A stretch of DNA of 64,000 bases from Bacteroidota bacterium (GTDB taxonomy: Bacteria > Bacteroidota > Bacteroidia > Palsa-965). Numbering within the stretch: position 1 is the stretch's first letter; every line of letters begins with the position of its first letter. The position numbers were made by a program, and so were the translations under genes. The notes under the pieces were generated by a model that had not been told where the DNA came from, did no database searches, and saw only the letters and a program-made list of their open reading frames with translations. Location of the stretch: the NCBI GenBank assembly GCA_016194975.1, contig JACQAM010000026.1, positions 1 to 64,000 on the forward strand. Reading direction: 5' to 3'. Positions 1-64,000 of this stretch are shown piece by piece.

Positions 1-148
1 AAGTATTCAGCAGATCAGAAGTCCATTTGATGAGTTGGAAATATGACATCGAAAAACTAAATTTGATATAACTCATTTTATGAGACATACTTTCCGGATT
101 TGGAACATTATGGATCAAAGAATGGGAGATATAAACGAGTTACCTGCA

Positions 149-829
149 ATGCTGAGACGACTTTCATTCTTTATTTTAACTATCACAGTTTTCGTTAGCA
201 AGACAACTGCCGAGACAGTATTGCTAAAATCTGATGATGACTTCATTTATAAACTGACTTTTGACAGCACTCTAATAACCGGCAGTTTGTCGACTTATGA
301 ATATTGGTCAAAATCAATCTCGATAATAAATAAAGCAGACAGTCAATTAGTCCAAACAATTTCCACTCCGAAAAATCATATTGCTGGCAGACACATCCTT
401 TTATCCTACTACACATTCAGCCTATTTAGAATTGAAGATATAAACTTTGACGGGTATAATGACATTATGCTAATTCAATCTTTTGACACACTTCACCCAC
501 AGAACATATTTTATTTTTCTTGGGCATATAACAATAAGACACTAAAATTCGAGCGCGACACAACTTTAGATAAAATCATTCAGCCAAACTTTGACCATGA
601 CAAATTTTTAATTTTATCTTCTAATCTTTTATATGCGCCACAGGATCAAATATGGAAAACATATCAGTACATTAAAGGAAAATTGACCTTGATTGAAATA
701 GATGAACGAAAAATAATTACTGACAAAGACAATAATTACAACTCGGTATCTAATACAAAGACAAAATTAATAAAAGGGAAAATGAAATTAGTCGAGGTGA
801 CGACAGATTACTCATTGAAAGAATATTAA
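149..829 (+). CDS. Secreted protein of unknown function, XAC2610-like
   Basis: Predicted 226-aa exported protein. I chose the ATG at 149 over an in-frame ATG at 80 because it begins a typical signal peptide (MLRRLSFFILTITVFVSKTTA) and because 140-147 looks like a cassette edge, which would put the upstream ATG outside the cassette. Around residues 96-110 is INFDGYNDIMLI, an acidic Asp/Gly loop like those in XAC2610-type and FG-GAP-like repeats, which may bind calcium. No catalytic motif is visible. It is the first + strand gene of the cassette array and is followed directly by hairpin site A. Family assignment is by motif resemblance only; function is unknown. Confidence 0.6.
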   Translation: MLRRLSFFILTITVFVSKTTAETVLLKSDDDFIYKLTFDSTLITGSLSTYEYWSKSISIINKADSQLVQTISTPKNHIAGRHILLSYYTFSLFRIEDINFDGYNDIMLIQSFDTLHPQNIFYFSWAYNNKTLKFERDTTLDKIIQPNFDHDKFLILSSNLLYAPQDQIWKTYQYIKGKLTLIEIDERKIITDKDNNYNSVSNTKTKLIKGKMKLVEVTTDYSLKEY

Positions 830-848
830 TCTCACAGCCTAAAGCACA

Positions 849-984
849 GCAGGTAACAGCAAGTTGGAGAAATGGCGGGTGACATGCAAGTAGAAACTTT
901 AGTGCATTTATTTACCTTTGTGCTGCGGAACAGTGAAGTGCTCCGAACTCCGCCACTTCTCCAACTTGCAAAACGTTATCGGTA
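849..984 (+). other. attC-like cassette recombination site A
   Basis: Imperfect hairpin of about 130 bp. The left arm at 859-878 and right arm at 950-969 pair at 19 of 20 positions, the single mismatch being A opposite C. Outer edges are TAAC (854-857) and GTTA (975-978), as in the R'' and R' boxes of integron attC sites with cleavage expected at G|TTA. The left edge GCAGGTAA (849-856) is the exact reverse complement of TTACCTGC at 140-147. The right edge TTATCGGTA (976-984) is the exact reverse complement of the left edge of site B at 8548-8556. The site lies in the 469-base gap before hsdM, with an inverted repeat and a second hairpin. Confidence 0.75.
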
Positions 985-1092
985 ACTCTATTGGCGACCG
1001 TGCTAACATCAAACTGACGAACAATTAACAAACTGACACAGGACAAAACACATATCGGACAGACATCGCTATTAACGGACAGGCAACCCTTC

Positions 1093-1142
1093 GTTTTTAA
1101 TTTTTTTTGCCACCGCACGAAATTTTTAAAAATGATTTTTCT
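1093..1142 (+). repeat. Left copy of inverted repeat flanking the restriction-modification block
   Basis: Two blocks, 1093-1109 (17 nt) and 1119-1142 (24 nt), recur as perfect reverse complements at 8425-8441 and 8389-8412. The spacers between the blocks differ (9 versus 12 nt), so arrangement and orientation are conserved but the linker is not. The pair encloses the whole hsdM-to-kwaB-like gene block inside cassette 1. Confidence 0.7.
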
Positions 1143-1152
1143 GCCAACGCAC

Positions 1153-1216
1153 AAAACACACTTTCATTTTTTTGCCGACACACAAGCCAACCCGAAAAAA
1201 AATGAAAGAGTGTTTT
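1153..1216 (+). other. Strong hairpin upstream of hsdM
   Basis: Arms 1153-1173 and 1196-1216 pair at 20 of 21 positions around a 22-nt loop. The arms end in A and T runs and are flanked by CCAACGCACA on the left and CTCCACC on the right. The hairpin at 8308-8376 downstream of the operon has the same flanks but a different stem, so the two look like members of one element family. It could act as a bidirectional terminator insulating the cassette operon. Confidence 0.6.
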
Positions 1217-1268
1217 CTCCACCGCTTTAAAAGTCCGTTCTTCGTGAATAAGTAAGTGCTATAAATTT

Positions 1269-1276
1269 TAACTTTG
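1269..1276 (+). promoter_or_regulatory. Candidate -7 box for hsdM
   Basis: TAACTTTG matches the Bacteroidota -7 consensus TAnnTTTG exactly and ends 22 nt before the hsdM ATG. No good -33 TTTG is seen about 20 nt upstream. The cassette appears to carry its own promoter. Confidence 0.45.
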
Positions 1277-1298
1277 AACCATAAGAAATATTTAATAA

Positions 1299-2870
1299 AT
1301 GAGTGAAGACCAAAAGAAAAACCTTGAACAACAGCTTTGGAACATAGCCAATACGCTTAGAGGTAAGATGAATGCAGATGAGTTCAGGGATTACATTCTG
1401 GGTTTTATCTTTTATAAATACTTAGCCGAGAAAATGGAGATTTATGCAAATGCCATTCTCAAAGCCGACAAGATTAAATACAAAGACATAAAAGAAAACA
1501 GCAAGCAGGGCAAAGAATACATTGAAGCCATCCGTGAAGAAGCATTGGAAAAGTTGGGCTACTTTTTAAAACCTTCCGAACTGTTTAGTGAAGTTGCCAA
1601 ACGAGGCAACAGCGATGAAGAAGGCAAGGACAATTTTATTTTAGGCGACCTTCAAAAAATCCTCAACAACATTCAGCTTTCTACAATGGGAACGGAAAGC
1701 GAAGAGGACTTTGACCACCTCTTTGAGGACATGGATTTGAACAGCACCAAACTTGGCAAAACACCCGAAGCAAGAAATACAATAATTGCAAAGGTGCTAT
1801 CGCACCTTGACAATATTGATTTCAAGTTGGAGCAAACCGAGTTGGATGTGTTGGGTGATGCTTACGAATATCTCATTGGGCAGTTTGCCAGTGGTGCAGG
1901 AAAAAAAGCAGGTGAGTTTTATACGCCACAGGAAGTAAGTAAAGTGTTGGCGAAAATTGTAACCACAGGAAAACAAAAACTAAAATCTGTTTACGACCCA
2001 ACATGCGGTTCAGGTTCTTTGCTGTTACGAGTTGCCAAAGAAGTAAAAGAAGTAAGCAACTTTTACGGACAAGAACTCAACCGCACTACTTACAACCTTG
2101 CACGAATGAATATGATATTGCACGGTGTGCATTATCGCAAGTTTGACATTAAGCAAGAGGACACACTTGAACACCCACAGCATTTAGGAAAAACTTTTGA
2201 AGCCATTGTAGCCAATCCGCCATTCAGTGCACAGTGGAGTGCAAACCCTTTGTTTACGAGTGATGACCGATTTAGCCAATACGGAAAATTAGCACCTGCA
2301 AGCAAAGCCGATTTTGCTTTTGTGCAACACATGGTGCATCATTTGGCAGAGAACGGAACAATGGCAATTGTGTTACCACACGGTGCGTTGTTTCGTGCAG
2401 GTGCAGAGAAGCACATACGCAAGTATTTGATTGAGGACAGAAATTATTTGGATGCAGTTATTGGTTTGCCTGCAAATATTTTTTACGGAACAGGAATTCC
2501 TACTTGCATTTTGGTTTTTAAAAAATGTAGAGAGCAACCCGAAGATGTTTTGTTTGTTGATGCAAGCCAATATTTTGAAAAAGCAAAAAATCAAAGTGTG
2601 CTTCGTGGAAGCGACATCAAAAAAATAATTGACGCTTATCGCAATAGAACCGAAGAAGAAAAATACAGCAGAAAAATTTTGTTGAAAGAAATTGCAGAGA
2701 ATGATTACAACATAAACATTACAAAGTATGTGGACACATTTGAAGCAGAAGAAACAGTTGACTTAAATTCTATTTCCAAAAAGTTGAAAGCATTGAACAA
2801 AGAAATAGAAACAACAGACAAAACGCTTGCAGCATTTTGTAAAGAATTAAAAATTGAAACTCCTTTTTAA
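1299..2870 (+). CDS. hsdM: Type I restriction-modification system methyltransferase subunit HsdM
   Basis: N6-adenine DNA methyltransferase of 523 aa, a normal HsdM length. The helical HsdM N-terminal domain occupies about residues 1-150. SAM-binding motif I is DPTCGSGS near residue 233 and catalytic motif IV is NPPF near residue 306. GEFYTPQEVSK, typical of the family, lies just before motif I. With HsdS it methylates adenine in the recognition sequence; HsdR joins for cleavage of unmodified DNA. It is the first gene of a tight + strand operon (2 nt to hsdS). The gene looks intact. Confidence 0.95.
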   Translation: MSEDQKKNLEQQLWNIANTLRGKMNADEFRDYILGFIFYKYLAEKMEIYANAILKADKIKYKDIKENSKQGKEYIEAIREEALEKLGYFLKPSELFSEVAKRGNSDEEGKDNFILGDLQKILNNIQLSTMGTESEEDFDHLFEDMDLNSTKLGKTPEARNTIIAKVLSHLDNIDFKLEQTELDVLGDAYEYLIGQFASGAGKKAGEFYTPQEVSKVLAKIVTTGKQKLKSVYDPTCGSGSLLLRVAKEVKEVSNFYGQELNRTTYNLARMNMILHGVHYRKFDIKQEDTLEHPQHLGKTFEAIVANPPFSAQWSANPLFTSDDRFSQYGKLAPASKADFAFVQHMVHHLAENGTMAIVLPHGALFRAGAEKHIRKYLIEDRNYLDAVIGLPANIFYGTGIPTCILVFKKCREQPEDVLFVDASQYFEKAKNQSVLRGSDIKKIIDAYRNRTEEEKYSRKILLKEIAENDYNINITKYVDTFEAEETVDLNSISKKLKALNKEIETTDKTLAAFCKELKIETPF

Positions 2871-2872
2871 AA

Positions 2873-4036
2873 ATGCAAAAGCAAAAGAACATACCGCAAT
2901 TGCGTTTCCCTGAATTTAAAGGAGAATGGGAACAAAAACCATTTGGAAAATTGACAACAAGAATTTCAGACCCAGTTGATGTTGAACCAAAAAAACTTTA
3001 TCAGCAAATTGGAATTCGTTCACATGGCAAAGGAATATTTCACAAAGAATTAGTTGACGGAAAAACATTAGGAAACAAAAGAGTGTATTGGCTAAAGCCA
3101 AACGCACTTATTGTAAATATCATTTTTGCTTGGGAACAAGCAGTTGCCAAAACAACTGATAAAGAAATTGGATTGATTGGTTCACATCGTTTCCCAATGT
3201 ATTTGCCAATTGAAAATGTTTCTGACCTTGATTATCTCTTACATTTTTTCTTAACGAAAAAGGGAAAAGCACAATTAGAACTTGCTTCGCCTGGCGGTGC
3301 AGGAAGAAACAAAACACTTGGGCAAAAGGAATTTGAAAACTTAAAGTTGAGAATTCCCGAACACCGTGAGCAAATTAAAATTGCATCTTTTCTAACTTCA
3401 ATAAACAAAAGGATTTCTCAACTCACAGAGAAGAAAAATCTTTTGGAGCAATACAAAAAAGGTGTGCTGCAAAAAATATTCTCACAAGAGTTGAGATTTA
3501 AAAACGAAAAAGGAAAATCATTTTCAGAATGGAGCTCAACTCCACTTTCTGATTTGTTAGATTACGAACAACCAACAAAATATTTGGTTGCAAGCACAGA
3601 TTATGACGACAACTACCAAACACCAGTTCTTACAGCAGGGAAAACTTTTGTTTTAGGTTATACCAATGAAACCGAAGGCATCTACAACAATGAGTTGCCT
3701 GTAATAATTTTTGATGACTTTACAACAGCATTTAAGTTTGTTGACTTTCCGTTTAAAGCAAAATCATCTGCAATGAAAATTCTAAAACCGAAAGCAGGTG
3801 TGAATATTGAGTTTGTTTATGAAGCAATGCGAAACATAGAGTATGAAATTGGTGGGCACGAAAGACATTGGATTTCCAAATATTCTAAAATAGAAGTTCC
3901 TATTCCATCACCTGAAGAACAAAAAAGAATTTCAAGTTTCTTTTCGGAGGTAAACAAAAAAATAAATCAAACTGAAATTCAATTAGAGCAAACGCTTCAA
4001 TTCAAAAAAACTCTTTCACAAAATCTATTCTGTTAA
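2873..4036 (+). CDS. hsdS: Type I restriction-modification specificity subunit HsdS
   Basis: DNA-recognition subunit of 387 aa with two target-recognition domains, each followed by a coiled-coil spacer. TRD1 begins near LRFPEFKGEW, and the first spacer follows PEHREQIKIASFL near residues 160-200. TRD2 begins near FSEWSSTPLSDLL, and the second spacer follows PSPEEQKRISSFF at the C terminus. The repeated P-x-x-EQ-x-x-I-A/S-S-F motif marks the two half-repeats. Its stop overlaps the hsdR start by one base (TAATG), indicating translational coupling. The recognised site cannot be read from the sequence. Confidence 0.93.
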   Translation: MQKQKNIPQLRFPEFKGEWEQKPFGKLTTRISDPVDVEPKKLYQQIGIRSHGKGIFHKELVDGKTLGNKRVYWLKPNALIVNIIFAWEQAVAKTTDKEIGLIGSHRFPMYLPIENVSDLDYLLHFFLTKKGKAQLELASPGGAGRNKTLGQKEFENLKLRIPEHREQIKIASFLTSINKRISQLTEKKNLLEQYKKGVLQKIFSQELRFKNEKGKSFSEWSSTPLSDLLDYEQPTKYLVASTDYDDNYQTPVLTAGKTFVLGYTNETEGIYNNELPVIIFDDFTTAFKFVDFPFKAKSSAMKILKPKAGVNIEFVYEAMRNIEYEIGGHERHWISKYSKIEVPIPSPEEQKRISSFFSEVNKKINQTEIQLEQTLQFKKTLSQNLFC

Positions 4037-6909
4037 TGGCGAAGCAACCCGAACATATATTAGAAGAACAATTGGTAGCACAACTTCAAAAGTTGGGTTA
4101 CGGTTTGGTGTTGATTAAAGACGAGAAAGATTTAATTGCCAATCTTAAAACACAGTTAGAGAAACACAACAACATTCAGTTCAGCAAAGCAGAGTTTGAA
4201 AAAGTGTTGAACATTTTAAGCAAAGGTTCAGTATTTGAAAAAGCAAAAACGCTAAGAGCAAAGCAGCACATTGTAAGAGACAACGGAGAGAATTTATATT
4301 TTGAGTTTATACAATCAGAGCATTGGTGTCAGAACCAATTTCAAGTTACACATCAAGTTACCATTGAAGGCAAATACAAAAACCGCTATGATGTTACAAT
4401 ACTCATAAACGGTTTGCCGCTTGTGCAAATAGAATTGAAACGCAGAGGGCTTGAATTGAAAGAAGCGTTCAATCAAATCAACCGCTATCAACGACATTCA
4501 TTCGGTGCAAACTCTGCACTGTTTCAATATTTGCAAATTTTTGTAATCAGTAACGGAGTAAACACAAAGTATTACGCCAACAACAGGCAACAAAGTTTTA
4601 AGCAAACTTTCTTTTGGACAGACAAGGAAAATAAACGGCTCACAAATATTGTAAACGGTTTCACTTCTGAATTTTTAGAACCGTGTCATATCAGCAAAAT
4701 GATTTGCAAATACATTGTGCTGAATGAGACCAATAAAATTTTAATGGTGTTGCGACCTTACCAGTTTTATGCAGTGGAAGCACTCATAGACAGAGTGAAA
4801 AATACAAACAAAAACGGTTACATCTGGCACACCACAGGAAGCGGAAAAACTTTGACATCGTTTAAAGCCAGTCAGATTTTAATGAATTTGCCACAGGTGA
4901 AAAAGGTTGTATTTGTAGTTGATAGAAAAGATTTGGATTACCAAACCAACAAAGAGTTCAACAGTTTCAGCAAAGGTTGCATTGACGGCACAGACAACAC
5001 AAAGCAATTGGTTCAGCAGTTTTCAGACGATACAAAATTGATTGTAACCACCATTCAAAAACTAAACACTGCAATCAGTAAGAAACAGTATTTGGTAAAA
5101 ATGGAAAAGTTGAAAGACGAAAAAATAGTTTTCATTTTTGACGAGTGCCACCGCAGTCAGTTTGGCGAAACACATAAACGAATAAATTCCTTCTTCAACA
5201 ACATTCAACTTTTTGGTTTTACAGGAACACCAATTTTTGCCGACAATGCAGTAAAAAACGAATTAGGTAAACGCACTACTAAAGAATTGTTTCAGGACTG
5301 TTTGCACAAATATGTAATCACAGATGCAATCCGTGACGAAAATGTTTTGAAGTTTTCAGTGGAATATGTTGGCAAATACAAGCGAAAAGAAACCGCCACC
5401 GAAATTGATATTGAAGTGGAAGACATTGACACGAAAGAGTTAATGGAAGACAGCAAACGATTAGAAAAAATTGCTGATTACATTCTTGAAAATCATAACC
5501 GCAAAACACACAATAGAGATTTCACGGCAATGTTTTGTGTGAACAGCATTCCAACGTTGATAAAGTATTATGAAATACTCCAACGGAAAAAAGAAGAAGG
5601 AAAACACAACCTGAAAATTGCAACCGTATTCAGCTACAACAGCAACGAAGATGATTTAGATGCAAACGGGATTTTTGATTTTGAAAGAGATTTTGACAGG
5701 GTTGATTTGAATGTAGTTGCAGAACCAACAGTAGAGTTTGGGGCAAACAAACACACCCGTGAAAAGTTGGACGAGTTTATTAATCACTACAACGCAATGT
5801 TTGAAACGAAATTTTCAACCAAGGACAGCGAAAGTTTTTACAACTACTACAACGACATTTCTAAAAAAGTTAAGGAACGCAAGATTGATATTTTGCTTGT
5901 GGTAAATATGTTTCTCACAGGTTTTGACAGCCCAACCTTAAACACTTTGTATGTAGATAAAAATTTGAAGTATCACGGATTGATACAAGCATACAGCAGA
6001 ACAAACAGAATTTTAAATGAACAGAAATCACAAGGCAACATCATTGTTTTTAGAAATCTGAAATACGCAACAGACGAAGCAATTACTTTATTCAGCAACA
6101 AAGAAGCGATTGAAGTAATCATAATGAAACCGTATGAGGACTATGTAAAGAAGTTCAACGATGCAGTAATTGACTTGTTGAAAATTGCACCAACAGTAAG
6201 CAGCGTAAACGAATTGCAAACCGAAGATGATGAATTGGAATTTATAAAAGCGTTCAGAGAACTGATGCGGATAAAAAATATTCTCACAGCGTTTGCCGAT
6301 TTTAGCTGGACAGATTTAGCAATAGAAGAACAGAAGTTTGAAGATTACAAAAGCAAATATCTTGACCTTTACGATAAAGTAAAAAGCAATCATCAAAAGG
6401 AAAAGGTTTCCATCTTAGAAGATGTGGACTTTGAGTTGGAACTCATTCACCGAGATGAAATAAATGTTGCTTACATCATTCAGTTGCTCATAAAACTGAA
6501 ATCGCAAGTGCAGAAAGTTGTAACACAAGCAGAAAAGGAAATCTTCAACTTGTTAAGCACCGATGTTACTTTAAGAAGCAAGAAAGAACTGATTGAAAAA
6601 TTCATTCAGGAGAATTTGCCAGTGATTGAAGATACTGACGATATACCCGAAGCATTTGACAAATTCTGGAACGAAGAACAACAGAAAGCATTTGAGCAAT
6701 TGGTAAAAGAAGAAAATCTATCAGCCGACAGAACGCAATCTTTAATTGAAGATTACTTGTATGCAGAAAGAGAACCGCTAAGAGATGAAGTGTTGCAATT
6801 GATTGAAGGCAGTGAGCCAAAACTTTTAGAACGCAAAAAAATTGGCGATAGGATTTTGAAAAAGATTGTGGATTTTGTGGATAGATTTATAAACGGTATG
6901 ACATCATAA
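4036..6909 (+). CDS. hsdR: Type I restriction enzyme translocase/endonuclease subunit HsdR
   Basis: ATP-dependent translocase and nuclease of 957 aa. The N-terminal PD-(D/E)XK nuclease has Asp near residue 118 (YDVTILING) and the E-x-K pair in QIELKRRG near residues 131-135. The SF2 helicase core has Walker A (TTGSGKT) near residue 266, a DECH box near 369, FTGTP about 25 residues later, and a C-terminal RecA lobe (TGFDSPTLNTLYVDK, SRTNR). The C-terminal helical region contacts the methylase. No frameshift is seen. With hsdM and hsdS it forms a complete type I system. Confidence 0.95.
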   Translation: MAKQPEHILEEQLVAQLQKLGYGLVLIKDEKDLIANLKTQLEKHNNIQFSKAEFEKVLNILSKGSVFEKAKTLRAKQHIVRDNGENLYFEFIQSEHWCQNQFQVTHQVTIEGKYKNRYDVTILINGLPLVQIELKRRGLELKEAFNQINRYQRHSFGANSALFQYLQIFVISNGVNTKYYANNRQQSFKQTFFWTDKENKRLTNIVNGFTSEFLEPCHISKMICKYIVLNETNKILMVLRPYQFYAVEALIDRVKNTNKNGYIWHTTGSGKTLTSFKASQILMNLPQVKKVVFVVDRKDLDYQTNKEFNSFSKGCIDGTDNTKQLVQQFSDDTKLIVTTIQKLNTAISKKQYLVKMEKLKDEKIVFIFDECHRSQFGETHKRINSFFNNIQLFGFTGTPIFADNAVKNELGKRTTKELFQDCLHKYVITDAIRDENVLKFSVEYVGKYKRKETATEIDIEVEDIDTKELMEDSKRLEKIADYILENHNRKTHNRDFTAMFCVNSIPTLIKYYEILQRKKEEGKHNLKIATVFSYNSNEDDLDANGIFDFERDFDRVDLNVVAEPTVEFGANKHTREKLDEFINHYNAMFETKFSTKDSESFYNYYNDISKKVKERKIDILLVVNMFLTGFDSPTLNTLYVDKNLKYHGLIQAYSRTNRILNEQKSQGNIIVFRNLKYATDEAITLFSNKEAIEVIIMKPYEDYVKKFNDAVIDLLKIAPTVSSVNELQTEDDELEFIKAFRELMRIKNILTAFADFSWTDLAIEEQKFEDYKSKYLDLYDKVKSNHQKEKVSILEDVDFELELIHRDEINVAYIIQLLIKLKSQVQKVVTQAEKEIFNLLSTDVTLRSKKELIEKFIQENLPVIEDTDDIPEAFDKFWNEEQQKAFEQLVKEENLSADRTQSLIEDYLYAEREPLRDEVLQLIEGSEPKLLERKKIGDRILKKIVDFVDRFINGMTS

Positions 6910-6913
6910 AGAA

Positions 6914-7468
6914 ATGGTAAACTTGTTATTCAGATTATTTCTCACATTCAATGCAACTTCGTTGATACTAGTTGTGTATTTGGTAAAGACCGAGAAAGTA
7001 TTGAATGTGTTGTGGTGGCGTTTGGCAAACCTCCCACATTTTGTTTCTTATTCAATTTACTTTCTCATTCCCGTTGTGTTGACTTTTTTGAGTTTGCTTT
7101 TATCAAAGTGGTTGGCTAACGACAGCATTGAAAAAGAAAACGGTGTTTCTGCAATCAAAGAAATTGAACAGGCAAACAATGCTTATTTGCCAAGCTATTT
7201 GGGTTACTTCTTTGTGGCGTTAAGTGTTCCATATTGCGACACTTTAATTTTTGTTTTTGCAATCTTGTTTCTGTTTACATTCCTTTCTCAGACACTTTAT
7301 TTTAACCCTTTGTTTTTGCTTTTTGGGTATCACTTTTATTACTTGACGACAGCAAACAACATCAAGATATTTTTGATTACAAAAAAGCAACTGAAAGACC
7401 CAAGTAAAATTGAGTTTCCAAAACTTAAACGCATTAACGACTTTACATTTATTGACCAAGAAAAATAG
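6914..7468 (+). CDS. Four-TM membrane protein, KwaA-like
   Basis: Predicted inner-membrane protein of 184 aa with hydrophobic segments at about residues 5-24, 44-64, 92-118 and 122-143 and a charged C-terminal tail. The segment YLPSYLGYFFVALS recalls KwaA of the Kiwa anti-phage system, whose membrane subunit has four TM helices and works with KwaB (DUF4868). The next gene resembles KwaB, which strengthens the call. It starts 4 nt after hsdR and lies 2 nt before the next gene, so it is co-transcribed with the restriction system. Assignment comes from topology, order and remembered motifs; a homology search is needed to confirm it. Confidence 0.5.
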   Translation: MVNLLFRLFLTFNATSLILVVYLVKTEKVLNVLWWRLANLPHFVSYSIYFLIPVVLTFLSLLLSKWLANDSIEKENGVSAIKEIEQANNAYLPSYLGYFFVALSVPYCDTLIFVFAILFLFTFLSQTLYFNPLFLLFGYHFYYLTTANNIKIFLITKKQLKDPSKIEFPKLKRINDFTFIDQEK

Positions 7469-7470
7469 CA

Positions 7471-8292
7471 ATGAACCATTTAATCGCAAAAACAAAAGGC
7501 AGAAACGGTGATTACTACAAAGTAATTTCTGACGAAGAAATATTTGAATTACCTGACGATTTGAATAACACCGTTGAATATGATGCTGACCACAAACTTG
7601 ACGAGGACAGTTGGTTTGCTATAACCGAATTTTCGGAGAAAGATTATTGCATTGACCTTTTGACAAGGCGTTTTGTTTCGGCTGACTACAACCAAATTGC
7701 ACAAGCCGACTATACAAAAATTGACTTTCTCTGTGCTTATCAGACAGGTGTTTACTACTTTCAAAAGATTTCAAGCAAACAGTTAATCCGCAAAAAATAT
7801 TTCACACTTTCAGCCGAGCCGACTTTGTATGAAGATGCTCCCATTATCGTTATTGACGAGTTTGCAGACGCAATCTATGTGAAGAACGAGGACACACTTT
7901 ATTTCAAAAATCTTTCTTCAATCGCAAGTATTTTCAAAGGCATTGACGTTTTGTATCGTGAAGCGACACAAGAGGAAACAGAAGAATTTTTGGAGAACGA
8001 TTTCATTGAACTTGGTGAGGACTTTTCGGCTGACAATGTGAAGAAAGCAAACAGAAAGAGAATTGCTTTAGCAATGCAATCTTTAGAGAAGTTTACACCT
8101 GCACAGAAGCAAGACATCTTTACTTACATCAGAGAGTATTGTGCTGACTTAAACTTTGACGAGAATGATGAGAACTTTACAATTTCAAACGAAGAAGAAT
8201 TAAAACAACTTCTCTACGGAATTGAGCAACGCTATTACACGACAAGACAAGGAAACGAAAAACGATTGGCAAATTCAATAACACCATTATGA
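7471..8292 (+). CDS. DUF4868-like protein, KwaB-like
   Basis: Acidic soluble protein of 273 aa. The middle (about residues 118-145, IVIDEFADAIYVKNEDTLYF) followed by a helical stretch (FKGIDVLYREATQEETEEF) resembles the DUF4868 domain of KwaB, the cytoplasmic DNA-binding partner of KwaA. No nuclease or ATPase motif is visible. It is the last gene of the hsd operon and is followed by a strong terminator hairpin. If the Kiwa reading is right, the membrane-sensing system and type I restriction are expressed together from one cassette. An unrelated accessory factor of the restriction system is the main alternative. Confidence 0.5.
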   Translation: MNHLIAKTKGRNGDYYKVISDEEIFELPDDLNNTVEYDADHKLDEDSWFAITEFSEKDYCIDLLTRRFVSADYNQIAQADYTKIDFLCAYQTGVYYFQKISSKQLIRKKYFTLSAEPTLYEDAPIIVIDEFADAIYVKNEDTLYFKNLSSIASIFKGIDVLYREATQEETEEFLENDFIELGEDFSADNVKKANRKRIALAMQSLEKFTPAQKQDIFTYIREYCADLNFDENDENFTISNEEELKQLLYGIEQRYYTTRQGNEKRLANSITPL

Positions 8293-8307
8293 CAAAAGTC
8301 AACGCAC

Positions 8308-8376
8308 AAAAAAATACACTCTTGCAAGCCGCTAAAGCCAACGCTGAAACCAAAGCTTGCAAGAGAGTATTTTTTT
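8308..8376 (+). terminator. Terminator hairpin after the hsd/kwa-like operon
   Basis: Arms 8308-8329 and 8355-8376 pair at 21 of 22 positions around a 25-nt loop. The right arm ends in seven T, as in intrinsic terminators, and the left arm begins with seven A, so it could work in both directions. It begins 16 nt after the last stop codon. Flanks (AACGCACA and CTCCACC) match those of the hairpin at 1153-1216. Confidence 0.7.
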
Positions 8377-8388
8377 CTCCACCCAAAA

Positions 8389-8441
8389 AGAAAAATCATT
8401 TTTAAAAATTTCTTTCCAACGCTTCAAAAAAAATTAAAAAC
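8389..8441 (-). repeat. Right copy of inverted repeat flanking the restriction-modification block
   Basis: Blocks 8389-8412 and 8425-8441 are perfect reverse complements of 1119-1142 and 1093-1109. Together with the hairpins they frame the operon symmetrically. This lies in the 412-base gap between the operon and the next cassette gene, which otherwise holds only site B. Confidence 0.7.
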
Positions 8442-8547
8442 CCAAACGCACAGTGCAAACACGGACAGACACCGCTTCTAATGTAAATCGCTTCGGACAA
8501 AGTGTGTGTAAACTTGACACTACACATCTTCGGACGGACAGAAGAGC

Positions 8548-8684
8548 TACCGATAACAAGGGGTTTAAGAAATTGGCGGTTCAGTGGTTAAATCAAGTTC
8601 GGTTTTCCAATCAAACTTTCGTGCAGGTTGACAGTTTTGTGCTCCGAAATCGCCAACTTCTTAAACCCGCAAACCGTTAGTGGC
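8548..8684 (+). other. attC-like cassette recombination site B
   Basis: Left arm core 8561-8578 and right arm core 8651-8668 pair at 17 of 18 positions, the mismatch again being A opposite C. Outer edges are TAAC (8554-8557) and GTTA (8676-8679). The left edge TACCGATAA (8548-8556) complements the start of cassette 1 at 976-984. The right edge TTAGTGGC (8677-8684) is the exact reverse complement of the left edge of site C at 9699-9706. The loop contains TTTTGTGCTCCGAAAT, a sequence also found with small changes in sites A, D and F. Confidence 0.75.
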
Positions 8685-8704
8685 AAGCAACAAAAACGAC
8701 ACCG

Positions 8705-9691
8705 ATGGTAGAAATAATCTCCGACAGCAAAGAAATAAAACTGCTTCATAGACAGTTTCACAAGTCGCTTGACAAATACTTAGACAAAGAAGTGCCAATT
8801 TTTGTAGGCTTTCCTGCGGGCAGTTTTCAAGACACCGTTCAATATTCGACAGACTTGAATTTTTGGCTGACATACAACGAGACAGAATTAAATAGATATT
8901 GGAACGGCTTCGGAGTTGGCGAACCCATCAAGGACAAAATGAATTCTCTTACTGGAGAAATTAATTTTCCAAAGACAGACATTGACAGACGAGTTGCTGG
9001 AGCATTTGGAAGAGAGCCCAATGGAAACATTCTCGTCTTACATAGAGGAAAAATTGGCGGAGGAAAACCTGGTGTCGGAAAAAATCTCTTCGTTGGAAAC
9101 TTCAGAGGAGAATTTGTGACAGCAATGGACGGAGACACCGAAAATCAATTCTGTCTTGTCGGACAACTTAATTCAAAATTATTTCCAAGACAAGTTGCAG
9201 ATTTTATTTTTGAAATCAGGAGAATAAAAGACCTTGGCAACAGCGGACAGACAAACGGTTTTTCAGAGTTAAACAACTTCCAATTCTCAGACGAGCATTC
9301 AGGACAGACAATCTCTGAGCGTGAAGGACAGACAGTCATTGACAGAACACACGGAATAGTTGTAAATGCTTTAGCGCGTGAACTTGAAAAAAGAAAATAC
9401 AAAGTAGGCAACGACAGAAACCGTGACCTATTCATCCATAACGACAATAAAATCCAGACACTATTTGAAATTAAAACAAGTTCTGCAACACAAAATATTT
9501 ATTCTGCCGTTGGACAGTTAATCATTTACAGCATCCCAATTAAAAATGAAGTTCAACTCGTGACAGTTTTCCCAGACAAACTAAGCAAGACAGTTGAAAA
9601 ACGACTGGACAATATCGGAATACAGCAACTCTACTACGACTGGACAGACAACGAACCAACATTTCACGGACTGGACGACATACTAAAATAA
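8705..9691 (+). CDS. PD-(D/E)XK nuclease-domain protein
   Basis: Protein of 328 aa with an unrecognised N-terminal region of about 200 residues and a C-terminal restriction-endonuclease-like fold. The expected catalytic residues are Asp near 241 (RDLFIHND), Glu 255 and Lys 257 in FEIKTSS, and Gln 271 in GQLIIYS, which fits the PD-(D/E)XK plus Q-x-x-x-Y pattern of defence-related nucleases. The N-terminal half has a Gly-rich stretch (KIGGGKPGVGKN, about residues 119-130) that is not a canonical P-loop. It is the only gene of cassette 2. Anti-phage function is an inference from the fold and the cargo around it; the target is unknown. Confidence 0.65.
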   Translation: MVEIISDSKEIKLLHRQFHKSLDKYLDKEVPIFVGFPAGSFQDTVQYSTDLNFWLTYNETELNRYWNGFGVGEPIKDKMNSLTGEINFPKTDIDRRVAGAFGREPNGNILVLHRGKIGGGKPGVGKNLFVGNFRGEFVTAMDGDTENQFCLVGQLNSKLFPRQVADFIFEIRRIKDLGNSGQTNGFSELNNFQFSDEHSGQTISEREGQTVIDRTHGIVVNALARELEKRKYKVGNDRNRDLFIHNDNKIQTLFEIKTSSATQNIYSAVGQLIIYSIPIKNEVQLVTVFPDKLSKTVEKRLDNIGIQQLYYDWTDNEPTFHGLDDILK

Positions 9692-9698
9692 ATTGCCA

Positions 9699-9835
9699 GC
9701 CACTAACATCACCTTTGCGTCAGGCGGGCTTCGGTGGTGCGGGAAAGTTTGTAACATCGCATTTGCATTCGTGTCGGGGGACAGGACTTCGTCCCGTCAC
9801 CCCGCCCGAACGCAAAGCTGAGGAACGTTACTTGG
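9699..9835 (+). other. attC-like cassette recombination site C
   Basis: Left arm core 9713-9728 (CTTTGCGTCAGGCGGG) pairs with 9801-9817 with one bulged base and one A-C mismatch. Edges are TAAC (9704-9707) and GTTA (9827-9830). The left edge GCCACTAA complements TTAGTGGC at 8677-8684 exactly. The loop holds a small extra hairpin at about 9776-9802. The right edge TTACTTG matches site D only at 6 of 7 positions. Confidence 0.7.
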
Positions 9836-9875
9836 AGACACTCCGAACATCAAACTAATTGCATGAAAATAAACT

Positions 9876-10484
9876 ATGACAAACAACGAACTTGAAACTA
9901 AAATTCTGACAACAATTAAAGCTAAGCGGACTTTCCAAAAGTCATTTTCAGATTTAGTCAAGGACTTTGAAATCAAATTCGCAAACTTTGACCCGACTGC
10001 AAACTGTTTTGAAATTGGTAATTACTTCGGGGCTAGGATAGGACAAGTTGCAGCAACAAAAAAATTAATTGCTGACGGTAAAATAAAAAGTGAATGGCTA
10101 AGAGAGTATGAAACTAAAAGTGGAAAGACCAAAAATGACTTTATCGGGCTTTATGTTTTCTTAAATGACAACTGTCCTTTCTATGTTGGTATATCAAAGG
10201 GTGTTATCGGGCGAATATTTCAACACACGAAAGGACACAACCACAACACTTCGACACTTGCATACAACATTGGACTAATACGCTACGAGCTTTTGACTGG
10301 ACAAAAACATCTTGGCGATAGAAAAGAATTAAACTTTAAAACAGAAGTAGAACCTGTTAAGGAATTTCTGTTAAGACAAAAAATTGCTTTGCTACCAATT
10401 GACAATCACGAAGAGCTTTATTTATTTGAAATATTTTGCTCAATGAAACTTCAGACATTTCTTAACAAATTTGAAACGCATTAA
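9876..10484 (+). CDS. GIY-YIG nuclease-domain protein
   Basis: Protein of 202 aa. The GIY half of the motif is GLYVF near residues 91-95, the YIG half is FYVGIS near 102-107, and an Arg-containing helix (GVIGRIFQHT) follows near 109-118, the usual layout of GIY-YIG endonuclease cores. An N-terminal helical region of about 85 residues is not recognised. It is the first gene of cassette 3 and lies 10 nt before the DUF2441-like gene, probably co-transcribed. A role in defence or DNA processing is inferred from the nuclease fold and the cassette setting. Confidence 0.65.
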   Translation: MTNNELETKILTTIKAKRTFQKSFSDLVKDFEIKFANFDPTANCFEIGNYFGARIGQVAATKKLIADGKIKSEWLREYETKSGKTKNDFIGLYVFLNDNCPFYVGISKGVIGRIFQHTKGHNHNTSTLAYNIGLIRYELLTGQKHLGDRKELNFKTEVEPVKEFLLRQKIALLPIDNHEELYLFEIFCSMKLQTFLNKFETH

Positions 10485-10494
10485 ATCAAAAAAT

Positions 10495-11019
10495 ATGTAT
10501 CGTGTAGATAAAAGAGATTGCACCATCGGAGAAACATTAATTGCTCCAGAAAACTCTTATCAAGTTTCGACCAGTTTCACAGACGATAAGCAAACTCTTG
10601 AACGAATTTTAGAGGAAGAAAAGCCAATAGACAAGCAAGGAGATAGAAAATCTGGACTTTTCATTTTTGCAGAACTTTCAGACGCAATTCGGTTTTCTTG
10701 TGTAATGACAGACAGTAAAATTTATCAAGTAATAGGACTTGCAGACACAGTATTTTATCACCGTGGAGATATGAACTTGACAGAAATAATGAGTAAAATA
10801 ATTGGGCAAGAAAGCGCTTTGAGAGAAATAGCAAAAAGTTATTGGCAAGGCGGCAAGACATTTAAGCCGTGCTGGGAAATTCTTGTTGACAAAGTTCAAG
10901 TAACAAAAATTATTGTTGGTGACAATGAAAATAGAAAAAGGATTTGTTCTGATTTTAAAATGGCCGCAGGACAAAACATTGAAAAGCTAGACTTTTATCT
11001 TACTCAACTTTCAGAATAA
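10495..11019 (+). CDS. DUF2441-like protein
   Basis: Protein of 174 aa beginning MYRVDKRDCTIGE. I preferred the ATG at 10495 to an upstream TTG at 10471 because it avoids overlap with the previous gene and matches the usual family start. The pattern of an early YRVDKRD, a central acidic EEEKP and a C-terminal WEILVDKVQVTKII resembles DUF2441, a family of unknown function sometimes compared with ADP-ribosyltransferase folds. No catalytic residue can be named with confidence. It is the second gene of cassette 3, between the GIY-YIG gene and site D. Confidence 0.55.
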   Translation: MYRVDKRDCTIGETLIAPENSYQVSTSFTDDKQTLERILEEEKPIDKQGDRKSGLFIFAELSDAIRFSCVMTDSKIYQVIGLADTVFYHRGDMNLTEIMSKIIGQESALREIAKSYWQGGKTFKPCWEILVDKVQVTKIIVGDNENRKRICSDFKMAAGQNIEKLDFYLTQLSE

Positions 11020-11088
11020 TGATTAGCCACTATAACAACCTTTGGTGCAGACCTCAAACACTTTTGCCTCGAACAGACAGCAGGGCAG

Positions 11089-11224
11089 CAGGTAACAGCA
11101 CATTTGCAATAGGCGGGGTTTCGTGCTCCGCAGACAGTTTTGTGGTAGCCGAAAGTTCAGTTCTCCGAATGAACATTTGTGCTGAAACGCCCGCCCATCG
11201 CAAATCTGCAAAACGTTATGCCCA
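11089..11224 (+). other. attC-like cassette recombination site D
   Basis: Arm cores 11102-11117 and 11190-11205 pair at 14 of 16 positions, both mismatches being A opposite C. Edges are TAAC (11093-11096) and GTTA (11215-11218). The right edge TTATGCCCA (11216-11224) is the exact reverse complement of TGGGCATAA at 13644-13652 (half-site E). The left edge CAGCAGGTAACAGCA is identical over 15 bases to that of site A, so sites A and D belong to one subfamily. Confidence 0.75.
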
Positions 11225-11971
11225 ATGCTAAAAAACAGCCAGACACCATTGACAACTGACAAATACTACAACGACATTAACAAAATGGTTTGTGACTTCT
11301 GTAACAGACACAAACTACAACTGCTGGACATTTTTTTAATTGGTAGCCGAGCATCCAGCAACGACAATACTCCATTGACAAATTCCGATTACGATTCAAT
11401 AATAATGTTAAAAGACAATCTCGGACTTGACGACTTAAAAAAAATAAGAGACGACTTGCAAAATAAAATAAATCAAATAGACAAACTCGACTTATATCAT
11501 TTTAAGTTTTTTAGTTTGTATGAATTTGAAAAAGCAAAACATTATGACGGTTTTAGAATTTTTGAGTTTCAATCACGCTTTAAATCACAGTTAGGGACAA
11601 TGGCTTTAAACTACAATTCTATTTCACTTGATAAATTTAATTTTATAAATTCAATACTTTTACAAGAAGTCAATGGAACATTAACTAATCCGGATATTTT
11701 AAAAAATATTTCAAACAACGAGAAATTGAAAAAAAGAGTTGAAAGAAATATTCAAATTTTAGAAAGCAAAAAAATTATTCCTTATTGCCATAAAACAAAT
11801 TACATAGAATATTGCATGGACAATGATGAACTGTATAGAGAATTTAAGCAATCAAAGTTCAATAAAGTGGGCTATGTTAATTTTCTTGACAAATATTTTA
11901 TGAGATTCAGACACGAATTTATTAATAGAGGAAAAATTTATTTAGACAATATAAATCAACTACAAAAATGA
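11225..11971 (+). CDS. Nucleotidyltransferase-fold protein (pol beta-like)
   Basis: Protein of 248 aa with the pol-beta nucleotidyltransferase signature: G40-S41 in LIGSRASS followed by D55 and D57 in NSDYDS, the metal-binding D-x-D. The C-terminal 130 residues are Lys-rich and helical and not recognised. The fold covers MNT-type antitoxins, antibiotic-modifying enzymes and oligonucleotide cyclases; nothing here fixes the substrate. The start ATG lies within 10 bases of the cassette edge. It overlaps the next gene by 4 nt (ATGA), so the three genes of cassette 4 form one translationally coupled operon. Confidence 0.65.
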   Translation: MLKNSQTPLTTDKYYNDINKMVCDFCNRHKLQLLDIFLIGSRASSNDNTPLTNSDYDSIIMLKDNLGLDDLKKIRDDLQNKINQIDKLDLYHFKFFSLYEFEKAKHYDGFRIFEFQSRFKSQLGTMALNYNSISLDKFNFINSILLQEVNGTLTNPDILKNISNNEKLKKRVERNIQILESKKIIPYCHKTNYIEYCMDNDELYREFKQSKFNKVGYVNFLDKYFMRFRHEFINRGKIYLDNINQLQK

Positions 11972-12693
11972 AAAAAGGAAAAAGAGAATTAACTTGGAAC
12001 GAAATTTTACACCAAGTAAAGTTTTGGATAGCCCTCATTCTTGCATTGTTACCATTGCTTACTGTTTTATATTTTACAATTTTTGATAAAGTCAAAGACA
12101 ATTACTTAATCGTTACTTTGGGTTTAATATCATTTCAAGTTGGTTTTTGTATAAATTTAGTTTATGAAATAATAAAAGAGCACAAAAAAAAGAATGAATC
12201 AGACATTACAAATATTAAATCACAAACGGAATTTTGGACGCATGGAAAAAAGTATGAGGAATTAATAATCATATCAATAAATGCAAATCATTTTATTGAA
12301 TCACTTGTAAATAATGAGATAAAGGTGAAAAATGTTAAACTGATTTTTCCAAACGATGACAGCATAAAAACATATTATGCTAATAATAAAAATGTCAATG
12401 ATAAAACTAAATCAATTTCCGCTGTTAGCGATTCAATTAATCTCGTTTCAAATAAATTAAACCAAGCCAAAACAGATAATATAATTTCATCTTTTGAAAT
12501 TAAGAAAATGGAAATGTTCCCTTCAACTTTTTTAGCAATTTTTGACGGACAAAAATGTTTGCACGGAAAATATTTTCCCGATAAATATAGAAGTGACACG
12601 ATTGGATTAAAAAGTATCGGTTGGATGGAAAAAGAACCGAATAAAGTTTTTTATCTTTATAAATATTTTTTAAATTTATGGGAATCCAATTGA
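11968..12693 (+). CDS. Two-TM membrane protein of unknown function
   Basis: Protein of 241 aa with two adjacent hydrophobic helices at about residues 18-41 and 46-68 and a cytosolic-looking C-terminal domain of about 170 residues rich in Asn and Lys. The end of that domain has FPSTFLAIFDGQKCLHGKYF, which I do not recognise. Middle gene of a coupled operon: its start overlaps the nucleotidyltransferase stop, and its stop directly abuts the hydrolase start. A two-TM protein beside a nucleotidyltransferase recalls signalling-effector pairs, but no known effector domain is visible. Confidence 0.55.
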   Translation: MKKGKRELTWNEILHQVKFWIALILALLPLLTVLYFTIFDKVKDNYLIVTLGLISFQVGFCINLVYEIIKEHKKKNESDITNIKSQTEFWTHGKKYEELIIISINANHFIESLVNNEIKVKNVKLIFPNDDSIKTYYANNKNVNDKTKSISAVSDSINLVSNKLNQAKTDNIISSFEIKKMEMFPSTFLAIFDGQKCLHGKYFPDKYRSDTIGLKSIGWMEKEPNKVFYLYKYFLNLWESN

Positions 12694-13497
12694 ATGAAAG
12701 AATTTGAAACAAACTATTTAATCGTTACAATAGACAGTTGCAGATGGGATACATTTTGTTCTGCTAATATGCCATATATTAAAGGCAAATCTTCCTTTCG
12801 CAAAGCATATTCTCAAGGAACATACACCTTACCTTCTCATAAATCAATTTACCAAGGCATTTTACCTTCCGTGTATGAGAAGATACCATATTATAATAGG
12901 TTTGCGAAATCATTATTCAGAATCAACAATAGAGAAGTTGCAACTAATAGTTTGGTAACTTTTAGAGGTGGGACAAAGAATATAATAGAAGGATTTAATG
13001 AAAAAAAATATTTCACATTGGGAATAGGAGCAATGGAATGGTTTAGACACATTGAATTAACAGACGGTTTTCAAAAATTCTTTTATACTGCAATTAATGC
13101 CAAAAAGCAATGTGAAATATTTTTTGAAACAATTTCTAAAATTAAAGAACCATTTTTTGCTTTAATAAATTTTGGAGAAACTCATGAACCATATGAATAC
13201 GGAAGACAAATTGAACCCACTCTTAATTCACGCTCAAGAATGCGTTCATTTATAAACTATGGTTTTTTACAAGATGAAATGAATAAACAGATTAGTGCTT
13301 GCGAATATTTGGATTTAATGTTCACAGATTTAATCTGTAATATTGAAAAAACAATTTCAAGAGGGACAGTGGTTATTATTTGCTCCGACCATGGAGAATG
13401 TTTCGGAGAAGATGGATTATATGGACATGGATTTTATCATCAAAAAATTATTGAAGTGCCTTTGGGAATTTTTGAAATTAATTGTAAAATATTATGA
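12694..13497 (+). CDS. Alkaline phosphatase/sulfatase superfamily hydrolase
   Basis: Protein of 267 aa lacking a signal peptide. The N-terminal metal-binding motif is VTIDSCRWD (D14, D19). The nucleophile region is TYTLPSHKS near residues 46-54, in which Thr or Ser occupies the place of the sulfatase Cys, so a phosphoesterase or phosphotransferase is more likely than a sulfatase. The C-terminal metal site is SDHGE near residues 231-235, followed by GHGFYHQ. It is shorter than typical sulfatases and ends soon after the second metal site. Third gene of the cassette 4 operon; substrate unknown. Confidence 0.6.
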   Translation: MKEFETNYLIVTIDSCRWDTFCSANMPYIKGKSSFRKAYSQGTYTLPSHKSIYQGILPSVYEKIPYYNRFAKSLFRINNREVATNSLVTFRGGTKNIIEGFNEKKYFTLGIGAMEWFRHIELTDGFQKFFYTAINAKKQCEIFFETISKIKEPFFALINFGETHEPYEYGRQIEPTLNSRSRMRSFINYGFLQDEMNKQISACEYLDLMFTDLICNIEKTISRGTVVIICSDHGECFGEDGLYGHGFYHQKIIEVPLGIFEINCKIL

Positions 13498-13643
13498 TTC
13501 GCCTTTCTTGACAGACAGTTACACGGTGGACAATTTCGCAATGGAAAAAAAAAGACAAAAAAAAGCACGGTGGACAGCATCGCAATTATACAACGCTTTT
13601 CTCGGCTGACAGTTTTTCTAGCGGACACAGATGACAACAGCAC

Positions 13644-13690
13644 TGGGCATAACAGCGGTGGCCGTTGCCCGCCCGGTTTGGGTCGGGCAG
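13644..13690 (+). other. Truncated attC-like half-site E
   Basis: The left edge TGGGCATAAC (13644-13653) complements the cassette 4 start at 11216-11224 over nine bases, and a GC-rich left arm follows (GGTGGCCGTTGCCCGCCC). No right arm or GTTA edge is found downstream; transposase-derived sequence takes its place. The gap 13498-14329 holds this half-site, the transposase remnant and the higBA promoter. Confidence 0.6.
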
Positions 13691-13784
13691 GCACAACTCT
13701 CAATTTCAAAAAATAATTCCCCTATTCGCCCGAATAGCGCAACTCATTCCCGCTCCTCCGAAATTCACAACACAATTTTTTCTG

Positions 13785-14218
13785 TTAATGGCAAACGGAA
13801 AATATTTTCCAGCGAAAAACAATGTTCATAAACAACAAAAAAATGTTCATCGTCTTCTGAATTTCTCCCGAGACTTCGGGATTCCTCATCTCCATCGCCA
13901 CCACTTTTATTTTTTTCTCCCTGTAGTTCATCCACTTTTTGAGATTGTACGCAATCGCGGCGCCGATCATGAATTTATTGGCTCCCGATAGCTATCGGGA
14001 CTAATTCCGCGCGTCCAAATTCTTTTCATCCCGCGGAAATTAATCAGTGTGCCAAGGACAGGTTCGACCGTTGAGCTGCGCATTTTTTTCAGTTGTTTTG
14101 CTTTTTGTGTTTTCAGTCGCTCGTGCATTTCATCGTAGAGCGGTTTGTGTATGCTGTCATCCAATTTTTTAAAATCACTTTTTCCGATGCATTCACTCCG
14201 CAGCGGGCAATTCTTGCA
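13785..14218 (-). pseudogene. IS1182-like transposase C-terminal remnant
   Basis: On the - strand the sequence encodes a Cys motif of the form C-x2-C-P-x4-C (CKNCPLRSEC, ending near 14190) and then STVEPVLGTLINFRGMKR, typical of the end of IS1182-family transposases. After a frame change at the palindrome 13983-14000 it continues with ANKFMIGAAIAYNLKKWMNY. The N-terminal DDE portion is missing and no terminal inverted repeats were found. The upstream end stops exactly where the next cassette begins (14219). Dead by truncation and frameshift. Confidence 0.75.
13983..14000. repeat. 18-bp perfect palindrome
   Basis: TCCCGATAGCTATCGGGA is perfectly self-complementary. It lies exactly where the transposase remnant changes frame, so it was probably inserted there or marks the lesion. 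A related short hairpin (CCCGAGACTTCGGG) occurs at about 13868-13881 within the same remnant. Confidence 0.7.
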
Positions 14219-14273
14219 TTATGCGTCATTGCTCAGACAGACACTTCCGACTATCCGACAGCCAAAAAATAAA

Positions 14274-14318
14274 TTTGCAGACATCGAATTAATTGCTTAC
14301 CTTTAACGTTAGTAACGT
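14274..14318 (+). promoter_or_regulatory. higBA promoter and probable HigA operator
   Basis: TTTG (14274-14277), a 20-nt spacer and TACCTTTA (14298-14305) fit the Bacteroidota promoter with one mismatch. Directly downstream is a perfect inverted repeat, ACGTTA-G-TAACGT (14306-14318), which would cover the transcription start. It ends 11 nt before the higB ATG. Autorepression by HigA at this site is the natural reading. Confidence 0.6.
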
Positions 14319-14329
14319 ATTTCGATACT

Positions 14330-14611
14330 ATGATTATATCTTTCGGTGACAAGACGATCCAAAAAATATGGGAAGGCGAACGTGTAAAAAGTTTCTCGAC
14401 AGACATACAAGAAAAAGCTCGTAGAAAATTAAGAATGCTTAATAACTCGGTAGACATAAAAGATTTATTGATTCCTCCTTCAAATATGCTTGAGAGACTC
14501 AAGGGAAATCTCAAAGACTTTCATTCCATCAGAGTAAATAACCAATGGCGCATCATTTTTCATTGGCACAATGGAAATGCAAGTAATGTTCAATTAATCG
14601 ACTATCACTAA
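14330..14611 (+). CDS. higB: HigB-type toxin of the RelE superfamily
   Basis: 93-aa basic protein with the compact RelE/HigB fold; such toxins are ribosome-dependent mRNA interferases. Visible family features are an N-terminal strand, a Lys/Arg-rich helix (QEKARRKLRML) and the C-terminal SIRVNNQWRIIFHWHNG strands carrying the conserved Arg and Trp residues. It precedes its antitoxin by 4 nt, the usual toxin-first order of higBA. The cassette edge TTATGCG lies at 14219-14225, so promoter, toxin and antitoxin together make up cassette 6. Confidence 0.85.
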   Translation: MIISFGDKTIQKIWEGERVKSFSTDIQEKARRKLRMLNNSVDIKDLLIPPSNMLERLKGNLKDFHSIRVNNQWRIIFHWHNGNASNVQLIDYH

Positions 14612-14615
14612 GACA

Positions 14616-14915
14616 ATGAAAAAACTAAAAAACATTCACCCCGGAGAAATTCTCCAAGAAGAATTTTTAATTCCACTTGACATTAGTGCGTACCGGCTTT
14701 CTAAAGAAATAGGTATTCCTCAGACAAGAGTTTCTGAGATTGTCAAAGGCAACAGACGAATAACTGCGGACACCGCTCTCAGACTTTCCATATTTTTTGG
14801 TAACTCCGCTAAGTTTTGGCTCGGACTTCAGGACGACTTCGACATCGAAGACGAAAAAAGACACAAACAAAAAGACCTGAGGTTAATCAAGCGATACGTT
14901 CGCAATGCCGCATAA
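14616..14915 (+). CDS. higA: HigA-type antitoxin with XRE helix-turn-helix
   Basis: 99-aa antitoxin. It begins with the family hallmark IHPGEILQEEFL and has an XRE helix-turn-helix at about residues 25-65 (ISAYRLSKEIGIPQTRVSEIVKGNRRIT). The following STADTA-like helix ends with FWLGLQDDFD. It neutralises HigB and represses the operon, most likely through the palindrome at 14306-14318. The stop codon lies almost at the left edge of site F. Confidence 0.88.
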   Translation: MKKLKNIHPGEILQEEFLIPLDISAYRLSKEIGIPQTRVSEIVKGNRRITADTALRLSIFFGNSAKFWLGLQDDFDIEDEKRHKQKDLRLIKRYVRNAA

Positions 14916-15042
14916 CACGGGGCAATTGCGTCAGCGGGCGGACGTCGGAATAGAAACATTGAGCAATAAATAAACTTGGGTGCGTGCAGACAGTTTTGTG
15001 TTCCAAATCCGCCACTTCTCCAATCTGCAAAACGTTAGCACT
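14902..15042 (+). other. attC-like cassette recombination site F, arms poorly matched
   Basis: Edges are TAAC (14913-14916) and GTTA (15034-15037). The left edge at 14902-14915 is complementary at 13 of 14 positions to the cassette 6 start at 14219-14232. Unlike sites A-D the arms barely pair: the left arm (GCAATTGCGTCAGCGGGCGG) resembles site C, while the right arm (CCGCCACTTCTCCAA) is almost that of site A. The site looks like a hybrid of two attC subtypes. Confidence 0.6.
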
Positions 15043-15085
15043 AATAGGGGCGGACAGACAATTCGGAAATCTTAAATGGACATCT

Positions 15086-15583
15086 ATGATAAAGTTTAAT
15101 CGGGCAGACATACAAGACAAGTACTACATTCTTGAAATTTATAACTGCCCGACAGATGTAATAATGTTTGCTGCAAATTTAGGTGCGGAAAATATTACAA
15201 TTGAAAATTACAAACATCATGGAAAAGACCACTCCCCTCTTTTCTTAAGTATTCCGTGCGACAATCAAACTGTAATACCTAAACCTAAACGGTATGACAT
15301 GGATTTTGAAATTACTAAATCGGACTTTAATAATCTTAAATCAATTTGGCATTCCAATGGTTGTTATGCAATTTTCCATGAGATTACAGACCTAAGATTT
15401 AAAGCGACAGATCTTAATGACATAGCTCGATACAAAGCTCTCGACAATTTTAAGTGGACATTGGAATTAGCAATTCCAGGCTCTGCTTCTGACGGTTGGG
15501 GACGCATAACATCACCGGACAAGACAATAATTGAGAAAATAGAAAACTATATAAAAACTATATACACAAGTTCGTGCCATTGA
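15086..15583 (+). CDS. Hypothetical protein, last cassette
   Basis: 165-aa protein of unknown function starting MIKFNRADIQDKYY; an upstream in-frame ATG at 14984 lies inside site F and was not used. The sequence is mixed alpha/beta without signal peptide, TM segment or recognisable catalytic motif. The cassette context suggests accessory, possibly immunity-type, cargo. The 3' attC of this cassette is missing: only TAGTGCT at 15658-15664 resembles the edge expected from its start (TTAGCACTA at 15035). The histidine operon follows directly. Confidence 0.5.
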   Translation: MIKFNRADIQDKYYILEIYNCPTDVIMFAANLGAENITIENYKHHGKDHSPLFLSIPCDNQTVIPKPKRYDMDFEITKSDFNNLKSIWHSNGCYAIFHEITDLRFKATDLNDIARYKALDNFKWTLELAIPGSASDGWGRITSPDKTIIEKIENYIKTIYTSSCH

Positions 15584-15675
15584 CAATACGAGATTCTTGA
15601 AGAAAATCGGACAGCTTACAAAAGATCAGAAAATAAAGCTTAAAAATAATTTACGAATAGTGCTCGACATCCAGA

Positions 15676-16269
15676 TTATTTCTTCTGCCTCTTCTCCAGC
15701 ACTTTTATCACATCTCCAAGCGATTTATTCTTCGCGGCAAGCAATATCAAATAATGAAAAAGCAGATCGGCGCATTCGCCGAGGAATAATTCATCGTTAT
15801 TATCCTTCGCTTCGATTACCACTTCAGTCGCTTCCTCTCCTACTTTCTGTGCAATTTTATTTATTCCTTTCGAAAAAAGAGAAGCGGTGTACGACGCAGA
15901 AGGATCGGCATTTTTTCTTGCGTGAATTATTTTTTCAAGATGTTCAAGAAAATTTCCTGCATTGATCTCGCCCCAACACGTGTCCGCTCCCGTGTGACAT
16001 ACGGGCCCATGCGGATGAACTTTTATTAGCAGCGTATCGTTATCACAATCGAGTGCAATTTTTTTCACATCAAGAAAATTTCCACTCTCTTCTCCTTTCG
16101 TCCACAAGCGATTCTTCGACCGTGAAAAAAAAGTAACGCGGTTTTCATTTTTGGTTTTATCCAATGCTTCTGCATTCATAAAACCAAGCATGAGCACTTT
16201 ATTCGTCTGCTCATCCTGAATGATGGCAGGAATAAGTCCGTCGGGATATTTTTTAAAATCGGGAGTCAT
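15676..16269 (-). CDS. hisIE: Bifunctional phosphoribosyl-AMP cyclohydrolase / phosphoribosyl-ATP pyrophosphatase
   Basis: Catalyses steps 2 and 3 of histidine synthesis. The N-terminal HisI domain (about residues 1-105) carries the zinc/magnesium motifs DCDNDTLL and HPHGPVCHTGADTCW. The C-terminal HisE domain has EEATEVVIEAK and ECADLLFHY. I chose the ATG at 16269 (MTPDFKKYPDGL), one base after the hisF stop; an upstream ATG at 16293 would overlap hisF. At 197 aa this is normal for the fusion. Last gene of the hisF-hisIE block and the first core gene beyond the cassette array. Confidence 0.93.
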   Translation of the reverse strand: MTPDFKKYPDGLIPAIIQDEQTNKVLMLGFMNAEALDKTKNENRVTFFSRSKNRLWTKGEESGNFLDVKKIALDCDNDTLLIKVHPHGPVCHTGADTCWGEINAGNFLEHLEKIIHARKNADPSASYTASLFSKGINKIAQKVGEEATEVVIEAKDNNDELFLGECADLLFHYLILLAAKNKSLGDVIKVLEKRQKK

Positions 16270-16270
16270 A

Positions 16271-17050
16271 TTATTTCTGTATTGTAAATTCATCCTGCAA
16301 ACGCATGGGTTCTCCGTTCTCCGCGAGATATTTTTTCAGGGAAGGAATTGAAATTTCCCCGAAGTGAAAAATACTCGCTGCAAGAGCGGCATCGGCATCG
16401 GCAATGCGGAACACATCGAGAAAATGATGCATTGCTCCTGCACCGCCCGAAGCAATAACAGGAATGTTCACTGCTTTTGAAATTCCGCGTGTGAGATCGA
16501 GATCGAAACCATTTTTAGTTCCGTCGGCATTCATTGAAGTGAGAAGAATTTCTCCGGCGCCAAGTTCCTGCGCGCGCAACGCCCATTCGAGCGCAGTATT
16601 TTCTGTTTTCACTTTGCCTCCATTAAGGAAAACAAAATATTCATTTTCCGTTTTCTTTGCATCGATCGCAACTACCACGCACTGGCTGCCGAAACGTTTC
16701 GCCAATTTTTCAATAAGAGAAGGATCTTTGAAAGCAGAAGTATTCACAGAAATTTTATCGGCGCCGTTATCGAGCAGGGCTGCAACATCTTCTTCTGAAG
16801 AAATTCCACCACCAACCGTAAAAGGGATATTGATTCTTGCAGCAATTCTTCGCACCAGTTCACTCATTGTTTTTCTTTTTTCATTCGTCGCCGTGATGTC
16901 GAGAAAAACAAGTTCATCAGCACCTTCACCTGCATAACGCGACGCAAGTTCCACCGCATCGCCGGCATCGCGCAGTCCTTCGAAGTTTACACCTTTCACC
17001 GTGCGCCCATTCATTACATCAAGACAGGGAATGATTCTTTTTGTGAGCAT
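16271..17050 (-). CDS. hisF: Imidazole glycerol phosphate synthase cyclase subunit HisF
   Basis: 259-aa TIM-barrel cyclase that uses ammonia from HisH to make IGP and AICAR. The start was set at [15 protein letters not shown] (17050), the standard HisF N terminus; the in-frame extension to 17158 has no family counterpart. Catalytic Asp residues lie in PCLDV (residue 11) and VVAIDAKK (near 130), and phosphate-binding loops in VGGGIS and IASGGAG. Coupled to hisIE. Its partner hisH is separated from it by two + strand genes. Confidence 0.95.
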
Positions 17051-17249
17051 TTTCAAAAACTGATCTTCATCATAAACGAAAGCAAATATAATCCTTCCCA
17101 ATGAGCTTAGCATTTTCAGAATGAGAAGTATAGCAGGATGAAAAAACAATTTCATCAAAACTGATCCTTTTCAAATACCTAATTCGGGGTATTGATGATT
17201 TCCTGAGACGAGATACTTTTGTTTAGAATTAATCTAAAGAACAAAACAG

Positions 17250-17606
17250 GTGAGAGCCGGAAGAAAAACATACCTACTACTGATGCTTGCGGCCTTTATT
17301 TTTTCGTGCAGAACTGCTGTTGCCTTGTTCAGCGACGATGATGTAGCCCGTGCAAAAAAGATAAATGCAAATGCCGATGTACAGCAATTAAGTGACGGGC
17401 AAAAATTATACAATGAAAAATGCGGCAGTTGTCATTATCTCCATCAGCCGGCCGATTTCAATTCTCAGAAATGGGATACGATACTTCCCGGAATGAAAAA
17501 CGACGCAAAACTGAATGATGAAGAATATCAGAGAATAAAAATTTACATACTGACCATGTGCGATGCTCCACCGCCTGGGAAAGGAACAAAGAAAAAGGAG
17601 CGCTAA
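17250..17606 (+). CDS. Cytochrome c-like lipoprotein
   Basis: 118-aa exported protein with a single haem-binding CxxCH motif (CGSCH, near residue 58), and a lipobox-like FIFSC at the end of the signal sequence, suggesting a membrane-anchored monohaem c-type cytochrome. Met residues in ILPGM and ILTM are candidate axial ligands. The start is a GTG at 17250. A perfect inverted repeat (TTTAGA-5-TCTAAA, 17222-17238) lies just upstream. It sits with the next + strand gene between two histidine blocks, so the pair interrupts the histidine gene order. Confidence 0.7.
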   Translation: MRAGRKTYLLLMLAAFIFSCRTAVALFSDDDVARAKKINANADVQQLSDGQKLYNEKCGSCHYLHQPADFNSQKWDTILPGMKNDAKLNDEEYQRIKIYILTMCDAPPPGKGTKKKER

Positions 17607-17679
17607 TTATAACACTGAAAAGAAAAAAACATCCATGCATCATGGAGTGAAATTCTATTAACTAAAAAAAATAAAAATC

Positions 17680-18510
17680 ATGAAACTTATTTCAAAAACA
17701 TTTTTCGCTGGAACGCTTTCTCTTTTTTCCATACTTCATGCGCAAGACCGTCAATATGTGTGGACGTACCAATGCACCACGCTTCCCAAAGGTGCGAAAG
17801 ATCTTGAGGCGTGGTCGACGTGGAGTTATGGAAGAAATTATTTTTACCAGCGACTCGATACGCGCCTTGAAATGGAAGTTGGCCTGACGGACAGAATTCA
17901 ATCTGCATTTTATTTCAACGCATCGCACGCAGCATTCGGCGCCAACCTCGATACACTTGGTGGAATTGCCAATACCAATGTTGACGGAATTTTTCACTCC
18001 AGCGAATTTTCTTTTTCCAACGAATGGAAATGGCGGCTCACCGACGCAACTGCGCCCATTGGATTTACACTTTACGCAGAATATGGTTTAGCTCCCGGTA
18101 AATTTGAATTAGAGAACAAACTCATTTTCGACAAAAAATTTCCGAAAGATAATTTCGCTTTGAATCTCGTAAATGAAACGGAAATTTATTACAGTTCGAA
18201 AAAAGGTAAAACCATCCGCTCCACTGAATACGAGCCCGAATTGGATCTCGCGTACATGCACATGCTCAAACCGGCATGGGGACTTGGATTGGAAATGCGC
18301 AACAGTAATGAAATTGAAAATGGGAACTGGAATTTTTCTGCGATTATGGGCGGGCCTACTTTATTTTATGCAGGCAGCGGACACTTCATCATTATCGGTT
18401 TCATGCCGCAATGGATGAATCTTCATAAAACGGATGATGCCCCAAATAATCTTGTGCTGAATGCGAGAGAAAAATATGCGGTGAGAATGTTGTTTGGATT
18501 CGGACTGTGA
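17680..18510 (+). CDS. Outer-membrane beta-barrel-like protein
   Basis: 276-aa protein with a cleavable signal peptide (ending SILHAQ) and alternating amphipathic strands rich in Trp, Tyr and Phe to the end, finishing in a Phe-containing strand (MLFGFGL) as outer-membrane barrels do. I do not recognise a specific family; it resembles uncharacterised proteins found next to cytochrome-type genes. It lies 73 nt after the cytochrome-like gene and converges with hisA. Confidence 0.55.
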   Translation: MKLISKTFFAGTLSLFSILHAQDRQYVWTYQCTTLPKGAKDLEAWSTWSYGRNYFYQRLDTRLEMEVGLTDRIQSAFYFNASHAAFGANLDTLGGIANTNVDGIFHSSEFSFSNEWKWRLTDATAPIGFTLYAEYGLAPGKFELENKLIFDKKFPKDNFALNLVNETEIYYSSKKGKTIRSTEYEPELDLAYMHMLKPAWGLGLEMRNSNEIENGNWNFSAIMGGPTLFYAGSGHFIIIGFMPQWMNLHKTDDAPNNLVLNAREKYAVRMLFGFGL

Positions 18511-18515
18511 TAATT

Positions 18516-18539
18516 TGCTAATGCGCTAATGCGTTAGCA
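18516..18539. terminator. Hairpin between convergent genes
   Basis: TGCTAATGC (18516-18524) pairs with GCGTTAGCA (18531-18539) at 8 of 9 positions, covering the hisA stop. There is no long T run, so terminator function is tentative. Confidence 0.35.
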
Positions 18540-19253
18540 TATTGCTTTCAGTTCCTTCAGCGTAATCTTCCCTTCGTAAATTGCTTTTCCAACAATGACT
18601 CCTTCACAACCCAAACGATCGAGCGCTTCCACATCTTTCATAGAGGAAACACCACCGCTCGCAACGAGACGAAGGCCGGGACACTGAAATAAAAGATGGC
18701 GATAAAAAGTCATGTTGGGTCCGGTGAGTAAACCGTCGCGTGAAATATCGGTACAGAAAACGTGTGCAATTCTTTTTGTCATTTGCTGGCGAATGAAATC
18801 CACCACGTCCACTTCCGTTTGTTCCTGCCAGCCGCTCACTGCAATTTTATCGTTGCGCACATCGGCGCCGAGGAAAAAAATATCGGGGCCGTATTTCTGT
18901 ATCCACGTATCGAACACCTGTGGTTGTTTTACCGCCATGCTTCCAATGGAAACATAAGTTGCGCCGGCCGAAACCACATTTTCAAGTTCTGTCATTGTTT
19001 TTATTCCGCCTCCGAAATCGGTGAGCAGTCTTGTGGAACGGGAAATTTTTTCAAGAATTTTCAGGTTGCGTACACAACCGTCTCTTGCTCCATCGAGATC
19101 CACAATGTGCAACCGCGTTATTCCCGCCTCTTCAAATTCCTTTGCCACTTCGAGCGGATCTTCACGATAAATTTTTTTGCTCGCGTAATTTCCTTCCGTC
19201 AGGCGGACACATTTCCCTTCAATGATATCGACAGCAGGTATGATCGTGATCAT
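18534..19253 (-). CDS. hisA: ProFAR isomerase HisA
   Basis: 239-aa TIM-barrel isomerase, step 4 of histidine synthesis. The catalytic Asp of PAVDIIEG (residue 8) and the second Asp in TDISRDGLL are present, as are the phosphate loops DFGGGI and VASGGVSS. Its start overlaps the hisH stop by 4 nt (ATGA). The usual downstream neighbour hisF lies 1.5 kb away beyond two opposite-strand genes. Confidence 0.95.
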   Translation of the reverse strand: MITIIPAVDIIEGKCVRLTEGNYASKKIYREDPLEVAKEFEEAGITRLHIVDLDGARDGCVRNLKILEKISRSTRLLTDFGGGIKTMTELENVVSAGATYVSIGSMAVKQPQVFDTWIQKYGPDIFFLGADVRNDKIAVSGWQEQTEVDVVDFIRQQMTKRIAHVFCTDISRDGLLTGPNMTFYRHLLFQCPGLRLVASGGVSSMKDVEALDRLGCEGVIVGKAIYEGKITLKELKAIC

Positions 19254-19885
19254 AGTTCAATGAAGTTACGAAGTATCTTTTCTCCTGCCGCACCGCTCTT
19301 TTCGGGATGAAACTGAACTGCATTGAAATTTTCCTTTGAAACCGCTGCAGCGTACGACAAGATATAATCTGATGTCGCCGAATTATTTTCAGAATTCTCC
19401 GCATAATAGCCATGAACGTAATAAACGAATGCATTTTCAGGAATTCCGGCGAATAATTTTCCTTTAAGTCCGGTGATCGTATTCCAGCCAATCTGTGGAA
19501 TTTTCATGTCTCTCACTTCATAAACTCCCGCCGGCAATTCATCTTTTGATTTTGTCCAGAGCGAATGCGAAAATTTCTTCACCTGCGTTTTGAAAATCCC
19601 GATCCCATCCGTGTTGCCTTCCTCCGAATGTTCGCACAGTAATTGCATGCCCAAACAAATTCCGAGTACCGGTTGTTTAAGCGAGCGAATTACATTCACC
19701 AGATTTTTTTCATGCAACTGTTTCATCGCGAAAGAAGCTTCACCTACTCCTGGAAAAATAACTTTATCGGCAGCAATTATTTCTTCAGCATTTTCCGTGA
19801 TTTGCGCGTGCACACCCAGACGCTCCAATGCGAATTTAATTGACTGGATATTTCCTGAACCGTAATTGATGATGGAGAGTTTCAT
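19250..19885 (-). CDS. hisH: Imidazole glycerol phosphate synthase glutaminase subunit HisH
   Basis: 211-aa class I glutamine amidotransferase. The nucleophile Cys lies in GICLGMQLL near residue 77, and the His-Glu pair in HPEKSG near residue 193. It supplies ammonia to HisF. It overlaps hisA (ATGA) downstream and the 79-aa antitoxin-like gene (ATGA) upstream, so all three are translationally coupled. Confidence 0.94.
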   Translation of the reverse strand: MKLSIINYGSGNIQSIKFALERLGVHAQITENAEEIIAADKVIFPGVGEASFAMKQLHEKNLVNVIRSLKQPVLGICLGMQLLCEHSEEGNTDGIGIFKTQVKKFSHSLWTKSKDELPAGVYEVRDMKIPQIGWNTITGLKGKLFAGIPENAFVYYVHGYYAENSENNSATSDYILSYAAAVSKENFNAVQFHPEKSGAAGEKILRNFIEL

Positions 19886-20121
19886 TTAATACTCCTCTTC
19901 TTCCATCCTGTTACAACTTGCCTCATTTTTTCATGCGGAATTCCTTTGCTTTCTTTTACATCTTTAATAGCTTCCCGTATTTTATTTACTATGATCAGTT
20001 GTTCAATCAAGATATCAAGTTCGAATTCATCCGGGAGCTTTCTTAAAACTTTCATAGCATCAGATTTTTTCATGGTGGTCCTGTTTTCAACGTTGTCTGA
20101 TTTATTTGTCACACTACTCAA
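19882..20121 (-). CDS. Small antitoxin-like protein
   Basis: 79-aa charged helical protein, or 63 aa if the in-frame ATG at 20073 (MKKSDAMKVL) is used. The pattern MKVLRKLPDEFELDILIEQLI followed by KIREAIKDVKESKGIPHEKM resembles orphan addiction-module antitoxins of Bacteroidota, in which an N-terminal helical region precedes a toxin-binding tail. No toxin gene is adjacent. Its stop overlaps the hisH start. The gap upstream (20122-20242) has tandem CGTGTCCT fragments and no clear promoter. Confidence 0.45.
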   Translation of the reverse strand: MSSVTNKSDNVENRTTMKKSDAMKVLRKLPDEFELDILIEQLIIVNKIREAIKDVKESKGIPHEKMRQVVTGWKKRSIK

Positions 20122-20242
20122 TTTTTATTGATTTGCTTTGTGCTCCTTCGTGTCCTCGTGTCCTCGTTAGCGGCTATATAAACAAACTCGAGGCCACGAA
20201 GGCTCAAAGGATCGAAGTTTCACTAAGTTCACATCTCTTCCA

Positions 20243-21253
20243 TCAAAATGATCTTTTCAATTGATATGCAGCTCTCGTTTTATTTATCAGTTTCTCCGCT
20301 TCCTCAAAGTTAAGCGTCTGCTGTCCATCCGAAAAAGCTTTCTCCGGTGTGTCATGAATTTCCACGATCACTCCATCGGCGCTGGCCATCACGGCAGCGA
20401 GCGCCATCGGTTCCACGTGCGCACGTATGCCTATGCCGTGCGAAGGATCGACGATCACCGGCAAATGCGAACGCGATTTAAGAATGGGAACGGCGTTCAG
20501 GTCAAGTGTATTGCGATACGCTTTCTCATACGTGCGTATGCCGCGCTCGCAGAGCATTATTTTTTCATTTCCTCCTGAGAAAATATATTCTGCGGAAGCA
20601 AGCAGCTCTTCGATCGTTCCGGAAATTCCTCTCTTGAGCAGAACAGGTTTTTCAATTTCACCAAGCGCGTCGAGTAAATTAAAATTCTGCGCATTCCTCG
20701 CGCCCACCTGGAAAACATCCACGTACTCATACATTTCTTCTATCTGTTCTTTCTGCATCACTTCCGTCACGATCTTTATTCCATTCTGTTTGCAATGTTT
20801 GAAAAATATTTTCAGTCCGTCAATTCCTATTCCACGGAACGCATAAGGCGAACTTCTCGGTTTGAAAACTCCACCACGCATGATGCGTACATTATTTTTC
20901 ACCAGAAAATTCACCGTACTTTCTATCTGTTCTTCACTTTCAATAGAACAAGGGCCGGCCATGATGGAGAAATTTCCTTCACCTACCACAACACCATCAT
21001 GGAGATCGATCACCGTTTCTTTCACTCTCCATTCGCGCGACACGAGTTTATTTGCATCCTTCACGTAATGCACATCGCGCACGCCCGCCAGGTTCCCGAT
21101 GGAGCGAATGTCGAAGGGTTGTGTTCCAACACAAACAAGGTACCGCTGCCGTTTTGTTTTTACTTCGTTAAGCGAATAGCCGGATTTTGCAACAGCATCT
21201 TTCACAAAATGTTCATCCTGCTGTGAAATGTTTTCTTCTAATTGAATGATCAT
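20243..21253 (-). CDS. aroF: Type Ib 3-deoxy-7-phosphoheptulonate (DAHP) synthase
   Basis: 336-aa class I-beta DAHP synthase, first step of the shikimate pathway. The N-terminal ferredoxin-like regulatory domain spans about residues 1-75. The TIM barrel begins at MAGPCSIESEEQ and includes the Mn/PEP site RGGVFKPRSSPYAF, the metal-binding Cys of AGPCS and the DPSHGIG motif. Last gene of the trp cluster, 195 nt beyond trpA with a repeat in the gap, so precursor supply is placed beside tryptophan synthesis. The gene symbol varies among species. Confidence 0.9.
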   Translation of the reverse strand: MIIQLEENISQQDEHFVKDAVAKSGYSLNEVKTKRQRYLVCVGTQPFDIRSIGNLAGVRDVHYVKDANKLVSREWRVKETVIDLHDGVVVGEGNFSIMAGPCSIESEEQIESTVNFLVKNNVRIMRGGVFKPRSSPYAFRGIGIDGLKIFFKHCKQNGIKIVTEVMQKEQIEEMYEYVDVFQVGARNAQNFNLLDALGEIEKPVLLKRGISGTIEELLASAEYIFSGGNEKIMLCERGIRTYEKAYRNTLDLNAVPILKSRSHLPVIVDPSHGIGIRAHVEPMALAAVMASADGVIVEIHDTPEKAFSDGQQTLNFEEAEKLINKTRAAYQLKRSF

Positions 21254-21298
21254 GGTTTAATTTTTAAGATTCTGATTGTTCCTGTATTTTAATTTTTT

Positions 21299-21440
21299 GC
21301 GGGCGGCCGGGCTATCCCCGCCCGACTGAACGTCGTTCGGGCGGGCGCTCTATCTTTTGTTTCACAAAAGGATCCCGCTTCTATCCTTGTGCCGAGCGAA
21401 GTCGAGGTGCCTGCCCGACTAAACGCAGTGAAGGCGGGAC
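21299..21440. repeat. Intergenic GC-rich repeat between trpA and DAHP synthase gene
   Basis: Contains a 9-bp stem CCCGCCCGA (21317-21325) / TCGGGCGGG (21337-21345), a small hairpin CTTTTG-TTTCA-CAAAAG, and the words GGGCTATCC and GCTTCTATCC. The last two recur in order at about 33639-33679 between hisC and hisD. A dispersed intergenic element is likely. Confidence 0.55.
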
Positions 21441-21448
21441 TGCCCGAT

Positions 21449-22246
21449 TTACTTTACACCTATAGTTTGCCCGATTGAAAGTTTATTGATCAGATTATTT
21501 ATTGCTTTGGAAATATTTTTTTCATTGGTTAATTCTTTGATGAAAGCGGTTCCGACAACCACTCCATTCGTACTCTCCGAAGCAGCTTTTCTTGTTTCAA
21601 AATCATGAATCCCGAAACCAACAAGAACCGGAATCTCCGGAATAATTTCCCGAACTTTCCTTAGTGAAACCATTTGTTCATCAGAAAAAGTTCTACTCTT
21701 GCCCGTCGTGGATGCAGTTGAAACGAGATAAACAAAACTTTTACTCAGCGCCGCAATTTTTTTCAATCGCGTTTCTGAAGTTTGCGGCGTAGCAAGGAAA
21801 ATAAAATACACACCGGCTTTTTCAAAAAATGATTTGTATTCTTCTTCATAGACTTCTACAGGAAGATCCGGAAGAATTACACCGCTGATATTATTTTTTA
21901 CGCACTCATCCAGAAATTTTTTCATTCCGAATTGAATCACCGGATTAAGATACCCCATAAGCACTTTCGGCAATTTTGAATCTTGAATCTTTGAATCCTT
22001 GAATTGATCAAAGAGGATACTGATGCTCATTCCATTCTCCAACGCAATGCGTGATGACTCCTGAATAACAGGACCATCCGCTAACGGATCAGAAAAAGGC
22101 ATTCCTATTTCAACAAGATCAACACCTCGCTTTTCAAGTTCAGAAAGAATTTCCGTTGTGCTGTTCAATTGCGGAAATCCCGCAGTGAAATAAACACTCA
22201 GGATATTCTTTTTCTTTTCCGAGAATAATTTATCTATTGGATTCAT
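21449..22246 (-). CDS. trpA: Tryptophan synthase alpha chain
   Basis: 265-aa TIM barrel that cleaves indole-3-glycerol phosphate. Catalytic Glu lies in LVEIGMPFSDPLADGP near residue 47, and Asp near 58 in the same stretch. Phosphate loop VGFGIHD is present. It lies 8 nt after trpB; the two chains form the channelled alpha2-beta2 enzyme. Confidence 0.95.
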   Translation of the reverse strand: MNPIDKLFSEKKKNILSVYFTAGFPQLNSTTEILSELEKRGVDLVEIGMPFSDPLADGPVIQESSRIALENGMSISILFDQFKDSKIQDSKLPKVLMGYLNPVIQFGMKKFLDECVKNNISGVILPDLPVEVYEEEYKSFFEKAGVYFIFLATPQTSETRLKKIAALSKSFVYLVSTASTTGKSRTFSDEQMVSLRKVREIIPEIPVLVGFGIHDFETRKAASESTNGVVVGTAFIKELTNEKNISKAINNLINKLSIGQTIGVK

Positions 22247-22254
22247 TACAATTG

Positions 22255-23436
22255 TTAATTATTAATTGAACGGATGTAAGTTTCAAGATCTTTGTCGCCG
22301 CGACCGGAAAGATTGATCACGACAACATCATCCTTATTGAATTTTATTTTTTCCAACGCAGCGACCGCATGTGCGCTTTCGAGCGCAGGAATTATTCCTT
22401 CCAATTTTGTCAATAGAAAAGCTGCCTGCAGTGCTTCATCATCTGTTGCAGAAAGAAATTCTGCCCTTCCATATTTACACAGCGCCGCATGCAAAGGGCC
22501 AACGCCGGGATAATCCAGCCCTGCGGAAATGGAATGCGGTTCAGTAATTTGCCCGTCATCGCTCTGCATCAACAGTGTTTTACTTCCGTGAATGATTCCT
22601 GTTTTTCCCAATACAGAAGTCGCTGCAGAAAATCCGGAATCAATTCCTTTTCCTGCTGCTTCCACCGCAATGAGTTTTATTTTTTCATTTTCCAGGAAAT
22701 GATAAAATGCACCGGCAGCATTACTTCCTCCGCCTACACAAGCGATAACAACAGAAGGATTTTCATTTCCTGTTTTTTCTTTCAGTTGCTTTTTTATTTC
22801 TTCCGAGATCACAGATTGAAATTTCGCAACAAGATCGGGATACGGATGCGGGCCTACCACAGAACCAATAATGTAATGCGTGTCTTCCGGATTATTGATC
22901 CAGTCACGGATGGCCTCGTTGGTCGCATCTTTGAGCGTTTTACTTCCTGAAGAAACAGAACGGACTTCAGCGCCCAGCATTTTCATTCGCGCAACATTCG
23001 GCGCCTGGCGCTGAATATCTTTTTCTCCCATGTACACCACGCACGGAATTCCCATGAGTGCGCACACGGTGGCAGTTGCCACACCATGCTGCCCGGCTCC
23101 AGTTTCCGCAATGATCCTTTTTTTTCCGAGACGTTTTGCCAATAGAATTTGTCCGACCGTATTATTTATTTTGTGCGCGCCGGTGTGACAAAGATCTTCC
23201 CGTTTAAGAAATATTTTCGCAGAATATTTTTCCGATAATCTTTTCGCTTCATACAATGGGGTTGGCCTCCCCACATAATTGTGCAGAAGATCATTCAGTT
23301 CCGCGCGGAAAGAATCATCTTCCATGATCGAACTATATTTCAAACGGAGTTCTTCCACATTGGGAAAAAGCAACTCGGGAATAAAAGCTCCGCCGAATTC
23401 GCCGTAATAACCTTTTTCAGAGACTGCGTAATTCAT
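22255..23436 (-). CDS. trpB: Tryptophan synthase beta chain
   Basis: 393-aa PLP enzyme joining indole and serine. I set the start at [16 protein letters not shown] (23436); the upstream in-frame ATG at 23481 adds a His/Ser/Asn-rich tail inside trpF with no family match. The PLP lysine lies in HTGAHKINN, and the phosphate-binding loop is GGGSNAAG. It overlaps trpF by 20 nt. Confidence 0.95.
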
Positions 23437-24070
23437 GTGATGATTGTTTGAATGCGTTGACGAATGGTTTGAGCATCTCAATATTTTTTTTGCCGGGATA
23501 TAATTCGAACCTGCTGTTCACATCTATTCCCGCAAATGAAAGATGATGCACTTCGTAAATCTTAAGAACATCAGCAGGGCCAATTCCGCCGCTCAGGAGA
23601 AAAGGTGTGCTGCCGTTATATTCATTCAGTAATTCCCATGCAAATGAAAATCCATTTCCTCCTGCAAGCGGGCCGGCGGTATCAAAAAGAAAAAGATCCG
23701 CAGCGCCTTCATATTCCGCACAGCGTTCGAATGAATTCCCGTCTTCAATTGAAAATATTTTGATCACCTGTACTTTTTCGCGGAGATTCCGGCAATCGCT
23801 TACACTTTCTTCTCCATGCAACTGCACCGCATCGAGACGATAAATTTCAATCGCGTCTTTTATTTCGTCTGCATCGGCATTCACAAAGACGCCGGTTTTT
23901 TTCATTGACGGAACAGACCGTGAAAGTAAAGCGCATAATTCCGGGTCGATCTTTCCGGCTGCATAACGCGGGGAATTATCGGCGAAAATAAATCCTGCAT
24001 AGTCGGCATGCATTTGCGATACCGAAATGAGGTCTTCATTGAAAGCTATACCACAGACTTTAACGATCAT
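23417..24070 (-). CDS. trpF: Phosphoribosylanthranilate isomerase
   Basis: 217-aa TIM-barrel isomerase. The catalytic Cys is in IVKVCGI (residue 6), the general acid Asp in LFDTAG, and the phosphate loop in LLSGGIGP. Overlaps trpC by 4 nt and trpB by 20 nt. TrpF and TrpC are separate proteins here, not fused. Confidence 0.94.
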
Positions 24071-24924
24071 ATCAGATTGGAGTTGGGAGAAGGTTTGCCC
24101 GCCTTTTTAAGCGGAGAGTTGGGAGCCGGCAATTCTTCTGCTTTTAACCTGGAAATAAAATTCGCACACGCTTTTCCGGGATCGGAATTTTTCATGAAGG
24201 CTTCTCCAATGAGAAATCCGGAAAAACCTTTTTCACGCAATTGAAGAACGATGGACGGATCTGAAATTCCGCTTTCGGAAATGAGTGTGAACTGATCGCT
24301 GAGGAGCGTGGCCATTATAACAGAACGTTCTGTATTCACATCGAAATTTTTTAGATCGCGGTTATTTATGCCAATGAGAGTAATTCCATCGCCGATCTTT
24401 TCCATTTCATTTTCTTCATGCAATTCAAGCAGCACTTCCAGCCCGAGAGAAAAAGCCAGCGAAGAATATTTTTTTATTTCTTCTTTCGTCAGCACTGCAG
24501 CGATCAGAAGTATTGCATCTGCACCAATCGATTTTGCTTCGATGATTTGGTATTCGTCCACAACAAAATCTTTTCGCAACACCGGGCAATAATTGATACG
24601 GCGCGCTGCTTCAAGATCTGCATTCTTTCCGCCGAAATATCTTTCATCGGTGAGCACCGACAACGCGGATGCGCCCGCCTGCATATACGCGAGCGTGGTC
24701 GCGCCAGGATCTGCGTACGCATGGATGATCCCCTTCGAAGGGGAACGTCGCTTGAATTCAGCAATGATCCCGCTGAGATCCTTTCGCAGAATATATTTTT
24801 CAAGGGAAACCGGGGTTGTGTTGAAATACAAACTCTTTTCCAGCAGTTTTACCGGGTAAAGAGATTTCTTTTCTTCTGTTTCCTTCCGCTTGTGCGCGAT
24901 TATTTCCTCTAAGATATTTTTCAT
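24067..24924 (-). CDS. trpC: Indole-3-glycerol phosphate synthase
   Basis: 285-aa TIM barrel. Catalytic Lys and Glu residues are in IIAEFKRRSPSKG and VLRKDFVVDEYQI, with INNRDLKNF and SESGI further on. The last about 25 residues (rich in Pro, Ser and Lys) exceed the usual family end and are encoded by a short repeat containing GTTGGGAG twice (about 24076-24123). The repeat appears to have been added in frame. Overlaps trpD by 4 nt. Confidence 0.94.
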   Translation of the reverse strand: MKNILEEIIAHKRKETEEKKSLYPVKLLEKSLYFNTTPVSLEKYILRKDLSGIIAEFKRRSPSKGIIHAYADPGATTLAYMQAGASALSVLTDERYFGGKNADLEAARRINYCPVLRKDFVVDEYQIIEAKSIGADAILLIAAVLTKEEIKKYSSLAFSLGLEVLLELHEENEMEKIGDGITLIGINNRDLKNFDVNTERSVIMATLLSDQFTLISESGISDPSIVLQLREKGFSGFLIGEAFMKNSDPGKACANFISRLKAEELPAPNSPLKKAGKPSPNSNLI

Positions 24925-25913
24925 TTTACATTGATGAATTTCTGAAACGATCTTTTTGCCCTGCCGGAATCGATGGCCTCTTTTGCTTTTTCAACAGCAG
25001 CGCTCCTGTCCTTTTCAATTCCCAGGCATTCCAAAGCAAGCGCCGCATTGGCAATGACAACATTTTTTTGCGCAACAGTTGCTTTATTCTCCAGCACATT
25101 CATGAAAATTTCCGAAGCCGCTGCCGGGGTTGCTCCTCCGAGTAAATCGGAAGGCAGAAGTTTTTCCATTCCGAATGAAATCGGGAAAAGAATTTCCTCC
25201 CCGTTATTCCGGAATATCTTTGCATTTCCTGTCAATGATAATTCGTCATAACCGTCGAGCGAATGCAGGATCACATATTTCTCATTGGAATGTTGCGCGA
25301 TGTAATGATAAGTACGCGCCAGTTCCATACTGAAAACTCCATTCACACGATGCGAAGGTTTTGCCGGATTCACCAACGGCCCGAGCATATTGAAAAATGT
25401 TTTGATACCGAGTTCTTTCCTGATGGGCCCAACACGCTTCAACGCGGGATGAAAAAGCGGTGCGTGCAGAAAGCAAACTCCGCTTTGGTCGAGTGATCTT
25501 TTCAGCACATCATTGTCATTCGGGAATTTGTATCCTAATTGTTCCAGCACATTCGAAGAACCGCTCACGGAAGAAACTCCATAGTTGCCATGCTTGATCA
25601 CTTTTCCTCCGGCGCCGGCGACAACAAACGAAGTAGTGGTAGAAATATTAAAAGTATTTTTTCCGTCACCGCCTGTGCCACACAGATCGATCGTATTTTC
25701 ATTGGGCAGATCGACACGCATGCACAATTCCAGCAATGCAGAACGGAATCCACTGAGTTCTTCGGGCGTCACAGGGCGCATGAGATAAACCGTCATGAAC
25801 GCCGCAACCTGCGATTCATTTCCTTCGCCTGCCGCTATGCGCGCGATCGTGTCGCCCGCCTGCTGGTGCGAGAGTGTTTCGTGCGCGAAGAGTTTTTCCA
25901 GTACTTTTTTCAT
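24921..25913 (-). CDS. trpD: Anthranilate phosphoribosyltransferase
   Basis: 330-aa transferase adding phosphoribosyl to anthranilate. The PRPP-binding GTGGDGKNTFNIST lies near residue 80, with KHGNYGVSS and FFNMLGPLVNPA further on. It lies 1 nt after trpG and is not fused to it. Confidence 0.95.
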   Translation of the reverse strand: MKKVLEKLFAHETLSHQQAGDTIARIAAGEGNESQVAAFMTVYLMRPVTPEELSGFRSALLELCMRVDLPNENTIDLCGTGGDGKNTFNISTTTSFVVAGAGGKVIKHGNYGVSSVSGSSNVLEQLGYKFPNDNDVLKRSLDQSGVCFLHAPLFHPALKRVGPIRKELGIKTFFNMLGPLVNPAKPSHRVNGVFSMELARTYHYIAQHSNEKYVILHSLDGYDELSLTGNAKIFRNNGEEILFPISFGMEKLLPSDLLGGATPAAASEIFMNVLENKATVAQKNVVIANAALALECLGIEKDRSAAVEKAKEAIDSGRAKRSFQKFINVK

Positions 25914-25914
25914 T

Positions 25915-26484
25915 TCAGTTCTCCATAAAATTCCGCATCAGTTCTTCGCCGAATTCTGTCATGATTGATTCGGGGTGAAACTGCACGCCTGCAATTTTTT
26001 TTGTTTTGTGCTGCAATGCCATGACCTGTCCGTTCTCATCTCTCGCTGTAACGAAAATTTCTTCCGGCAGAGTTTTTTCATCCACTACCCACGAATGATA
26101 GCGCCCTGCTTTGAATGCATCAGGAATTCCCTCGAAGAGAAAACCGGAATTTTTTTCTTTGCGAATCTCGGTTGCCACACCATGAAAAACTTTTTCGAGA
26201 TTGATGAGTTTCGCGCCCATTGCTTCCGCTATGGCCTGGTGGCCGAGACAAACGCCGAGAATATTTTTCTTCCCGGCATATTCTTTAATCAGCGGGAGCA
26301 GTAATCCTGCTTCAGCAGGAATTCCGGGCCCGGGCGAAAGAATGATCTTATCATATTCACCGATCTTTTCCATGCTCACCTTGTCATTGCGGAAAACATC
26401 GGGTAATTCGCCGGTGATCTTCTCCACGAGATGAACAAGATTGTAAGTGAATGAATCGTAATTATCGAAAACAAGAATTTTCAT
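25915..26484 (-). CDS. trpG: Anthranilate synthase glutaminase component
   Basis: 189-aa class I glutamine amidotransferase. Nucleophile Cys in GVCLGHQAI near residue 79; His and Glu in HPESIMTE near residue 170. Supplies ammonia to TrpE. It lies 5 nt after trpE. A role also in p-aminobenzoate synthesis is possible, as in other bacteria with one such subunit. Confidence 0.94.
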   Translation of the reverse strand: MKILVFDNYDSFTYNLVHLVEKITGELPDVFRNDKVSMEKIGEYDKIILSPGPGIPAEAGLLLPLIKEYAGKKNILGVCLGHQAIAEAMGAKLINLEKVFHGVATEIRKEKNSGFLFEGIPDAFKAGRYHSWVVDEKTLPEEIFVTARDENGQVMALQHKTKKIAGVQFHPESIMTEFGEELMRNFMEN

Positions 26485-26489
26485 TTTTT

Positions 26490-28004
26490 TTATTTTGAGA
26501 TTTTTTCTGCTGACTGAATGGCCTGGCGTAACGCTTCTAATTTATGATCGATCTCGCGCAATTCTTTTTCAGGAACAGAATTAATGGTGATGCCTGCTCC
26601 CGCCTGGTAATGAAGTTCGCCATTTTTGCTGAGGAAAGAACGGATCATGATCGCTGTGTTCATCGTTCCGTCAAAACCGATCAACCCGATACAGCCGCCG
26701 TAAAATCCTCTTGCCTCAGGTTCCAGTTCATCGATGATCTGCATGGATCTTATTTTCGGAGCGCCTGATAATGTTCCCGCAGGAAATGTATCGCCAAGCA
26801 CACGGAAAATATTTGCATTTGCATTCAGTTCACCACTCACTTTTGAAACGAGATGAATGACGTGTGAATAACGGTGAACTTCGCGCAACGAATCTACACT
26901 CACATTGCGTGCATGACGACTAAGATCGTTCCGCGCAAGATCGACGAGCATGATGTGTTCTGCATTTTCTTTCGGATCCGCGACGAGTTCTTTTTCCAGT
27001 TTTTCATCTGCAACAGCATCGCCGGTGCGGTGGAATGTTCCTGCAATCGGGTGAATTGTTGCTCTTAGAATTCCGGATTTTGGAATTTTGGAATTTGTTA
27101 TTTGTAATTGTGCTTCGGGAGATGAACCGAAAATGCGGTAGTCGCCATAATCGGCGAAAAATAAATACGGAGATGGATTTACCGCACGCAGTGACCGGTA
27201 CACATTGAATTCATCGCCTGAAAATTTCCGGGAGAATTTTCTTGAGAGTACGACCTGAAAAATATTTCCTGTCGCACAATTTTTCTTCGCTGTTTCCGTC
27301 GCCTGCAGAAAATCTTTTTCGCTGATGGAACAACGTTCACCAGCATCGGCATGGAAACGATATTTGGGAACGGAATGTTGCTGCAGCGAATTTTCTATTG
27401 CAGAAAGATCGCTTTCATCGCCCGGCAACAATTGTTCGATGAGATGAATGCGGTGGCGCAGGTGATCGAATTCAATGATGGTGCGGTAAAGTGTGTAACG
27501 CAGAAAAGGAATTTCTCCCTGTGAGTTCCGTTTGCGGAATTTTACATCTTCGAGAAAAGGTATTGCATCGTAACCGAGATAACCGATCAGCCCGGTGACC
27601 ACGCCATCCGGAATATTTTCTTCGGGTTTAAACGCGCTGATGAATTGTTCAAGGATCTGCGGAATACCTCTGCCTGCTTTTTGTGCAGAATGGAAATTGC
27701 AGGAAGGAATTTCAATTTTTATTTCTTCTTTTTCTCCTTTGACTTCAGCAACCGGATCAATGGCAATGAAAGAGCGGCTGTTTCTTCCTTCTGCATTATC
27801 GGCGCTCTCGAGAAGAACGGCACCGGGAAACTGATCGCGCAGGCGCAAGTACATGCTCACAGGCGTAACGGTGTCAGCGAGGATTGTTTTCACGGTGATG
27901 CGCACGGGAATGCTTCCTCTTTTGAGTTCGGGGTTCAAGGTTTCGGGTTCAAGGTTAATCTTCCCGGGTTGTGAATCAGAAATGTCTTTAAGATTCATTG
28001 TCAT
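26490..28004 (-). CDS. trpE: Anthranilate synthase component I
   Basis: Chorismate-using enzyme of about 504 aa. The conserved C-terminal core has DPKENAEHIMLVDLARND, FPAGTLSGAPK and GYLGYDAI upstream; LLESADN near residue 70 is the tryptophan feedback-binding element. I set the start at 28004 (MTMNLKD); a longer in-frame reading to 28070 would translate through the terminator hairpin and is rejected. First structural gene of trpEGDCFBA-DAHP synthase, preceded by promoter, leader peptide and attenuator, so both attenuation and feedback inhibition are likely. Confidence 0.94.
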   Translation of the reverse strand: MTMNLKDISDSQPGKINLEPETLNPELKRGSIPVRITVKTILADTVTPVSMYLRLRDQFPGAVLLESADNAEGRNSRSFIAIDPVAEVKGEKEEIKIEIPSCNFHSAQKAGRGIPQILEQFISAFKPEENIPDGVVTGLIGYLGYDAIPFLEDVKFRKRNSQGEIPFLRYTLYRTIIEFDHLRHRIHLIEQLLPGDESDLSAIENSLQQHSVPKYRFHADAGERCSISEKDFLQATETAKKNCATGNIFQVVLSRKFSRKFSGDEFNVYRSLRAVNPSPYLFFADYGDYRIFGSSPEAQLQITNSKIPKSGILRATIHPIAGTFHRTGDAVADEKLEKELVADPKENAEHIMLVDLARNDLSRHARNVSVDSLREVHRYSHVIHLVSKVSGELNANANIFRVLGDTFPAGTLSGAPKIRSMQIIDELEPEARGFYGGCIGLIGFDGTMNTAIMIRSFLSKNGELHYQAGAGITINSVPEKELREIDHKLEALRQAIQSAEKISK

Positions 28005-28020
28005 TTCAATTTTATCAAAC

Positions 28021-28048
28021 AAAAAACCCGCTGTGTTCAGCGGGCTTT
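28021..28048 (-). terminator. trp attenuator terminator
   Basis: On the - strand AAAGCCCGCTG-AACA-CAGCGGGTTTTTT forms a 7-bp GC-rich stem followed by six T, 16 nt before the trpE start. The leader sequence CGCTGTGT (28088-28081), overlapping the trpL stop codon, is the exact complement of ACACAGCG in the loop and 3' arm, giving a mutually exclusive antiterminator. Confidence 0.8.
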
Positions 28049-28079
28049 GTTGGTTATGATGGTTCAACAAAATGCGGCA

Positions 28080-28139
28080 TTACACAGCGAAAGTATTCTT
28101 TCCTGCGTGCCACCAGTTTTTGTTGTTATTCATTTTCAT
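28080..28139 (-). CDS. trpL: trp operon leader peptide
   Basis: Short open frame MKMNNNKNWWHAGKNTFAV followed by TAA, with tandem Trp codons at positions 9-10. A second ATG at 28133 would give a 17-residue peptide with the same Trp pair. It lies between the promoter and the terminator. A ribosome stalled on TGG-TGG leaves CGCTGTGT free to pair with the terminator arm, whereas a ribosome at the stop codon covers it and lets the terminator form. The start is only 4 nt from the -7 box, so the transcript may be nearly leaderless. Confidence 0.8.
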   Translation of the reverse strand: MKMNNNKNWWHAGKNTFAV

Positions 28140-28143
28140 TGGG

Positions 28144-28176
28144 CAAATATACGGCGAAATTCCGCAGAAATCCAAA
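28144..28176 (-). promoter_or_regulatory. trp operon promoter
   Basis: On the - strand TTTG (28176-28173), a 21-nt spacer and TATATTTG (28151-28144) match the Bacteroidota consensus exactly. It has the same spacing as the histidine promoter at 36091-36123. Confidence 0.7.
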
Positions 28177-28356
28177 TCGGGGAAACCGGGTAGTGTTCGA
28201 AGAAATATTTTTCACAAGATTTTCATTGGTATTTTGATGAACTGCAGAATTTTTTTTAGCCCCGATACCGCAACTGGCTCCGACATTGCGGTAGCGGGAG
28301 GAAAGAAACTTTGAAGTGATGCTGTTGCGCTCCTCCAAATCATCCTAAATTTACTC

Positions 28357-29457
28357 ATGAGAAAAATTGTACTGCTTTTATTACTGCCGCTTTTGCTGAT
28401 CTCTGCTGCTGCCAAAGCGCGACATCTGCAACCCGGATTTGATGCGATGGAATTCCGGAAAATGTTTTCTATTTCGGGTTACCAGCTCGATACGGCGAAG
28501 TGGAAAAACACCTGGATGCCGTATCCAACGGGATATGATCTTGCGTATCGTTCGCCGGTGAGCGGGCTTGATAATCGCTGGGACTTGTGGAGAGCGAAAG
28601 ATTCGGTTGATGTGATCAGTGTGCGCGGTACAACAGCGGAATTCGATTCATGGCTGGAAAATTTTTATGCGGGAATGATCCCGGCGCAGGGAAAATTAAC
28701 GCTGGAGAACGGAAAAACTTTTGATTACAAACTTGCGGAGGATTCAAATGCATACGTGCACATTGGCTGGACCATAGGCATGGCGGAACTTGCGCCCGAT
28801 ATTGTAGAAAAAATAAATTCGGAATATAAAAATGGCGTGAAAGATTTTGTGATCGTGGGCCACAGCCAGGGCGGAGTGATCTCATTTTTGCTGACTTCTT
28901 ATTTGTATTATGAAAAAGGAAAAAGCATTCCGGCTGATATTACATTTAAAACTTACGGAAGCGCTGCGCCTAAACCGGGCAACCAGTTTTACGCTTACGA
29001 TTTTGATTTCATTACGAAAGGGGCCTGGGCTTTTCGTGTTGTGAATTCGGCGGATTGGGTTCCGGAATGTCCGTTCACTATTCAAACGCTTCAGGATCTG
29101 AGCAAGGGAAGCGCTTTTGAAAATGTGGATTTGCTATTGGGGAATGCGCCCTGGCCTTCGAAACCTGTTGCGCGGCGACTCGTTCATAAAATGAATCATG
29201 CGGCGAAACGCGCGCGGAAAAAATTCATAAAATATCTCGGGAAGCGTTCGGGGTTTGTGGTGCGCAAAAAAATGAGTGCGTTTCCTAAGTACAACTATGT
29301 AACGAGTTTCGCTTATGCAACATGCGGCGTTCCGATAATTTTACGGCCAGATGCACATTACCACGAATTATATCCCGACGATGGAAAAAGTATTTTCAGG
29401 CATCATGGTTACGGGCCGTACCTGTACTTGCTGAACCTGGATTACCCGGTTAAATGA
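28357..29457 (+). CDS. Secreted class 3 lipase-like alpha/beta hydrolase
   Basis: 366-aa protein with a signal peptide (MRKIVLLLLLPLLLISAAAK). The nucleophile elbow GHSQGG places Ser at about residue 170, the acid is probably Asp in NSADWVP near 233, and the base one of the His in PDAHYHELY near 334, the layout of class 3 lipases. A TAAATTTA element ends 3 nt before the ATG, resembling a -7 box. No T9SS C-terminal domain is evident. Divergent from the trp operon. Lipid substrate inferred from family only. Confidence 0.75.
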   Translation: MRKIVLLLLLPLLLISAAAKARHLQPGFDAMEFRKMFSISGYQLDTAKWKNTWMPYPTGYDLAYRSPVSGLDNRWDLWRAKDSVDVISVRGTTAEFDSWLENFYAGMIPAQGKLTLENGKTFDYKLAEDSNAYVHIGWTIGMAELAPDIVEKINSEYKNGVKDFVIVGHSQGGVISFLLTSYLYYEKGKSIPADITFKTYGSAAPKPGNQFYAYDFDFITKGAWAFRVVNSADWVPECPFTIQTLQDLSKGSAFENVDLLLGNAPWPSKPVARRLVHKMNHAAKRARKKFIKYLGKRSGFVVRKKMSAFPKYNYVTSFAYATCGVPIILRPDAHYHELYPDDGKSIFRHHGYGPYLYLLNLDYPVK

Positions 29458-29518
29458 TGTACAATTTACAATTTGGCAATGCACGGATGAGTTGCGGAAT
29501 TGAAAAGAATCGAATAAA

Positions 29519-29544
29519 AAAAGCTGCTCTTTACGGCAGCTTTT
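29519..29544. terminator. Terminator after the lipase gene
   Basis: AAAAGCTGC (29519-29527) pairs perfectly with GCAGCTTTT (29536-29544) around an 8-nt loop. A-rich and T-rich ends on the two sides allow termination in both directions. Confidence 0.65.
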
Positions 29545-29564
29545 CTTTTGAAGTGAAAGTTTAT

Positions 29565-29670
29565 GGGCATCTCTAATAACTTCGAACTGCTGCGTTGGGC
29601 TGCGTCCTCAAAATCCTCATTTACGAATAGTAAATTCCCGCCTTGCATTTCTGTGTTTTTAGAGATGCCC
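29565..29670. mobile_element. 106-bp MITE with 12-bp terminal inverted repeats
   Basis: GGGCATCTCTAA (29565-29576) and TTAGAGATGCCC (29659-29670) are perfect inverted repeats. The element is flanked by TTAT on both sides (29561-29564 and 29671-29674), a clean 4-bp target duplication. It has no coding capacity. The ends recall non-autonomous derivatives of IS5-type elements. It sits between the lipase terminator and the 3' end of the XRE gene. Confidence 0.8.
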
Positions 29671-29674
29671 TTAT

Positions 29675-30007
29675 TTATTTTTTTCTTGAAGATTTTTTCT
29701 TCGCGGCTTTTTTCCTTTTGGGTTTCCTGCGATTGCTTTTCACAATGAGGCGTTCCACATCTTTCACTCGCACTGTGGTGTTGGTGTCAACAAGTTTGGC
29801 AGGATTCACCCCAACGAACACCGCTATTTTAAGGAGGGTTTCAATGGTAATGTTCTTTCCCGATTCGATGTGATGCATATTTCCTTTATCAAGGCCTATC
29901 TGATCGCCGAGGGTGATCAGGGAAAGTCCTTTTTTGTTACGGTAATAGCGAATCCTGGCGCCAACAGCAGCGAGGAATTTGTGGGTAGGGTCATTTGTTT
30001 TAGCCAT
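29675..30007 (-). CDS. XRE-family transcriptional regulator with Lys/Arg-rich tail
   Basis: 110-aa DNA-binding protein. The helix-turn-helix spans about residues 17-70 (IRYYRNKKGLSLITLGDQIG, then KGNMHHIESGKNITIETLLKI). The last 20 residues are almost all Lys, Arg and Ser, probably an extra nucleic-acid contact. The stop lies next to the right TTAT of the MITE. Target genes cannot be inferred. Confidence 0.75.
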   Translation of the reverse strand: MAKTNDPTHKFLAAVGARIRYYRNKKGLSLITLGDQIGLDKGNMHHIESGKNITIETLLKIAVFVGVNPAKLVDTNTTVRVKDVERLIVKSNRRKPKRKKAAKKKSSRKK

Positions 30008-30011
30008 GGTT

Positions 30012-30019
30012 CAAAGATA
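30012..30019 (-). promoter_or_regulatory. -7 box of the XRE gene
   Basis: On the - strand TATCTTTG matches TAnnTTTG exactly and ends 4 nt before the ATG at 30007. A leaderless or nearly leaderless mRNA is implied. No good -33 TTTG was found. Confidence 0.5.
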
Positions 30020-30229
30020 TGATTTTTTCCGGGTTGTGTTATATTGCAACCTCTGGGTTATGAGTTTCGAGTTTGGGGTTATGGGTTTTGAGAAATGAGA
30101 ATGAATTTGAAAAACCGGGCGCGAAAATTCTGAATTCTGAATTGACTTTTTGTTGTTAGTAACTCAACAACTTTTTGTTGCGGGTATGCCCGGAGTAATT
30201 ACCTTCGCGCCTTATTCTTACCCATGCCC

Positions 30230-30508
30230 ATGAAAAAGTTTATCAGCTGCTCTATTATTTTTTGTTCATTCTTGTTTCTTCCTTTCAAAGCCAGCGCCGG
30301 CGATGATCCGCATAAGCAAGTGAAAGAAACACATGCCGGAAAGCGTGCAGATTCAAAATTCACGCATATCAGTGCGAAGTACGCGATCAAAAATCGCCTT
30401 CATTCTTATCACGATCCTGTAGATGGCGGATTCTATTCCTTCCGTCGCCACGATTATACATTTCACTTTATCCGTCGAAAAAAAGACAATTCCCCTGGCG
30501 GAAAATAA
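30230..30508 (+). CDS. Small secreted protein with HAGKRA motif
   Basis: 92-aa protein; start set at MKKFISCSIIF (30230). Signal peptide ends near KASA. The mature part has ETHAGKRADSKFTHISAK (about residues 33-50) and a basic, aromatic C terminus. The next gene encodes a longer protein with the same HAGKRA-x-S-x2-THI-x2-K motif after its signal peptide, so the two are related by duplication of the N-terminal part. Function unknown. Confidence 0.6.
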   Translation: MKKFISCSIIFCSFLFLPFKASAGDDPHKQVKETHAGKRADSKFTHISAKYAIKNRLHSYHDPVDGGFYSFRRHDYTFHFIRRKKDNSPGGK

Positions 30509-30575
30509 TCTTCATCTTCTTTTATGGAATTCGGAAAAGCGTTGCATCCTTATTGCAAACGCTAAAATCCGGTCT

Positions 30576-31289
30576 ATGAAAAAGTTTCTTCCCTTCCTGC
30601 TCATCCTCTTTTTTCTCCTGGGCAACAATATTCTCTCTGCCGGAAATTTTCCGCGCAATGATCACAAGCATGAATCCTTTCAATGCTGTCCCGTGAATGC
30701 GCATGCGGGTAAGCGGGCGAAATCGAGAGCCACTCATATCCATAAAAAACTTTACACGAAGAAAACAGAAAAGATAGGAACCTACGTTCAGTCGCAGGGC
30801 CAAACTGCACCGGCGAAAATCATTTCACCTGATAATGGTACTGATGGAACAGGAGCCGGTGGCGGAACATCCGGCGCACCGGTAAATGCAGCACAGCAGG
30901 TAGATGCTCCTCAGTCTGTGAATTCAATCAGGCATGACACGGATACAGATGTGCAGCGCGTGATAGAAAATGCAGACGGGAACGTACATGACAATGCGGA
31001 TGTGAACGTTACTATTCCTTCAGATACTTTACGGATCGAGTTGATCAGTAATCCTAATAGCAATGGAGGAAACATTCATCAGAATAATGCACCGAGAAAT
31101 AAAGTGAACGTTTCTACGACCGATGGAAATGTAATTGATGAGAAGAAAAAAGCGCCTGCCGGAAATACGGTTCCTCAGCGGAAAAAAACTTCTGAGGATA
31201 AAGCGCCAGTCCATAACGCACCGGCTCCTACAGGAGTCCTGGAGACAACTCCCTCGAGAATTACTAATGTAGATGTGATCCATAATTAA
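30576..31289 (+). CDS. Secreted low-complexity protein with HAGKRA motif
   Basis: 237-aa exported protein; start at MKKFLPFLLIL (30576), which begins a signal peptide ending near LSAG. NAHAGKRAKSRATHIHKK follows at about residues 40-57, matching the upstream small protein. The rest is disordered, rich in Asn, Asp, Thr, Pro and Gly, with repeated acidic D-T-D and D-N-A-D runs. The pair looks like a two-gene unit. Function unknown. Confidence 0.6.
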   Translation: MKKFLPFLLILFFLLGNNILSAGNFPRNDHKHESFQCCPVNAHAGKRAKSRATHIHKKLYTKKTEKIGTYVQSQGQTAPAKIISPDNGTDGTGAGGGTSGAPVNAAQQVDAPQSVNSIRHDTDTDVQRVIENADGNVHDNADVNVTIPSDTLRIELISNPNSNGGNIHQNNAPRNKVNVSTTDGNVIDEKKKAPAGNTVPQRKKTSEDKAPVHNAPAPTGVLETTPSRITNVDVIHN

Positions 31290-31302
31290 GTTGGTTGCTT
31301 GT

Positions 31303-31361
31303 GTTTGTTGAGTTGGCCAGAGAAGAAATCCTTCTGAAGCAACTTCACGAACTCAACAAAC
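31303..31361. terminator. Long-range inverted repeat between convergent genes
   Basis: GTTTGTTGAGTT (31303-31314) and AACTCAACAAAC (31350-31361) are perfect 12-bp inverted repeats with a 35-nt interval containing a weaker inner hairpin. It lies between the secreted-protein stop and the hisB stop. Function as a bidirectional terminator is plausible but lacks a T run. Confidence 0.45.
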
Positions 31362-31369
31362 TTATCCAA

Positions 31370-32512
31370 CTACAAAACGCCCTTCGTACTCGGCAAAGAA
31401 TTTCCTTCGCGCTTCACAGCCATCCTGATTGCTTTTGCAAATGCTTTGAAGATGGATTCTATTTTGTGATGTTCATTTGTTCCTTCGGCTTTAATATTCA
31501 AATTACATTTTGCAGCATCGCTGAACGATTTGAAAAAATGAAAAAACATTTCCGTCGGCATCTCTCCTATTTTTTCTCTTGTGAATACTGCACTCCATTC
31601 TATCCATGGCCTTCCGCCGAAATCAATCGCGACCTGCGCGAGGCAATCATCCATCGGCAATAAAAATCCGTAACGCTCTATTCCGCGTTTATCGCCGAGC
31701 GCTTTTGCAAATGCTTCTCCAAGAGTAATAGCAGTGTCTTCAATCGTGTGGTGTTCATCAATGTGCAGATCTCCTTTCGCTGAAATTTTCAGATCGAGAT
31801 TTCCGTGACGTGCCAGTTGTTCCAGCATGTGATCGAAGAATGCGAGGCCGGTAGAAATTTCTGCTTTGCCGGTTCCATCGAGATTTAATTCGACTGAAAT
31901 TTTTGTTTCGTTTGTCTTTCTCTCATGAACAATAATCCTGGCGGAATCATTTGGAATTTGAGATTTGAGATTTGAGATTACTTTGAGAAAGGAATAGATC
32001 TCATCCCAATCCGAAACCACCTTTGAAATTTTATTTTCCCATCCATCCGCAGAATCATAGTTGCGGTAAAAAATACACCGGCAGCCGAGATTCTCAGCCA
32101 GTTTCACATCCGTAAGACGATCGCCGATCACAAAAGAATTGGCAAGATCAAAATCTCCATTCATGTATTGAGTGAGCATGGCCGTGCCCGGTTTGCGCGT
32201 AGATTTTTTTTCTTCCGGAAAACTCCGGTCAATAAATACATTGTGAAAACCAATCTTCTCCGACGACATGGTTTGCATAATAAAATCCTGCACGGGCCAA
32301 AACGTATTTTCCGGAAATGAATCTGTTCCCAATCCGTCCTGGTTGGTCACCATCACCAATTCATAATCGAATTCAGCTACTATCTTCCGTAGATTTTGAA
32401 TAACACCGGGAAGAAAACGCAGTTTGGAAAAACTATCGATCTGGAAAGTACCGGGCGGTTCCCCTATCATGGTTCCGTCGCGGTCAATGAATAATATTTT
32501 TTTCTTTTTCAT
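31370..32512 (-). CDS. hisB: Bifunctional histidinol-phosphatase / imidazoleglycerol-phosphate dehydratase
   Basis: 380-aa fusion. The N-terminal HAD phosphatase (about residues 1-165) has nucleophile motif FIDRDGT. The C-terminal dehydratase has metal-binding [21 protein letters not shown] and the closing [19 protein letters not shown]. Catalyses steps 6 and 8. Last gene of the hisGDCB block; hisH, normally next, lies more than 11 kb away. Confidence 0.95.
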
Positions 32513-32533
32513 GTGGTCGCGGATTAGCGCAGA

Positions 32534-33583
32534 TCAGCGCGGATTATTTTTCAATTCATTCACTAATTTCAGATTCTGTTGCGGTGTTCCCACTGTTATC
32601 CGCAAACATCCTTCACACAAAGTTACTTTCGAACGGTCGCGGACAATTATTCCGGCAGAAACAAGTTGATCATAAATTTTTTCAGGATCATTCATTTTCA
32701 CCAATAAGAAATTCGCATCGGAAGGAAATATTTTTTTTACAAACCTGAGTTTACTCAGTTCTACCACTAATTTTTCTCTTTCACTCACTGTTTCTTTTAT
32801 CCACGCATTCACCTGCTCAATATTGTCGAGCGCTTTCAAAGCAATTTCCTGCGTGGCCGCATTCACATTGTACGGTGGTTTTATCTTATTCAGCACATCG
32901 ATAATTTCTTTCGAAGCGAAGAGCATTCCAAGTCGCAATCCGGCGAGTCCCCATGCTTTTGAAAGTGTCTGCATCACCACGAGATTCGGATATTCGGTCA
33001 ATTCGCCAATGAAACTTTTCTGTTTTGAATAATTGATGTACGCTTCATCCACCACCACAATTCCGTGAAAATTATTAAGAATGATCTCGACCTGTTCGCG
33101 AAGGAGTGAATTCCCGGAAGGATTATTCGGCGAACAGAGAAAAATAATTTTCGTTCGCTCATCCACCACTTCAGAAATGCTTTCAATGTCGGGTTGAAAA
33201 TTTTCTGTCAATGGAATTTTTTTTACAAAAACATCATTGACATTCGCACTCACTTCATACATACCATACGTTGGCGGAGTGATGATCACGTTATCAATTC
33301 CCGGATTGCAGAATGCGCGGAACAAAAGATCGATCGCTTCATCACTACCATTCCCGAGAAAAATATTTTTTGCAGGCACTCCTTTTATACCGCTTATTTT
33401 TTCTTTAAGTTTTTTCTGGAGCGGATCAGGGTAACGGTTATAATTCCTATCGGCAGGAGAACCGAATGAATTTTCATTTGCATCGAGAAATATTTCTGCA
33501 TCTCCGTTGAACTCATCGCGGGCAGAGGAATACGGAGTTAATTTTTTTATGTTCTCCCGGAGGAGGTTTTCTAAGTTAAACAT
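32534..33583 (-). CDS. hisC: Histidinol-phosphate aminotransferase
   Basis: 349-aa PLP-dependent transaminase, step 7. The PLP lysine is in QTLSKAWGLAGLRLG, with SPNNPSGN and YPDPL conserved elsewhere. It lies 21 nt before hisB and about 80 nt after hisD, the latter gap filled by a dispersed repeat. Confidence 0.95.
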   Translation of the reverse strand: MFNLENLLRENIKKLTPYSSARDEFNGDAEIFLDANENSFGSPADRNYNRYPDPLQKKLKEKISGIKGVPAKNIFLGNGSDEAIDLLFRAFCNPGIDNVIITPPTYGMYEVSANVNDVFVKKIPLTENFQPDIESISEVVDERTKIIFLCSPNNPSGNSLLREQVEIILNNFHGIVVVDEAYINYSKQKSFIGELTEYPNLVVMQTLSKAWGLAGLRLGMLFASKEIIDVLNKIKPPYNVNAATQEIALKALDNIEQVNAWIKETVSEREKLVVELSKLRFVKKIFPSDANFLLVKMNDPEKIYDQLVSAGIIVRDRSKVTLCEGCLRITVGTPQQNLKLVNELKNNPR

Positions 33584-33596
33584 GCTTTTTATTTTT

Positions 33597-33690
33597 TGGG
33601 CGTGTCCCCGTCCTTCGACAAGCTCAGGATCGGGGTCGGGCTATCCGGTCGGCGGAGCTCCCTTCTATCCCTCACGCACAGAGCGAGGCC
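33597..33690. repeat. Intergenic repeat between hisD and hisC
   Basis: GC-rich stretch sharing GGGCTATCC and CTTCTATCC with the repeat at 21299-21440. It extends into hisD and supplies its last codons (ALRPRSVREG), so the element overlaps the coding end. Confidence 0.5.
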
Positions 33691-35032
33691 GAAGTGCATC
33701 ACGCAATTTTTTCAGTCTTAATGTTATTGCATTTTTGTGAGCGAAAAGTCCTTCGGCTTCTGCCATAATTTCTACAGCAGGGCCGATATTTTTCAATCCT
33801 TCCTGCGATAATTCCTGGAAGGTTATTTTTTTCACAAAACTATCGAGCGAAACTCCGCTCCACGCACGCGCGTGTCCGTTCGTGGGTAAGGTGTGATTAG
33901 TGCCCGACGCGTAATCGCCCGCGCTCTCGGGCGACCATGCACCTATGAAAACAGATCCTGCGTTCACTACGCGTTCTGCAAGCGCGCGCGCATCAGCACA
34001 AGCAAGGATCAAATGCTCAGGGGCATAATCGTTTAAAATATCCATCGCTTCAGTTTCATCTTTCACGAGAATTGCAAAACTTTTTTTCAGCGCTTCATCT
34101 GCAATTTTTTTCCGGGGAAGAACTTCCAGTTGTTTTTCAATTTCATTTCTCACATTATCGAGAACCATTTTATTTTTTGAAACTACCATCACCTGGCTAT
34201 CAGTTCCGTGTTCTGCCTGCGAGAGCAAATCAGCAGCAATAAATTCTGCCGGAACAGTTTCATCTGCAAGCACGGCAAGTTCTGAAGGCCCGGCGGGAAT
34301 GTCAATGGCAATTCCTTCTTTCGAAACCAGTTGCTTCGCACAAGTAACGAAAGAATTTCCCGGCCCGAAAATTTTATCTACACGCGGAATCGTTCCTGTT
34401 CCATAAGCCATCGCTGCTATCGCCTGCGCTCCGCCAACTTTAAAAATATTTTTCACACCACAGATCTGTGCAGCGAAAAGAATAGCAGGATGAATCATTC
34501 CCTGCCCGACTTCGTCATTCCCGTCCGTAATGGCACGGGCAAGCAGGCGGGCATTTTCCGACGGAGGAGTGCACAGAATAATTTCTTTGCAGCCGGCGAG
34601 TTTCGCAGGGATCGCCAACATGAGGACAGTCGAGAACAAAGGAGCCGTTCCTCCCGGAATATAAAGTCCCACTTTTTCAATGGCCACATTTTTTCTCCAG
34701 CACTTCACGCCATTCATGGTTTCCACTTCCACTATCGGAGTTTTCTGAAGAGAATGAAATTTTTCAATATTTTGTTTTGCAAGCTCAATTGCATTTTTCA
34801 ATTCAACCGAAATATTTTTTCCGGCATTTCCCATCTCTTTTTCCGTAACGGAAAATTCTTTCACAGCAAAGCCATCGAATTTTTCCGTGTACGCGCGCAA
34901 CGCATCATCTCCGCGCGTGCGCACATCACGCATGATAGCTGCAACTTTTTCTTCCAGTTGAGAAACATCAGCAGCCGGCCGCCTGAGTTTTTCTCTCAAC
35001 ATATTCAGGTCTGTATATTCAATGACATTCAT
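33665..35032 (-). CDS. hisD: Histidinol dehydrogenase
   Basis: 455-aa zinc enzyme doing the last two oxidations to histidine. Conserved motifs are EKVGLYIPGGTAPL, DIPAGPSELAVLAD and the C-terminal ASGTNHTLPTNGHAR, with Glu and His ligands in PEHLI and EHGTDSQ. The last about 10 residues go beyond the usual family end and are encoded by the dispersed repeat at 33597-33690. Confidence 0.95.
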   Translation of the reverse strand: MNVIEYTDLNMLREKLRRPAADVSQLEEKVAAIMRDVRTRGDDALRAYTEKFDGFAVKEFSVTEKEMGNAGKNISVELKNAIELAKQNIEKFHSLQKTPIVEVETMNGVKCWRKNVAIEKVGLYIPGGTAPLFSTVLMLAIPAKLAGCKEIILCTPPSENARLLARAITDGNDEVGQGMIHPAILFAAQICGVKNIFKVGGAQAIAAMAYGTGTIPRVDKIFGPGNSFVTCAKQLVSKEGIAIDIPAGPSELAVLADETVPAEFIAADLLSQAEHGTDSQVMVVSKNKMVLDNVRNEIEKQLEVLPRKKIADEALKKSFAILVKDETEAMDILNDYAPEHLILACADARALAERVVNAGSVFIGAWSPESAGDYASGTNHTLPTNGHARAWSGVSLDSFVKKITFQELSQEGLKNIGPAVEIMAEAEGLFAHKNAITLRLKKLRDALRPRSVREG

Positions 35033-35064
35033 CTGTACATCCGTTTTAATTTGTAATCCTCCCG

Positions 35065-35943
35065 TTAGATAACCATCTTCTCAATAGGGACCACCAAAAT
35101 TCCCTGCGCGCCTTCTGCTTTCAGTTTTTCGATCACATCCCAGAATACTTCTTCTTCAAGTACGGAATGAACGGAGCTCCATCCTTTTTCGGCAAGCGGA
35201 AGAACGGTCGGACTTTTCATTCCGGGAATGAGTTGAATAATTTTCTCCAGTTTATCATTCGGCGCATTGAGCAAAACATATTTATTCTTCTTTGCTTTTC
35301 TCACTGCACGTATGCGGAAAAGCAAACGGCCGATGATGGCTTTCTGCTCATTGGATAATTTTTTATTTCCGATAAGAACCGCTTCACTTTTGAAAACAGT
35401 TTCCACTTCTTTCAAACCATTCATGAAAAGTGTACTGCCGGAACTTACAATGTCGCATACTGCGTCGGCCAAACCAATTCCGGGTGCGATCTCCACCGAA
35501 CCGCTTATCTCGTGAATTTCCGCAACGACTTTTTTCTTCTTCAGAAATTTTTCCAGTACATTCTTATAGGTGGTAGCAATTCTTTTGCCGCGCAAATCTT
35601 TCACCGAAGCATATTGATCTCCTTTCGGAATAGCAATGGATAATCTGCATTTTCCGAAACCGAGTCGTTCTACAATTTTCACATCGCTGTTTGCTTCCAC
35701 CAAAACATTTTCACCGACAATACCGATATCCGCAACACCTTCCGCGACATATTCGGGAATATCATCATCGCGCAGGAAAAAAACTTCCAGCGGAAAATTC
35801 TGTGCTTCTGTTTTCAGTTTGCCTGCCCGTCCGTCAGGCGGGTTCAGCCCGTTACTGAATTCTATTCCGCATTCTTTTAAAAGGCGGATGGAATCATCAT
35901 AAAGTCGTCCTGATTTCTGAATGGCAATTCTGAGTTTTCTCAT
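35065..35943 (-). CDS. hisG: ATP phosphoribosyltransferase, long form
   Basis: 292-aa long-form HisG, the committed step of histidine synthesis. PRPP-binding signature SSGSTLFMNGL lies near residue 160, and the C-terminal ACT-like regulatory domain (about residues 220-292) allows feedback inhibition without HisZ. First structural gene of the block, preceded by promoter, leader peptide and attenuator. Confidence 0.95.
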   Translation of the reverse strand: MRKLRIAIQKSGRLYDDSIRLLKECGIEFSNGLNPPDGRAGKLKTEAQNFPLEVFFLRDDDIPEYVAEGVADIGIVGENVLVEANSDVKIVERLGFGKCRLSIAIPKGDQYASVKDLRGKRIATTYKNVLEKFLKKKKVVAEIHEISGSVEIAPGIGLADAVCDIVSSGSTLFMNGLKEVETVFKSEAVLIGNKKLSNEQKAIIGRLLFRIRAVRKAKKNKYVLLNAPNDKLEKIIQLIPGMKSPTVLPLAEKGWSSVHSVLEEEVFWDVIEKLKAEGAQGILVVPIEKMVI

Positions 35944-35961
35944 ATTGGTTTGTATTGAAAT

Positions 35962-35991
35962 AAAAAAGGGCTTACCATTTCCGGCAAGCCC
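35962..35991 (-). terminator. his attenuator terminator
   Basis: On the - strand GGGCTTGCC pairs with GGTAAGCCC (one G-T pair) around GGAAAT, followed by six T. It lies between hisL and hisG. A competing pairing of CCGGC just after the hisL stop (within AGCCGGCT) with GCCGG in the terminator 5' arm is possible but only 5 bp. Confidence 0.75.
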
Positions 35992-36027
35992 CTTTGCTAT
36001 TGAGTATGAAACATACCACCAGCCGGC

Positions 36028-36078
36028 TCACCATGAGGGTGTGCTTGCGTGATGATGGTTATGAGTTGTTGTTTTCAT
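36028..36078 (-). CDS. hisL: his operon leader peptide
   Basis: Short open frame MKTTTHNHHHASTPSW followed by TGA, with four His codons among five consecutive positions (H-N-H-H-H). It starts 12 nt after the -7 box of a consensus promoter and lies just before a terminator hairpin, the arrangement of ribosome-mediated histidine attenuation. Between it and the terminator is a small hairpin GTATG-TTT-CATAC. Confidence 0.82.
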   Translation of the reverse strand: MKTTTHNHHHASTPSW

Positions 36079-36090
36079 TGAATGAGGGGG

Positions 36091-36123
36091 CAAATCTAAA
36101 GAAAAAGAGAGTGAATTTCCAAA
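36091..36123 (-). promoter_or_regulatory. his operon promoter
   Basis: On the - strand TTTG (36123-36120), a 21-nt spacer and TAGATTTG (36098-36091) match the Bacteroidota consensus exactly. The rest of the 344-base gap to the next + strand gene (36124-36422) holds nothing else I can recognise. Confidence 0.7.
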
Positions 36124-36422
36124 TGTTGCCTTAATAAGGATTGTAAAAAATGATTTTTAAACCGCATTTCATCGCTTTCCGAGTTAGAACTTTTACTGAA
36201 TTCCACCTGCGTTGCGTTCTTTTCTGCAAAAAATGCAAAAAAATGCAAAGCATAATTGATTCTTGTGTTTCGCTGGCACATTCCGTTACAAAAAAATTTC
36301 TCCCCGCGATATTCCGTTTCTCCACCCTTTTTTATCGCCGCATGTTTGTGATGTCAAAAGACAAATAAAAAAATCCAAACACCAAATTCCAAACAATAAC
36401 AAAATCTAAAAACCTGACCAAC

Positions 36423-37253
36423 ATGAAAAACATCATCTCCATCATCGCGCTTGTTCTTCTTTCTTTTACAATGAAAGCACAGGACACCTTAAAACTGAAA
36501 AACGGAACGAAAGTTCTCGGGGCGGTAACTGAAGTTTCTTCTTCAGAAGTAAAATTCAGAAAAACTGCCGACGGTCCTATTTATGTAATGCACAAAGATG
36601 AGATCGCATCCATTTCTTACCAGAACGGAATGGAAGAAGTATTTGACAACACATCATCTTCTTCCTCTTCTTCCTCGAACACAAATTCCGGTTCTTCCAA
36701 TTCATCTGCCAACAACGAATCTAAAAAGATCGGAAATTATAATGGTAATGATGAAGGATTCACAACCGGGAAAAAACATTACGGCGGCCCGCGTATAGGA
36801 ATGACTGCGATCAGTGACGGAACAATTTCAAAATCGATCGGCACGAATGTTATTTCTCAATTCGGCTGGCAATTCGAAACACGTTTTTTCACTGTCGACA
36901 ATGGTTCATCAGGATTATTTGAATTTGTTCCCATGCTCGGCGGACTTGAAAGAGGAGCATTTCTTCCCAGCGCAAGTGCATTGATCGGATTCAGAACCGG
37001 CAGCGGATATGAAATCGGTTGCGGCCCTAATTTATCACGCTCCGGTTTCGGAATGGTTTTCGCAGGCGGCGCATCTTTTCAAATGGGACACGTTTGTTTC
37101 CCTGTGAATATTGCGTTCCAACCAAACATTTCCAAGAGCTATACGTCTGCGTCCTACGATTATGTTACCGGCCAGTACACAGAGCATACACAAAAACTCA
37201 ATTCAGGATTCCGCCTGAGTCTTCTCATCGGTTTCAATGCAAGAAGCAACTGA
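36423..37253 (+). CDS. Secreted/outer-membrane protein, unknown
   Basis: 276-aa protein with a signal peptide ending MKAQ. An N-terminal small beta domain (about residues 20-75, DTLKLKNGTKVLGAVTEV) is followed by a Ser/Asn-rich linker with a run of eight Ser, then a C-terminal segment of amphipathic strands suggestive of a beta barrel or sandwich. The N-terminal D-T-L-x-K-x-G-x-x-x domain recurs in the next gene, 32 nt downstream. Function unknown. Confidence 0.6.
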   Translation: MKNIISIIALVLLSFTMKAQDTLKLKNGTKVLGAVTEVSSSEVKFRKTADGPIYVMHKDEIASISYQNGMEEVFDNTSSSSSSSSNTNSGSSNSSANNESKKIGNYNGNDEGFTTGKKHYGGPRIGMTAISDGTISKSIGTNVISQFGWQFETRFFTVDNGSSGLFEFVPMLGGLERGAFLPSASALIGFRTGSGYEIGCGPNLSRSGFGMVFAGGASFQMGHVCFPVNIAFQPNISKSYTSASYDYVTGQYTEHTQKLNSGFRLSLLIGFNARSN

Positions 37254-37285
37254 GTAATTTTTTATTCAACCAAAAAAAAACTGAC

Positions 37286-38065
37286 ATGAAAAATTTCATC
37301 CTCTCTGCGCTTGCACTGCTCATTGGCACCTGCACATTCGCGCAAGACACACTGGTAAAAAAAGACGGAGCCGTATTGCCGGTTTATCTTTTCGATTCCG
37401 ATTCGCTCATGATCTCTTACAAAGGAACCGATACAACTGTGAACGAAGTAAATGTTCTGCAGAAAAAAGATCTGTTGCTTCTGAAACACAGGAATGGTGC
37501 CGTGGAAATATTTTTTTCCAACGACACACTCATCACCATGAATGGAGCCATCGTGTTGTGCAAAGTGATCGAGATAGCGCCGGAGATCATCACCACATTT
37601 TCCTACACAGGAAGAGTGAATGAAACGGCGGCATTACCCTCCTCGGAAGTTTTTGCAATTCGTTTTCACGATGGATCCTCTGAACTTGTCGATCATTCGG
37701 AAAATAAAGAGGAGCCGGTTTTCACAATGGATTATTACAAAATGGGGCAGGCCGATGCGAAGAAATATTTCAAAACATCCGGTGGCGCAATCATTGGTGA
37801 AGTAGTATCGGGCATGTGTACTTACGTCTATTTCCTCGGGCTTATTCCAGGTATAGCGATCTCCACGCATACTCCGAAAAATATTCACTGCGCAGAAAAT
37901 CCGAATGATGCATTACTCAACACGAATGAAGCTTACAAAGCCGGGTTCGTGGATGCAGCGAAAAGAAAGAAAAGTAAAGATTGCTGGATCGCTTATGGAT
38001 GCGGCGTTGTAGTTCCGATTGGCCTTGCAGTTGCCATCCTTTACACGATCGATGATGGATTCTGA
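37286..38065 (+). CDS. Secreted protein sharing N-terminal domain with its upstream neighbour
   Basis: 259-aa protein; start set at MKNFILSALALL (37286), which begins a signal peptide ending TFAQ. Two related short beta units (DTLVKKDGAVLPVYLFDSD and NDTLITMNGAIVLCKVIEI) lie in the first 110 residues. The C-terminal half has hydrophobic segments near residues 172-193 and 235-254 that may be TM helices. Tail sequence is rich in Cys. Function unknown; probably co-transcribed with the previous gene. Confidence 0.55.
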   Translation: MKNFILSALALLIGTCTFAQDTLVKKDGAVLPVYLFDSDSLMISYKGTDTTVNEVNVLQKKDLLLLKHRNGAVEIFFSNDTLITMNGAIVLCKVIEIAPEIITTFSYTGRVNETAALPSSEVFAIRFHDGSSELVDHSENKEEPVFTMDYYKMGQADAKKYFKTSGGAIIGEVVSGMCTYVYFLGLIPGIAISTHTPKNIHCAENPNDALLNTNEAYKAGFVDAAKRKKSKDCWIAYGCGVVVPIGLAVAILYTIDDGF

Positions 38066-38116
38066 TCGCAAAAGTAAAGTTCGAAAAGTTTAACGAAGAA
38101 TATCATATTGAACAGC

Positions 38117-38146
38117 AAACCGGTCTTTTTCATGGCCGGTTTTTTT
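38117..38146 (+). terminator. Terminator after the secreted-protein pair
   Basis: AAACCGGTC (38117-38125) pairs with GGCCGGTTT (38134-38142) with one G-T pair, followed by a T run to 38146. Confidence 0.7.
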
Positions 38147-38220
38147 GCATTCATCTATTTTAACATTAACTAAGAAATGCTGAAATAAAAATTTGTTTTT
38201 CTTTGCGCAAACAATAAGTC

Positions 38221-39081
38221 ATGAAAAAAATTTTACTCCTCTCTTCCGTCACCCTCCTGTTTTTCAGTTTCACCGGCGAAAAAAAAGCTTACGTGATTTA
38301 CAATTCAAAAGGGAAAGTGACGAGTTATAAAAACCTTCTTGATGCAGCGAAAGAAGCAGACATCGTGATGTTCGGCGAAGAACATGATAATCCTATCTGT
38401 CACTGGCTGGAACTGGAACTGACAAAGGATCTTTACAATTTTAAAAAAAATAATCTTGTACTCGGTGCAGAAATGTTTGAACGCGATCAGCAGAATTTTC
38501 TCACAGAATATCTCGATGGAAAAATTTCTGACAAAGTTTTCCGCGATACCACAAATCTCTGGTCGAATTTCGGAACGGATTATAAACCCTTAGTTGATTT
38601 TGCCAAAGACAATCACCTCGCTTTCATTGCCACGAATGTTCCGCGCCGTTATGCCAACATGGTTTACAAACACGGCCTGTCAGCGCTCGATACTTTGAAA
38701 CCGAACGAAAAAAATTTCATCGCTCCTCTTCCGATAAAATATGACAGCACGGTGAGAGCTTACAAAGAAATTTTTGAAAATGCAGGCGGGCACGGCGGAC
38801 AAAATCTTCCGAAGGCGCAGGCGCTGAAAGATGCGACCATGGCTTATTTTCTATTGCAGAACTGGAAACCCGGCGAAACTTTCATTCATTACAACGGCGC
38901 TTATCACAGCAACAATCATTCGGGACTCGTGTGGTATCTCGGGCAAAGCAATCCTTCCCTGAAAATCCTTGTGATCTCTTCCACTACACAATCTGATATC
39001 AGTAAAATCGATTCGGCTTCTAAAGGTTCCGGTGATTTTATTATTTGCATTCCGGATGATATGACGAGGACGATGGAATAA
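38221..39081 (+). CDS. ChaN-like haem/iron-binding-fold protein
   Basis: 286-aa protein with a short N-terminal hydrophobic export segment. It has the ChaN-family pattern: MFGEEHDNPICH near residue 57, LGAEMFERDQQNFLTEYLDG, and the late HYNGAYHSNNHSGLVWYL. His and Glu residues in the first and last motifs are those conserved in this family, which includes haem-binding lipoproteins. A role in iron or haem handling is inferred from the family. Single-gene unit after a terminator. Confidence 0.7.
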   Translation: MKKILLLSSVTLLFFSFTGEKKAYVIYNSKGKVTSYKNLLDAAKEADIVMFGEEHDNPICHWLELELTKDLYNFKKNNLVLGAEMFERDQQNFLTEYLDGKISDKVFRDTTNLWSNFGTDYKPLVDFAKDNHLAFIATNVPRRYANMVYKHGLSALDTLKPNEKNFIAPLPIKYDSTVRAYKEIFENAGGHGGQNLPKAQALKDATMAYFLLQNWKPGETFIHYNGAYHSNNHSGLVWYLGQSNPSLKILVISSTTQSDISKIDSASKGSGDFIICIPDDMTRTME

Positions 39082-39187
39082 GCAGCGGCATTATTTCATC
39101 TACGCCCGATGAGGCAATGCACATTTTCATTGGGGAAATGATAAAAAAATTGAAGGTTAAAATAGGATAACGCTTCGCAGAAATAAT

Positions 39188-41131
39188 TCACAATTTTTTA
39201 TTCAACTCTTCCCATTCCAGCATTTTCTGATCGAGGGTATCTTTCTTTTTTTCGTAGGAAGAAAATAATTCTTTGTCATTCATCACCAGTTGATATTGCT
39301 GGGGGTCATTCAGTTTTTCATCGATGGACAGAATTTCTTTTTCCAGTTTTGAAATTTCCCCCTCTATTTTGTGAATGCGGTTCCGGAGCTGTGAAGTTTC
39401 TTTTTGTTTTGCGCGGTATTCTTCGCTGTCGGTCTTCTCTTCTTGTTTTTCTGCCAGCCCGGATGACCCGGTCGGACGGGATACATTTTTTTTTGCTTCT
39501 TTCTGTTCGAGATCGGCCAGCGTTTCTATTTTTCTTGTCTTGATGAATTCATACACATCGCCGATATGTTGTTTCACATTCTGATTGCGGAACTCAAAAA
39601 CTTTACCGGTAAGCCCCTGCAGAAAATCACGATCGTGTGAAACGATGACGAGCGTTCCGTCGAATTTAAATAATGCATTTTTGAGAACTTCTTTCGAACG
39701 GATATCGAGGTGATTGGTCGGTTCATCGAGAATAAGAAGATTGTGCGGCTCGAGGAGAAGTTTGCACAAAGCAAGTCGCGTACGTTCACCACCGGAAAGA
39801 ACTTTCACTTTTTTGTCAATGTCATCGCCGCTGAATAAAAAAGACCCGAGCAAACCGCGCACCTGTTTGCGCACATCGCCAACAGCCAATTCATCAATCG
39901 TTTCAAAAACGGTTTTATCAGCATCCATCATGTCTGCATCGTCCTGGGCAAAGTAACCTGTGCTCACCGAAAAACCTGTTTTCGCTTCACCATTCGTGGT
40001 TGCTTCGCCGTTGATGAGGCGGATCATCGTCGATTTTCCTTCGCCATTTCTTCCCACAAAAGCCACGCGGTCTTCCCGTTCAATTTCGAAATTCACATTT
40101 TTGAAAATAATTTTTTCTCCGTACGCTTTAGTCACGTCTTTTGCTTCCACGACTATTTTTCCGGAACGCGGCGCAGGAGGAAAACGAAAACGGATCTGTT
40201 GGTTGTCTTCGTTATCGACTTCGATAATTTCAATCTTATCTAATTTTTTTATCAGTGACTGTGCGAATGAAGCCTTGTTTGCTTTTGCGCGGTATTTGTC
40301 AATGAGTTGTTCTGTTTTGTCAATGAATTTCTGTTGATTTTTCTGTGCGGAAAGCTGCGTCTCCCTTCTTTCTTTGCGCAATTGCAGGTAACGCGTATAA
40401 TTTGCTTTGTAATCATAAATTTTTCCCAATGAAATTTCTATCGTTCGCGTAGTGAGATTATCGAGAAAAGCTTTGTCGTGCGAAATGATGACGACTGCTC
40501 CGTAATAATCGACGAGAAAATTTTCAAGCCACTGGATCGATTCGATGTCGAGGTGGTTCGTGGGCTCATCGAGCAAAAGCACATTCGGTTTCTGTAATAA
40601 TATTTTCGCGAGTTCAATTCTCATTCTCCATCCCCCGCTGAATTCATCGGTAAGCCGGTCGAAATCTTTTCTTTCAAATCCAAGTCCCATCAGTGTGCGT
40701 TCTATCTGCGCATCAATTTCTCCACCGTCAAGAACATGCAATCGTTCATTCGCATCATTGAGATCCTGGATGAGTTGCATGTATCCGCCCGATTCATAAT
40801 CCGTGCGCACGGTAAGTTGTTCGCTGATGTAAGCAATTTTCTCTTCGAGTTTTTTCACTTCGGCAAATGCGGTCGCCGTTTCATTGAATACAGTTTTACC
40901 GAGGCTAGCCGCCATGTCCTGGCGCAGGTAACCGATAGTACATTCTCTCGGGATCGCAACTTCACCGCTCGTAGGCCGCTGTTCGCCTACAATTATTTTC
41001 ATAAGCGTAGATTTTCCTGCACCGTTTTTTCCTGCAAGCCCAATCCTGTCGCGCTGATTGATGAGAAAAGAAATTCCGTCGTAAAGAGTGAATCCGCCGA
41101 AACTCACCGTCACATTATTGATCGAGATCAT
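39188..41131 (-). CDS. ABC-F family ATPase
   Basis: 647-aa soluble protein with two ABC domains and no TM segments. Walker A motifs are GKNGAGKST and GRNGEGKST; signature motifs FSGGW and LSGGERTRL; Walker B with LLLDEPTNHLDI and LILDEPTNHLDI. The linker is Lys-rich, and the C terminus is a coiled coil as in Uup/YbiT-type factors that act on ribosomes. The start at 41131 (MISINNVTVSF) follows a -7 box by 7 nt; an in-frame extension to 41203 lies in repeat DNA and was rejected. Confidence 0.9.
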   Translation of the reverse strand: MISINNVTVSFGGFTLYDGISFLINQRDRIGLAGKNGAGKSTLMKIIVGEQRPTSGEVAIPRECTIGYLRQDMAASLGKTVFNETATAFAEVKKLEEKIAYISEQLTVRTDYESGGYMQLIQDLNDANERLHVLDGGEIDAQIERTLMGLGFERKDFDRLTDEFSGGWRMRIELAKILLQKPNVLLLDEPTNHLDIESIQWLENFLVDYYGAVVIISHDKAFLDNLTTRTIEISLGKIYDYKANYTRYLQLRKERRETQLSAQKNQQKFIDKTEQLIDKYRAKANKASFAQSLIKKLDKIEIIEVDNEDNQQIRFRFPPAPRSGKIVVEAKDVTKAYGEKIIFKNVNFEIEREDRVAFVGRNGEGKSTMIRLINGEATTNGEAKTGFSVSTGYFAQDDADMMDADKTVFETIDELAVGDVRKQVRGLLGSFLFSGDDIDKKVKVLSGGERTRLALCKLLLEPHNLLILDEPTNHLDIRSKEVLKNALFKFDGTLVIVSHDRDFLQGLTGKVFEFRNQNVKQHIGDVYEFIKTRKIETLADLEQKEAKKNVSRPTGSSGLAEKQEEKTDSEEYRAKQKETSQLRNRIHKIEGEISKLEKEILSIDEKLNDPQQYQLVMNDKELFSSYEKKKDTLDQKMLEWEELNKKL

Positions 41132-41240
41132 AAGTCTGCAAAGATAACAGTTGGGAGTGAGGAGAAAGGAGTACGGAGTATTGATTTTTTTCCGGACTCC
41201 CAACTCCCGACTCCGAACTAAGAACTATCTTTATTCCCCA
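41132..41240. promoter_or_regulatory. Symmetric divergent promoter region
   Basis: On the - strand TATCTTTG (41146-41139) ends 7 nt before the ABC-F ATG, and on the + strand TATCTTTA (41226-41233) ends 7 nt before the transporter ATG. Between them AGTTGGGAGT (about 41150-41159) and ACTCCCAACT (about 41197-41206) form an inverted repeat, so the whole intergenic region is nearly self-symmetric. Confidence 0.55.
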
Positions 41241-42395
41241 ATGAAAACCATCCGCGGCTCCGTCATTTCCGGTGTGCTTATTTTTCTGAGCATTGTTCTC
41301 CTCGTAGCGTTCGCGTGGGTATTCTGGCAGGTGCGCACGATCCTGCTTTACATTCTCATTGCCGCGATCATCACGGTGCTCACACGCCCGATAGAGAAAC
41401 GCATGCGCAGTGTTAAGATCAGGAATAAACCTATTCCGTCCGGGTTACGTGCGGTGATTGTGCTGCTGAGTTTATATGTTCTGATCTTTTCTGTTTTTCC
41501 TGTTTTCATACACATGTTCGCGGGTGAAGCGCTTACGATCTCGCACGTGAGCAGCGATCAATTGCAGATGGCATTGCACGCACCTATCAATCAACTTCAG
41601 AATACATTCACCGACCTTCAGCAAACGAGTGGAAGCACACAATCGCTGGAAAGTTATATTCAGTCGGCAGCAAGCGATATGCTGAAGACGATCCAGTTCA
41701 CATCTGTAGTGAATGGAGTTGTTTCCTTTTTCGGTTCCGCCTTCATTGCATTTTTCGCGATCTCATTTTTCACATTTTTTTTTATCAAGGATGGCGTTTC
41801 CATTTTCGAAATGCTGCTTCTCCTCGTGCCGGTGAAACACGTGCATAGTGTTCGCAACATCATTACCGATTCAGAAATAATGCTGCGGAAATATTTCACG
41901 GGCGTTTTGCTCGATGTTTTATTCGTTACTTCTTTCATCAGTATCGGAATGGCGGTACTGGGTGTGAAGAATTTTCTGCTCATCGGATTTTTCGCCGGCA
42001 TCATGAATATCATTCCTTACATCGGCCCGCTCATCGGTGGCGCATTTGCTATTGTCATTGCAGTTTCTTCCAATCTCACTCTTGATTTTTATTCGGCACT
42101 CATTCCGCTCATTGAAAAGATCATACTTGTTTTCATTGCGATGAATTTACTCGACGCATTCATTGTGCAGCCTTTCATTTTCTCAAAAAGAGTGAAAGCA
42201 CACCCGATAGAAATATTCACAGTCATTCTCATTGCGGGATCGCTTGCCGGCATAAGAGGAATGATCGTTGCTGTTCCCGTGTACACGATCCTGCGCATCA
42301 TTGCTCGAGAATTTTTCAGCAAATACCGGTTTGTACAACGGCTCACCGATGAACTGGATGCGACACCAGATCAGAATCCAATTGCTAAAGAATAA
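41241..42395 (+). CDS. AI-2E family transporter
   Basis: 384-aa membrane protein of the AI-2E/PerM family with about eight hydrophobic segments: two near residues 10-50, one near 70-92, and the remainder between about 150 and 365. Conserved family stretches include FFAGIMNIIPYIGPLIGG and the late IRGMIVAVPVYTILR. Start at 41241 (MKTIRGSVIS) by -7 box position and family N terminus. Substrates of the family are varied (autoinducer-2, ions), so none is assigned. Confidence 0.85.
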   Translation: MKTIRGSVISGVLIFLSIVLLVAFAWVFWQVRTILLYILIAAIITVLTRPIEKRMRSVKIRNKPIPSGLRAVIVLLSLYVLIFSVFPVFIHMFAGEALTISHVSSDQLQMALHAPINQLQNTFTDLQQTSGSTQSLESYIQSAASDMLKTIQFTSVVNGVVSFFGSAFIAFFAISFFTFFFIKDGVSIFEMLLLLVPVKHVHSVRNIITDSEIMLRKYFTGVLLDVLFVTSFISIGMAVLGVKNFLLIGFFAGIMNIIPYIGPLIGGAFAIVIAVSSNLTLDFYSALIPLIEKIILVFIAMNLLDAFIVQPFIFSKRVKAHPIEIFTVILIAGSLAGIRGMIVAVPVYTILRIIAREFFSKYRFVQRLTDELDATPDQNPIAKE

Positions 42396-42400
42396 AAAAC

Positions 42401-43063
42401 ATGATCAGAAAATCAACGCTCGATTTCCTCGGAAAATTATCAAAGAACAATAACCGCGACTGGTTTGAAAAAAACAAATCGCTTTATCTCGCGGCAAAAG
42501 ATGACGTGGAAAAAAATATCGATAGGATCATCGAAGGCATCCGTAAAGCAGACCGGCGCATCGATGCCGATCTTATTGCGAAAAAATGCATGTTCAGGAT
42601 CTACCGCGATGTTCGTTTCTCGAAAGACAAACGTCCGTATAAAAATAATTTGGGCGCAATAATAAATCCCGGTGGAAAAAAAATGTCGGCGCCGGGATAT
42701 TATGTTCACATAGAACCGGGCAAAGCGTTCATTGCCGGCGGACTCTGGATGCCGGAGTCGCCGGAACTTTCAAAGATCAGGCAGGAGATCGATTACAACC
42801 AGGATGAATTCAGGAAAATTGTTTCTTCAAAAAAATTCAAAAGCACATTTGGAAAACTGGATGAAGAAGACAAACTTTCTACCACGCCAAAAGGATATGC
42901 AAAAGATCATCCGGCAATAGAATTCTTAAAACTGAAAAGTTTTGTTGTTGTCGGGGAATTAAAATCAAAAGAAGTGACGGGAAAAGATTTTGTGAAGAAG
43001 GCAGTTTCTATAATGAAAGAGATGATCCCGTTGAATAATTTTCTGCAAAGAGCGATCGATTAG
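42401..43063 (+). CDS. DUF2461 family protein
   Basis: 220-aa soluble protein. It has the DUF2461 pattern: TLDFLGKLSKNNNRDWFEKNK at the N terminus, FRIYRDVRFSKDKRPYKNN near residue 66, and GYYVHIEPGKAFIAGGLW near residue 100. Function of the family is not established. It lies 5 nt after the AI-2E transporter gene and is probably co-transcribed. Confidence 0.88.
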   Translation: MIRKSTLDFLGKLSKNNNRDWFEKNKSLYLAAKDDVEKNIDRIIEGIRKADRRIDADLIAKKCMFRIYRDVRFSKDKRPYKNNLGAIINPGGKKMSAPGYYVHIEPGKAFIAGGLWMPESPELSKIRQEIDYNQDEFRKIVSSKKFKSTFGKLDEEDKLSTTPKGYAKDHPAIEFLKLKSFVVVGELKSKEVTGKDFVKKAVSIMKEMIPLNNFLQRAID

Positions 43064-43065
43064 TT

Positions 43066-43087
43066 TTGAGTAAGGGGTTTTACTCAA
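43066..43087. terminator. Hairpin between DUF2461 gene and gldN paralogue
   Basis: TTGAGTA (43066-43072) pairs with TACTCAA (43081-43087) between convergent genes. T-rich sequence is limited, so function is tentative. Confidence 0.4.
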
Positions 43088-43089
43088 TA

Positions 43090-44016
43090 CTAATAGTGCC
43101 ATAGATCGCTTTCAAAATCCAGCATATCTTCTTTTATTTTATCAGCTTCGAGTAATGCATCAATGCCCGTTTCATACGAACTTATGGGCCGGTCATACAC
43201 ATTGGATTCTTTGTGAATGTAGCTTGCGAAAATTCTTTTCTCAAACATATCATCGTAAGTAATTCTCCCGGAATAATTCTGTCCGAGATAAACTCCCTGT
43301 CGTGCGAGCAGCGGTCGTATCTGCGGAAAATACAACCAGAATAGCGGGCGATAGCCAAGCACTGCGCCGGTGGCCGGATCTTTTTTAGTGCAGAGCGGGC
43401 AAATTCCAATAATGCGTACTTCCATCACGGAACGTTCTTTATCGAAGAACCAATCTTCTTTCATCCACCAGGCCAGCACATCGCTGCTTTGAATTTCATT
43501 TACGATCGTGTCATTTTTATAAGTTCCGGGATTGAACGGATCTTCTACCTGCACAATTTCTTTCGAGTACAATAGTTCTGCAACCTGTTCCGTATTCATC
43601 TTCACTTTGAATTCATCATCGAACGCGGGATTATCGAATGCTGTAATGTAACCGTGCATGACACCGCATTTCACAAGATCGAACAAACTCATAAGTCCAT
43701 CATGCGGTTCTTCCGGATAATAATACGGTTGATTGAGTTTTTCGCGAAGGTCAAGCGTTCGCCATATACGTTTCGACCACATCACATCTGCTTCACGCAC
43801 GTAAGGATAAGGAATAGGCCTTCTGCCGATGTTATTCGGATTCATTGTATTTCCAGAAGTATCGGGAACAGAACATGGAACGGCAGGTTGTGCTTTGATC
43901 CGTGATGCGAAGAAAATCAGCAACAGAAAAATAATGAGTCTTACGCCGAACCTGAGTTCTTCAAGAAAATTTTTAATGGAGAAGAAAATTATTTTTTTTC
44001 TTTGGGGACGAAACAT
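43090..44016 (-). CDS. gldN: GldN paralogue, third copy (gliding/type IX secretion)
   Basis: 308-aa periplasmic component of the T9SS outer ring. Signal sequence near residues 20-42. The family block READVMWSKRIWRTLDLREK lies near residue 74, followed by FDNPAFDDEFKVKM, SDVLAWWMKEDWFFDKERSVMEVRI and SNVYDRPI, ending in DLWHY. The start at 44016 is fixed by GGAGG (44022-44026) 5 nt upstream, unusual for Bacteroidota. It has a longer N terminus than its two neighbours and a CPLCTKK insert-like variant with two Cys. Separated from the middle copy by a strong terminator. Confidence 0.88.
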   Translation of the reverse strand: MFRPQRKKIIFFSIKNFLEELRFGVRLIIFLLLIFFASRIKAQPAVPCSVPDTSGNTMNPNNIGRRPIPYPYVREADVMWSKRIWRTLDLREKLNQPYYYPEEPHDGLMSLFDLVKCGVMHGYITAFDNPAFDDEFKVKMNTEQVAELLYSKEIVQVEDPFNPGTYKNDTIVNEIQSSDVLAWWMKEDWFFDKERSVMEVRIIGICPLCTKKDPATGAVLGYRPLFWLYFPQIRPLLARQGVYLGQNYSGRITYDDMFEKRIFASYIHKESNVYDRPISSYETGIDALLEADKIKEDMLDFESDLWHY

Positions 44017-44120
44017 GATGGCCTCCTTTTGCGAATGCGTTTGAATTCACTGGCGGAGTAAAATGTTTCATGGGAGAATGGTCTGATAATAAAACGCAGA
44101 AATGCCGGTGGTAGTACGTA

Positions 44121-44159
44121 AAAAAAATCTCCGGCAGAAATTTTGCAGGAGATTTTTTT
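44121..44159 (-). terminator. Terminator after the middle gldN copy
   Basis: AAAAAAATCTCC (44121-44132) pairs with GGAGATTTTTTT (44148-44159); GC pairs near the loop extend it. It separates the last gldN copy from the rest. Confidence 0.75.
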
Positions 44160-44190
44160 TGACAAATAAAATTTATGGCGAAGGATAATT

Positions 44191-45105
44191 TTACAAGTGC
44201 CACATGTCGTGTTCCATTTTGAAGATATCATCTTTCACGCGGTCTGATTCGAGCATCACATCTATTCCCTCTGCATAAGCGACGATGGGCCGGTCATACA
44301 CATTCGATTCTTTGCGAATGCTGCTCGAGAACATTCTTTTCATGAAGAGATCATCGAGCGTCATCCGGTTCGCATCATTTTTTGTATTGTACACTTCTGT
44401 TTTTGCGAACAGCGGCCTGCATTCCGGAAAATACAACCAGAAGAGCGGAGTGAATCCGAGAACATCTCCAGTTGACGGATCTGTTTTCTCTTTCATGGGG
44501 CAAATTCCGATGATGCGCACATCCATTACAGAGCGTTGTTTATCGTAATACCAGTCTTCTTTCATCCAGTATGCTTTCACATTATAGGAGTTGAGATCTG
44601 TTCTTGTAGGGCATGGAATGAATGTTCCCGGATTATTCGGATCCTCGCATGTGGTAGTTGAATCCCATTGCACGAATGTTCCTTCTACCTGGCTTTTGGT
44701 CATTCTCACTTTGAATTCATCGTCCATTGCAGGATTATCATACGCGTGAATGGTTCCATCGAGCAATCCTTTTTTTATCACATCGAACAAGCTCATGCGA
44801 TCGTTGAGCGGCATTTCCGGGTAATAAAGCGGAAGATTGAATTTCTCACGCAGATCGAGTGTTCTCCACACGCGTTTCGACCACATCATATCGGCTTCGC
44901 GCTCGGGCGCATAGGGAACGGCATTGCGATTACGCGCATTTTCCTTGATATAAAAAGTTTCTCCGAATGCTGCAGGATTCAATACACCACCAGCAGAAGT
45001 TCCTCCTGGTTGTGCTGATGAAATTTCCGGCAAGACGAAGGTCATGATCGCGATCACAGAAAAAATTATTGTGACCATTGTTTTTTTTGATTTCTGGTTT
45101 TTCAT
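44191..45105 (-). CDS. gldN: GldN paralogue, second copy (gliding/type IX secretion)
   Basis: 304-aa protein with signal peptide (to about residue 31) and the family blocks EREADMMWSKRVWRTLDLREK, YDNPAMDDEFKVRM, VKAYWMKEDWYYDKQRSVMDVRI and SNVYDRPIVAYAEGID, ending in DMWHL. AAAGGAGA lies 6 nt before the ATG. It carries an extra CEDPNNPGTFIPCP segment with two Cys. In Flavobacterium johnsoniae gldN and gldO are partly redundant neighbours; this organism has three copies. Confidence 0.88.
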   Translation of the reverse strand: MKNQKSKKTMVTIIFSVIAIMTFVLPEISSAQPGGTSAGGVLNPAAFGETFYIKENARNRNAVPYAPEREADMMWSKRVWRTLDLREKFNLPLYYPEMPLNDRMSLFDVIKKGLLDGTIHAYDNPAMDDEFKVRMTKSQVEGTFVQWDSTTTCEDPNNPGTFIPCPTRTDLNSYNVKAYWMKEDWYYDKQRSVMDVRIIGICPMKEKTDPSTGDVLGFTPLFWLYFPECRPLFAKTEVYNTKNDANRMTLDDLFMKRMFSSSIRKESNVYDRPIVAYAEGIDVMLESDRVKDDIFKMEHDMWHL

Positions 45106-45172
45106 TTTTCTCTCCTTTCCTTTTTTATTTTGTAAGCATAAGATGCGCGTCGATGGAAAGTCACATTAAAGC

Positions 45173-45208
45173 AAAAAAAAATCCTTCCGGGTAAGGAAGG
45201 ATCTTTTT
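45173..45208 (-). terminator. Terminator after the first gldN copy
   Basis: ATCCTTCC (45181-45188) pairs with GGAAGGAT (45195-45202), bordered by an A run that becomes eight T on the - strand. Confidence 0.75.
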
Positions 45209-45221
45209 GAGGAAAAATTTT

Positions 45222-46082
45222 TCAGAAATGCCAGAGGTCATGTTCCATAATGAAAATATCGTTCTTGATACGATCAGATTCCATCAGGGCATCAATACCG
45301 GTGTAATAGGTGCTGATGCTACGATCATACACGTTTGATTCTTTATGGATATAACTTTCAAACATTCGTTTCCAGAACACATCATCAAGTGAGCGGCGTT
45401 CCGCATCATTCTTTGTATTATAAACTTCTGCCATCGCAAAAACGGGGCGGCATTGCGGGAAATAAACCCAGAACTTAGGAGTATAACCAATGATCTCGCC
45501 GGAAGTAGGATCTGCTTTTTCTGCCATAGGGCAGAGTCCGAGAATGCGAACATCCATTACGGAGCGTTGCTTATCGAAGAACCAGTCTTCCTTCATCCAA
45601 TAAGCTTTAATATCATTTGAATTCAACTCATTTTTAAGAGGAGCGAGGATAAAAGTTCCCGGATTATTCGGGTCTTCTACCTGGTTTGTTGAATCCCATT
45701 GAATGAACGTTGCTTCTACCTGTGCTTTGGTCATCTTTACTTTGAATTCGTCATCCAGAGCAGGATTATCGAAAGCATTGATCTGACCGGCGAGTAGGGC
45801 GTCCTTTAGAACGTCAAACAAGCTACGTCGATCATTGATCCTTGTTTCAGGATAGTACAGCGGGTGATTGAACTTCTCGCGAAGATCAAGCGTGCGCCAT
45901 ACGCGTTTAGACCACATCACGTCTGCTTCACGCAGGTATGTGTATGGAATTGGTTTGCGGGTGCGCGTGTTTTCCCTGAGGTAAACCTGATCAGGAAAAG
46001 TTGGATCGAGTACCTGTGCACGAACATCGTCGAATGCCAGGAGAACAACAACTGCAACCAGAAGAAACTTGATCGTTTTCAT
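45222..46082 (-). CDS. gldN: GldN, first copy (gliding/type IX secretion)
   Basis: 286-aa protein directly after gldM, the position of the canonical gldN. Signal peptide ends near residue 22 (VRAQ). Family blocks LREADVMWSKRVWRTLDLREK, FDNPALDDEFKVKM, IKAYWMKEDWFFDKQRSVMDVRI and the DLWHF end are all present. Start supported by AAAGGAGG about 8 nt upstream. GldN works with GldK in the periplasmic ring below the outer membrane. Confidence 0.92.
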   Translation of the reverse strand: MKTIKFLLVAVVVLLAFDDVRAQVLDPTFPDQVYLRENTRTRKPIPYTYLREADVMWSKRVWRTLDLREKFNHPLYYPETRINDRRSLFDVLKDALLAGQINAFDNPALDDEFKVKMTKAQVEATFIQWDSTNQVEDPNNPGTFILAPLKNELNSNDIKAYWMKEDWFFDKQRSVMDVRILGLCPMAEKADPTSGEIIGYTPKFWVYFPQCRPVFAMAEVYNTKNDAERRSLDDVFWKRMFESYIHKESNVYDRSISTYYTGIDALMESDRIKNDIFIMEHDLWHF

Positions 46083-46108
46083 GGTACTTCCCTCCTTTGG
46101 GTTTTAGT

Positions 46109-47731
46109 TTACTTCACTTTGATATTTACGCCGGGGATCTTTCTCATCGTTCCATCCGGGCCTTGTACTGTGATCTGTTCAAAGAAAACTTTGTTACCGG
46201 GTCTGATGCCGGCAAGAAGTGATTTCATGTCCTGATTAATTGCGGGGCCAACACTTTTCTTCTCAACGTAAACACCGTTAACGTTAACAGAAAGAACAAA
46301 TGAAATGACTTTGAAAGAAAGGTCAAAATCGAATCCTTCCATCTTTGCGAATACACCAGACTGATTGTTTAATTCAGCTTTGGTCATTTGTCCATCTCCT
46401 TTAATACTTCCCACATAAGCCACCGGATCAGGAACACGTTTTATACGGAATTCAAATGTTCCCATTGATTTATTTACTCCATTCAGTGTAGCGCCAACAG
46501 TCAGTGTTGCTTTTGTTCCGCCAGACACCGTTACAATATAGGAGCCAGCTTTCCCATTCGGACGCATAGAACCTCCGCTCAAAGAGGGCTTCAAATCACC
46601 CGGAGCAACTCCAGCTGCAGAGATCGTTATAGGATTATCAACGCCGATATAGAACACATTCATCTTTTCCAGGAATACAGCTGCAGAAGGAGTAGCAACA
46701 ATATACTCTGATTTAAACGGATAAGTATCCCAGGTATTGTCTGGCTTTTTCACTCGGATCAATCCCGACCATTTCTGAAGTCCAACTGCAGTTGCAGGAA
46801 CCTCATATGTGCCAATACCGCGTGCAACTTTTACAGTAGTAGAATCGACAGCACCGATTGGTTTCTTTGTAACTGAATCATAATTGCATAACCAGATGCT
46901 TGGATCCTGAGTAGTACTGAACGCAGCCACAAAAACGTTAGCCATATACTTATCTCCGGAAAGAACATAGCTTGTTGGTGCAACAACTTTAGCTGCGAGT
47001 GTATCGAATTTGAAATCATTCGCAGAAATAGATTTGTAAAGTTCGTTTACAACATCGCCCTCTGCATTTTTCACATCATTCTGAATGCGCGTAAGCTGCG
47101 CAACAGATGCAACAATTACAATGTGATAAAAATTATACCATTCCCATGATATCATTTTTTCCATCTCTTTGGAATATTGTTCCTTCGGAATGAGCGGATC
47201 AAGACTGCCTTTGAGTTTTTCCTGTGACTCTTTTGGGAGAAGAGCCATCAGATGATCGTGATATTTAATCAGGCTGTCTTTAAGATCTTTTGCTTTACCG
47301 GTAACATTCGAAGGATCCTCCCCAATCATGAAGTGAGTTGGAGTATCGTAATCATCCGGCTTATCCAGTAAGACAAGATGGAGGGTATCCCCGATCTTCG
47401 GAGTGATGTCACCTCCGGCAGAATGAGAAATCATTTCTCCGCGAAGGTCATCGATGTATTTACAGAGTGATGTTGAATAAGCTTTTACCGCCATTGCTTT
47501 AGCATAAAGCGGGCCTGCTTTTTTTTCATCGTTCAGTTTCGCGATTTCAAAAGCACCATAAGTCACGGCATTTTTACTATCGAAATTCGCATTTGTCTTT
47601 TTGAGACCGCTATCGATTGTAATAAATGCAAGAATGATCTCTTTCGAGATGTTGAGTGCGAGAAGAGCCGTCAGTACGAGGTACATCATACCGATCATCT
47701 TCTGTCGGGGAGAGAGTTTACCACTAGCCAT
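46109..47731 (-). CDS. gldM: GldM, type IX secretion motor shaft
   Basis: 540-aa inner-membrane protein with one N-terminal TM helix (MIGMMYLVLTALLALNISKEI, about residues 13-33) and a long periplasmic region of beta domains. GldM with GldL forms the proton-driven motor that powers T9SS and gliding. It lies 34 nt after gldL and 26 nt before the first gldN. AGAGG occurs upstream, a weaker ribosome site than those of the gldN copies. Confidence 0.95.
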   Translation of the reverse strand: MASGKLSPRQKMIGMMYLVLTALLALNISKEIILAFITIDSGLKKTNANFDSKNAVTYGAFEIAKLNDEKKAGPLYAKAMAVKAYSTSLCKYIDDLRGEMISHSAGGDITPKIGDTLHLVLLDKPDDYDTPTHFMIGEDPSNVTGKAKDLKDSLIKYHDHLMALLPKESQEKLKGSLDPLIPKEQYSKEMEKMISWEWYNFYHIVIVASVAQLTRIQNDVKNAEGDVVNELYKSISANDFKFDTLAAKVVAPTSYVLSGDKYMANVFVAAFSTTQDPSIWLCNYDSVTKKPIGAVDSTTVKVARGIGTYEVPATAVGLQKWSGLIRVKKPDNTWDTYPFKSEYIVATPSAAVFLEKMNVFYIGVDNPITISAAGVAPGDLKPSLSGGSMRPNGKAGSYIVTVSGGTKATLTVGATLNGVNKSMGTFEFRIKRVPDPVAYVGSIKGDGQMTKAELNNQSGVFAKMEGFDFDLSFKVISFVLSVNVNGVYVEKKSVGPAINQDMKSLLAGIRPGNKVFFEQITVQGPDGTMRKIPGVNIKVK

Positions 47732-47765
47732 TTTTCTTAACCTCTTTTAAATTGTTTAACACTGA

Positions 47766-48632
47766 TTATTTACGGACATTCATTGCAGTGAGCATGTTGC
47801 CATACACTGTATTGAGCGCCTCGAGGTTGCTGGCGAGTGAATTAATTTCAGTACGATATCGACGTGTATCATCCATAGAATCGTTGAGATTCGTAAGAAT
47901 GGTTTGTATTCCTTCGTATAGGGTATTGGTAGCTTTGAGATGTTCGTTCGATCCTTGAAGCTGCAATTCATAAGCAGCATTTAAAGCCGACAGATTCTTG
48001 GAAATTTTTCCAAGCTGACCCTGGTAATTACTTGATTCTTCATTAGCAGCCGCAAATGATTCGAGTGTACGCGAAGCACGAGAATACGCACCAGCAAGTT
48101 GATCTACTGAAGAACTTACACTTTCCCCGGCACGTTCATAAGCAAGCGAAAGACGATCTACATTATTGGTCGCTTTCGAAATATTATCCGAGAATTCTTT
48201 AGAAGCAACACTTGCATCTGCAATGTCTCCGATCTTGGTTACGCTCTCACTCAGTCCACGCATTCCGGCTCCCAGGCTTTCTAACAACTCAGGCCCAATC
48301 TTAGCTTCCTCAAGCATTTTATCTAACTGTTGGGTGAGAGACGTATCATCACCTTTCTCATCCAGTTCTTTTGCTTTTTCCTCCTCAGTCATACCTGCAA
48401 GCTCAGGGTAAACCAATGTCCAGTCCAAATCTTCATGAATCGGTTCGAACGCCGAGAAAGCGAAAATAACCGCTTCTGTTCCCAAGCCTATGATCAACAT
48501 TGTACCAGCACCGGGCCAGTGCTGAATTTTGAAAAGCGCCCCTACGATTACGACCGACGCACCGAAGCCGTACAGTTTTGCCATGAAATTTTTCCACTTC
48601 TTGCTGGCGAAAAGACTATTTTTACCGCTCAT
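47766..48632 (-). CDS. gldL: GldL, type IX secretion motor stator
   Basis: 288-aa protein with two N-terminal TM helices (about residues 18-36 and 45-65; FGASVVIVGALFKIQHWPGA between them) and a long coiled-coil cytoplasmic part. The TM region holds the conserved Lys and Glu positions expected of the proton channel (FKIQHW, GTEAVIF). No Shine-Dalgarno is seen. Lies between gldK and gldM. Confidence 0.94.
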   Translation of the reverse strand: MSGKNSLFASKKWKNFMAKLYGFGASVVIVGALFKIQHWPGAGTMLIIGLGTEAVIFAFSAFEPIHEDLDWTLVYPELAGMTEEEKAKELDEKGDDTSLTQQLDKMLEEAKIGPELLESLGAGMRGLSESVTKIGDIADASVASKEFSDNISKATNNVDRLSLAYERAGESVSSSVDQLAGAYSRASRTLESFAAANEESSNYQGQLGKISKNLSALNAAYELQLQGSNEHLKATNTLYEGIQTILTNLNDSMDDTRRYRTEINSLASNLEALNTVYGNMLTAMNVRK

Positions 48633-48704
48633 TGTTATTACTTGTTTGTGTTGGTTAGGACTGTGTTTATTGTTTGGTGTGAATTTACGGGAGAAAAGTC
48701 AGAA

Positions 48705-50156
48705 TTATAGATCATCATCCTTAGAACGACCGAGGAAGGTCATTACGCAACGGAATCCTACGTAACATTTTGCCGTGTCCTGGTATTCATAGGAACGTGA
48801 ACTGGTTTGCAAATAGAAACCAACATCTTTCCAAGAACCACCACGAATCACTTTCCGGCAAAGAACTGTGCTGGAAGGCGATTCATCCTGAACAGTTGTT
48901 TCATATTGGTAATCCGGGTTGAGGTCATGCATGAAGTCATATGCAGACTCGTCGAAAGCACAGGAGGTCCACTCTGCAGCATTTCCAGCCATACAATAGA
49001 ATCCCCAATCATTCGGGTTATATGAGAATATTTTTACAGTATGGAAACCGCCGTCATCTATATAGGAGCCACGCATTGGTTTAAAGTTTCCAAGGAAACA
49101 TCCACGCGCATTACGAATATAAGGTCCTCCCCAAGGGTATGGGTTTAACTGCAATCCGCCACGAGCCCCGTACTCCCACTCTGATTCCGTAGGAAGACGA
49201 AAATCCTGTACAGCAACTTCTCCACTGCCTTCAAGGAAAGTATTCAATAATTGCGTACGCCAAATACAAAACGCACGCGCCTGTTTCCAGGTTACTCCTA
49301 CAACTGGATAATCATCATAACATGGATGCCAGAAATACATATTCGTCATTGGTTCATTGAAAGCATACGAGAAATCATGTACCCAAGCAAGAGTATCAGG
49401 ATAAACATTGATCACATCTTTTACAATGAAAACACTTCTGTCAACGCCATTCTTCGTGACGCGGCGCGATTGAACGTTGTAGTTTCCCTGCTCGCGTGTG
49501 GGCATTGTCCTTCCGGCTTCAGAAGGGTTAGGGGTCGTTTTGGGTATATAACGATTTGTTTTCTGAGCTGCAGTACGAAGGTCAATCCTATAATATTCAT
49601 AAATAAGTTTACGAGAATCGATTTCCTTGCGGTGCCAGAAACGCTCTTCAGCAGGAAGATACATGTCGTTAAGTGCAGCTTTGTAATCAGGATCTGTTGC
49701 ATCCCAGCGAACTTTTTCAAGCCAGTTCAAAGGCTGATAAGGATCCTGAGGCATATCGTCATCTACATAACGAGGTCCATTATCCTCATATCCTGTCCAC
49801 TCTTCTTCAGGAATCAGGTAATCATCCTCAAAACCATTCGTTGCAAGCAAACGACGAGCTAAGGAGTCCCGAACATAATACACGAACTGACGATACTCGT
49901 TATTCGAGATCTCTGTCTGGTCCATGTAAAATGCCTGAATAGAAACAGTTTTCGACTTTGTAGTATGTGCATAAGGAATATCCTCATCGCTAGGACCCAT
50001 ATTGTAACTGCCCATCGGGCAATACAACATTCCATAAGGATCGAATGGATACCAAGCCGGACGGTTTTGTACGCCCATAAGCTGACCATTATCCTGTTCA
50101 CAGGAATTAAACAGTAGCATCACGGCGATCACGCCCACGAACAATAATCGTTTCAT
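48705..50156 (-). CDS. gldK: GldK, type IX secretion outer-ring lipoprotein
   Basis: 483-aa lipoprotein with signal and lipobox (LLFNSC, Cys at about residue 19) and a C-terminal formylglycine-generating-enzyme-like domain (PVVGVTWKQARAFCIWR, FRLPTESEWEYGARGG, VIRGGSW, GFRCV). GldK and GldN make the periplasmic ring; the fold is not catalytic in this role. GGAGG lies 5 nt before the ATG. Separated from the upstream sprF copy by a terminator. Confidence 0.94.
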   Translation of the reverse strand: MKRLLFVGVIAVMLLFNSCEQDNGQLMGVQNRPAWYPFDPYGMLYCPMGSYNMGPSDEDIPYAHTTKSKTVSIQAFYMDQTEISNNEYRQFVYYVRDSLARRLLATNGFEDDYLIPEEEWTGYEDNGPRYVDDDMPQDPYQPLNWLEKVRWDATDPDYKAALNDMYLPAEERFWHRKEIDSRKLIYEYYRIDLRTAAQKTNRYIPKTTPNPSEAGRTMPTREQGNYNVQSRRVTKNGVDRSVFIVKDVINVYPDTLAWVHDFSYAFNEPMTNMYFWHPCYDDYPVVGVTWKQARAFCIWRTQLLNTFLEGSGEVAVQDFRLPTESEWEYGARGGLQLNPYPWGGPYIRNARGCFLGNFKPMRGSYIDDGGFHTVKIFSYNPNDWGFYCMAGNAAEWTSCAFDESAYDFMHDLNPDYQYETTVQDESPSSTVLCRKVIRGGSWKDVGFYLQTSSRSYEYQDTAKCYVGFRCVMTFLGRSKDDDL

Positions 50157-50250
50157 TTTAGCCTCCTTTAGTTTCCCTTTAGTGGTGTACTCTGGTGTTT
50201 TAGTTTTAATAAAACGCTGGCAATGTTTCCGGTATTGCCCCTATTGCTGA

Positions 50251-50283
50251 AAAATCACCATACTGAGAGAGTATGATGATTTT
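50251..50283 (-). terminator. Terminator between sprF copy and gldK
   Basis: AAAATCACCATACT (50251-50264) pairs with AGTATGATGATTTT (50270-50283) at 13 of 14 positions, with five T following on the - strand. gldK therefore probably has its own promoter within 50157-50250, though none matching the consensus was found. Confidence 0.65.
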
Positions 50284-50351
50284 GGCGACAACAGAATCGT
50301 TTTTACGCCAATCTAGGTTTCAAGGTTACGATTTACGTACCCTTAACTCAA

Positions 50352-51359
50352 TCAATCGAAAATCCGAACATCTCCATGTCCCTGCCGATGCACAGGCATA
50401 GTGATTGGAACACAGTAGTTTATAAATAGTTCGAATGTGCCGTTATTGTAATTTTTTAGATTTGAAGTCGTATAATCGTAGGCGAAACCAATTTTCATAC
50501 CCCCATCAGGCATCCCGTTTGGGGTTGACTTGGAAGTAGGCATTTGAAAACCGATCATCGGACAAATAGCATCCTGGAAGCGATAAGAAGCACCAGCCCA
50601 GAAACGCTGATTGTACATGGCGATAACATTCAAATCGAATGAAGTTATTGTTGCATCAGATTTCACAAGAAATGACGGACGAATTGACCAGTCACCCAAA
50701 TCCCAATTGTAACCACCGGTGATAAAATAGTGGCGCGCCATCTGGAACAACAATGTGTGAGTAATAGTTGGAGGTGTGTTGGCAGGCACAGAAATAGTTG
50801 ACGAGCCATCATCAATTTTACCAGCCGGCAAGTGCGTGGAAGAAATTCCGAACCAGATGTTCTGGCGCGCATACCACAATCCGAATCCAGCATCAAAAAC
50901 AGTCTTTTTGATAGCAGGTGGAATCGATTGATCGGTCATCCAGTTGGTGGTTGCAACCCACTGCTGCGAACCGGTTGGCCCGAGTCTTTTGCTGAAAGCG
51001 CCAAGCTCTACCCCGATTCCGAGAACGCCGCCACCTAAAGATTGATGAAAAGAATAGTCGAGACGATAACCCATGTTATTCTCAAATCCGAGTTTGTCGT
51101 ACATCACATTGATTCCTGCGCCACCATGAATTTGCGGAAGAAAAACATCGGCAGAAAAAACTCCGCTGTTCGGAGCTCCGTCAAATCCATTCCACTGATT
51201 ACGGTAAATAGCTGTTGCGCACAATGCCTGCCTCATTCCCGCATAACCGGGATTCATGAAAAGTTTGTTGTACATGAATTGAGAAAACTGCGGATCCTGC
51301 TGTGCAAATGCCGCCCCGGATGTCAACGCAAACGCAATAATAGTAAGGGTTTTCTTCAT
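50352..51359 (-). CDS. PorP/SprF family outer-membrane protein, copy 1
   Basis: 335-aa protein with signal peptide (MKKTLTIIAFALTSGAAFAQ) followed by the family start QQDPQFSQFMYNKLFMNPGYAGMR and beta-barrel strands to the end. Such proteins are outer-membrane partners of T9SS that anchor secreted gliding adhesins. Start at 51359; an in-frame extension to 51428 would cross the promoter. Tandem with copy 2 (51529-52512). Confidence 0.9.
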   Translation of the reverse strand: MKKTLTIIAFALTSGAAFAQQDPQFSQFMYNKLFMNPGYAGMRQALCATAIYRNQWNGFDGAPNSGVFSADVFLPQIHGGAGINVMYDKLGFENNMGYRLDYSFHQSLGGGVLGIGVELGAFSKRLGPTGSQQWVATTNWMTDQSIPPAIKKTVFDAGFGLWYARQNIWFGISSTHLPAGKIDDGSSTISVPANTPPTITHTLLFQMARHYFITGGYNWDLGDWSIRPSFLVKSDATITSFDLNVIAMYNQRFWAGASYRFQDAICPMIGFQMPTSKSTPNGMPDGGMKIGFAYDYTTSNLKNYNNGTFELFINYCVPITMPVHRQGHGDVRIFD

Positions 51360-51388
51360 TTTTTCAGATGTTTTGCCATTGATTTTAA

Positions 51389-51442
51389 GTGTACTTTCAG
51401 TACACAGGTCGCTAAGATAGGTATTCATTTTTGATTAACAAA
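51389..51442 (-). promoter_or_regulatory. sprF copy 1 promoter with inverted repeat at the start site
   Basis: On the - strand TTTG (51442-51439), a 19-nt spacer and TATCTTAG (51419-51412, one mismatch) form a Bacteroidota promoter. A perfect inverted repeat GTGTACT-3-AGTACAC (51389-51405) begins 6 nt downstream, where transcription should start. It could be an operator or a 5'-end stem-loop of the mRNA. Confidence 0.5.
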
Positions 51443-51528
51443 TCTTTTTTAACCTCAAATTGTTCAAAATCTTTTTTCAAAACCAAGTATTCCGGCAACG
51501 CTCGAAAGAATTTTAACAACCTCAGCTG

Positions 51529-52512
51529 CTATTCGAAAAAACGATCGTCGCGATGCCAGCCGTATTTCCAATCTACAGGAATGCAATAATTCAGAAAAAG
51601 TTCGAAAGTTCCGCTGTTGTAATTTCTGAGTTGCGATGTGGTATAGTCATAAGCAAAACCAATTTTCATTCCGCCTTCGGCCGGACCCTGGTCTGTATTT
51701 TTGAAATGTTCCGTCTGAAATCCAATCATCGGAATGACGGCATCTGCGAACCGGTAAGAACAACCGAACCAGAATTGTTGTTTGAAAAGGGCGATGCAAT
51801 TTACTTCGAATGAAGTAATGGTTGCATCTGATTTTACGAGGAATGACGGGCGAATTTCCCATTTCTGATAAGGGAAAATTCTTGTTCCGCCGGAAATAAA
51901 ATAATGCCGCGCCACCTGGTACAAAAGTGTGTGATCAACATTATTCACAGTTTCTATTCCGTCATTGATCAATTTTGAATTCAGATGCGAAGAAGAAATT
52001 CCTAACCATGTTCTGTTGTCCTGGTACCAGAATCCTGCACCGGCATCGAACACTGTTGTTTTTATCTGCGGCGGAATTGATTGATCATTCATCCAATTGG
52101 AAGTAGAAACCCATTGCTGATTTGCAGAAGGGCCAAGATGTTTGCTATAAGCGCCGGCCTGAATCCCGAGAGCGAAAATATGATCGCCATACTTTCGATG
52201 AAAAGAATAATCGAATGAATAATTCATGTTGTTTTCAAATCCGAGTTTATCAGTCGTGATGGTGATGCCGATACCACTGCTGTAATCTTCCGGAAGAATA
52301 AGATCGGCCGAAAGCACTGCGCTTCTCGGTGATCCGTCGAAACCGGCCCATTGCTGGCGGCCGATGAGCGTTGCGCAGAATGAATTGCGCATGCCCGCGT
52401 AAGCCGGATTCATAAAAAGTTTGTTGAACATGTATTGAGAAAACTGCGGATCTTGTTGCGCAAAAATTCCTGCTCCCGAGCAGAATGCGAGAATTGTAAA
52501 ATACTTTTTCAT
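51529..52512 (-). CDS. PorP/SprF family outer-membrane protein, copy 2
   Basis: 327-aa paralogue with signal peptide and QQDPQFSQYMFNKLFMNPAYAGMR, then closely similar blocks throughout (QWVSTSNWMNDQSIPPQIKTTV; SFLVKSDATITSFEVN), ending with a charged tail. Lies 169 nt upstream of copy 1. The similarity points to tandem duplication. Confidence 0.9.
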   Translation of the reverse strand: MKKYFTILAFCSGAGIFAQQDPQFSQYMFNKLFMNPAYAGMRNSFCATLIGRQQWAGFDGSPRSAVLSADLILPEDYSSGIGITITTDKLGFENNMNYSFDYSFHRKYGDHIFALGIQAGAYSKHLGPSANQQWVSTSNWMNDQSIPPQIKTTVFDAGAGFWYQDNRTWLGISSSHLNSKLINDGIETVNNVDHTLLYQVARHYFISGGTRIFPYQKWEIRPSFLVKSDATITSFEVNCIALFKQQFWFGCSYRFADAVIPMIGFQTEHFKNTDQGPAEGGMKIGFAYDYTTSQLRNYNSGTFELFLNYCIPVDWKYGWHRDDRFFE

Positions 52513-52590
52513 GCTTCATTGACTATGTGTTTCTGGTGACGTTGATATAACATGGAAATGAAAAAAAGATACAACTTCATGCACGCGCAC

Positions 52591-52622
52591 ATTCAAGATT
52601 CAAGATTCAAGATTCAAGATTT
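52591..52622. repeat. Four tandem ATTCAAG heptamers
   Basis: ATTCAAG is repeated four times in the 189-base gap between sprF copy 2 and the arginase-fold gene. Nothing else recognised in the gap. Confidence 0.8.
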
Positions 52623-52701
52623 GAAATTCTTAAAAAAGAAATTTTAATACCCGAATTTTCAAATTGGCCAATCTTCGAATGAGCGGAGAATTTAAGCGGG
52701 G

Positions 52702-53889
52702 CTAACTCAGTTTCTGGAATGTCTGCCACCAGCGATCGGGCATTTCTTCCTTGCAGGCTTCTTCATAATCCTGATAAGTGCACGGAACAAGTGCGTGACG
52801 TTCGAAGCGCAATTTCTGATTGGGCGGATACGGAACTTCCATCCACCAGCGATCGCTGCGTGAACTTTTCATGAAAATAATTTCGTGATTATGATCTCTG
52901 AGAAATACGCGGTACTTCATGTAATCGCTGGCATCGCCGAATGGAAAATCTTTTTTTCTGTTGTAAAACCCGTCGATGAAACACCAGAACATCTGCGCGG
53001 CGAGATGCGACGTGATGTTTTTGCGATCGAAAGCAGGATTGATCTCGTAAATTCCGAATGAAGAACATTTATCGCTGATGCCTGCATAACGGGCAACCTG
53101 GCAGGCCTCGTCTCCGAAGAATCCATTGGGAGAAGCATTTTCATTTGCCGGCGCTTCACTCTGGCGAACGGCACCGATATCAAAACTCAGGATGTCGGCA
53201 TTGCGGATGATGGGTTCGAGATCTTCCATTCTCGAGCGTGAAAGACCGAGACGATGAATATCAAAATTTAGTTTCTGCATCAGTTCGATGGAAGCCTGCT
53301 CGACAAAATAAGTCTGGTAACCGATGTTGGAAAAATTGAAAAGAAAATTTGGCTGATGAAGAATGAGTTTACTCAGCCACGAACGACTGTTGAGTTTTTC
53401 TCCGGCAACACCGAGATCGAATTGCGGATCAACAGCGACCACGTTCACCGTCTGTTCTATTTTTTCGTAACCGAGATATTGCGCGTATGTGAGATCCTGC
53501 CCTCCGCCCATGATGAGTGGAATAATATTTTTCCGCAACAAAGCACCTATGACAGTTTTCAGTGCGAAGTCGGTGTCATCCGGGGAATTTCCTGCGCGGA
53601 TATCACCCAGATCGGCCATCTGCAATTGCCATTCTCCTTCGAACAAATTGTAAAAATTCCTGCGCACATGATCAGGCGCGAGCGCGCATCCGTTATTGTT
53701 ATGCGTGCGCCGGTCCTCGTTCACGCCAATGAGCGCTAGTTTTGTGCCGCTAAGATCTGGCCACCCTGTGAGAGAAGAATTTTTCTGAATTTTCTGCCCG
53801 ATCTGCGAGGGAAAATAAGTTGATGTTCCGGAAAATTTAGATTCATCTACCGGCTGAAAGAATTCCGAATAATCAAGGTTGTCGCTCAT
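52702..53889 (-). CDS. Arginase/formiminoglutamase-fold protein with altered metal site
   Basis: 395-aa ureohydrolase-fold protein; start set at MSDNLDYSEFFQP (53889). Family positions are recognisable but the metal ligands differ: GGGQD where GGGH is expected, DPQFD for DxHxD, and SFDIGAVRQSEAP for the S-F-D-x-D motif. Three of the usual ligands (two His, one Asp) are thus replaced, so hydrolase activity is unlikely. It lies between the sprF/gld genes and topA, a neighbourhood I believe recurs in Bacteroidota, which hints at a non-catalytic role. Confidence 0.75.
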   Translation of the reverse strand: MSDNLDYSEFFQPVDESKFSGTSTYFPSQIGQKIQKNSSLTGWPDLSGTKLALIGVNEDRRTHNNNGCALAPDHVRRNFYNLFEGEWQLQMADLGDIRAGNSPDDTDFALKTVIGALLRKNIIPLIMGGGQDLTYAQYLGYEKIEQTVNVVAVDPQFDLGVAGEKLNSRSWLSKLILHQPNFLFNFSNIGYQTYFVEQASIELMQKLNFDIHRLGLSRSRMEDLEPIIRNADILSFDIGAVRQSEAPANENASPNGFFGDEACQVARYAGISDKCSSFGIYEINPAFDRKNITSHLAAQMFWCFIDGFYNRKKDFPFGDASDYMKYRVFLRDHNHEIIFMKSSRSDRWWMEVPYPPNQKLRFERHALVPCTYQDYEEACKEEMPDRWWQTFQKLS

Positions 53890-53997
53890 CTGAAAAAAGG
53901 TGTTCTGCAAATTTCAGAAAACGAAATGAGAAGGGCCGGATGAAAACGCAGGGGTTATCAGCAATCGCCTGTTCGTAAAGCGGAATTACCGGAATTT

Positions 53998-56493
53998 TTA
54001 TTTTTTCTTCACGTGTTTTTTTGCTGCACTTTTTTTCGATGCCGGTTTCTTTGCCACGGGTTTTGCTTTTTTCAGGGGAGATTTTACGGAAGCCGTGGCT
54101 GCTTTTTTAACCGGGGTTTTCGCTTTGGGGCGTGAAGATTTTTTTTCTTTCGCTTCCAACTGCGCTGCTTTTTTAGCTGCTGCTGCTTTTTTCCACGCGG
54201 GGGCATTCGCATCCTGATCGGCAGCAATAGCAAGGCAATCTTCCATTGACAATGATTTCGGATCGCTGCCTTTGGGAATTTTATAATTGCTTTTACCAAT
54301 GGCAATGTACGGCCCCCACCTTCCATTCAGCACCCGCACATCATCCTGTCCTTCGCGGCGGAAAGTGTTGATCTCTTTTTCTGCATCTGCTTTACGCTTG
54401 GCAAGAATGATCTCTATGCCGCGATCAGCAGTGATCGTAAGTGGATCATCTGTTTTCGGAATGGAATAAAAAGAATTGTTGCTGAGAATGTACGGGCCGA
54501 ATCTGCCGACCGCAACTTTCATTTCTTTTCCTTCGAATTCGCCGATGATGCGCGGCAATTTGAAAAGTTCGAGCGCATCTTCGAGCGTGAGCGCTTCCAT
54601 CCGTTGATCTTTTTTGAGGCTGGCGAATTTTTTATCCGGATCATCGCTCGCCCCGATCTGCACGAGTGGGCCGAATCTTCCAATGCGGACAATAATATTT
54701 TTTCCTGAAACGGGATCGATGCCGAGCAAACGTTCTCCGCTTGCACGTTCAGATTTCTCCTCGGTGGTCTCTACGGTTTTGTGGAAGGGGCGATAAAATC
54801 CTTCCAGCATTTTTCTCCAGTCAATTTTTCCTTCTGCTATCTCATCGAATTCCTCTTCCACATTCGCCGTAAAATTATAATCCATGATAGAAGGAAAATA
54901 CTGGCTTAAAAAATCCGTCACCACCATTCCGATATCTGTAGGAAATAATTTTGCTTTTTCGGCTCCTGTATTTTCTGTTCGTGTTTCTTCCGAAATATTT
55001 CCGGAGCGTAATGTGAGTACCGAATAATTCCTTGGCTTTCCTTCACGATCTTCTTTTACCACGTAGCCTCGATCCTGAACAGTGGAAATTGTCGGTGCGT
55101 AAGTAGAAGGGCGGCCTATACCGAGTTCTTCAAGTTTTTTTACAAGACTTGCTTCCGTGTAACGTGCAGGGTGGTGCGTGAAACGCTGCGTGGCTGTAAT
55201 GGAATGCGAATTTAATTTCTGTTCAACAGCGAGCGCCGGAAGAACACCTTCGCGCTCTTCTTTTTCATCACCATCTTCATCAGACGATTCCATATACACT
55301 TTCAGGAATCCGTCGAATTTTATCACTTCACCCTGCGCAACAAATTTTTCTGCAGCAGTAGAAACAGAAATGATCGCTGTTGTTTTTTCAAGTTCAGCTT
55401 CACTCATCTGGCTGGCGATGGTGCGCTTCCAGATCAGGTCATACAATCTCGCTTCATCACGTTCAGCATCCACACTGTTATGTTCGAGATACGTCGGGCG
55501 AATAGCTTCGTGCGCTTCCTGTGCGCCTTTACTTTTTGTTTTGTACTGGCGGGTGTGAATGTATTTCTCACCGAAATTTTTTCCGATAACCATTCTTGCA
55601 TTCTCAATAGCGAGCTCAGAAAGATTCACCGAGTCCGTACGCATGTAAGTGATCTTTCCGCTTTCATACAATCGCTGGGCGACGGTCATGGTGCGCTTTA
55701 CGGAAAATCCGAGTTTACGGCTTGCTTCCTGTTGCAGCGTTGATGTTGTGAATGGTGCTGCCGGAGATTTTTTTGCTGGTTTTGTTTCGAGCGATGCAAC
55801 GGTGAATTCTGCATGCACACATTTATTCAGAAAGTCGCGCGCCTCATCGATCGAAGAAAAATTATTTTTTAATTCTGCTTTGAAATTGCTGCCGTTCGAT
55901 GAAAAAACTGCAGAAACTTTATAGGAGAAAACTGATTTGAAATTCGAGATCTCGCGCTCGCGCTCCACGAGCAGGCGCACAGCAACGCTCTGCACGCGGC
56001 CCGCGGAGAGAGATGGTTTGACTTTTTTCCAGAGGATGGGCGAAAGTTCAAAACCTACCAGGCGGTCCAGGATTCTTCTCGCCTGTTGCGCATTCACAAG
56101 GTGCTGATCAATGGTGCGCGGCGTTTGAATTGCGCGAAGTATTGCCGGCTTGGTGATCTCGTGAAAAACAATTCGCCTCGTTTTTTTCACATCCAGCTTA
56201 AGCGCTTCCGACAAATGCCAGGAAATCGCTTCACCTTCACGGTCCTCATCAGTCGCGAGCCAAACGATCTCCGCATCTTTCGAAAGTTTTCTCAATTCAG
56301 AAATCACTTTTTCTTTATCCGGAGAAATTTCATAATTCGGAGAAAATCCTTTTTCAGTATCCACGGCCAGTCCTTTTTTCACCAGATCACGCACATGCCC
56401 GAAACTCGATTTCACCAGGAAATCCTTTCCTAAAAATCCTTCTATAGTCTTTGCCTTCGCAGGCGACTCCACGATCACGAGGTTCTTTGCCAT
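53998..56493 (-). CDS. topA: DNA topoisomerase I
   Basis: 831-aa type IA topoisomerase that relaxes negative supercoils. The TOPRIM domain begins at once (NLVIVESPAKAKTIEGFLG), with acidic DEDREGEA near residue 90. The active-site Tyr is at about residue 283 in KITYMRTDS. After the core come three repeated GRFGPY/GRWGPYI modules in place of zinc fingers, and a Lys/Ala/Pro-rich basic tail of about 60 residues that would bind DNA. Confidence 0.95.
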   Translation of the reverse strand: MAKNLVIVESPAKAKTIEGFLGKDFLVKSSFGHVRDLVKKGLAVDTEKGFSPNYEISPDKEKVISELRKLSKDAEIVWLATDEDREGEAISWHLSEALKLDVKKTRRIVFHEITKPAILRAIQTPRTIDQHLVNAQQARRILDRLVGFELSPILWKKVKPSLSAGRVQSVAVRLLVEREREISNFKSVFSYKVSAVFSSNGSNFKAELKNNFSSIDEARDFLNKCVHAEFTVASLETKPAKKSPAAPFTTSTLQQEASRKLGFSVKRTMTVAQRLYESGKITYMRTDSVNLSELAIENARMVIGKNFGEKYIHTRQYKTKSKGAQEAHEAIRPTYLEHNSVDAERDEARLYDLIWKRTIASQMSEAELEKTTAIISVSTAAEKFVAQGEVIKFDGFLKVYMESSDEDGDEKEEREGVLPALAVEQKLNSHSITATQRFTHHPARYTEASLVKKLEELGIGRPSTYAPTISTVQDRGYVVKEDREGKPRNYSVLTLRSGNISEETRTENTGAEKAKLFPTDIGMVVTDFLSQYFPSIMDYNFTANVEEEFDEIAEGKIDWRKMLEGFYRPFHKTVETTEEKSERASGERLLGIDPVSGKNIIVRIGRFGPLVQIGASDDPDKKFASLKKDQRMEALTLEDALELFKLPRIIGEFEGKEMKVAVGRFGPYILSNNSFYSIPKTDDPLTITADRGIEIILAKRKADAEKEINTFRREGQDDVRVLNGRWGPYIAIGKSNYKIPKGSDPKSLSMEDCLAIAADQDANAPAWKKAAAAKKAAQLEAKEKKSSRPKAKTPVKKAATASVKSPLKKAKPVAKKPASKKSAAKKHVKKK

Positions 56494-56745
56494 CAGTACA
56501 TTTCTTTTTTACAGTTCAACTTCACTTCATAAATTTTTGTGATTTCACCCGGAATTTTTTTGCCGAAAGTTCCGTGTGAAACAAAATCTCCGACTTCAAA
56601 AGATGAACATCGAAGGGCGCAAAGAAAAACATTAAGATTTGAAATTTCCAAATCGGGTTTGCCGATTCTGGGCGCCTATATATATATTTATATATATAGA
56701 ATCGCTGAAAAAAAATTTTCACGGGTTGTTAGAAAACTATGTCAT

Positions 56746-56777
56746 TTTGGCAGAAATGGTGGTTTTTGGTAACTTCG
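56746..56777 (+). promoter_or_regulatory. Candidate miaB promoter
   Basis: TTTG (56746-56749), a 20-nt spacer and TAACTTCG (56770-56777, one mismatch). Its position argues that translation starts downstream, at GTG 56799. An alternating TA tract with internal symmetry lies upstream at about 56678-56699. Confidence 0.5.
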
Positions 56778-56798
56778 TCCCCCATTTCAAAAACAAAC

Positions 56799-58289
56799 GT
56801 GAGAGAATCAATCGGAACAAATAAAGTAATTGATGAAGCTCGGCAAGGGGAAACTTTGATCGCAGAAAAAAATATTACCGCAACTAAAAAACTTTTTCTC
56901 GAGAGTTATGGATGCCAGATGAATTTTTCCGACAGTGAAATAATTGCTTCTATTCTGAAAGAAGATGGTTTTACAACAACGAAAGATTTTACGGAAGCCG
57001 ATGCGATCTTCATCAACACGTGCGCCATTCGTGATAAAGCAGAACAAACAGTCCGTAAACGTTTGACCGAATTCAAAAATGCAAAGAAGAAAAATCCCGA
57101 ATTGGTAATCGGCGTTCTTGGTTGTATGGCTGAACGATTGAAAGAAAAATTTCTTGATGAAGAAAAAATTGTGGACATCGTCGTCGGCCCGGATGCGTAT
57201 CGCGATCTGCCGAATTTAATTTCAAAAGTGGAAGGCGGACGCAAAGCAGTGAACGTTATTCTCTCAAAGGAAGAAACCTACGCCGACATTACCCCGGTTC
57301 GTCTCGACAGCAATGGAGTTACTGCGTTCATCAGCATCATGCGCGGGTGCGATAACATGTGCTCGTTCTGCGTGGTTCCATTCACGCGCGGGCGTGAACG
57401 TTCGCGCGATCCCGAAAGTATTGTGAACGAAGCGAGAGAACTTTTTGAAAAAGGATATCGTGAAGTAACGCTGCTCGGGCAAAATGTTGATTCTTATATT
57501 TTCGCAGGTGGCGGCCTCAAAAAAGACATCTCGACTTCGCTCGATGTGACAAATGAAGAGCAAAAAGCGGCTGCAACTTCGTTCGCACAATTGCTGGAAA
57601 AAGTTGCGCTCATTCATCCTGATCTTCGGATCCGTTACAGCACTTCCAATCCAAAAGACATGACGGATGAAGTGTTGCACGTAATGGCGAAGTACGACAA
57701 CATCTGCAAATACATTCATCTTCCTGTGCAAAGCGGTAGTTCCAGAATTCTCGAAGCAATGAATCGCGGTTATACGCGGGAATATTATGAAGAACGCATT
57801 CGCGCGATAAGAAAAATAATGCCCGACTGCGGAATTTCTTCCGACATCATCACTGGTTTCTGTACAGAAACAGAAGAAGATCATGAGCAAACTTTATCGC
57901 TCATGGAATGGGCAGATTACGATTTCAGTTTCATGTTCGCTTATTCCGAGCGTCCGAAAACTTTAGCGGAACGCAAATTCAAAGACGATGTTCCGGAAGA
58001 AGTGAAGAAAAGAAGACTTGCAGAAGTGATCGTTGTCCAACAGAAATTGACAGAACGCAGAGTGAAAGCCGGCGTCGGAAAAATTCATCGTGTGTTGATT
58101 GAAAAAACTTCGAAACGTAATGATGATAAATGGTCGGGAAGAAATTCGCAGAACATTGTTGTTGTTTTTCCGAAGCAATGGAGAATGGAGAATGGAGAAT
58201 TAAGTGCGGAGATGAAGCCGGGTAATTATGTGAATGTGCTTGCTGAATCTTGCAGTTTGACGACTTTGATAGGGAGGGTGGTGGAATGA
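56799..58289 (+). CDS. miaB: tRNA-2-methylthio-N6-dimethylallyladenosine synthase
   Basis: About 496-aa radical-SAM methylthiotransferase that modifies A37 of tRNAs reading UNN codons. The N-terminal UPF0004 domain has the first Cys of [11 protein letters not shown], the second in NTCAIRD and the third in VLGCMAE. The radical-SAM triad is in [15 protein letters not shown] near residue 190, and a C-terminal TRAM domain follows. I chose GTG 56799 over ATG 56739 because of the promoter position and the common family start [11 protein letters not shown]. Its stop overlaps the next gene (ATGA). Confidence 0.9.
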
Positions 58290-59149
58290 AATTTTCAGAT
58301 AGAATTGGAGAAACAATTCCAATAGCGACTTTACAAATCAAGTCTATTGATGAATCATTGAAAAACACTCTATGGAATGTTTATGATATTGCTTTCTTAA
58401 CGAACGTTAGAAGCAAAAGATATTGGAGTGATGTTTACGGTTTTCCGCAACAATATATAAGATCACTTTGGCATCATTTTTTTAAGAAAAGAATTGATGA
58501 AATCCCATTTAATACTGGCGATTTAATTCAGTATGTCAGTTCTTGGTTTTTTTATAGGGCCAAATGGTATGATATCTATAATTTGCTTGAGTTTAGTTAT
58601 GATCAGATTTCGGATTTTCAATCTAAAGAAGACTTCTCTGAGGCTTGTAACGCAATGTTAGCACGAGAATCTTCTGCCTACAGATTTATTAATGGAAGTA
58701 TTTCACCAATAACTTCGGAAATCGAAATAAAGTCCTTGGCAGATGGTATAACAACTACATCAACTGGAAGATTAAAAGCGGTAAATATTCATTTGAAAAG
58801 TGCGCTTGGCTCTCTATCCAACAAAGAAAACCCTGACTATAGAAACACAATTAAAGAGGCTATTAGCGCGGTCGAAAGTTTATGCAGAATTATTGCTTCG
58901 GATGACAAAGCAACTCTCGGAGCGGCATTAAAAGTAATTAAGAGTAAAATAGAAATTCATCCCGCCTTTGAGCTCGCCTTACAAAAGTTGTATGCTTATA
59001 CCAATGATGAAGGCGGACTCAGGCATTCTTTGGTCGATGAAGTAAATGTGGCCGATGAGGATGCTATTTTTATGCTGATCACCTGTAGCGCATTTATAAA
59101 CTATCTAATCGTAAAAGCTGATAAAACAAATTTATTACCTAAGAATTAA
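58286..59149 (+). CDS. AbiJ-like abortive infection protein
   Basis: 287-aa protein whose start (MKFSDRIGE) resembles the AbiJ N-terminal domain type 4 (FSDRIGE..., then [12 protein letters not shown] near residues 20-31). The C-terminal half (about 170-287) is helical with R-H-S-L-V-D-E, recalling HEPN-type abortive infection proteins. More AT-rich than its neighbours. It begins within the miaB stop codon and ends 2 nt before a truncated copy of the regulator 5' end, so it interrupts the conserved miaB-regulator order. Confidence 0.6.
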
Positions 59150-59180
59150 AATGACCATCCCAGAAATAAAACAACGCTTC
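59147..59180 (+). repeat. Duplicated 5' end of the sigma-54 regulator gene
   Basis: The 30 bases from ATG at 59151 are identical at 27 of 30 positions to the start of the regulator gene at 59808-59837, including the preceding TAAA. The copy encodes MTIPEIKQRFIK and then stops. It lies immediately before the MntA gene; the second copy is immediately after HepT. The MntA-HepT pair is thus bracketed by direct repeats of a gene start. Confidence 0.85.
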
Positions 59181-59185
59181 ATCAA

Positions 59186-59482
59186 ATGATAAATCAGGAA
59201 AAACAAAATATCATCGTCAATTATCTTGCAGCCTATGAGCCGAAGATGATCGGTATTTTTGGTTCTTATGCACGAGGGGAAGAAACCCCGGAAAGTGACA
59301 TTGACATCCTTGTTGATCTCCGCGCAAAAATCACACTCATCGATCTCGTGAAATTTCACCAGGACCTTGAGATCCTTATCGGAAATAAAGTTGATGTTGT
59401 AACTCTTGGCGGACTTCGAAACGAGAAATTGAAAGAATATATATTCAAAGACCTCAAATACCTGCTCAATGAAAAAGGATAA
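59186..59482 (+). CDS. mntA: MntA-type nucleotidyltransferase antitoxin
   Basis: 98-aa minimal nucleotidyltransferase: GSYARGEETPESDIDILVD (G-S plus D-x-D) near residues 26-44. In MntA-HepT systems it inactivates the HepT RNase by adding nucleotides to a Tyr near its active site. It overlaps hepT by 14 nt. Confidence 0.88.
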   Translation: MINQEKQNIIVNYLAAYEPKMIGIFGSYARGEETPESDIDILVDLRAKITLIDLVKFHQDLEILIGNKVDVVTLGGLRNEKLKEYIFKDLKYLLNEKG

Positions 59483-59807
59483 TTCTATTTATCTCGGGCA
59501 TATTCTGGAATGTACAGTGCAAATCGAGGAATACATGAAGGATATTACGCGGGAGAAATTTCTCGATCAGCGTATGATCCAGGATGCTGTCATCAGGCAA
59601 ATAGAGATCATCGGAGAAGCCACAAAAAATATTTCGGTCGAATTCCGCGAACTACATCAGGATATTCCGTGGAAAAGAATGGCAGGAATGAGAGATGTGA
59701 TAATTCACGAATATTTCCAGGTAAACATTGAAGTGGTTTTCGAAACTGCCAATTCATGGATACCAGAACTCAGATCTAAGATCAAAACTTTACTTGGCAC
59801 AACTTAA
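59469..59807 (+). CDS. hepT: HepT-type HEPN RNase toxin
   Basis: 112-aa HEPN (DUF86) protein. The catalytic R-x4-H motif and AMP-accepting Tyr are in RDVIIHEYF near residues 77-85, and the N-terminal helix carries the family ILE...I-E-E-Y pattern. Stop codon TAA at 59805-59807 directly abuts the regulator ATG at 59808. Confidence 0.88.
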   Translation: MKKDNSIYLGHILECTVQIEEYMKDITREKFLDQRMIQDAVIRQIEIIGEATKNISVEFRELHQDIPWKRMAGMRDVIIHEYFQVNIEVVFETANSWIPELRSKIKTLLGTT

Positions 59808-61046
59808 ATGACCATCCAGGAAATAAAACTACGCTTCGGAATTATCGGCACCACTCCCCTGCTCGATCGCGCAATCGATATTGCAGCGCAGGTGGCGCCC
59901 ACTGATCTTTCGGTGCTCATCAACGGAGAAAGCGGAACAGGAAAAGAAGTTTTTCCAAAAATTATTCATCAGCTCAGCGCAAAAAAACACGGGCCTTACA
60001 TTGCTGTGAATTGTGGTGCTATTCCCGAAGGAACTATTGATTCCGAATTGTTCGGCCATGAGAAAGGTTCTTTCACCGGCGCAATGGAAGCGCGTAAAGG
60101 ATATTTTGAAGTGGCTGATGGCGGAACTATTTTTCTGGATGAAGTAGCGGAAATGCCGCTCGCTACACAAGCGCGCCTCCTGCGCGTGCTCGAGACGGGA
60201 GAATTCATTCGCGTGGGTTCTTCAAAAGTTCAGAAAACAAATGTGCGCGTTGTTGCTGCAACGAATGTGAATATTCCGGATGCGACAGGCCGCGGAAAAT
60301 TCCGCGAGGATCTTTATTACCGTTTGAATACCGTTCCGATCCTTCTTCCCCCGCTGCGCGATCGCCGGCAGGACATTCAATTGCTCTTCCGGAAATTTGC
60401 TGCTGACTTCGCTGCGAAATACCGCATGCCCGTTATCAAACTATTGCCTGATGCGGAACACCTGCTTACGAATTATTACTGGCATGGAAATGTTCGCCAA
60501 TTGAAAAATGTGACAGAACAACTTTCCATCATTGAGAAATCGCGCGAAATTGATTCGGCAATACTGAATAAATATTTGCCCGATAATAAAAATGCGATCG
60601 GCGGAGTTCCTGCACTCGCACGTACGGAAGCAGCGGACCCGCGCGAACGCGAATTCATGTTCCAGTTGCTGCAGCAGATGCGCCAGGAATTGAATGATCT
60701 CAAATCACTCACAATGCAGTTGATTCAGAACGGCGGAAGGATCACACCGGAAATTCTCCAGCAGAATGCACCGGTCATCCAGAAACATTTTTCTGAAATG
60801 AACACGGCTGTTCCCCGGCAGGAATCGGTGATCATTCATTCTCCCAACTGGAATGATGTTACGGAAGAGATACATGCTCCGGAAGAAATTGTGGAAGATT
60901 CTCTTTCACTCCAGGATAAGGAAATAGAATTAATTAAGAAAGCTTTGGAAAAACACAGGGGAAAACGGAAGAATGCGGCAAAGGAACTCGGCATTTCGGA
61001 ACGCACTTTGTACAGGAAGATCAACGAATACGATATCAAAGGATGA
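59808..61046 (+). CDS. Sigma-54 interacting transcriptional regulator without receiver domain
   Basis: 412-aa AAA+ activator. Walker A is GESGTGKE near residue 43. The sigma-54 contact loop reads GSFTGA in place of GAFTGA. Walker B is GGTIFLDEV. A C-terminal Fis-type helix-turn-helix (RKNAAKELGISERTLYRKI) follows. It has no N-terminal sensor or receiver, so input must come from elsewhere or the protein is regulated by its level. It overlaps lptE by 4 nt. Confidence 0.92.
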   Translation: MTIQEIKLRFGIIGTTPLLDRAIDIAAQVAPTDLSVLINGESGTGKEVFPKIIHQLSAKKHGPYIAVNCGAIPEGTIDSELFGHEKGSFTGAMEARKGYFEVADGGTIFLDEVAEMPLATQARLLRVLETGEFIRVGSSKVQKTNVRVVAATNVNIPDATGRGKFREDLYYRLNTVPILLPPLRDRRQDIQLLFRKFAADFAAKYRMPVIKLLPDAEHLLTNYYWHGNVRQLKNVTEQLSIIEKSREIDSAILNKYLPDNKNAIGGVPALARTEAADPREREFMFQLLQQMRQELNDLKSLTMQLIQNGGRITPEILQQNAPVIQKHFSEMNTAVPRQESVIIHSPNWNDVTEEIHAPEEIVEDSLSLQDKEIELIKKALEKHRGKRKNAAKELGISERTLYRKINEYDIKG

Positions 61047-61567
61047 AGACTTTCCGGAATTTTCTTTTTGCATCTTTTACTCTTCTCATTCTCCAGAGCA
61101 GTTTCTGTAAATTTCCATATTCACTCACTGGCGGCCGGCCTGAATTGACAGATACCGTTACTGTTTCCGTTCTTCCTTTCACCAATTCTGCACCGCTTGC
61201 AAAAGCTACTTATGCAAATTCACTCACTGAATCTCTGCGCGATGCTATACAGCGGCAAACGAGAATGAAAATGGTGCCGAGTGGAGGCGACCTGAATTTC
61301 GAAGGAAATGTAACCGCGTATTCCGTTTCACCGGCAGCGATACAGGCAGGCACCACTAACCAGGCAGCTATGAACCGGCTCACGATAACCGTGAATGTGA
61401 AATATACCGACGCGATCAATAATAAATTGAGTTTCAATTCCAACTTCAGCCGCTATTCTGATTTTTCTGCTTCACAGAATTTAGCTTCGGTGGAAGATCA
61501 ATTGATCAAAGACATTAACGATCAGCTCGTACAGGACATCATGAACAGATCTATCAACGCCTGGTAA
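61043..61567 (+). CDS. lptE: LptE-like LPS-assembly lipoprotein
   Basis: 174-aa protein with a signal sequence and lipobox-like LQSSFC (Cys near residue 22), then FPYSLTGG and a small alpha/beta domain. The position between the sigma-54 regulator and a TPR protein and the F-x-Y-S-x-x-G start fit the Bacteroidota LptE family, which plugs LptD in the outer membrane. Translationally coupled to the regulator and, by a 1-base overlap, to the next gene. Confidence 0.8.
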   Translation: MKTFRNFLFASFTLLILQSSFCKFPYSLTGGRPELTDTVTVSVLPFTNSAPLAKATYANSLTESLRDAIQRQTRMKMVPSGGDLNFEGNVTAYSVSPAAIQAGTTNQAAMNRLTITVNVKYTDAINNKLSFNSNFSRYSDFSASQNLASVEDQLIKDINDQLVQDIMNRSINAW

Positions 61568-62817
61568 TGAATCTGCAGCAAATGATACAATGGATGAATG
61601 ATCCGGTTTCGCTCGGCAAAGATGCCGGAGCAGAACTGGATGCCGTGCTGCAGCAGTTTCCTTATTTCCAGACCGCGCATTTGCTCTACATAAAAAGTCT
61701 GCACAACGAAAATAATTTTCTGTACAACAATCAGCTCCGTGTTGCAGCGGCGTATTCCACCAATAGAAAAGTGCTGTATGAACTGATCACGAAAAAAGCA
61801 GCCGCGGAAGTGGAAGAAAAAGTGATCGCGGAAGAAAAGAAAATTGAAAAAGAAATTCCGAAAGAGATTCTTCAACCGGAATTCCCGAAGAAAAAATTCA
61901 CGCAGGACCCCGACGAATGGGAATCGGGCATGATGCGACAGCTCCAGTTATTGCATCACTGGCAAATGACGCCGCAGCAAATACTCGATCAGCGCATCGA
62001 AGAAATAAAAGCTGAAAAAGAAAAAGCAACTGAAAAAAATATTCCTGTTGAAAAAAATCCATCAGCTGCTGACGAGATCAATACGCTGCTTTACGTGCTC
62101 GTTGAACCGGGCGAGAGTGAAGATATAGGAACCACGACGGATGAAATTGCGGAACCAGATACTTCGTGGGAAATAAAAACGCTGGATACTATTGCGGAAG
62201 AAAGTGAAAAAGATAATCCCATCCCGCAGGATCCTGTTCAACAGGAAATAATCCGCGAAGCCATTACCTCTTCTATCGAACTCGAAGTGGATGATTCACT
62301 TCCTTCACTCGAAGAAATTACAGGGAAAAGTAAAACCATTGATGAGGACGCAGAAGAGATTCCGGTTTTCGTACATAAAAAGAAAACTCCTTTCATTATT
62401 CCATCTGAAAAAAATGCGGAGAAGCCGCCCGTGAACGAAGAAAAGAAAGAAGAGGAAATTTTGCCTGCCGGTGAATTCACTTTCGGCAACTGGCTTCACC
62501 AGTTGAATGCAGAAAAAATTTCTGTCCCCGAAGAAAAAACAGCGGAACACGATGAGCAACTCATTGAGAAATTCATTCAGAACCAGCCCAAAATAAAAGC
62601 GAAGAAAAATGAGTTTTATAACCCGGTGAATTATGCAAGGAAAAGTGTGCAGGACAGCGATGAATTCCTTACCGAGACCCTCGCGCGCATCTATGCGAAA
62701 CAGGGGAACATTCCTAAAGCCATCAGGGCTTACCAGAAGCTGAGTTTGAAATATCCGGAAAAAACCGTTTACTTTGCAGCCCTTATTGAAGAACTGAAAC
62801 GAACACCATCACCATAA
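61567..62817 (+). CDS. TPR-containing hypothetical protein
   Basis: 416-aa protein: an N-terminal helical segment (FPYFQTAHLLYIKSLHNENN), a long acidic, Lys/Glu/Pro-rich middle without predicted structure, and a C-terminal tetratricopeptide-like hairpin (ETLARIYAKQGNIPKAIRAY, then QKLSLKYPEKTVYFA). It lies between lptE and secG, a conserved Bacteroidota position. Function unknown. Confidence 0.7.
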   Translation: MNLQQMIQWMNDPVSLGKDAGAELDAVLQQFPYFQTAHLLYIKSLHNENNFLYNNQLRVAAAYSTNRKVLYELITKKAAAEVEEKVIAEEKKIEKEIPKEILQPEFPKKKFTQDPDEWESGMMRQLQLLHHWQMTPQQILDQRIEEIKAEKEKATEKNIPVEKNPSAADEINTLLYVLVEPGESEDIGTTTDEIAEPDTSWEIKTLDTIAEESEKDNPIPQDPVQQEIIREAITSSIELEVDDSLPSLEEITGKSKTIDEDAEEIPVFVHKKKTPFIIPSEKNAEKPPVNEEKKEEEILPAGEFTFGNWLHQLNAEKISVPEEKTAEHDEQLIEKFIQNQPKIKAKKNEFYNPVNYARKSVQDSDEFLTETLARIYAKQGNIPKAIRAYQKLSLKYPEKTVYFAALIEELKRTPSP

Positions 62818-62829
62818 ATCTTTTTTAAA

Positions 62830-63213
62830 ATGGATGCCGTCATTAGTGTACTGATTATTCTCTGTTGCATCATGCTCGTGCTTGCTGTACTGATCCAGAA
62901 TCCGAAAGGCGGCGGGCTTGCTGCAGGATTCACTGCCGGATCGCAGGTAATGGGCGTTCGGCGCACTGCAGATTTTCTTGAAAAAGCAAGCTGGTATCTC
63001 GCTATTTTCCTTTTTGTACTCAGCGTTTACTCAACAGTTCGGTTGAAAAAAGCAGCGAGTGGCGGAAACAACGTCAATGAAACTTCAACCACAAAAGACC
63101 GCGCCGGTGATTTCGACAATATGAATAAAGGCGGCGGCGCTACTGCAAATCCATTCGGTGGCGGTAACGGCGGTGCAGCTAAACCGGTTGCAAAACCAGG
63201 AGGAGGAAAATAA
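62830..63213 (+). CDS. secG: Preprotein translocase subunit SecG
   Basis: 127-aa inner-membrane protein with two TM helices (about residues 3-22 and 53-72) and the family loop QNPKGGGLAAGFTAG between them. The C-terminal tail is Gly/Asn-rich and longer than in Proteobacteria. Part of SecYEG. Confidence 0.93.
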   Translation: MDAVISVLIILCCIMLVLAVLIQNPKGGGLAAGFTAGSQVMGVRRTADFLEKASWYLAIFLFVLSVYSTVRLKKAASGGNNVNETSTTKDRAGDFDNMNKGGGATANPFGGGNGGAAKPVAKPGGGK

Positions 63214-63230
63214 AATTTTAAAATTTAAAA

Positions 63231-63312
63231 TGTCAGGATGTCATTTCCGGCATTTTCTTTTTTAATACTTCTGAAATTTTGTCTTTGTTCGAATGATTTT
63301 TTTTCAATGGCA
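63231..63312 (+). promoter_or_regulatory. Candidate heat-shock control region of groESL
   Basis: TGTCA occurs twice (63231-63235 and 63239-63243) 8 bases apart, followed by TGGCA at 63308-63312. Similar TGTCA-type repeats precede chaperone genes in other Bacteroidota as I recall. No TAnnTTTG box is seen in this 182-base gap. Confidence 0.35.
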
Positions 63313-63395
63313 TAATTTTCGTTCAACCAGATTCGCTGATCGGAAAAATTCCTTTCACATTCAATTCATGTCAAACCAATAAACACGAAGTAAAA

Positions 63396-63674
63396 ATGGC
63401 TAACCCGAAGATCAAACCTTTGGCCGACCGCGTGGTCGTAGAAGCTGCTGCCGCTGAAGAAAAAACTGCCGGCGGAATTATCATTCCCGATACTGCAAAA
63501 GAAAAACCGCAACGCGGAAAAATTGTTGCAGTAGGAAACGGAAAAAAAGATGAACCCATGACCGTTAAGGTCGGTGATTCTGTTCTCTATGGAAAATATT
63601 CCGGAACAGAAGTACAGATCGATGGTAAGGATTATCTCATTATGCGCGAATCAGACATATTCGCCGTCATTTAA
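63396..63674 (+). CDS. groES: Co-chaperonin GroES
   Basis: 92-aa heptameric lid of the GroEL chamber. The mobile loop is [19 protein letters not shown] near residues 20-38, followed by [11 protein letters not shown]. Complete and normal length. Confidence 0.97.
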
Positions 63675-63703
63675 TTTCACACACAATTCTAAAAACACTT
63701 TGA

Positions 63704-64000
<297 letters not shown>

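Follow-up and report, generated by a model that had tools for sequence, protein, structure and literature searches.

Introduction

Tryptophan leader RNAs of Bacteroidetes have a named family in Rfam, RF01692 (Bacteroid-trp), the Bacteroidete tryptophan peptide leader RNA (Weinberg et al. 2010, PMC2864571). The model of this family extends only to the 5′ arm of the terminator and contains neither the 3′ arm nor an antiterminator. For Flavobacterium psychrophilum, a member of the same phylum, clues to leader-peptide attenuation before amino-acid biosynthesis operons have been reported (PMC9723704); the main text of that paper gives no pairing model and does not name trp. Sigma-A promoters of Bacteroidota follow the consensus TTTG / TAnnTTTG (PMC7366714), and the −7 box occupies positions −12 to −5 relative to the transcription start site (TSS) (PMC9723704). 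Genome-wide, 5′ UTRs shorter than 10 nt make up 3.7% in B. thetaiotaomicron (PMC7366714), and 5.5% are leaderless in F. psychrophilum (PMC9723704).

Here we analyse a trp attenuator that had been predicted in a stretch of 64,000 nucleotides from a Bacteroidota bacterium (contig JACQAM010000026.1), called the window below. This kind of attenuator is already named (RF01692), which the original prediction did not mention. Upstream regions of trpE for comparison came from GTDB contigs and 92 Bacteroidia genomes; searches at genus and order level gained few relatives.

Results

Read directly from the minus strand, the sequence from 28176 to 28021 holds a promoter, a 19-codon ORF and a strong terminator, in this order, with trpEGDCFBA beyond. 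The features are as follows (evidence in brackets).

28173–28176, minus strand: −33 element TTTG of a Bacteroidota sigma-A type promoter (sequence; consensus from PMC7366714)
28144–28151, minus strand: −7 box TATATTTG (sequence; TAnnTTTG is common before homologous leaders)
28080–28139, minus strand: trpL leader ORF MKMNNNKNWWHAGKNTFAV, 19 codons, ATG at 28139, TAA at 28082–28080 (sequence; Trp-run ORF conserved in relatives)
28110–28115, minus strand: tandem Trp codons UGG UGG, residues 9–10, predicted stall site (sequence; kept in relatives)
28082–28091, minus strand: antiterminator leader arm UUCGCUGUGU, overlapping the last trpL codons and the stop (duplex energy; stalled-state fold)
28065–28071, minus strand: upstream arm UUUGUUG of a second antiterminator helix (stalled-state MFE)
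28046–28052, minus strand: downstream arm CAACAAA of the second antiterminator helix, overlapping the foot of the terminator 5′ arm (stalled-state MFE)
28023–28048, minus strand: intrinsic terminator AAAGCCCGCUGAACACAGCGGGUUUU with U-tract (folding, terminator scan, conservation)
28027–28036, minus strand: terminator loop and 3′ arm ACACAGCGGG, target of the leader arm (duplex energy; stalled-state fold)
26490–28004, minus strand: trpE, first gene of the putatively controlled operon (NCBIfam trpE_most, E 2e-125, below the curated cut-off)
25915–26484, minus strand: trpG (NCBIfam TIGR00566, over cut-off)
24921–25913, minus strand: trpD (NCBIfam TIGR01245, over cut-off)
24067–24924, minus strand: trpC (NCBIfam NF001377, over cut-off)
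23417–24070, minus strand: trpF (best NCBIfam match phosphoribosylanthranilate isomerase, E 2e-42, below cut-off)
22255–23481, minus strand: trpB, ORF as listed (NCBIfam TIGR00263, over cut-off); its true start is probably slightly downstream of 23481
21449–22246, minus strand: trpA (NCBIfam TIGR00262, over cut-off)

As is general for trp attenuators, a short ORF with tandem Trp codons precedes the operon and an intrinsic terminator lies between this ORF and trpE. TTTG and TATATTTG, separated by a spacer of 21 nt, fit the sigma-A consensus of the phylum, and both the consensus promoter and the 19-residue leader with W9–W10 were thus called correctly by the original prediction; an alternative in-frame ATG of trpL is located at 28133. 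The terminator was recovered independently by a terminator scan (11 bp, 6 GC), and folding of the leader RNA has a z-score of −5.6 against dinucleotide shuffles, none of 200 shuffles being as good. The upstream neighbour gene (28357–29457) is divergent from the trp operon and therefore the terminator can act on the trp transcript only. A close TrpE is missing from five of seven genomes of the same genus, three of these being 97–100% complete, which points to a trp operon that is patchily kept or transferred.

Given the position of the −7 box (−12 to −5), the TSS in the window is predicted at 28139, the A of the ATG, i.e. trpL would be leaderless. TAnnTTTG stands upstream of 142 of the 173 homologous leaders, compared to 8% in shuffles. 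The predicted 5′ UTR of trp leaders is at most 5 nt in 59/138 and below 10 nt in 80/138 cases (leaders L010–L249). Trp leader ORFs in Bacteroidota are predicted to be leaderless or nearly so, far above the published genome-wide rates.

The leader segment CGCUGUGU (28089–28082) is the exact complement of ACACAGCG (28036–28029), and the helix reaches 10 bp when two G–U pairs are counted. Exact complementarity between the leader near the trpL stop and the terminator 3′ arm had been proposed; the 8-bp match is indeed exact, but its target is composed of 3 nt of the loop and 5 nt of the 3′ arm. The duplex UUCGCUGUGU:ACACAGCGGG has an energy of −15.0 kcal/mol, with z-scores of −3.5 to −4.0 against shuffled leader segments and −3.3 against terminators of other species, and such values indicate that the pairing is not due to chance. 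With the 5′ arm plus loop, the leader of the window copy forms a duplex of only −3.8 kcal/mol (z +1.1). More specifically, the full stalled fold consists of UUCGCUGUGU:ACACAGCGGG, two GC steps and UUUGUUG:CAACAAA, and the nucleotides captured by the antiterminator number 7 in the 5′ arm, 3 in the loop and 7 in the 3′ arm. Of the −19.1 kcal/mol of antiterminator energy, −13.6 come from loop and 3′ arm (rank 5 of 173). Hence the leader does pair with the loop and 3′ arm, as was claimed, but not instead of the 5′ arm, which is not left free, 7 nt of it being engaged in the stalled state. An antiterminator that reaches across the terminator loop is a better description of the element than a swap of arms.

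The effect of ribosome position was computed with footprints fixed by rule (11–13 nt). In equilibrium folding with blocked footprints, the terminator probability in the window is 0.95 for free RNA, 0.43 with the ribosome stalled and 0.90 with the ribosome at the stop codon. While the window copy switches, most homologs, and also E. coli, prefer the terminator at equilibrium even when the ribosome is stalled; the argument therefore rests on the order of synthesis. The terminator was then allowed to emerge base by base, in a stepwise test that took the place of equilibrium folding. With the ribosome stalled on the Trp codons of the window copy, the antiterminator is ahead at each emergence step, by 5.5 to 12.1 kcal/mol and by 2.6 kcal/mol in the end; with the ribosome at the stop, the terminator is ahead by 14 kcal/mol. 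The E. coli trpL control, its sequence verified against 5371 genomes, yields values of −10.5 to +2.9 with the ribosome stalled and of 0 to 13 with it at the stop; it behaves as known, which supports the soundness of the stepwise test. For the set of 174 leaders, the lead of the antiterminator amounts to 7.3 kcal/mol in the stalled state, −1.2 at the stop and 3.6 with the leader of another species (p 3e-19); it is important to note that p values overstate the number of independent cases because related sequences are not independent. In these computations the antiterminator is mutually exclusive with the terminator, being masked by a ribosome at the stop codon and freed by one stalled at Trp. 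Both halves of the switch in the original prediction, masking of the leader arm that permits termination and its release by stalling, agree with the computed energies.

Similar pairing was found in relatives. On average, loop and 3′ arm add −9.1 kcal/mol for the window copy together with its five closest relatives, −8.3 for a large family (f53, probably Flavobacteriaceae) and −6.9 elsewhere, while the gain is 0 in E. coli and −3.4 to −4.3 kcal/mol with mismatched leaders. Over all species taken together, pairings with the 5′ arm and with the loop/3′ arm are each specific to their own leader (permutation p 2e-4 each). Throughout the phylum, antiterminators tend to run from the 5′ arm through the loop into the first part of the 3′ arm. 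The nearest relatives, whose TrpE is only about 50% identical, do not preserve the individual bases of the exact 8-bp match: L010 retains GUGUGA:UCACAC, and L092–L094 lean more on the 5′ arm.

In f53, leader ORF and terminator are present in all 69 genomes added (69/69). A UCGUGA(A) element close to the leader stop pairs with UUCACGA, of which UUCAC lies in the loop and GA in the 3′ arm; this pairing is formed in 87% of cells versus 18–50% for slid registers. UCGUGA(A) may precede, overlap or follow the stop codon, and its reading frame varies, which shows that it is the RNA and not the peptide that is kept. Exceptions that compensate were read by eye in L234 (GUCGCAAU:AUUGCGAC), L240 (UCGCGA:UCGCGA), L239 (GCGAU:AUCGC) and L248 (GCGAG:CUCGC), some of them requiring a shifted register. 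Compensatory changes in relatives, which had been named as a check, are thus seen in f53 and support the loop-spanning pairing.

A plain E. coli-type attenuator could be considered, in which only the 5′ arm is captured (UUUGUUG:CAACAAA and short GC steps) and the loop/3′-arm match is incidental. When all Bacteroidota are taken together, the 5′ arm does give the stronger pairing signal (mean z −1.1 to −1.2 versus −0.4 to −0.5). However, in the window it is the 5′-arm duplex that is weak (−3.8, z +1.1) and the loop/3′-arm duplex that is strong (−15.0, z −3.5), the loop/3′-arm gain exceeds that of mismatched controls in both groups (p 2e-24 in f53, 6e-9 in the others), and the compensatory changes in f53 speak against an incidental match. 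We consider 5′-arm capture alone unlikely and prefer the loop-spanning antiterminator.

A short Trp-run ORF (WW or WxW) precedes trpE in 108 of 129 Bacteroidota upstream regions, so the WW frame is conserved in relatives, the second check that had been named. A strong U-tract terminator follows nearly always 22–65 nt past the leader stop of the 108. At least 4 of the 21 regions lacking the ORF (G082, G114, G144 and G172) carry a Bacteroid-trp RNA farther upstream, which makes 108 a lower bound. In seven leaders (L107, L124, L145, L146, L149, L156 and L163) WLW or WRW replaces WW and the terminator is retained. Two complete WWW leader–terminator units stand in tandem before one trpE in L011 (ORFs 423 and 186 nt before the TrpE match) and in L167 (310 and 180 nt).

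The AUG of trpE at 28004 comes directly after the U-tract, the start codon being 19 nt downstream of the hairpin, as would suit a hairpin that works mainly on trpE translation and not on transcription. Such a role is improbable: the terminator has a canonical U-tract, and its distance to trpE varies widely in relatives while leader and terminator stay together. A constitutive terminator beside a chance Trp-Trp ORF has a negligible probability, since Trp run, spacing and terminator are conserved across the phylum and WW ORFs occur in 2% of shuffled regions (550 bp), even though sites resembling terminators arise frequently by chance (30 found, 19 expected).

As judged from computed folding, the window contains a second attenuator, before hisG.

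36028–36078, minus strand: His leader MKTTTHNHHHASTPSW before hisG
35964–35995, minus strand: terminator of the His leader
36091–36098, minus strand: promoter TAGATTTG of the His leader

Its computed competition between stalled and stop states is attenuator-like and would act mainly via the 5′ arm and loop. A genome search for more TTTG-ATG-TGGTGG leaders gave, besides the trp one, only matches that seem to be coding sequence. A dispersed repeat of about 90 bp lies upstream of the divergent gene (28243–28334); it contains the inverted repeat ACCGCAA...TTGCGGT and is present at seven other genome sites with up to 94% identity. The divergent gene itself (28357–29457, plus strand) encodes a 366-aa protein, probably secreted, with a GHSQG lipase-like motif and no NCBIfam match.

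Discussion

Our results make it highly probable that the element is a ribosome-mediated transcription attenuator of the trpEGDCFBA operon with a loop-spanning antiterminator. From the observed anatomy, conservation and energetics we infer the ribosome positions, the TSS and the switching as follows. Transcription would begin at or beside the leader AUG, with the ribosome trailing the polymerase. When Trp-tRNA is ample, the ribosome would get to the stop codon and cover UUCGCUGUGU, and the terminator (28048–28023) would form. When Trp-tRNA is scarce, the ribosome would stall at W9–W10, freeing UUCGCUGUGU, which together with UUUGUUG could pair along the 5′-arm foot, the loop and the 3′ arm of the emerging terminator. 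The terminator would be kept from closing and trpE would be transcribed. If there is no translation, the leader hairpin may trap UUCGCUGUGU, again allowing the terminator to form.

It is possible, although we propose it tentatively, that trp attenuators of Bacteroidota represent a distinct design: the ORF would be leaderless or nearly so, and the antiterminator would grip the loop before hairpin closure and then displace the 3′ arm, as opposed to the 5′-arm capture alone of E. coli. If this is true, the 5′ arm need not be sequestered ahead of the polymerase for attenuation to work in Bacteroidota, and the mRNAs from which attenuation starts have almost no 5′ UTR, in a phylum without the usual Shine-Dalgarno sites. 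Such a start would have implications for how closely transcription is coupled to translation in Bacteroidota. Our analysis also broadens a narrow Rfam entry to the majority of the examined trp operons of a major phylum, and its pairing model is concrete enough to be tested.

Regarding known systems, the Rfam search of the window at gathering cut-offs gave no match. The window copy does not match RF01692 at E up to 10 (gathering cut-off of 49 bits not reached), and with the proteobacterial Trp_leader RF00513 it scores 30.9 bits (E 1.2e-4), below the gathering cut-off of 41 bits. RF01692 matches 11 of 197 Bacteroidia genomes, and L128, L181, L182 and L234 (f53) match it over its cut-off. In the open-access literature covered, we found no description of the loop/3′-arm pairing. 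The window copy shares with RF01692 a Trp leader before trp genes in Bacteroidetes and Trp codons within the leader hairpin. With E. coli trpL it shares tandem Trp codons, a leader hairpin, alternative antiterminator and terminator, and a decision made by ribosome position; unlike in E. coli, the leader AUG is predicted to be leaderless. The four-segment arrangement of E. coli, with the antiterminator on the 5′ arm only, does not describe the window copy: the antiterminator of E. coli trpL engages 5 nt, all in the 5′ arm, and that of the window copy 7, 3 and 7 nt of 5′ arm, loop and 3′ arm. The element thus departs from the E. coli plan, as originally suggested, but the layout is recurrent in Bacteroidota and not peculiar to the window copy.
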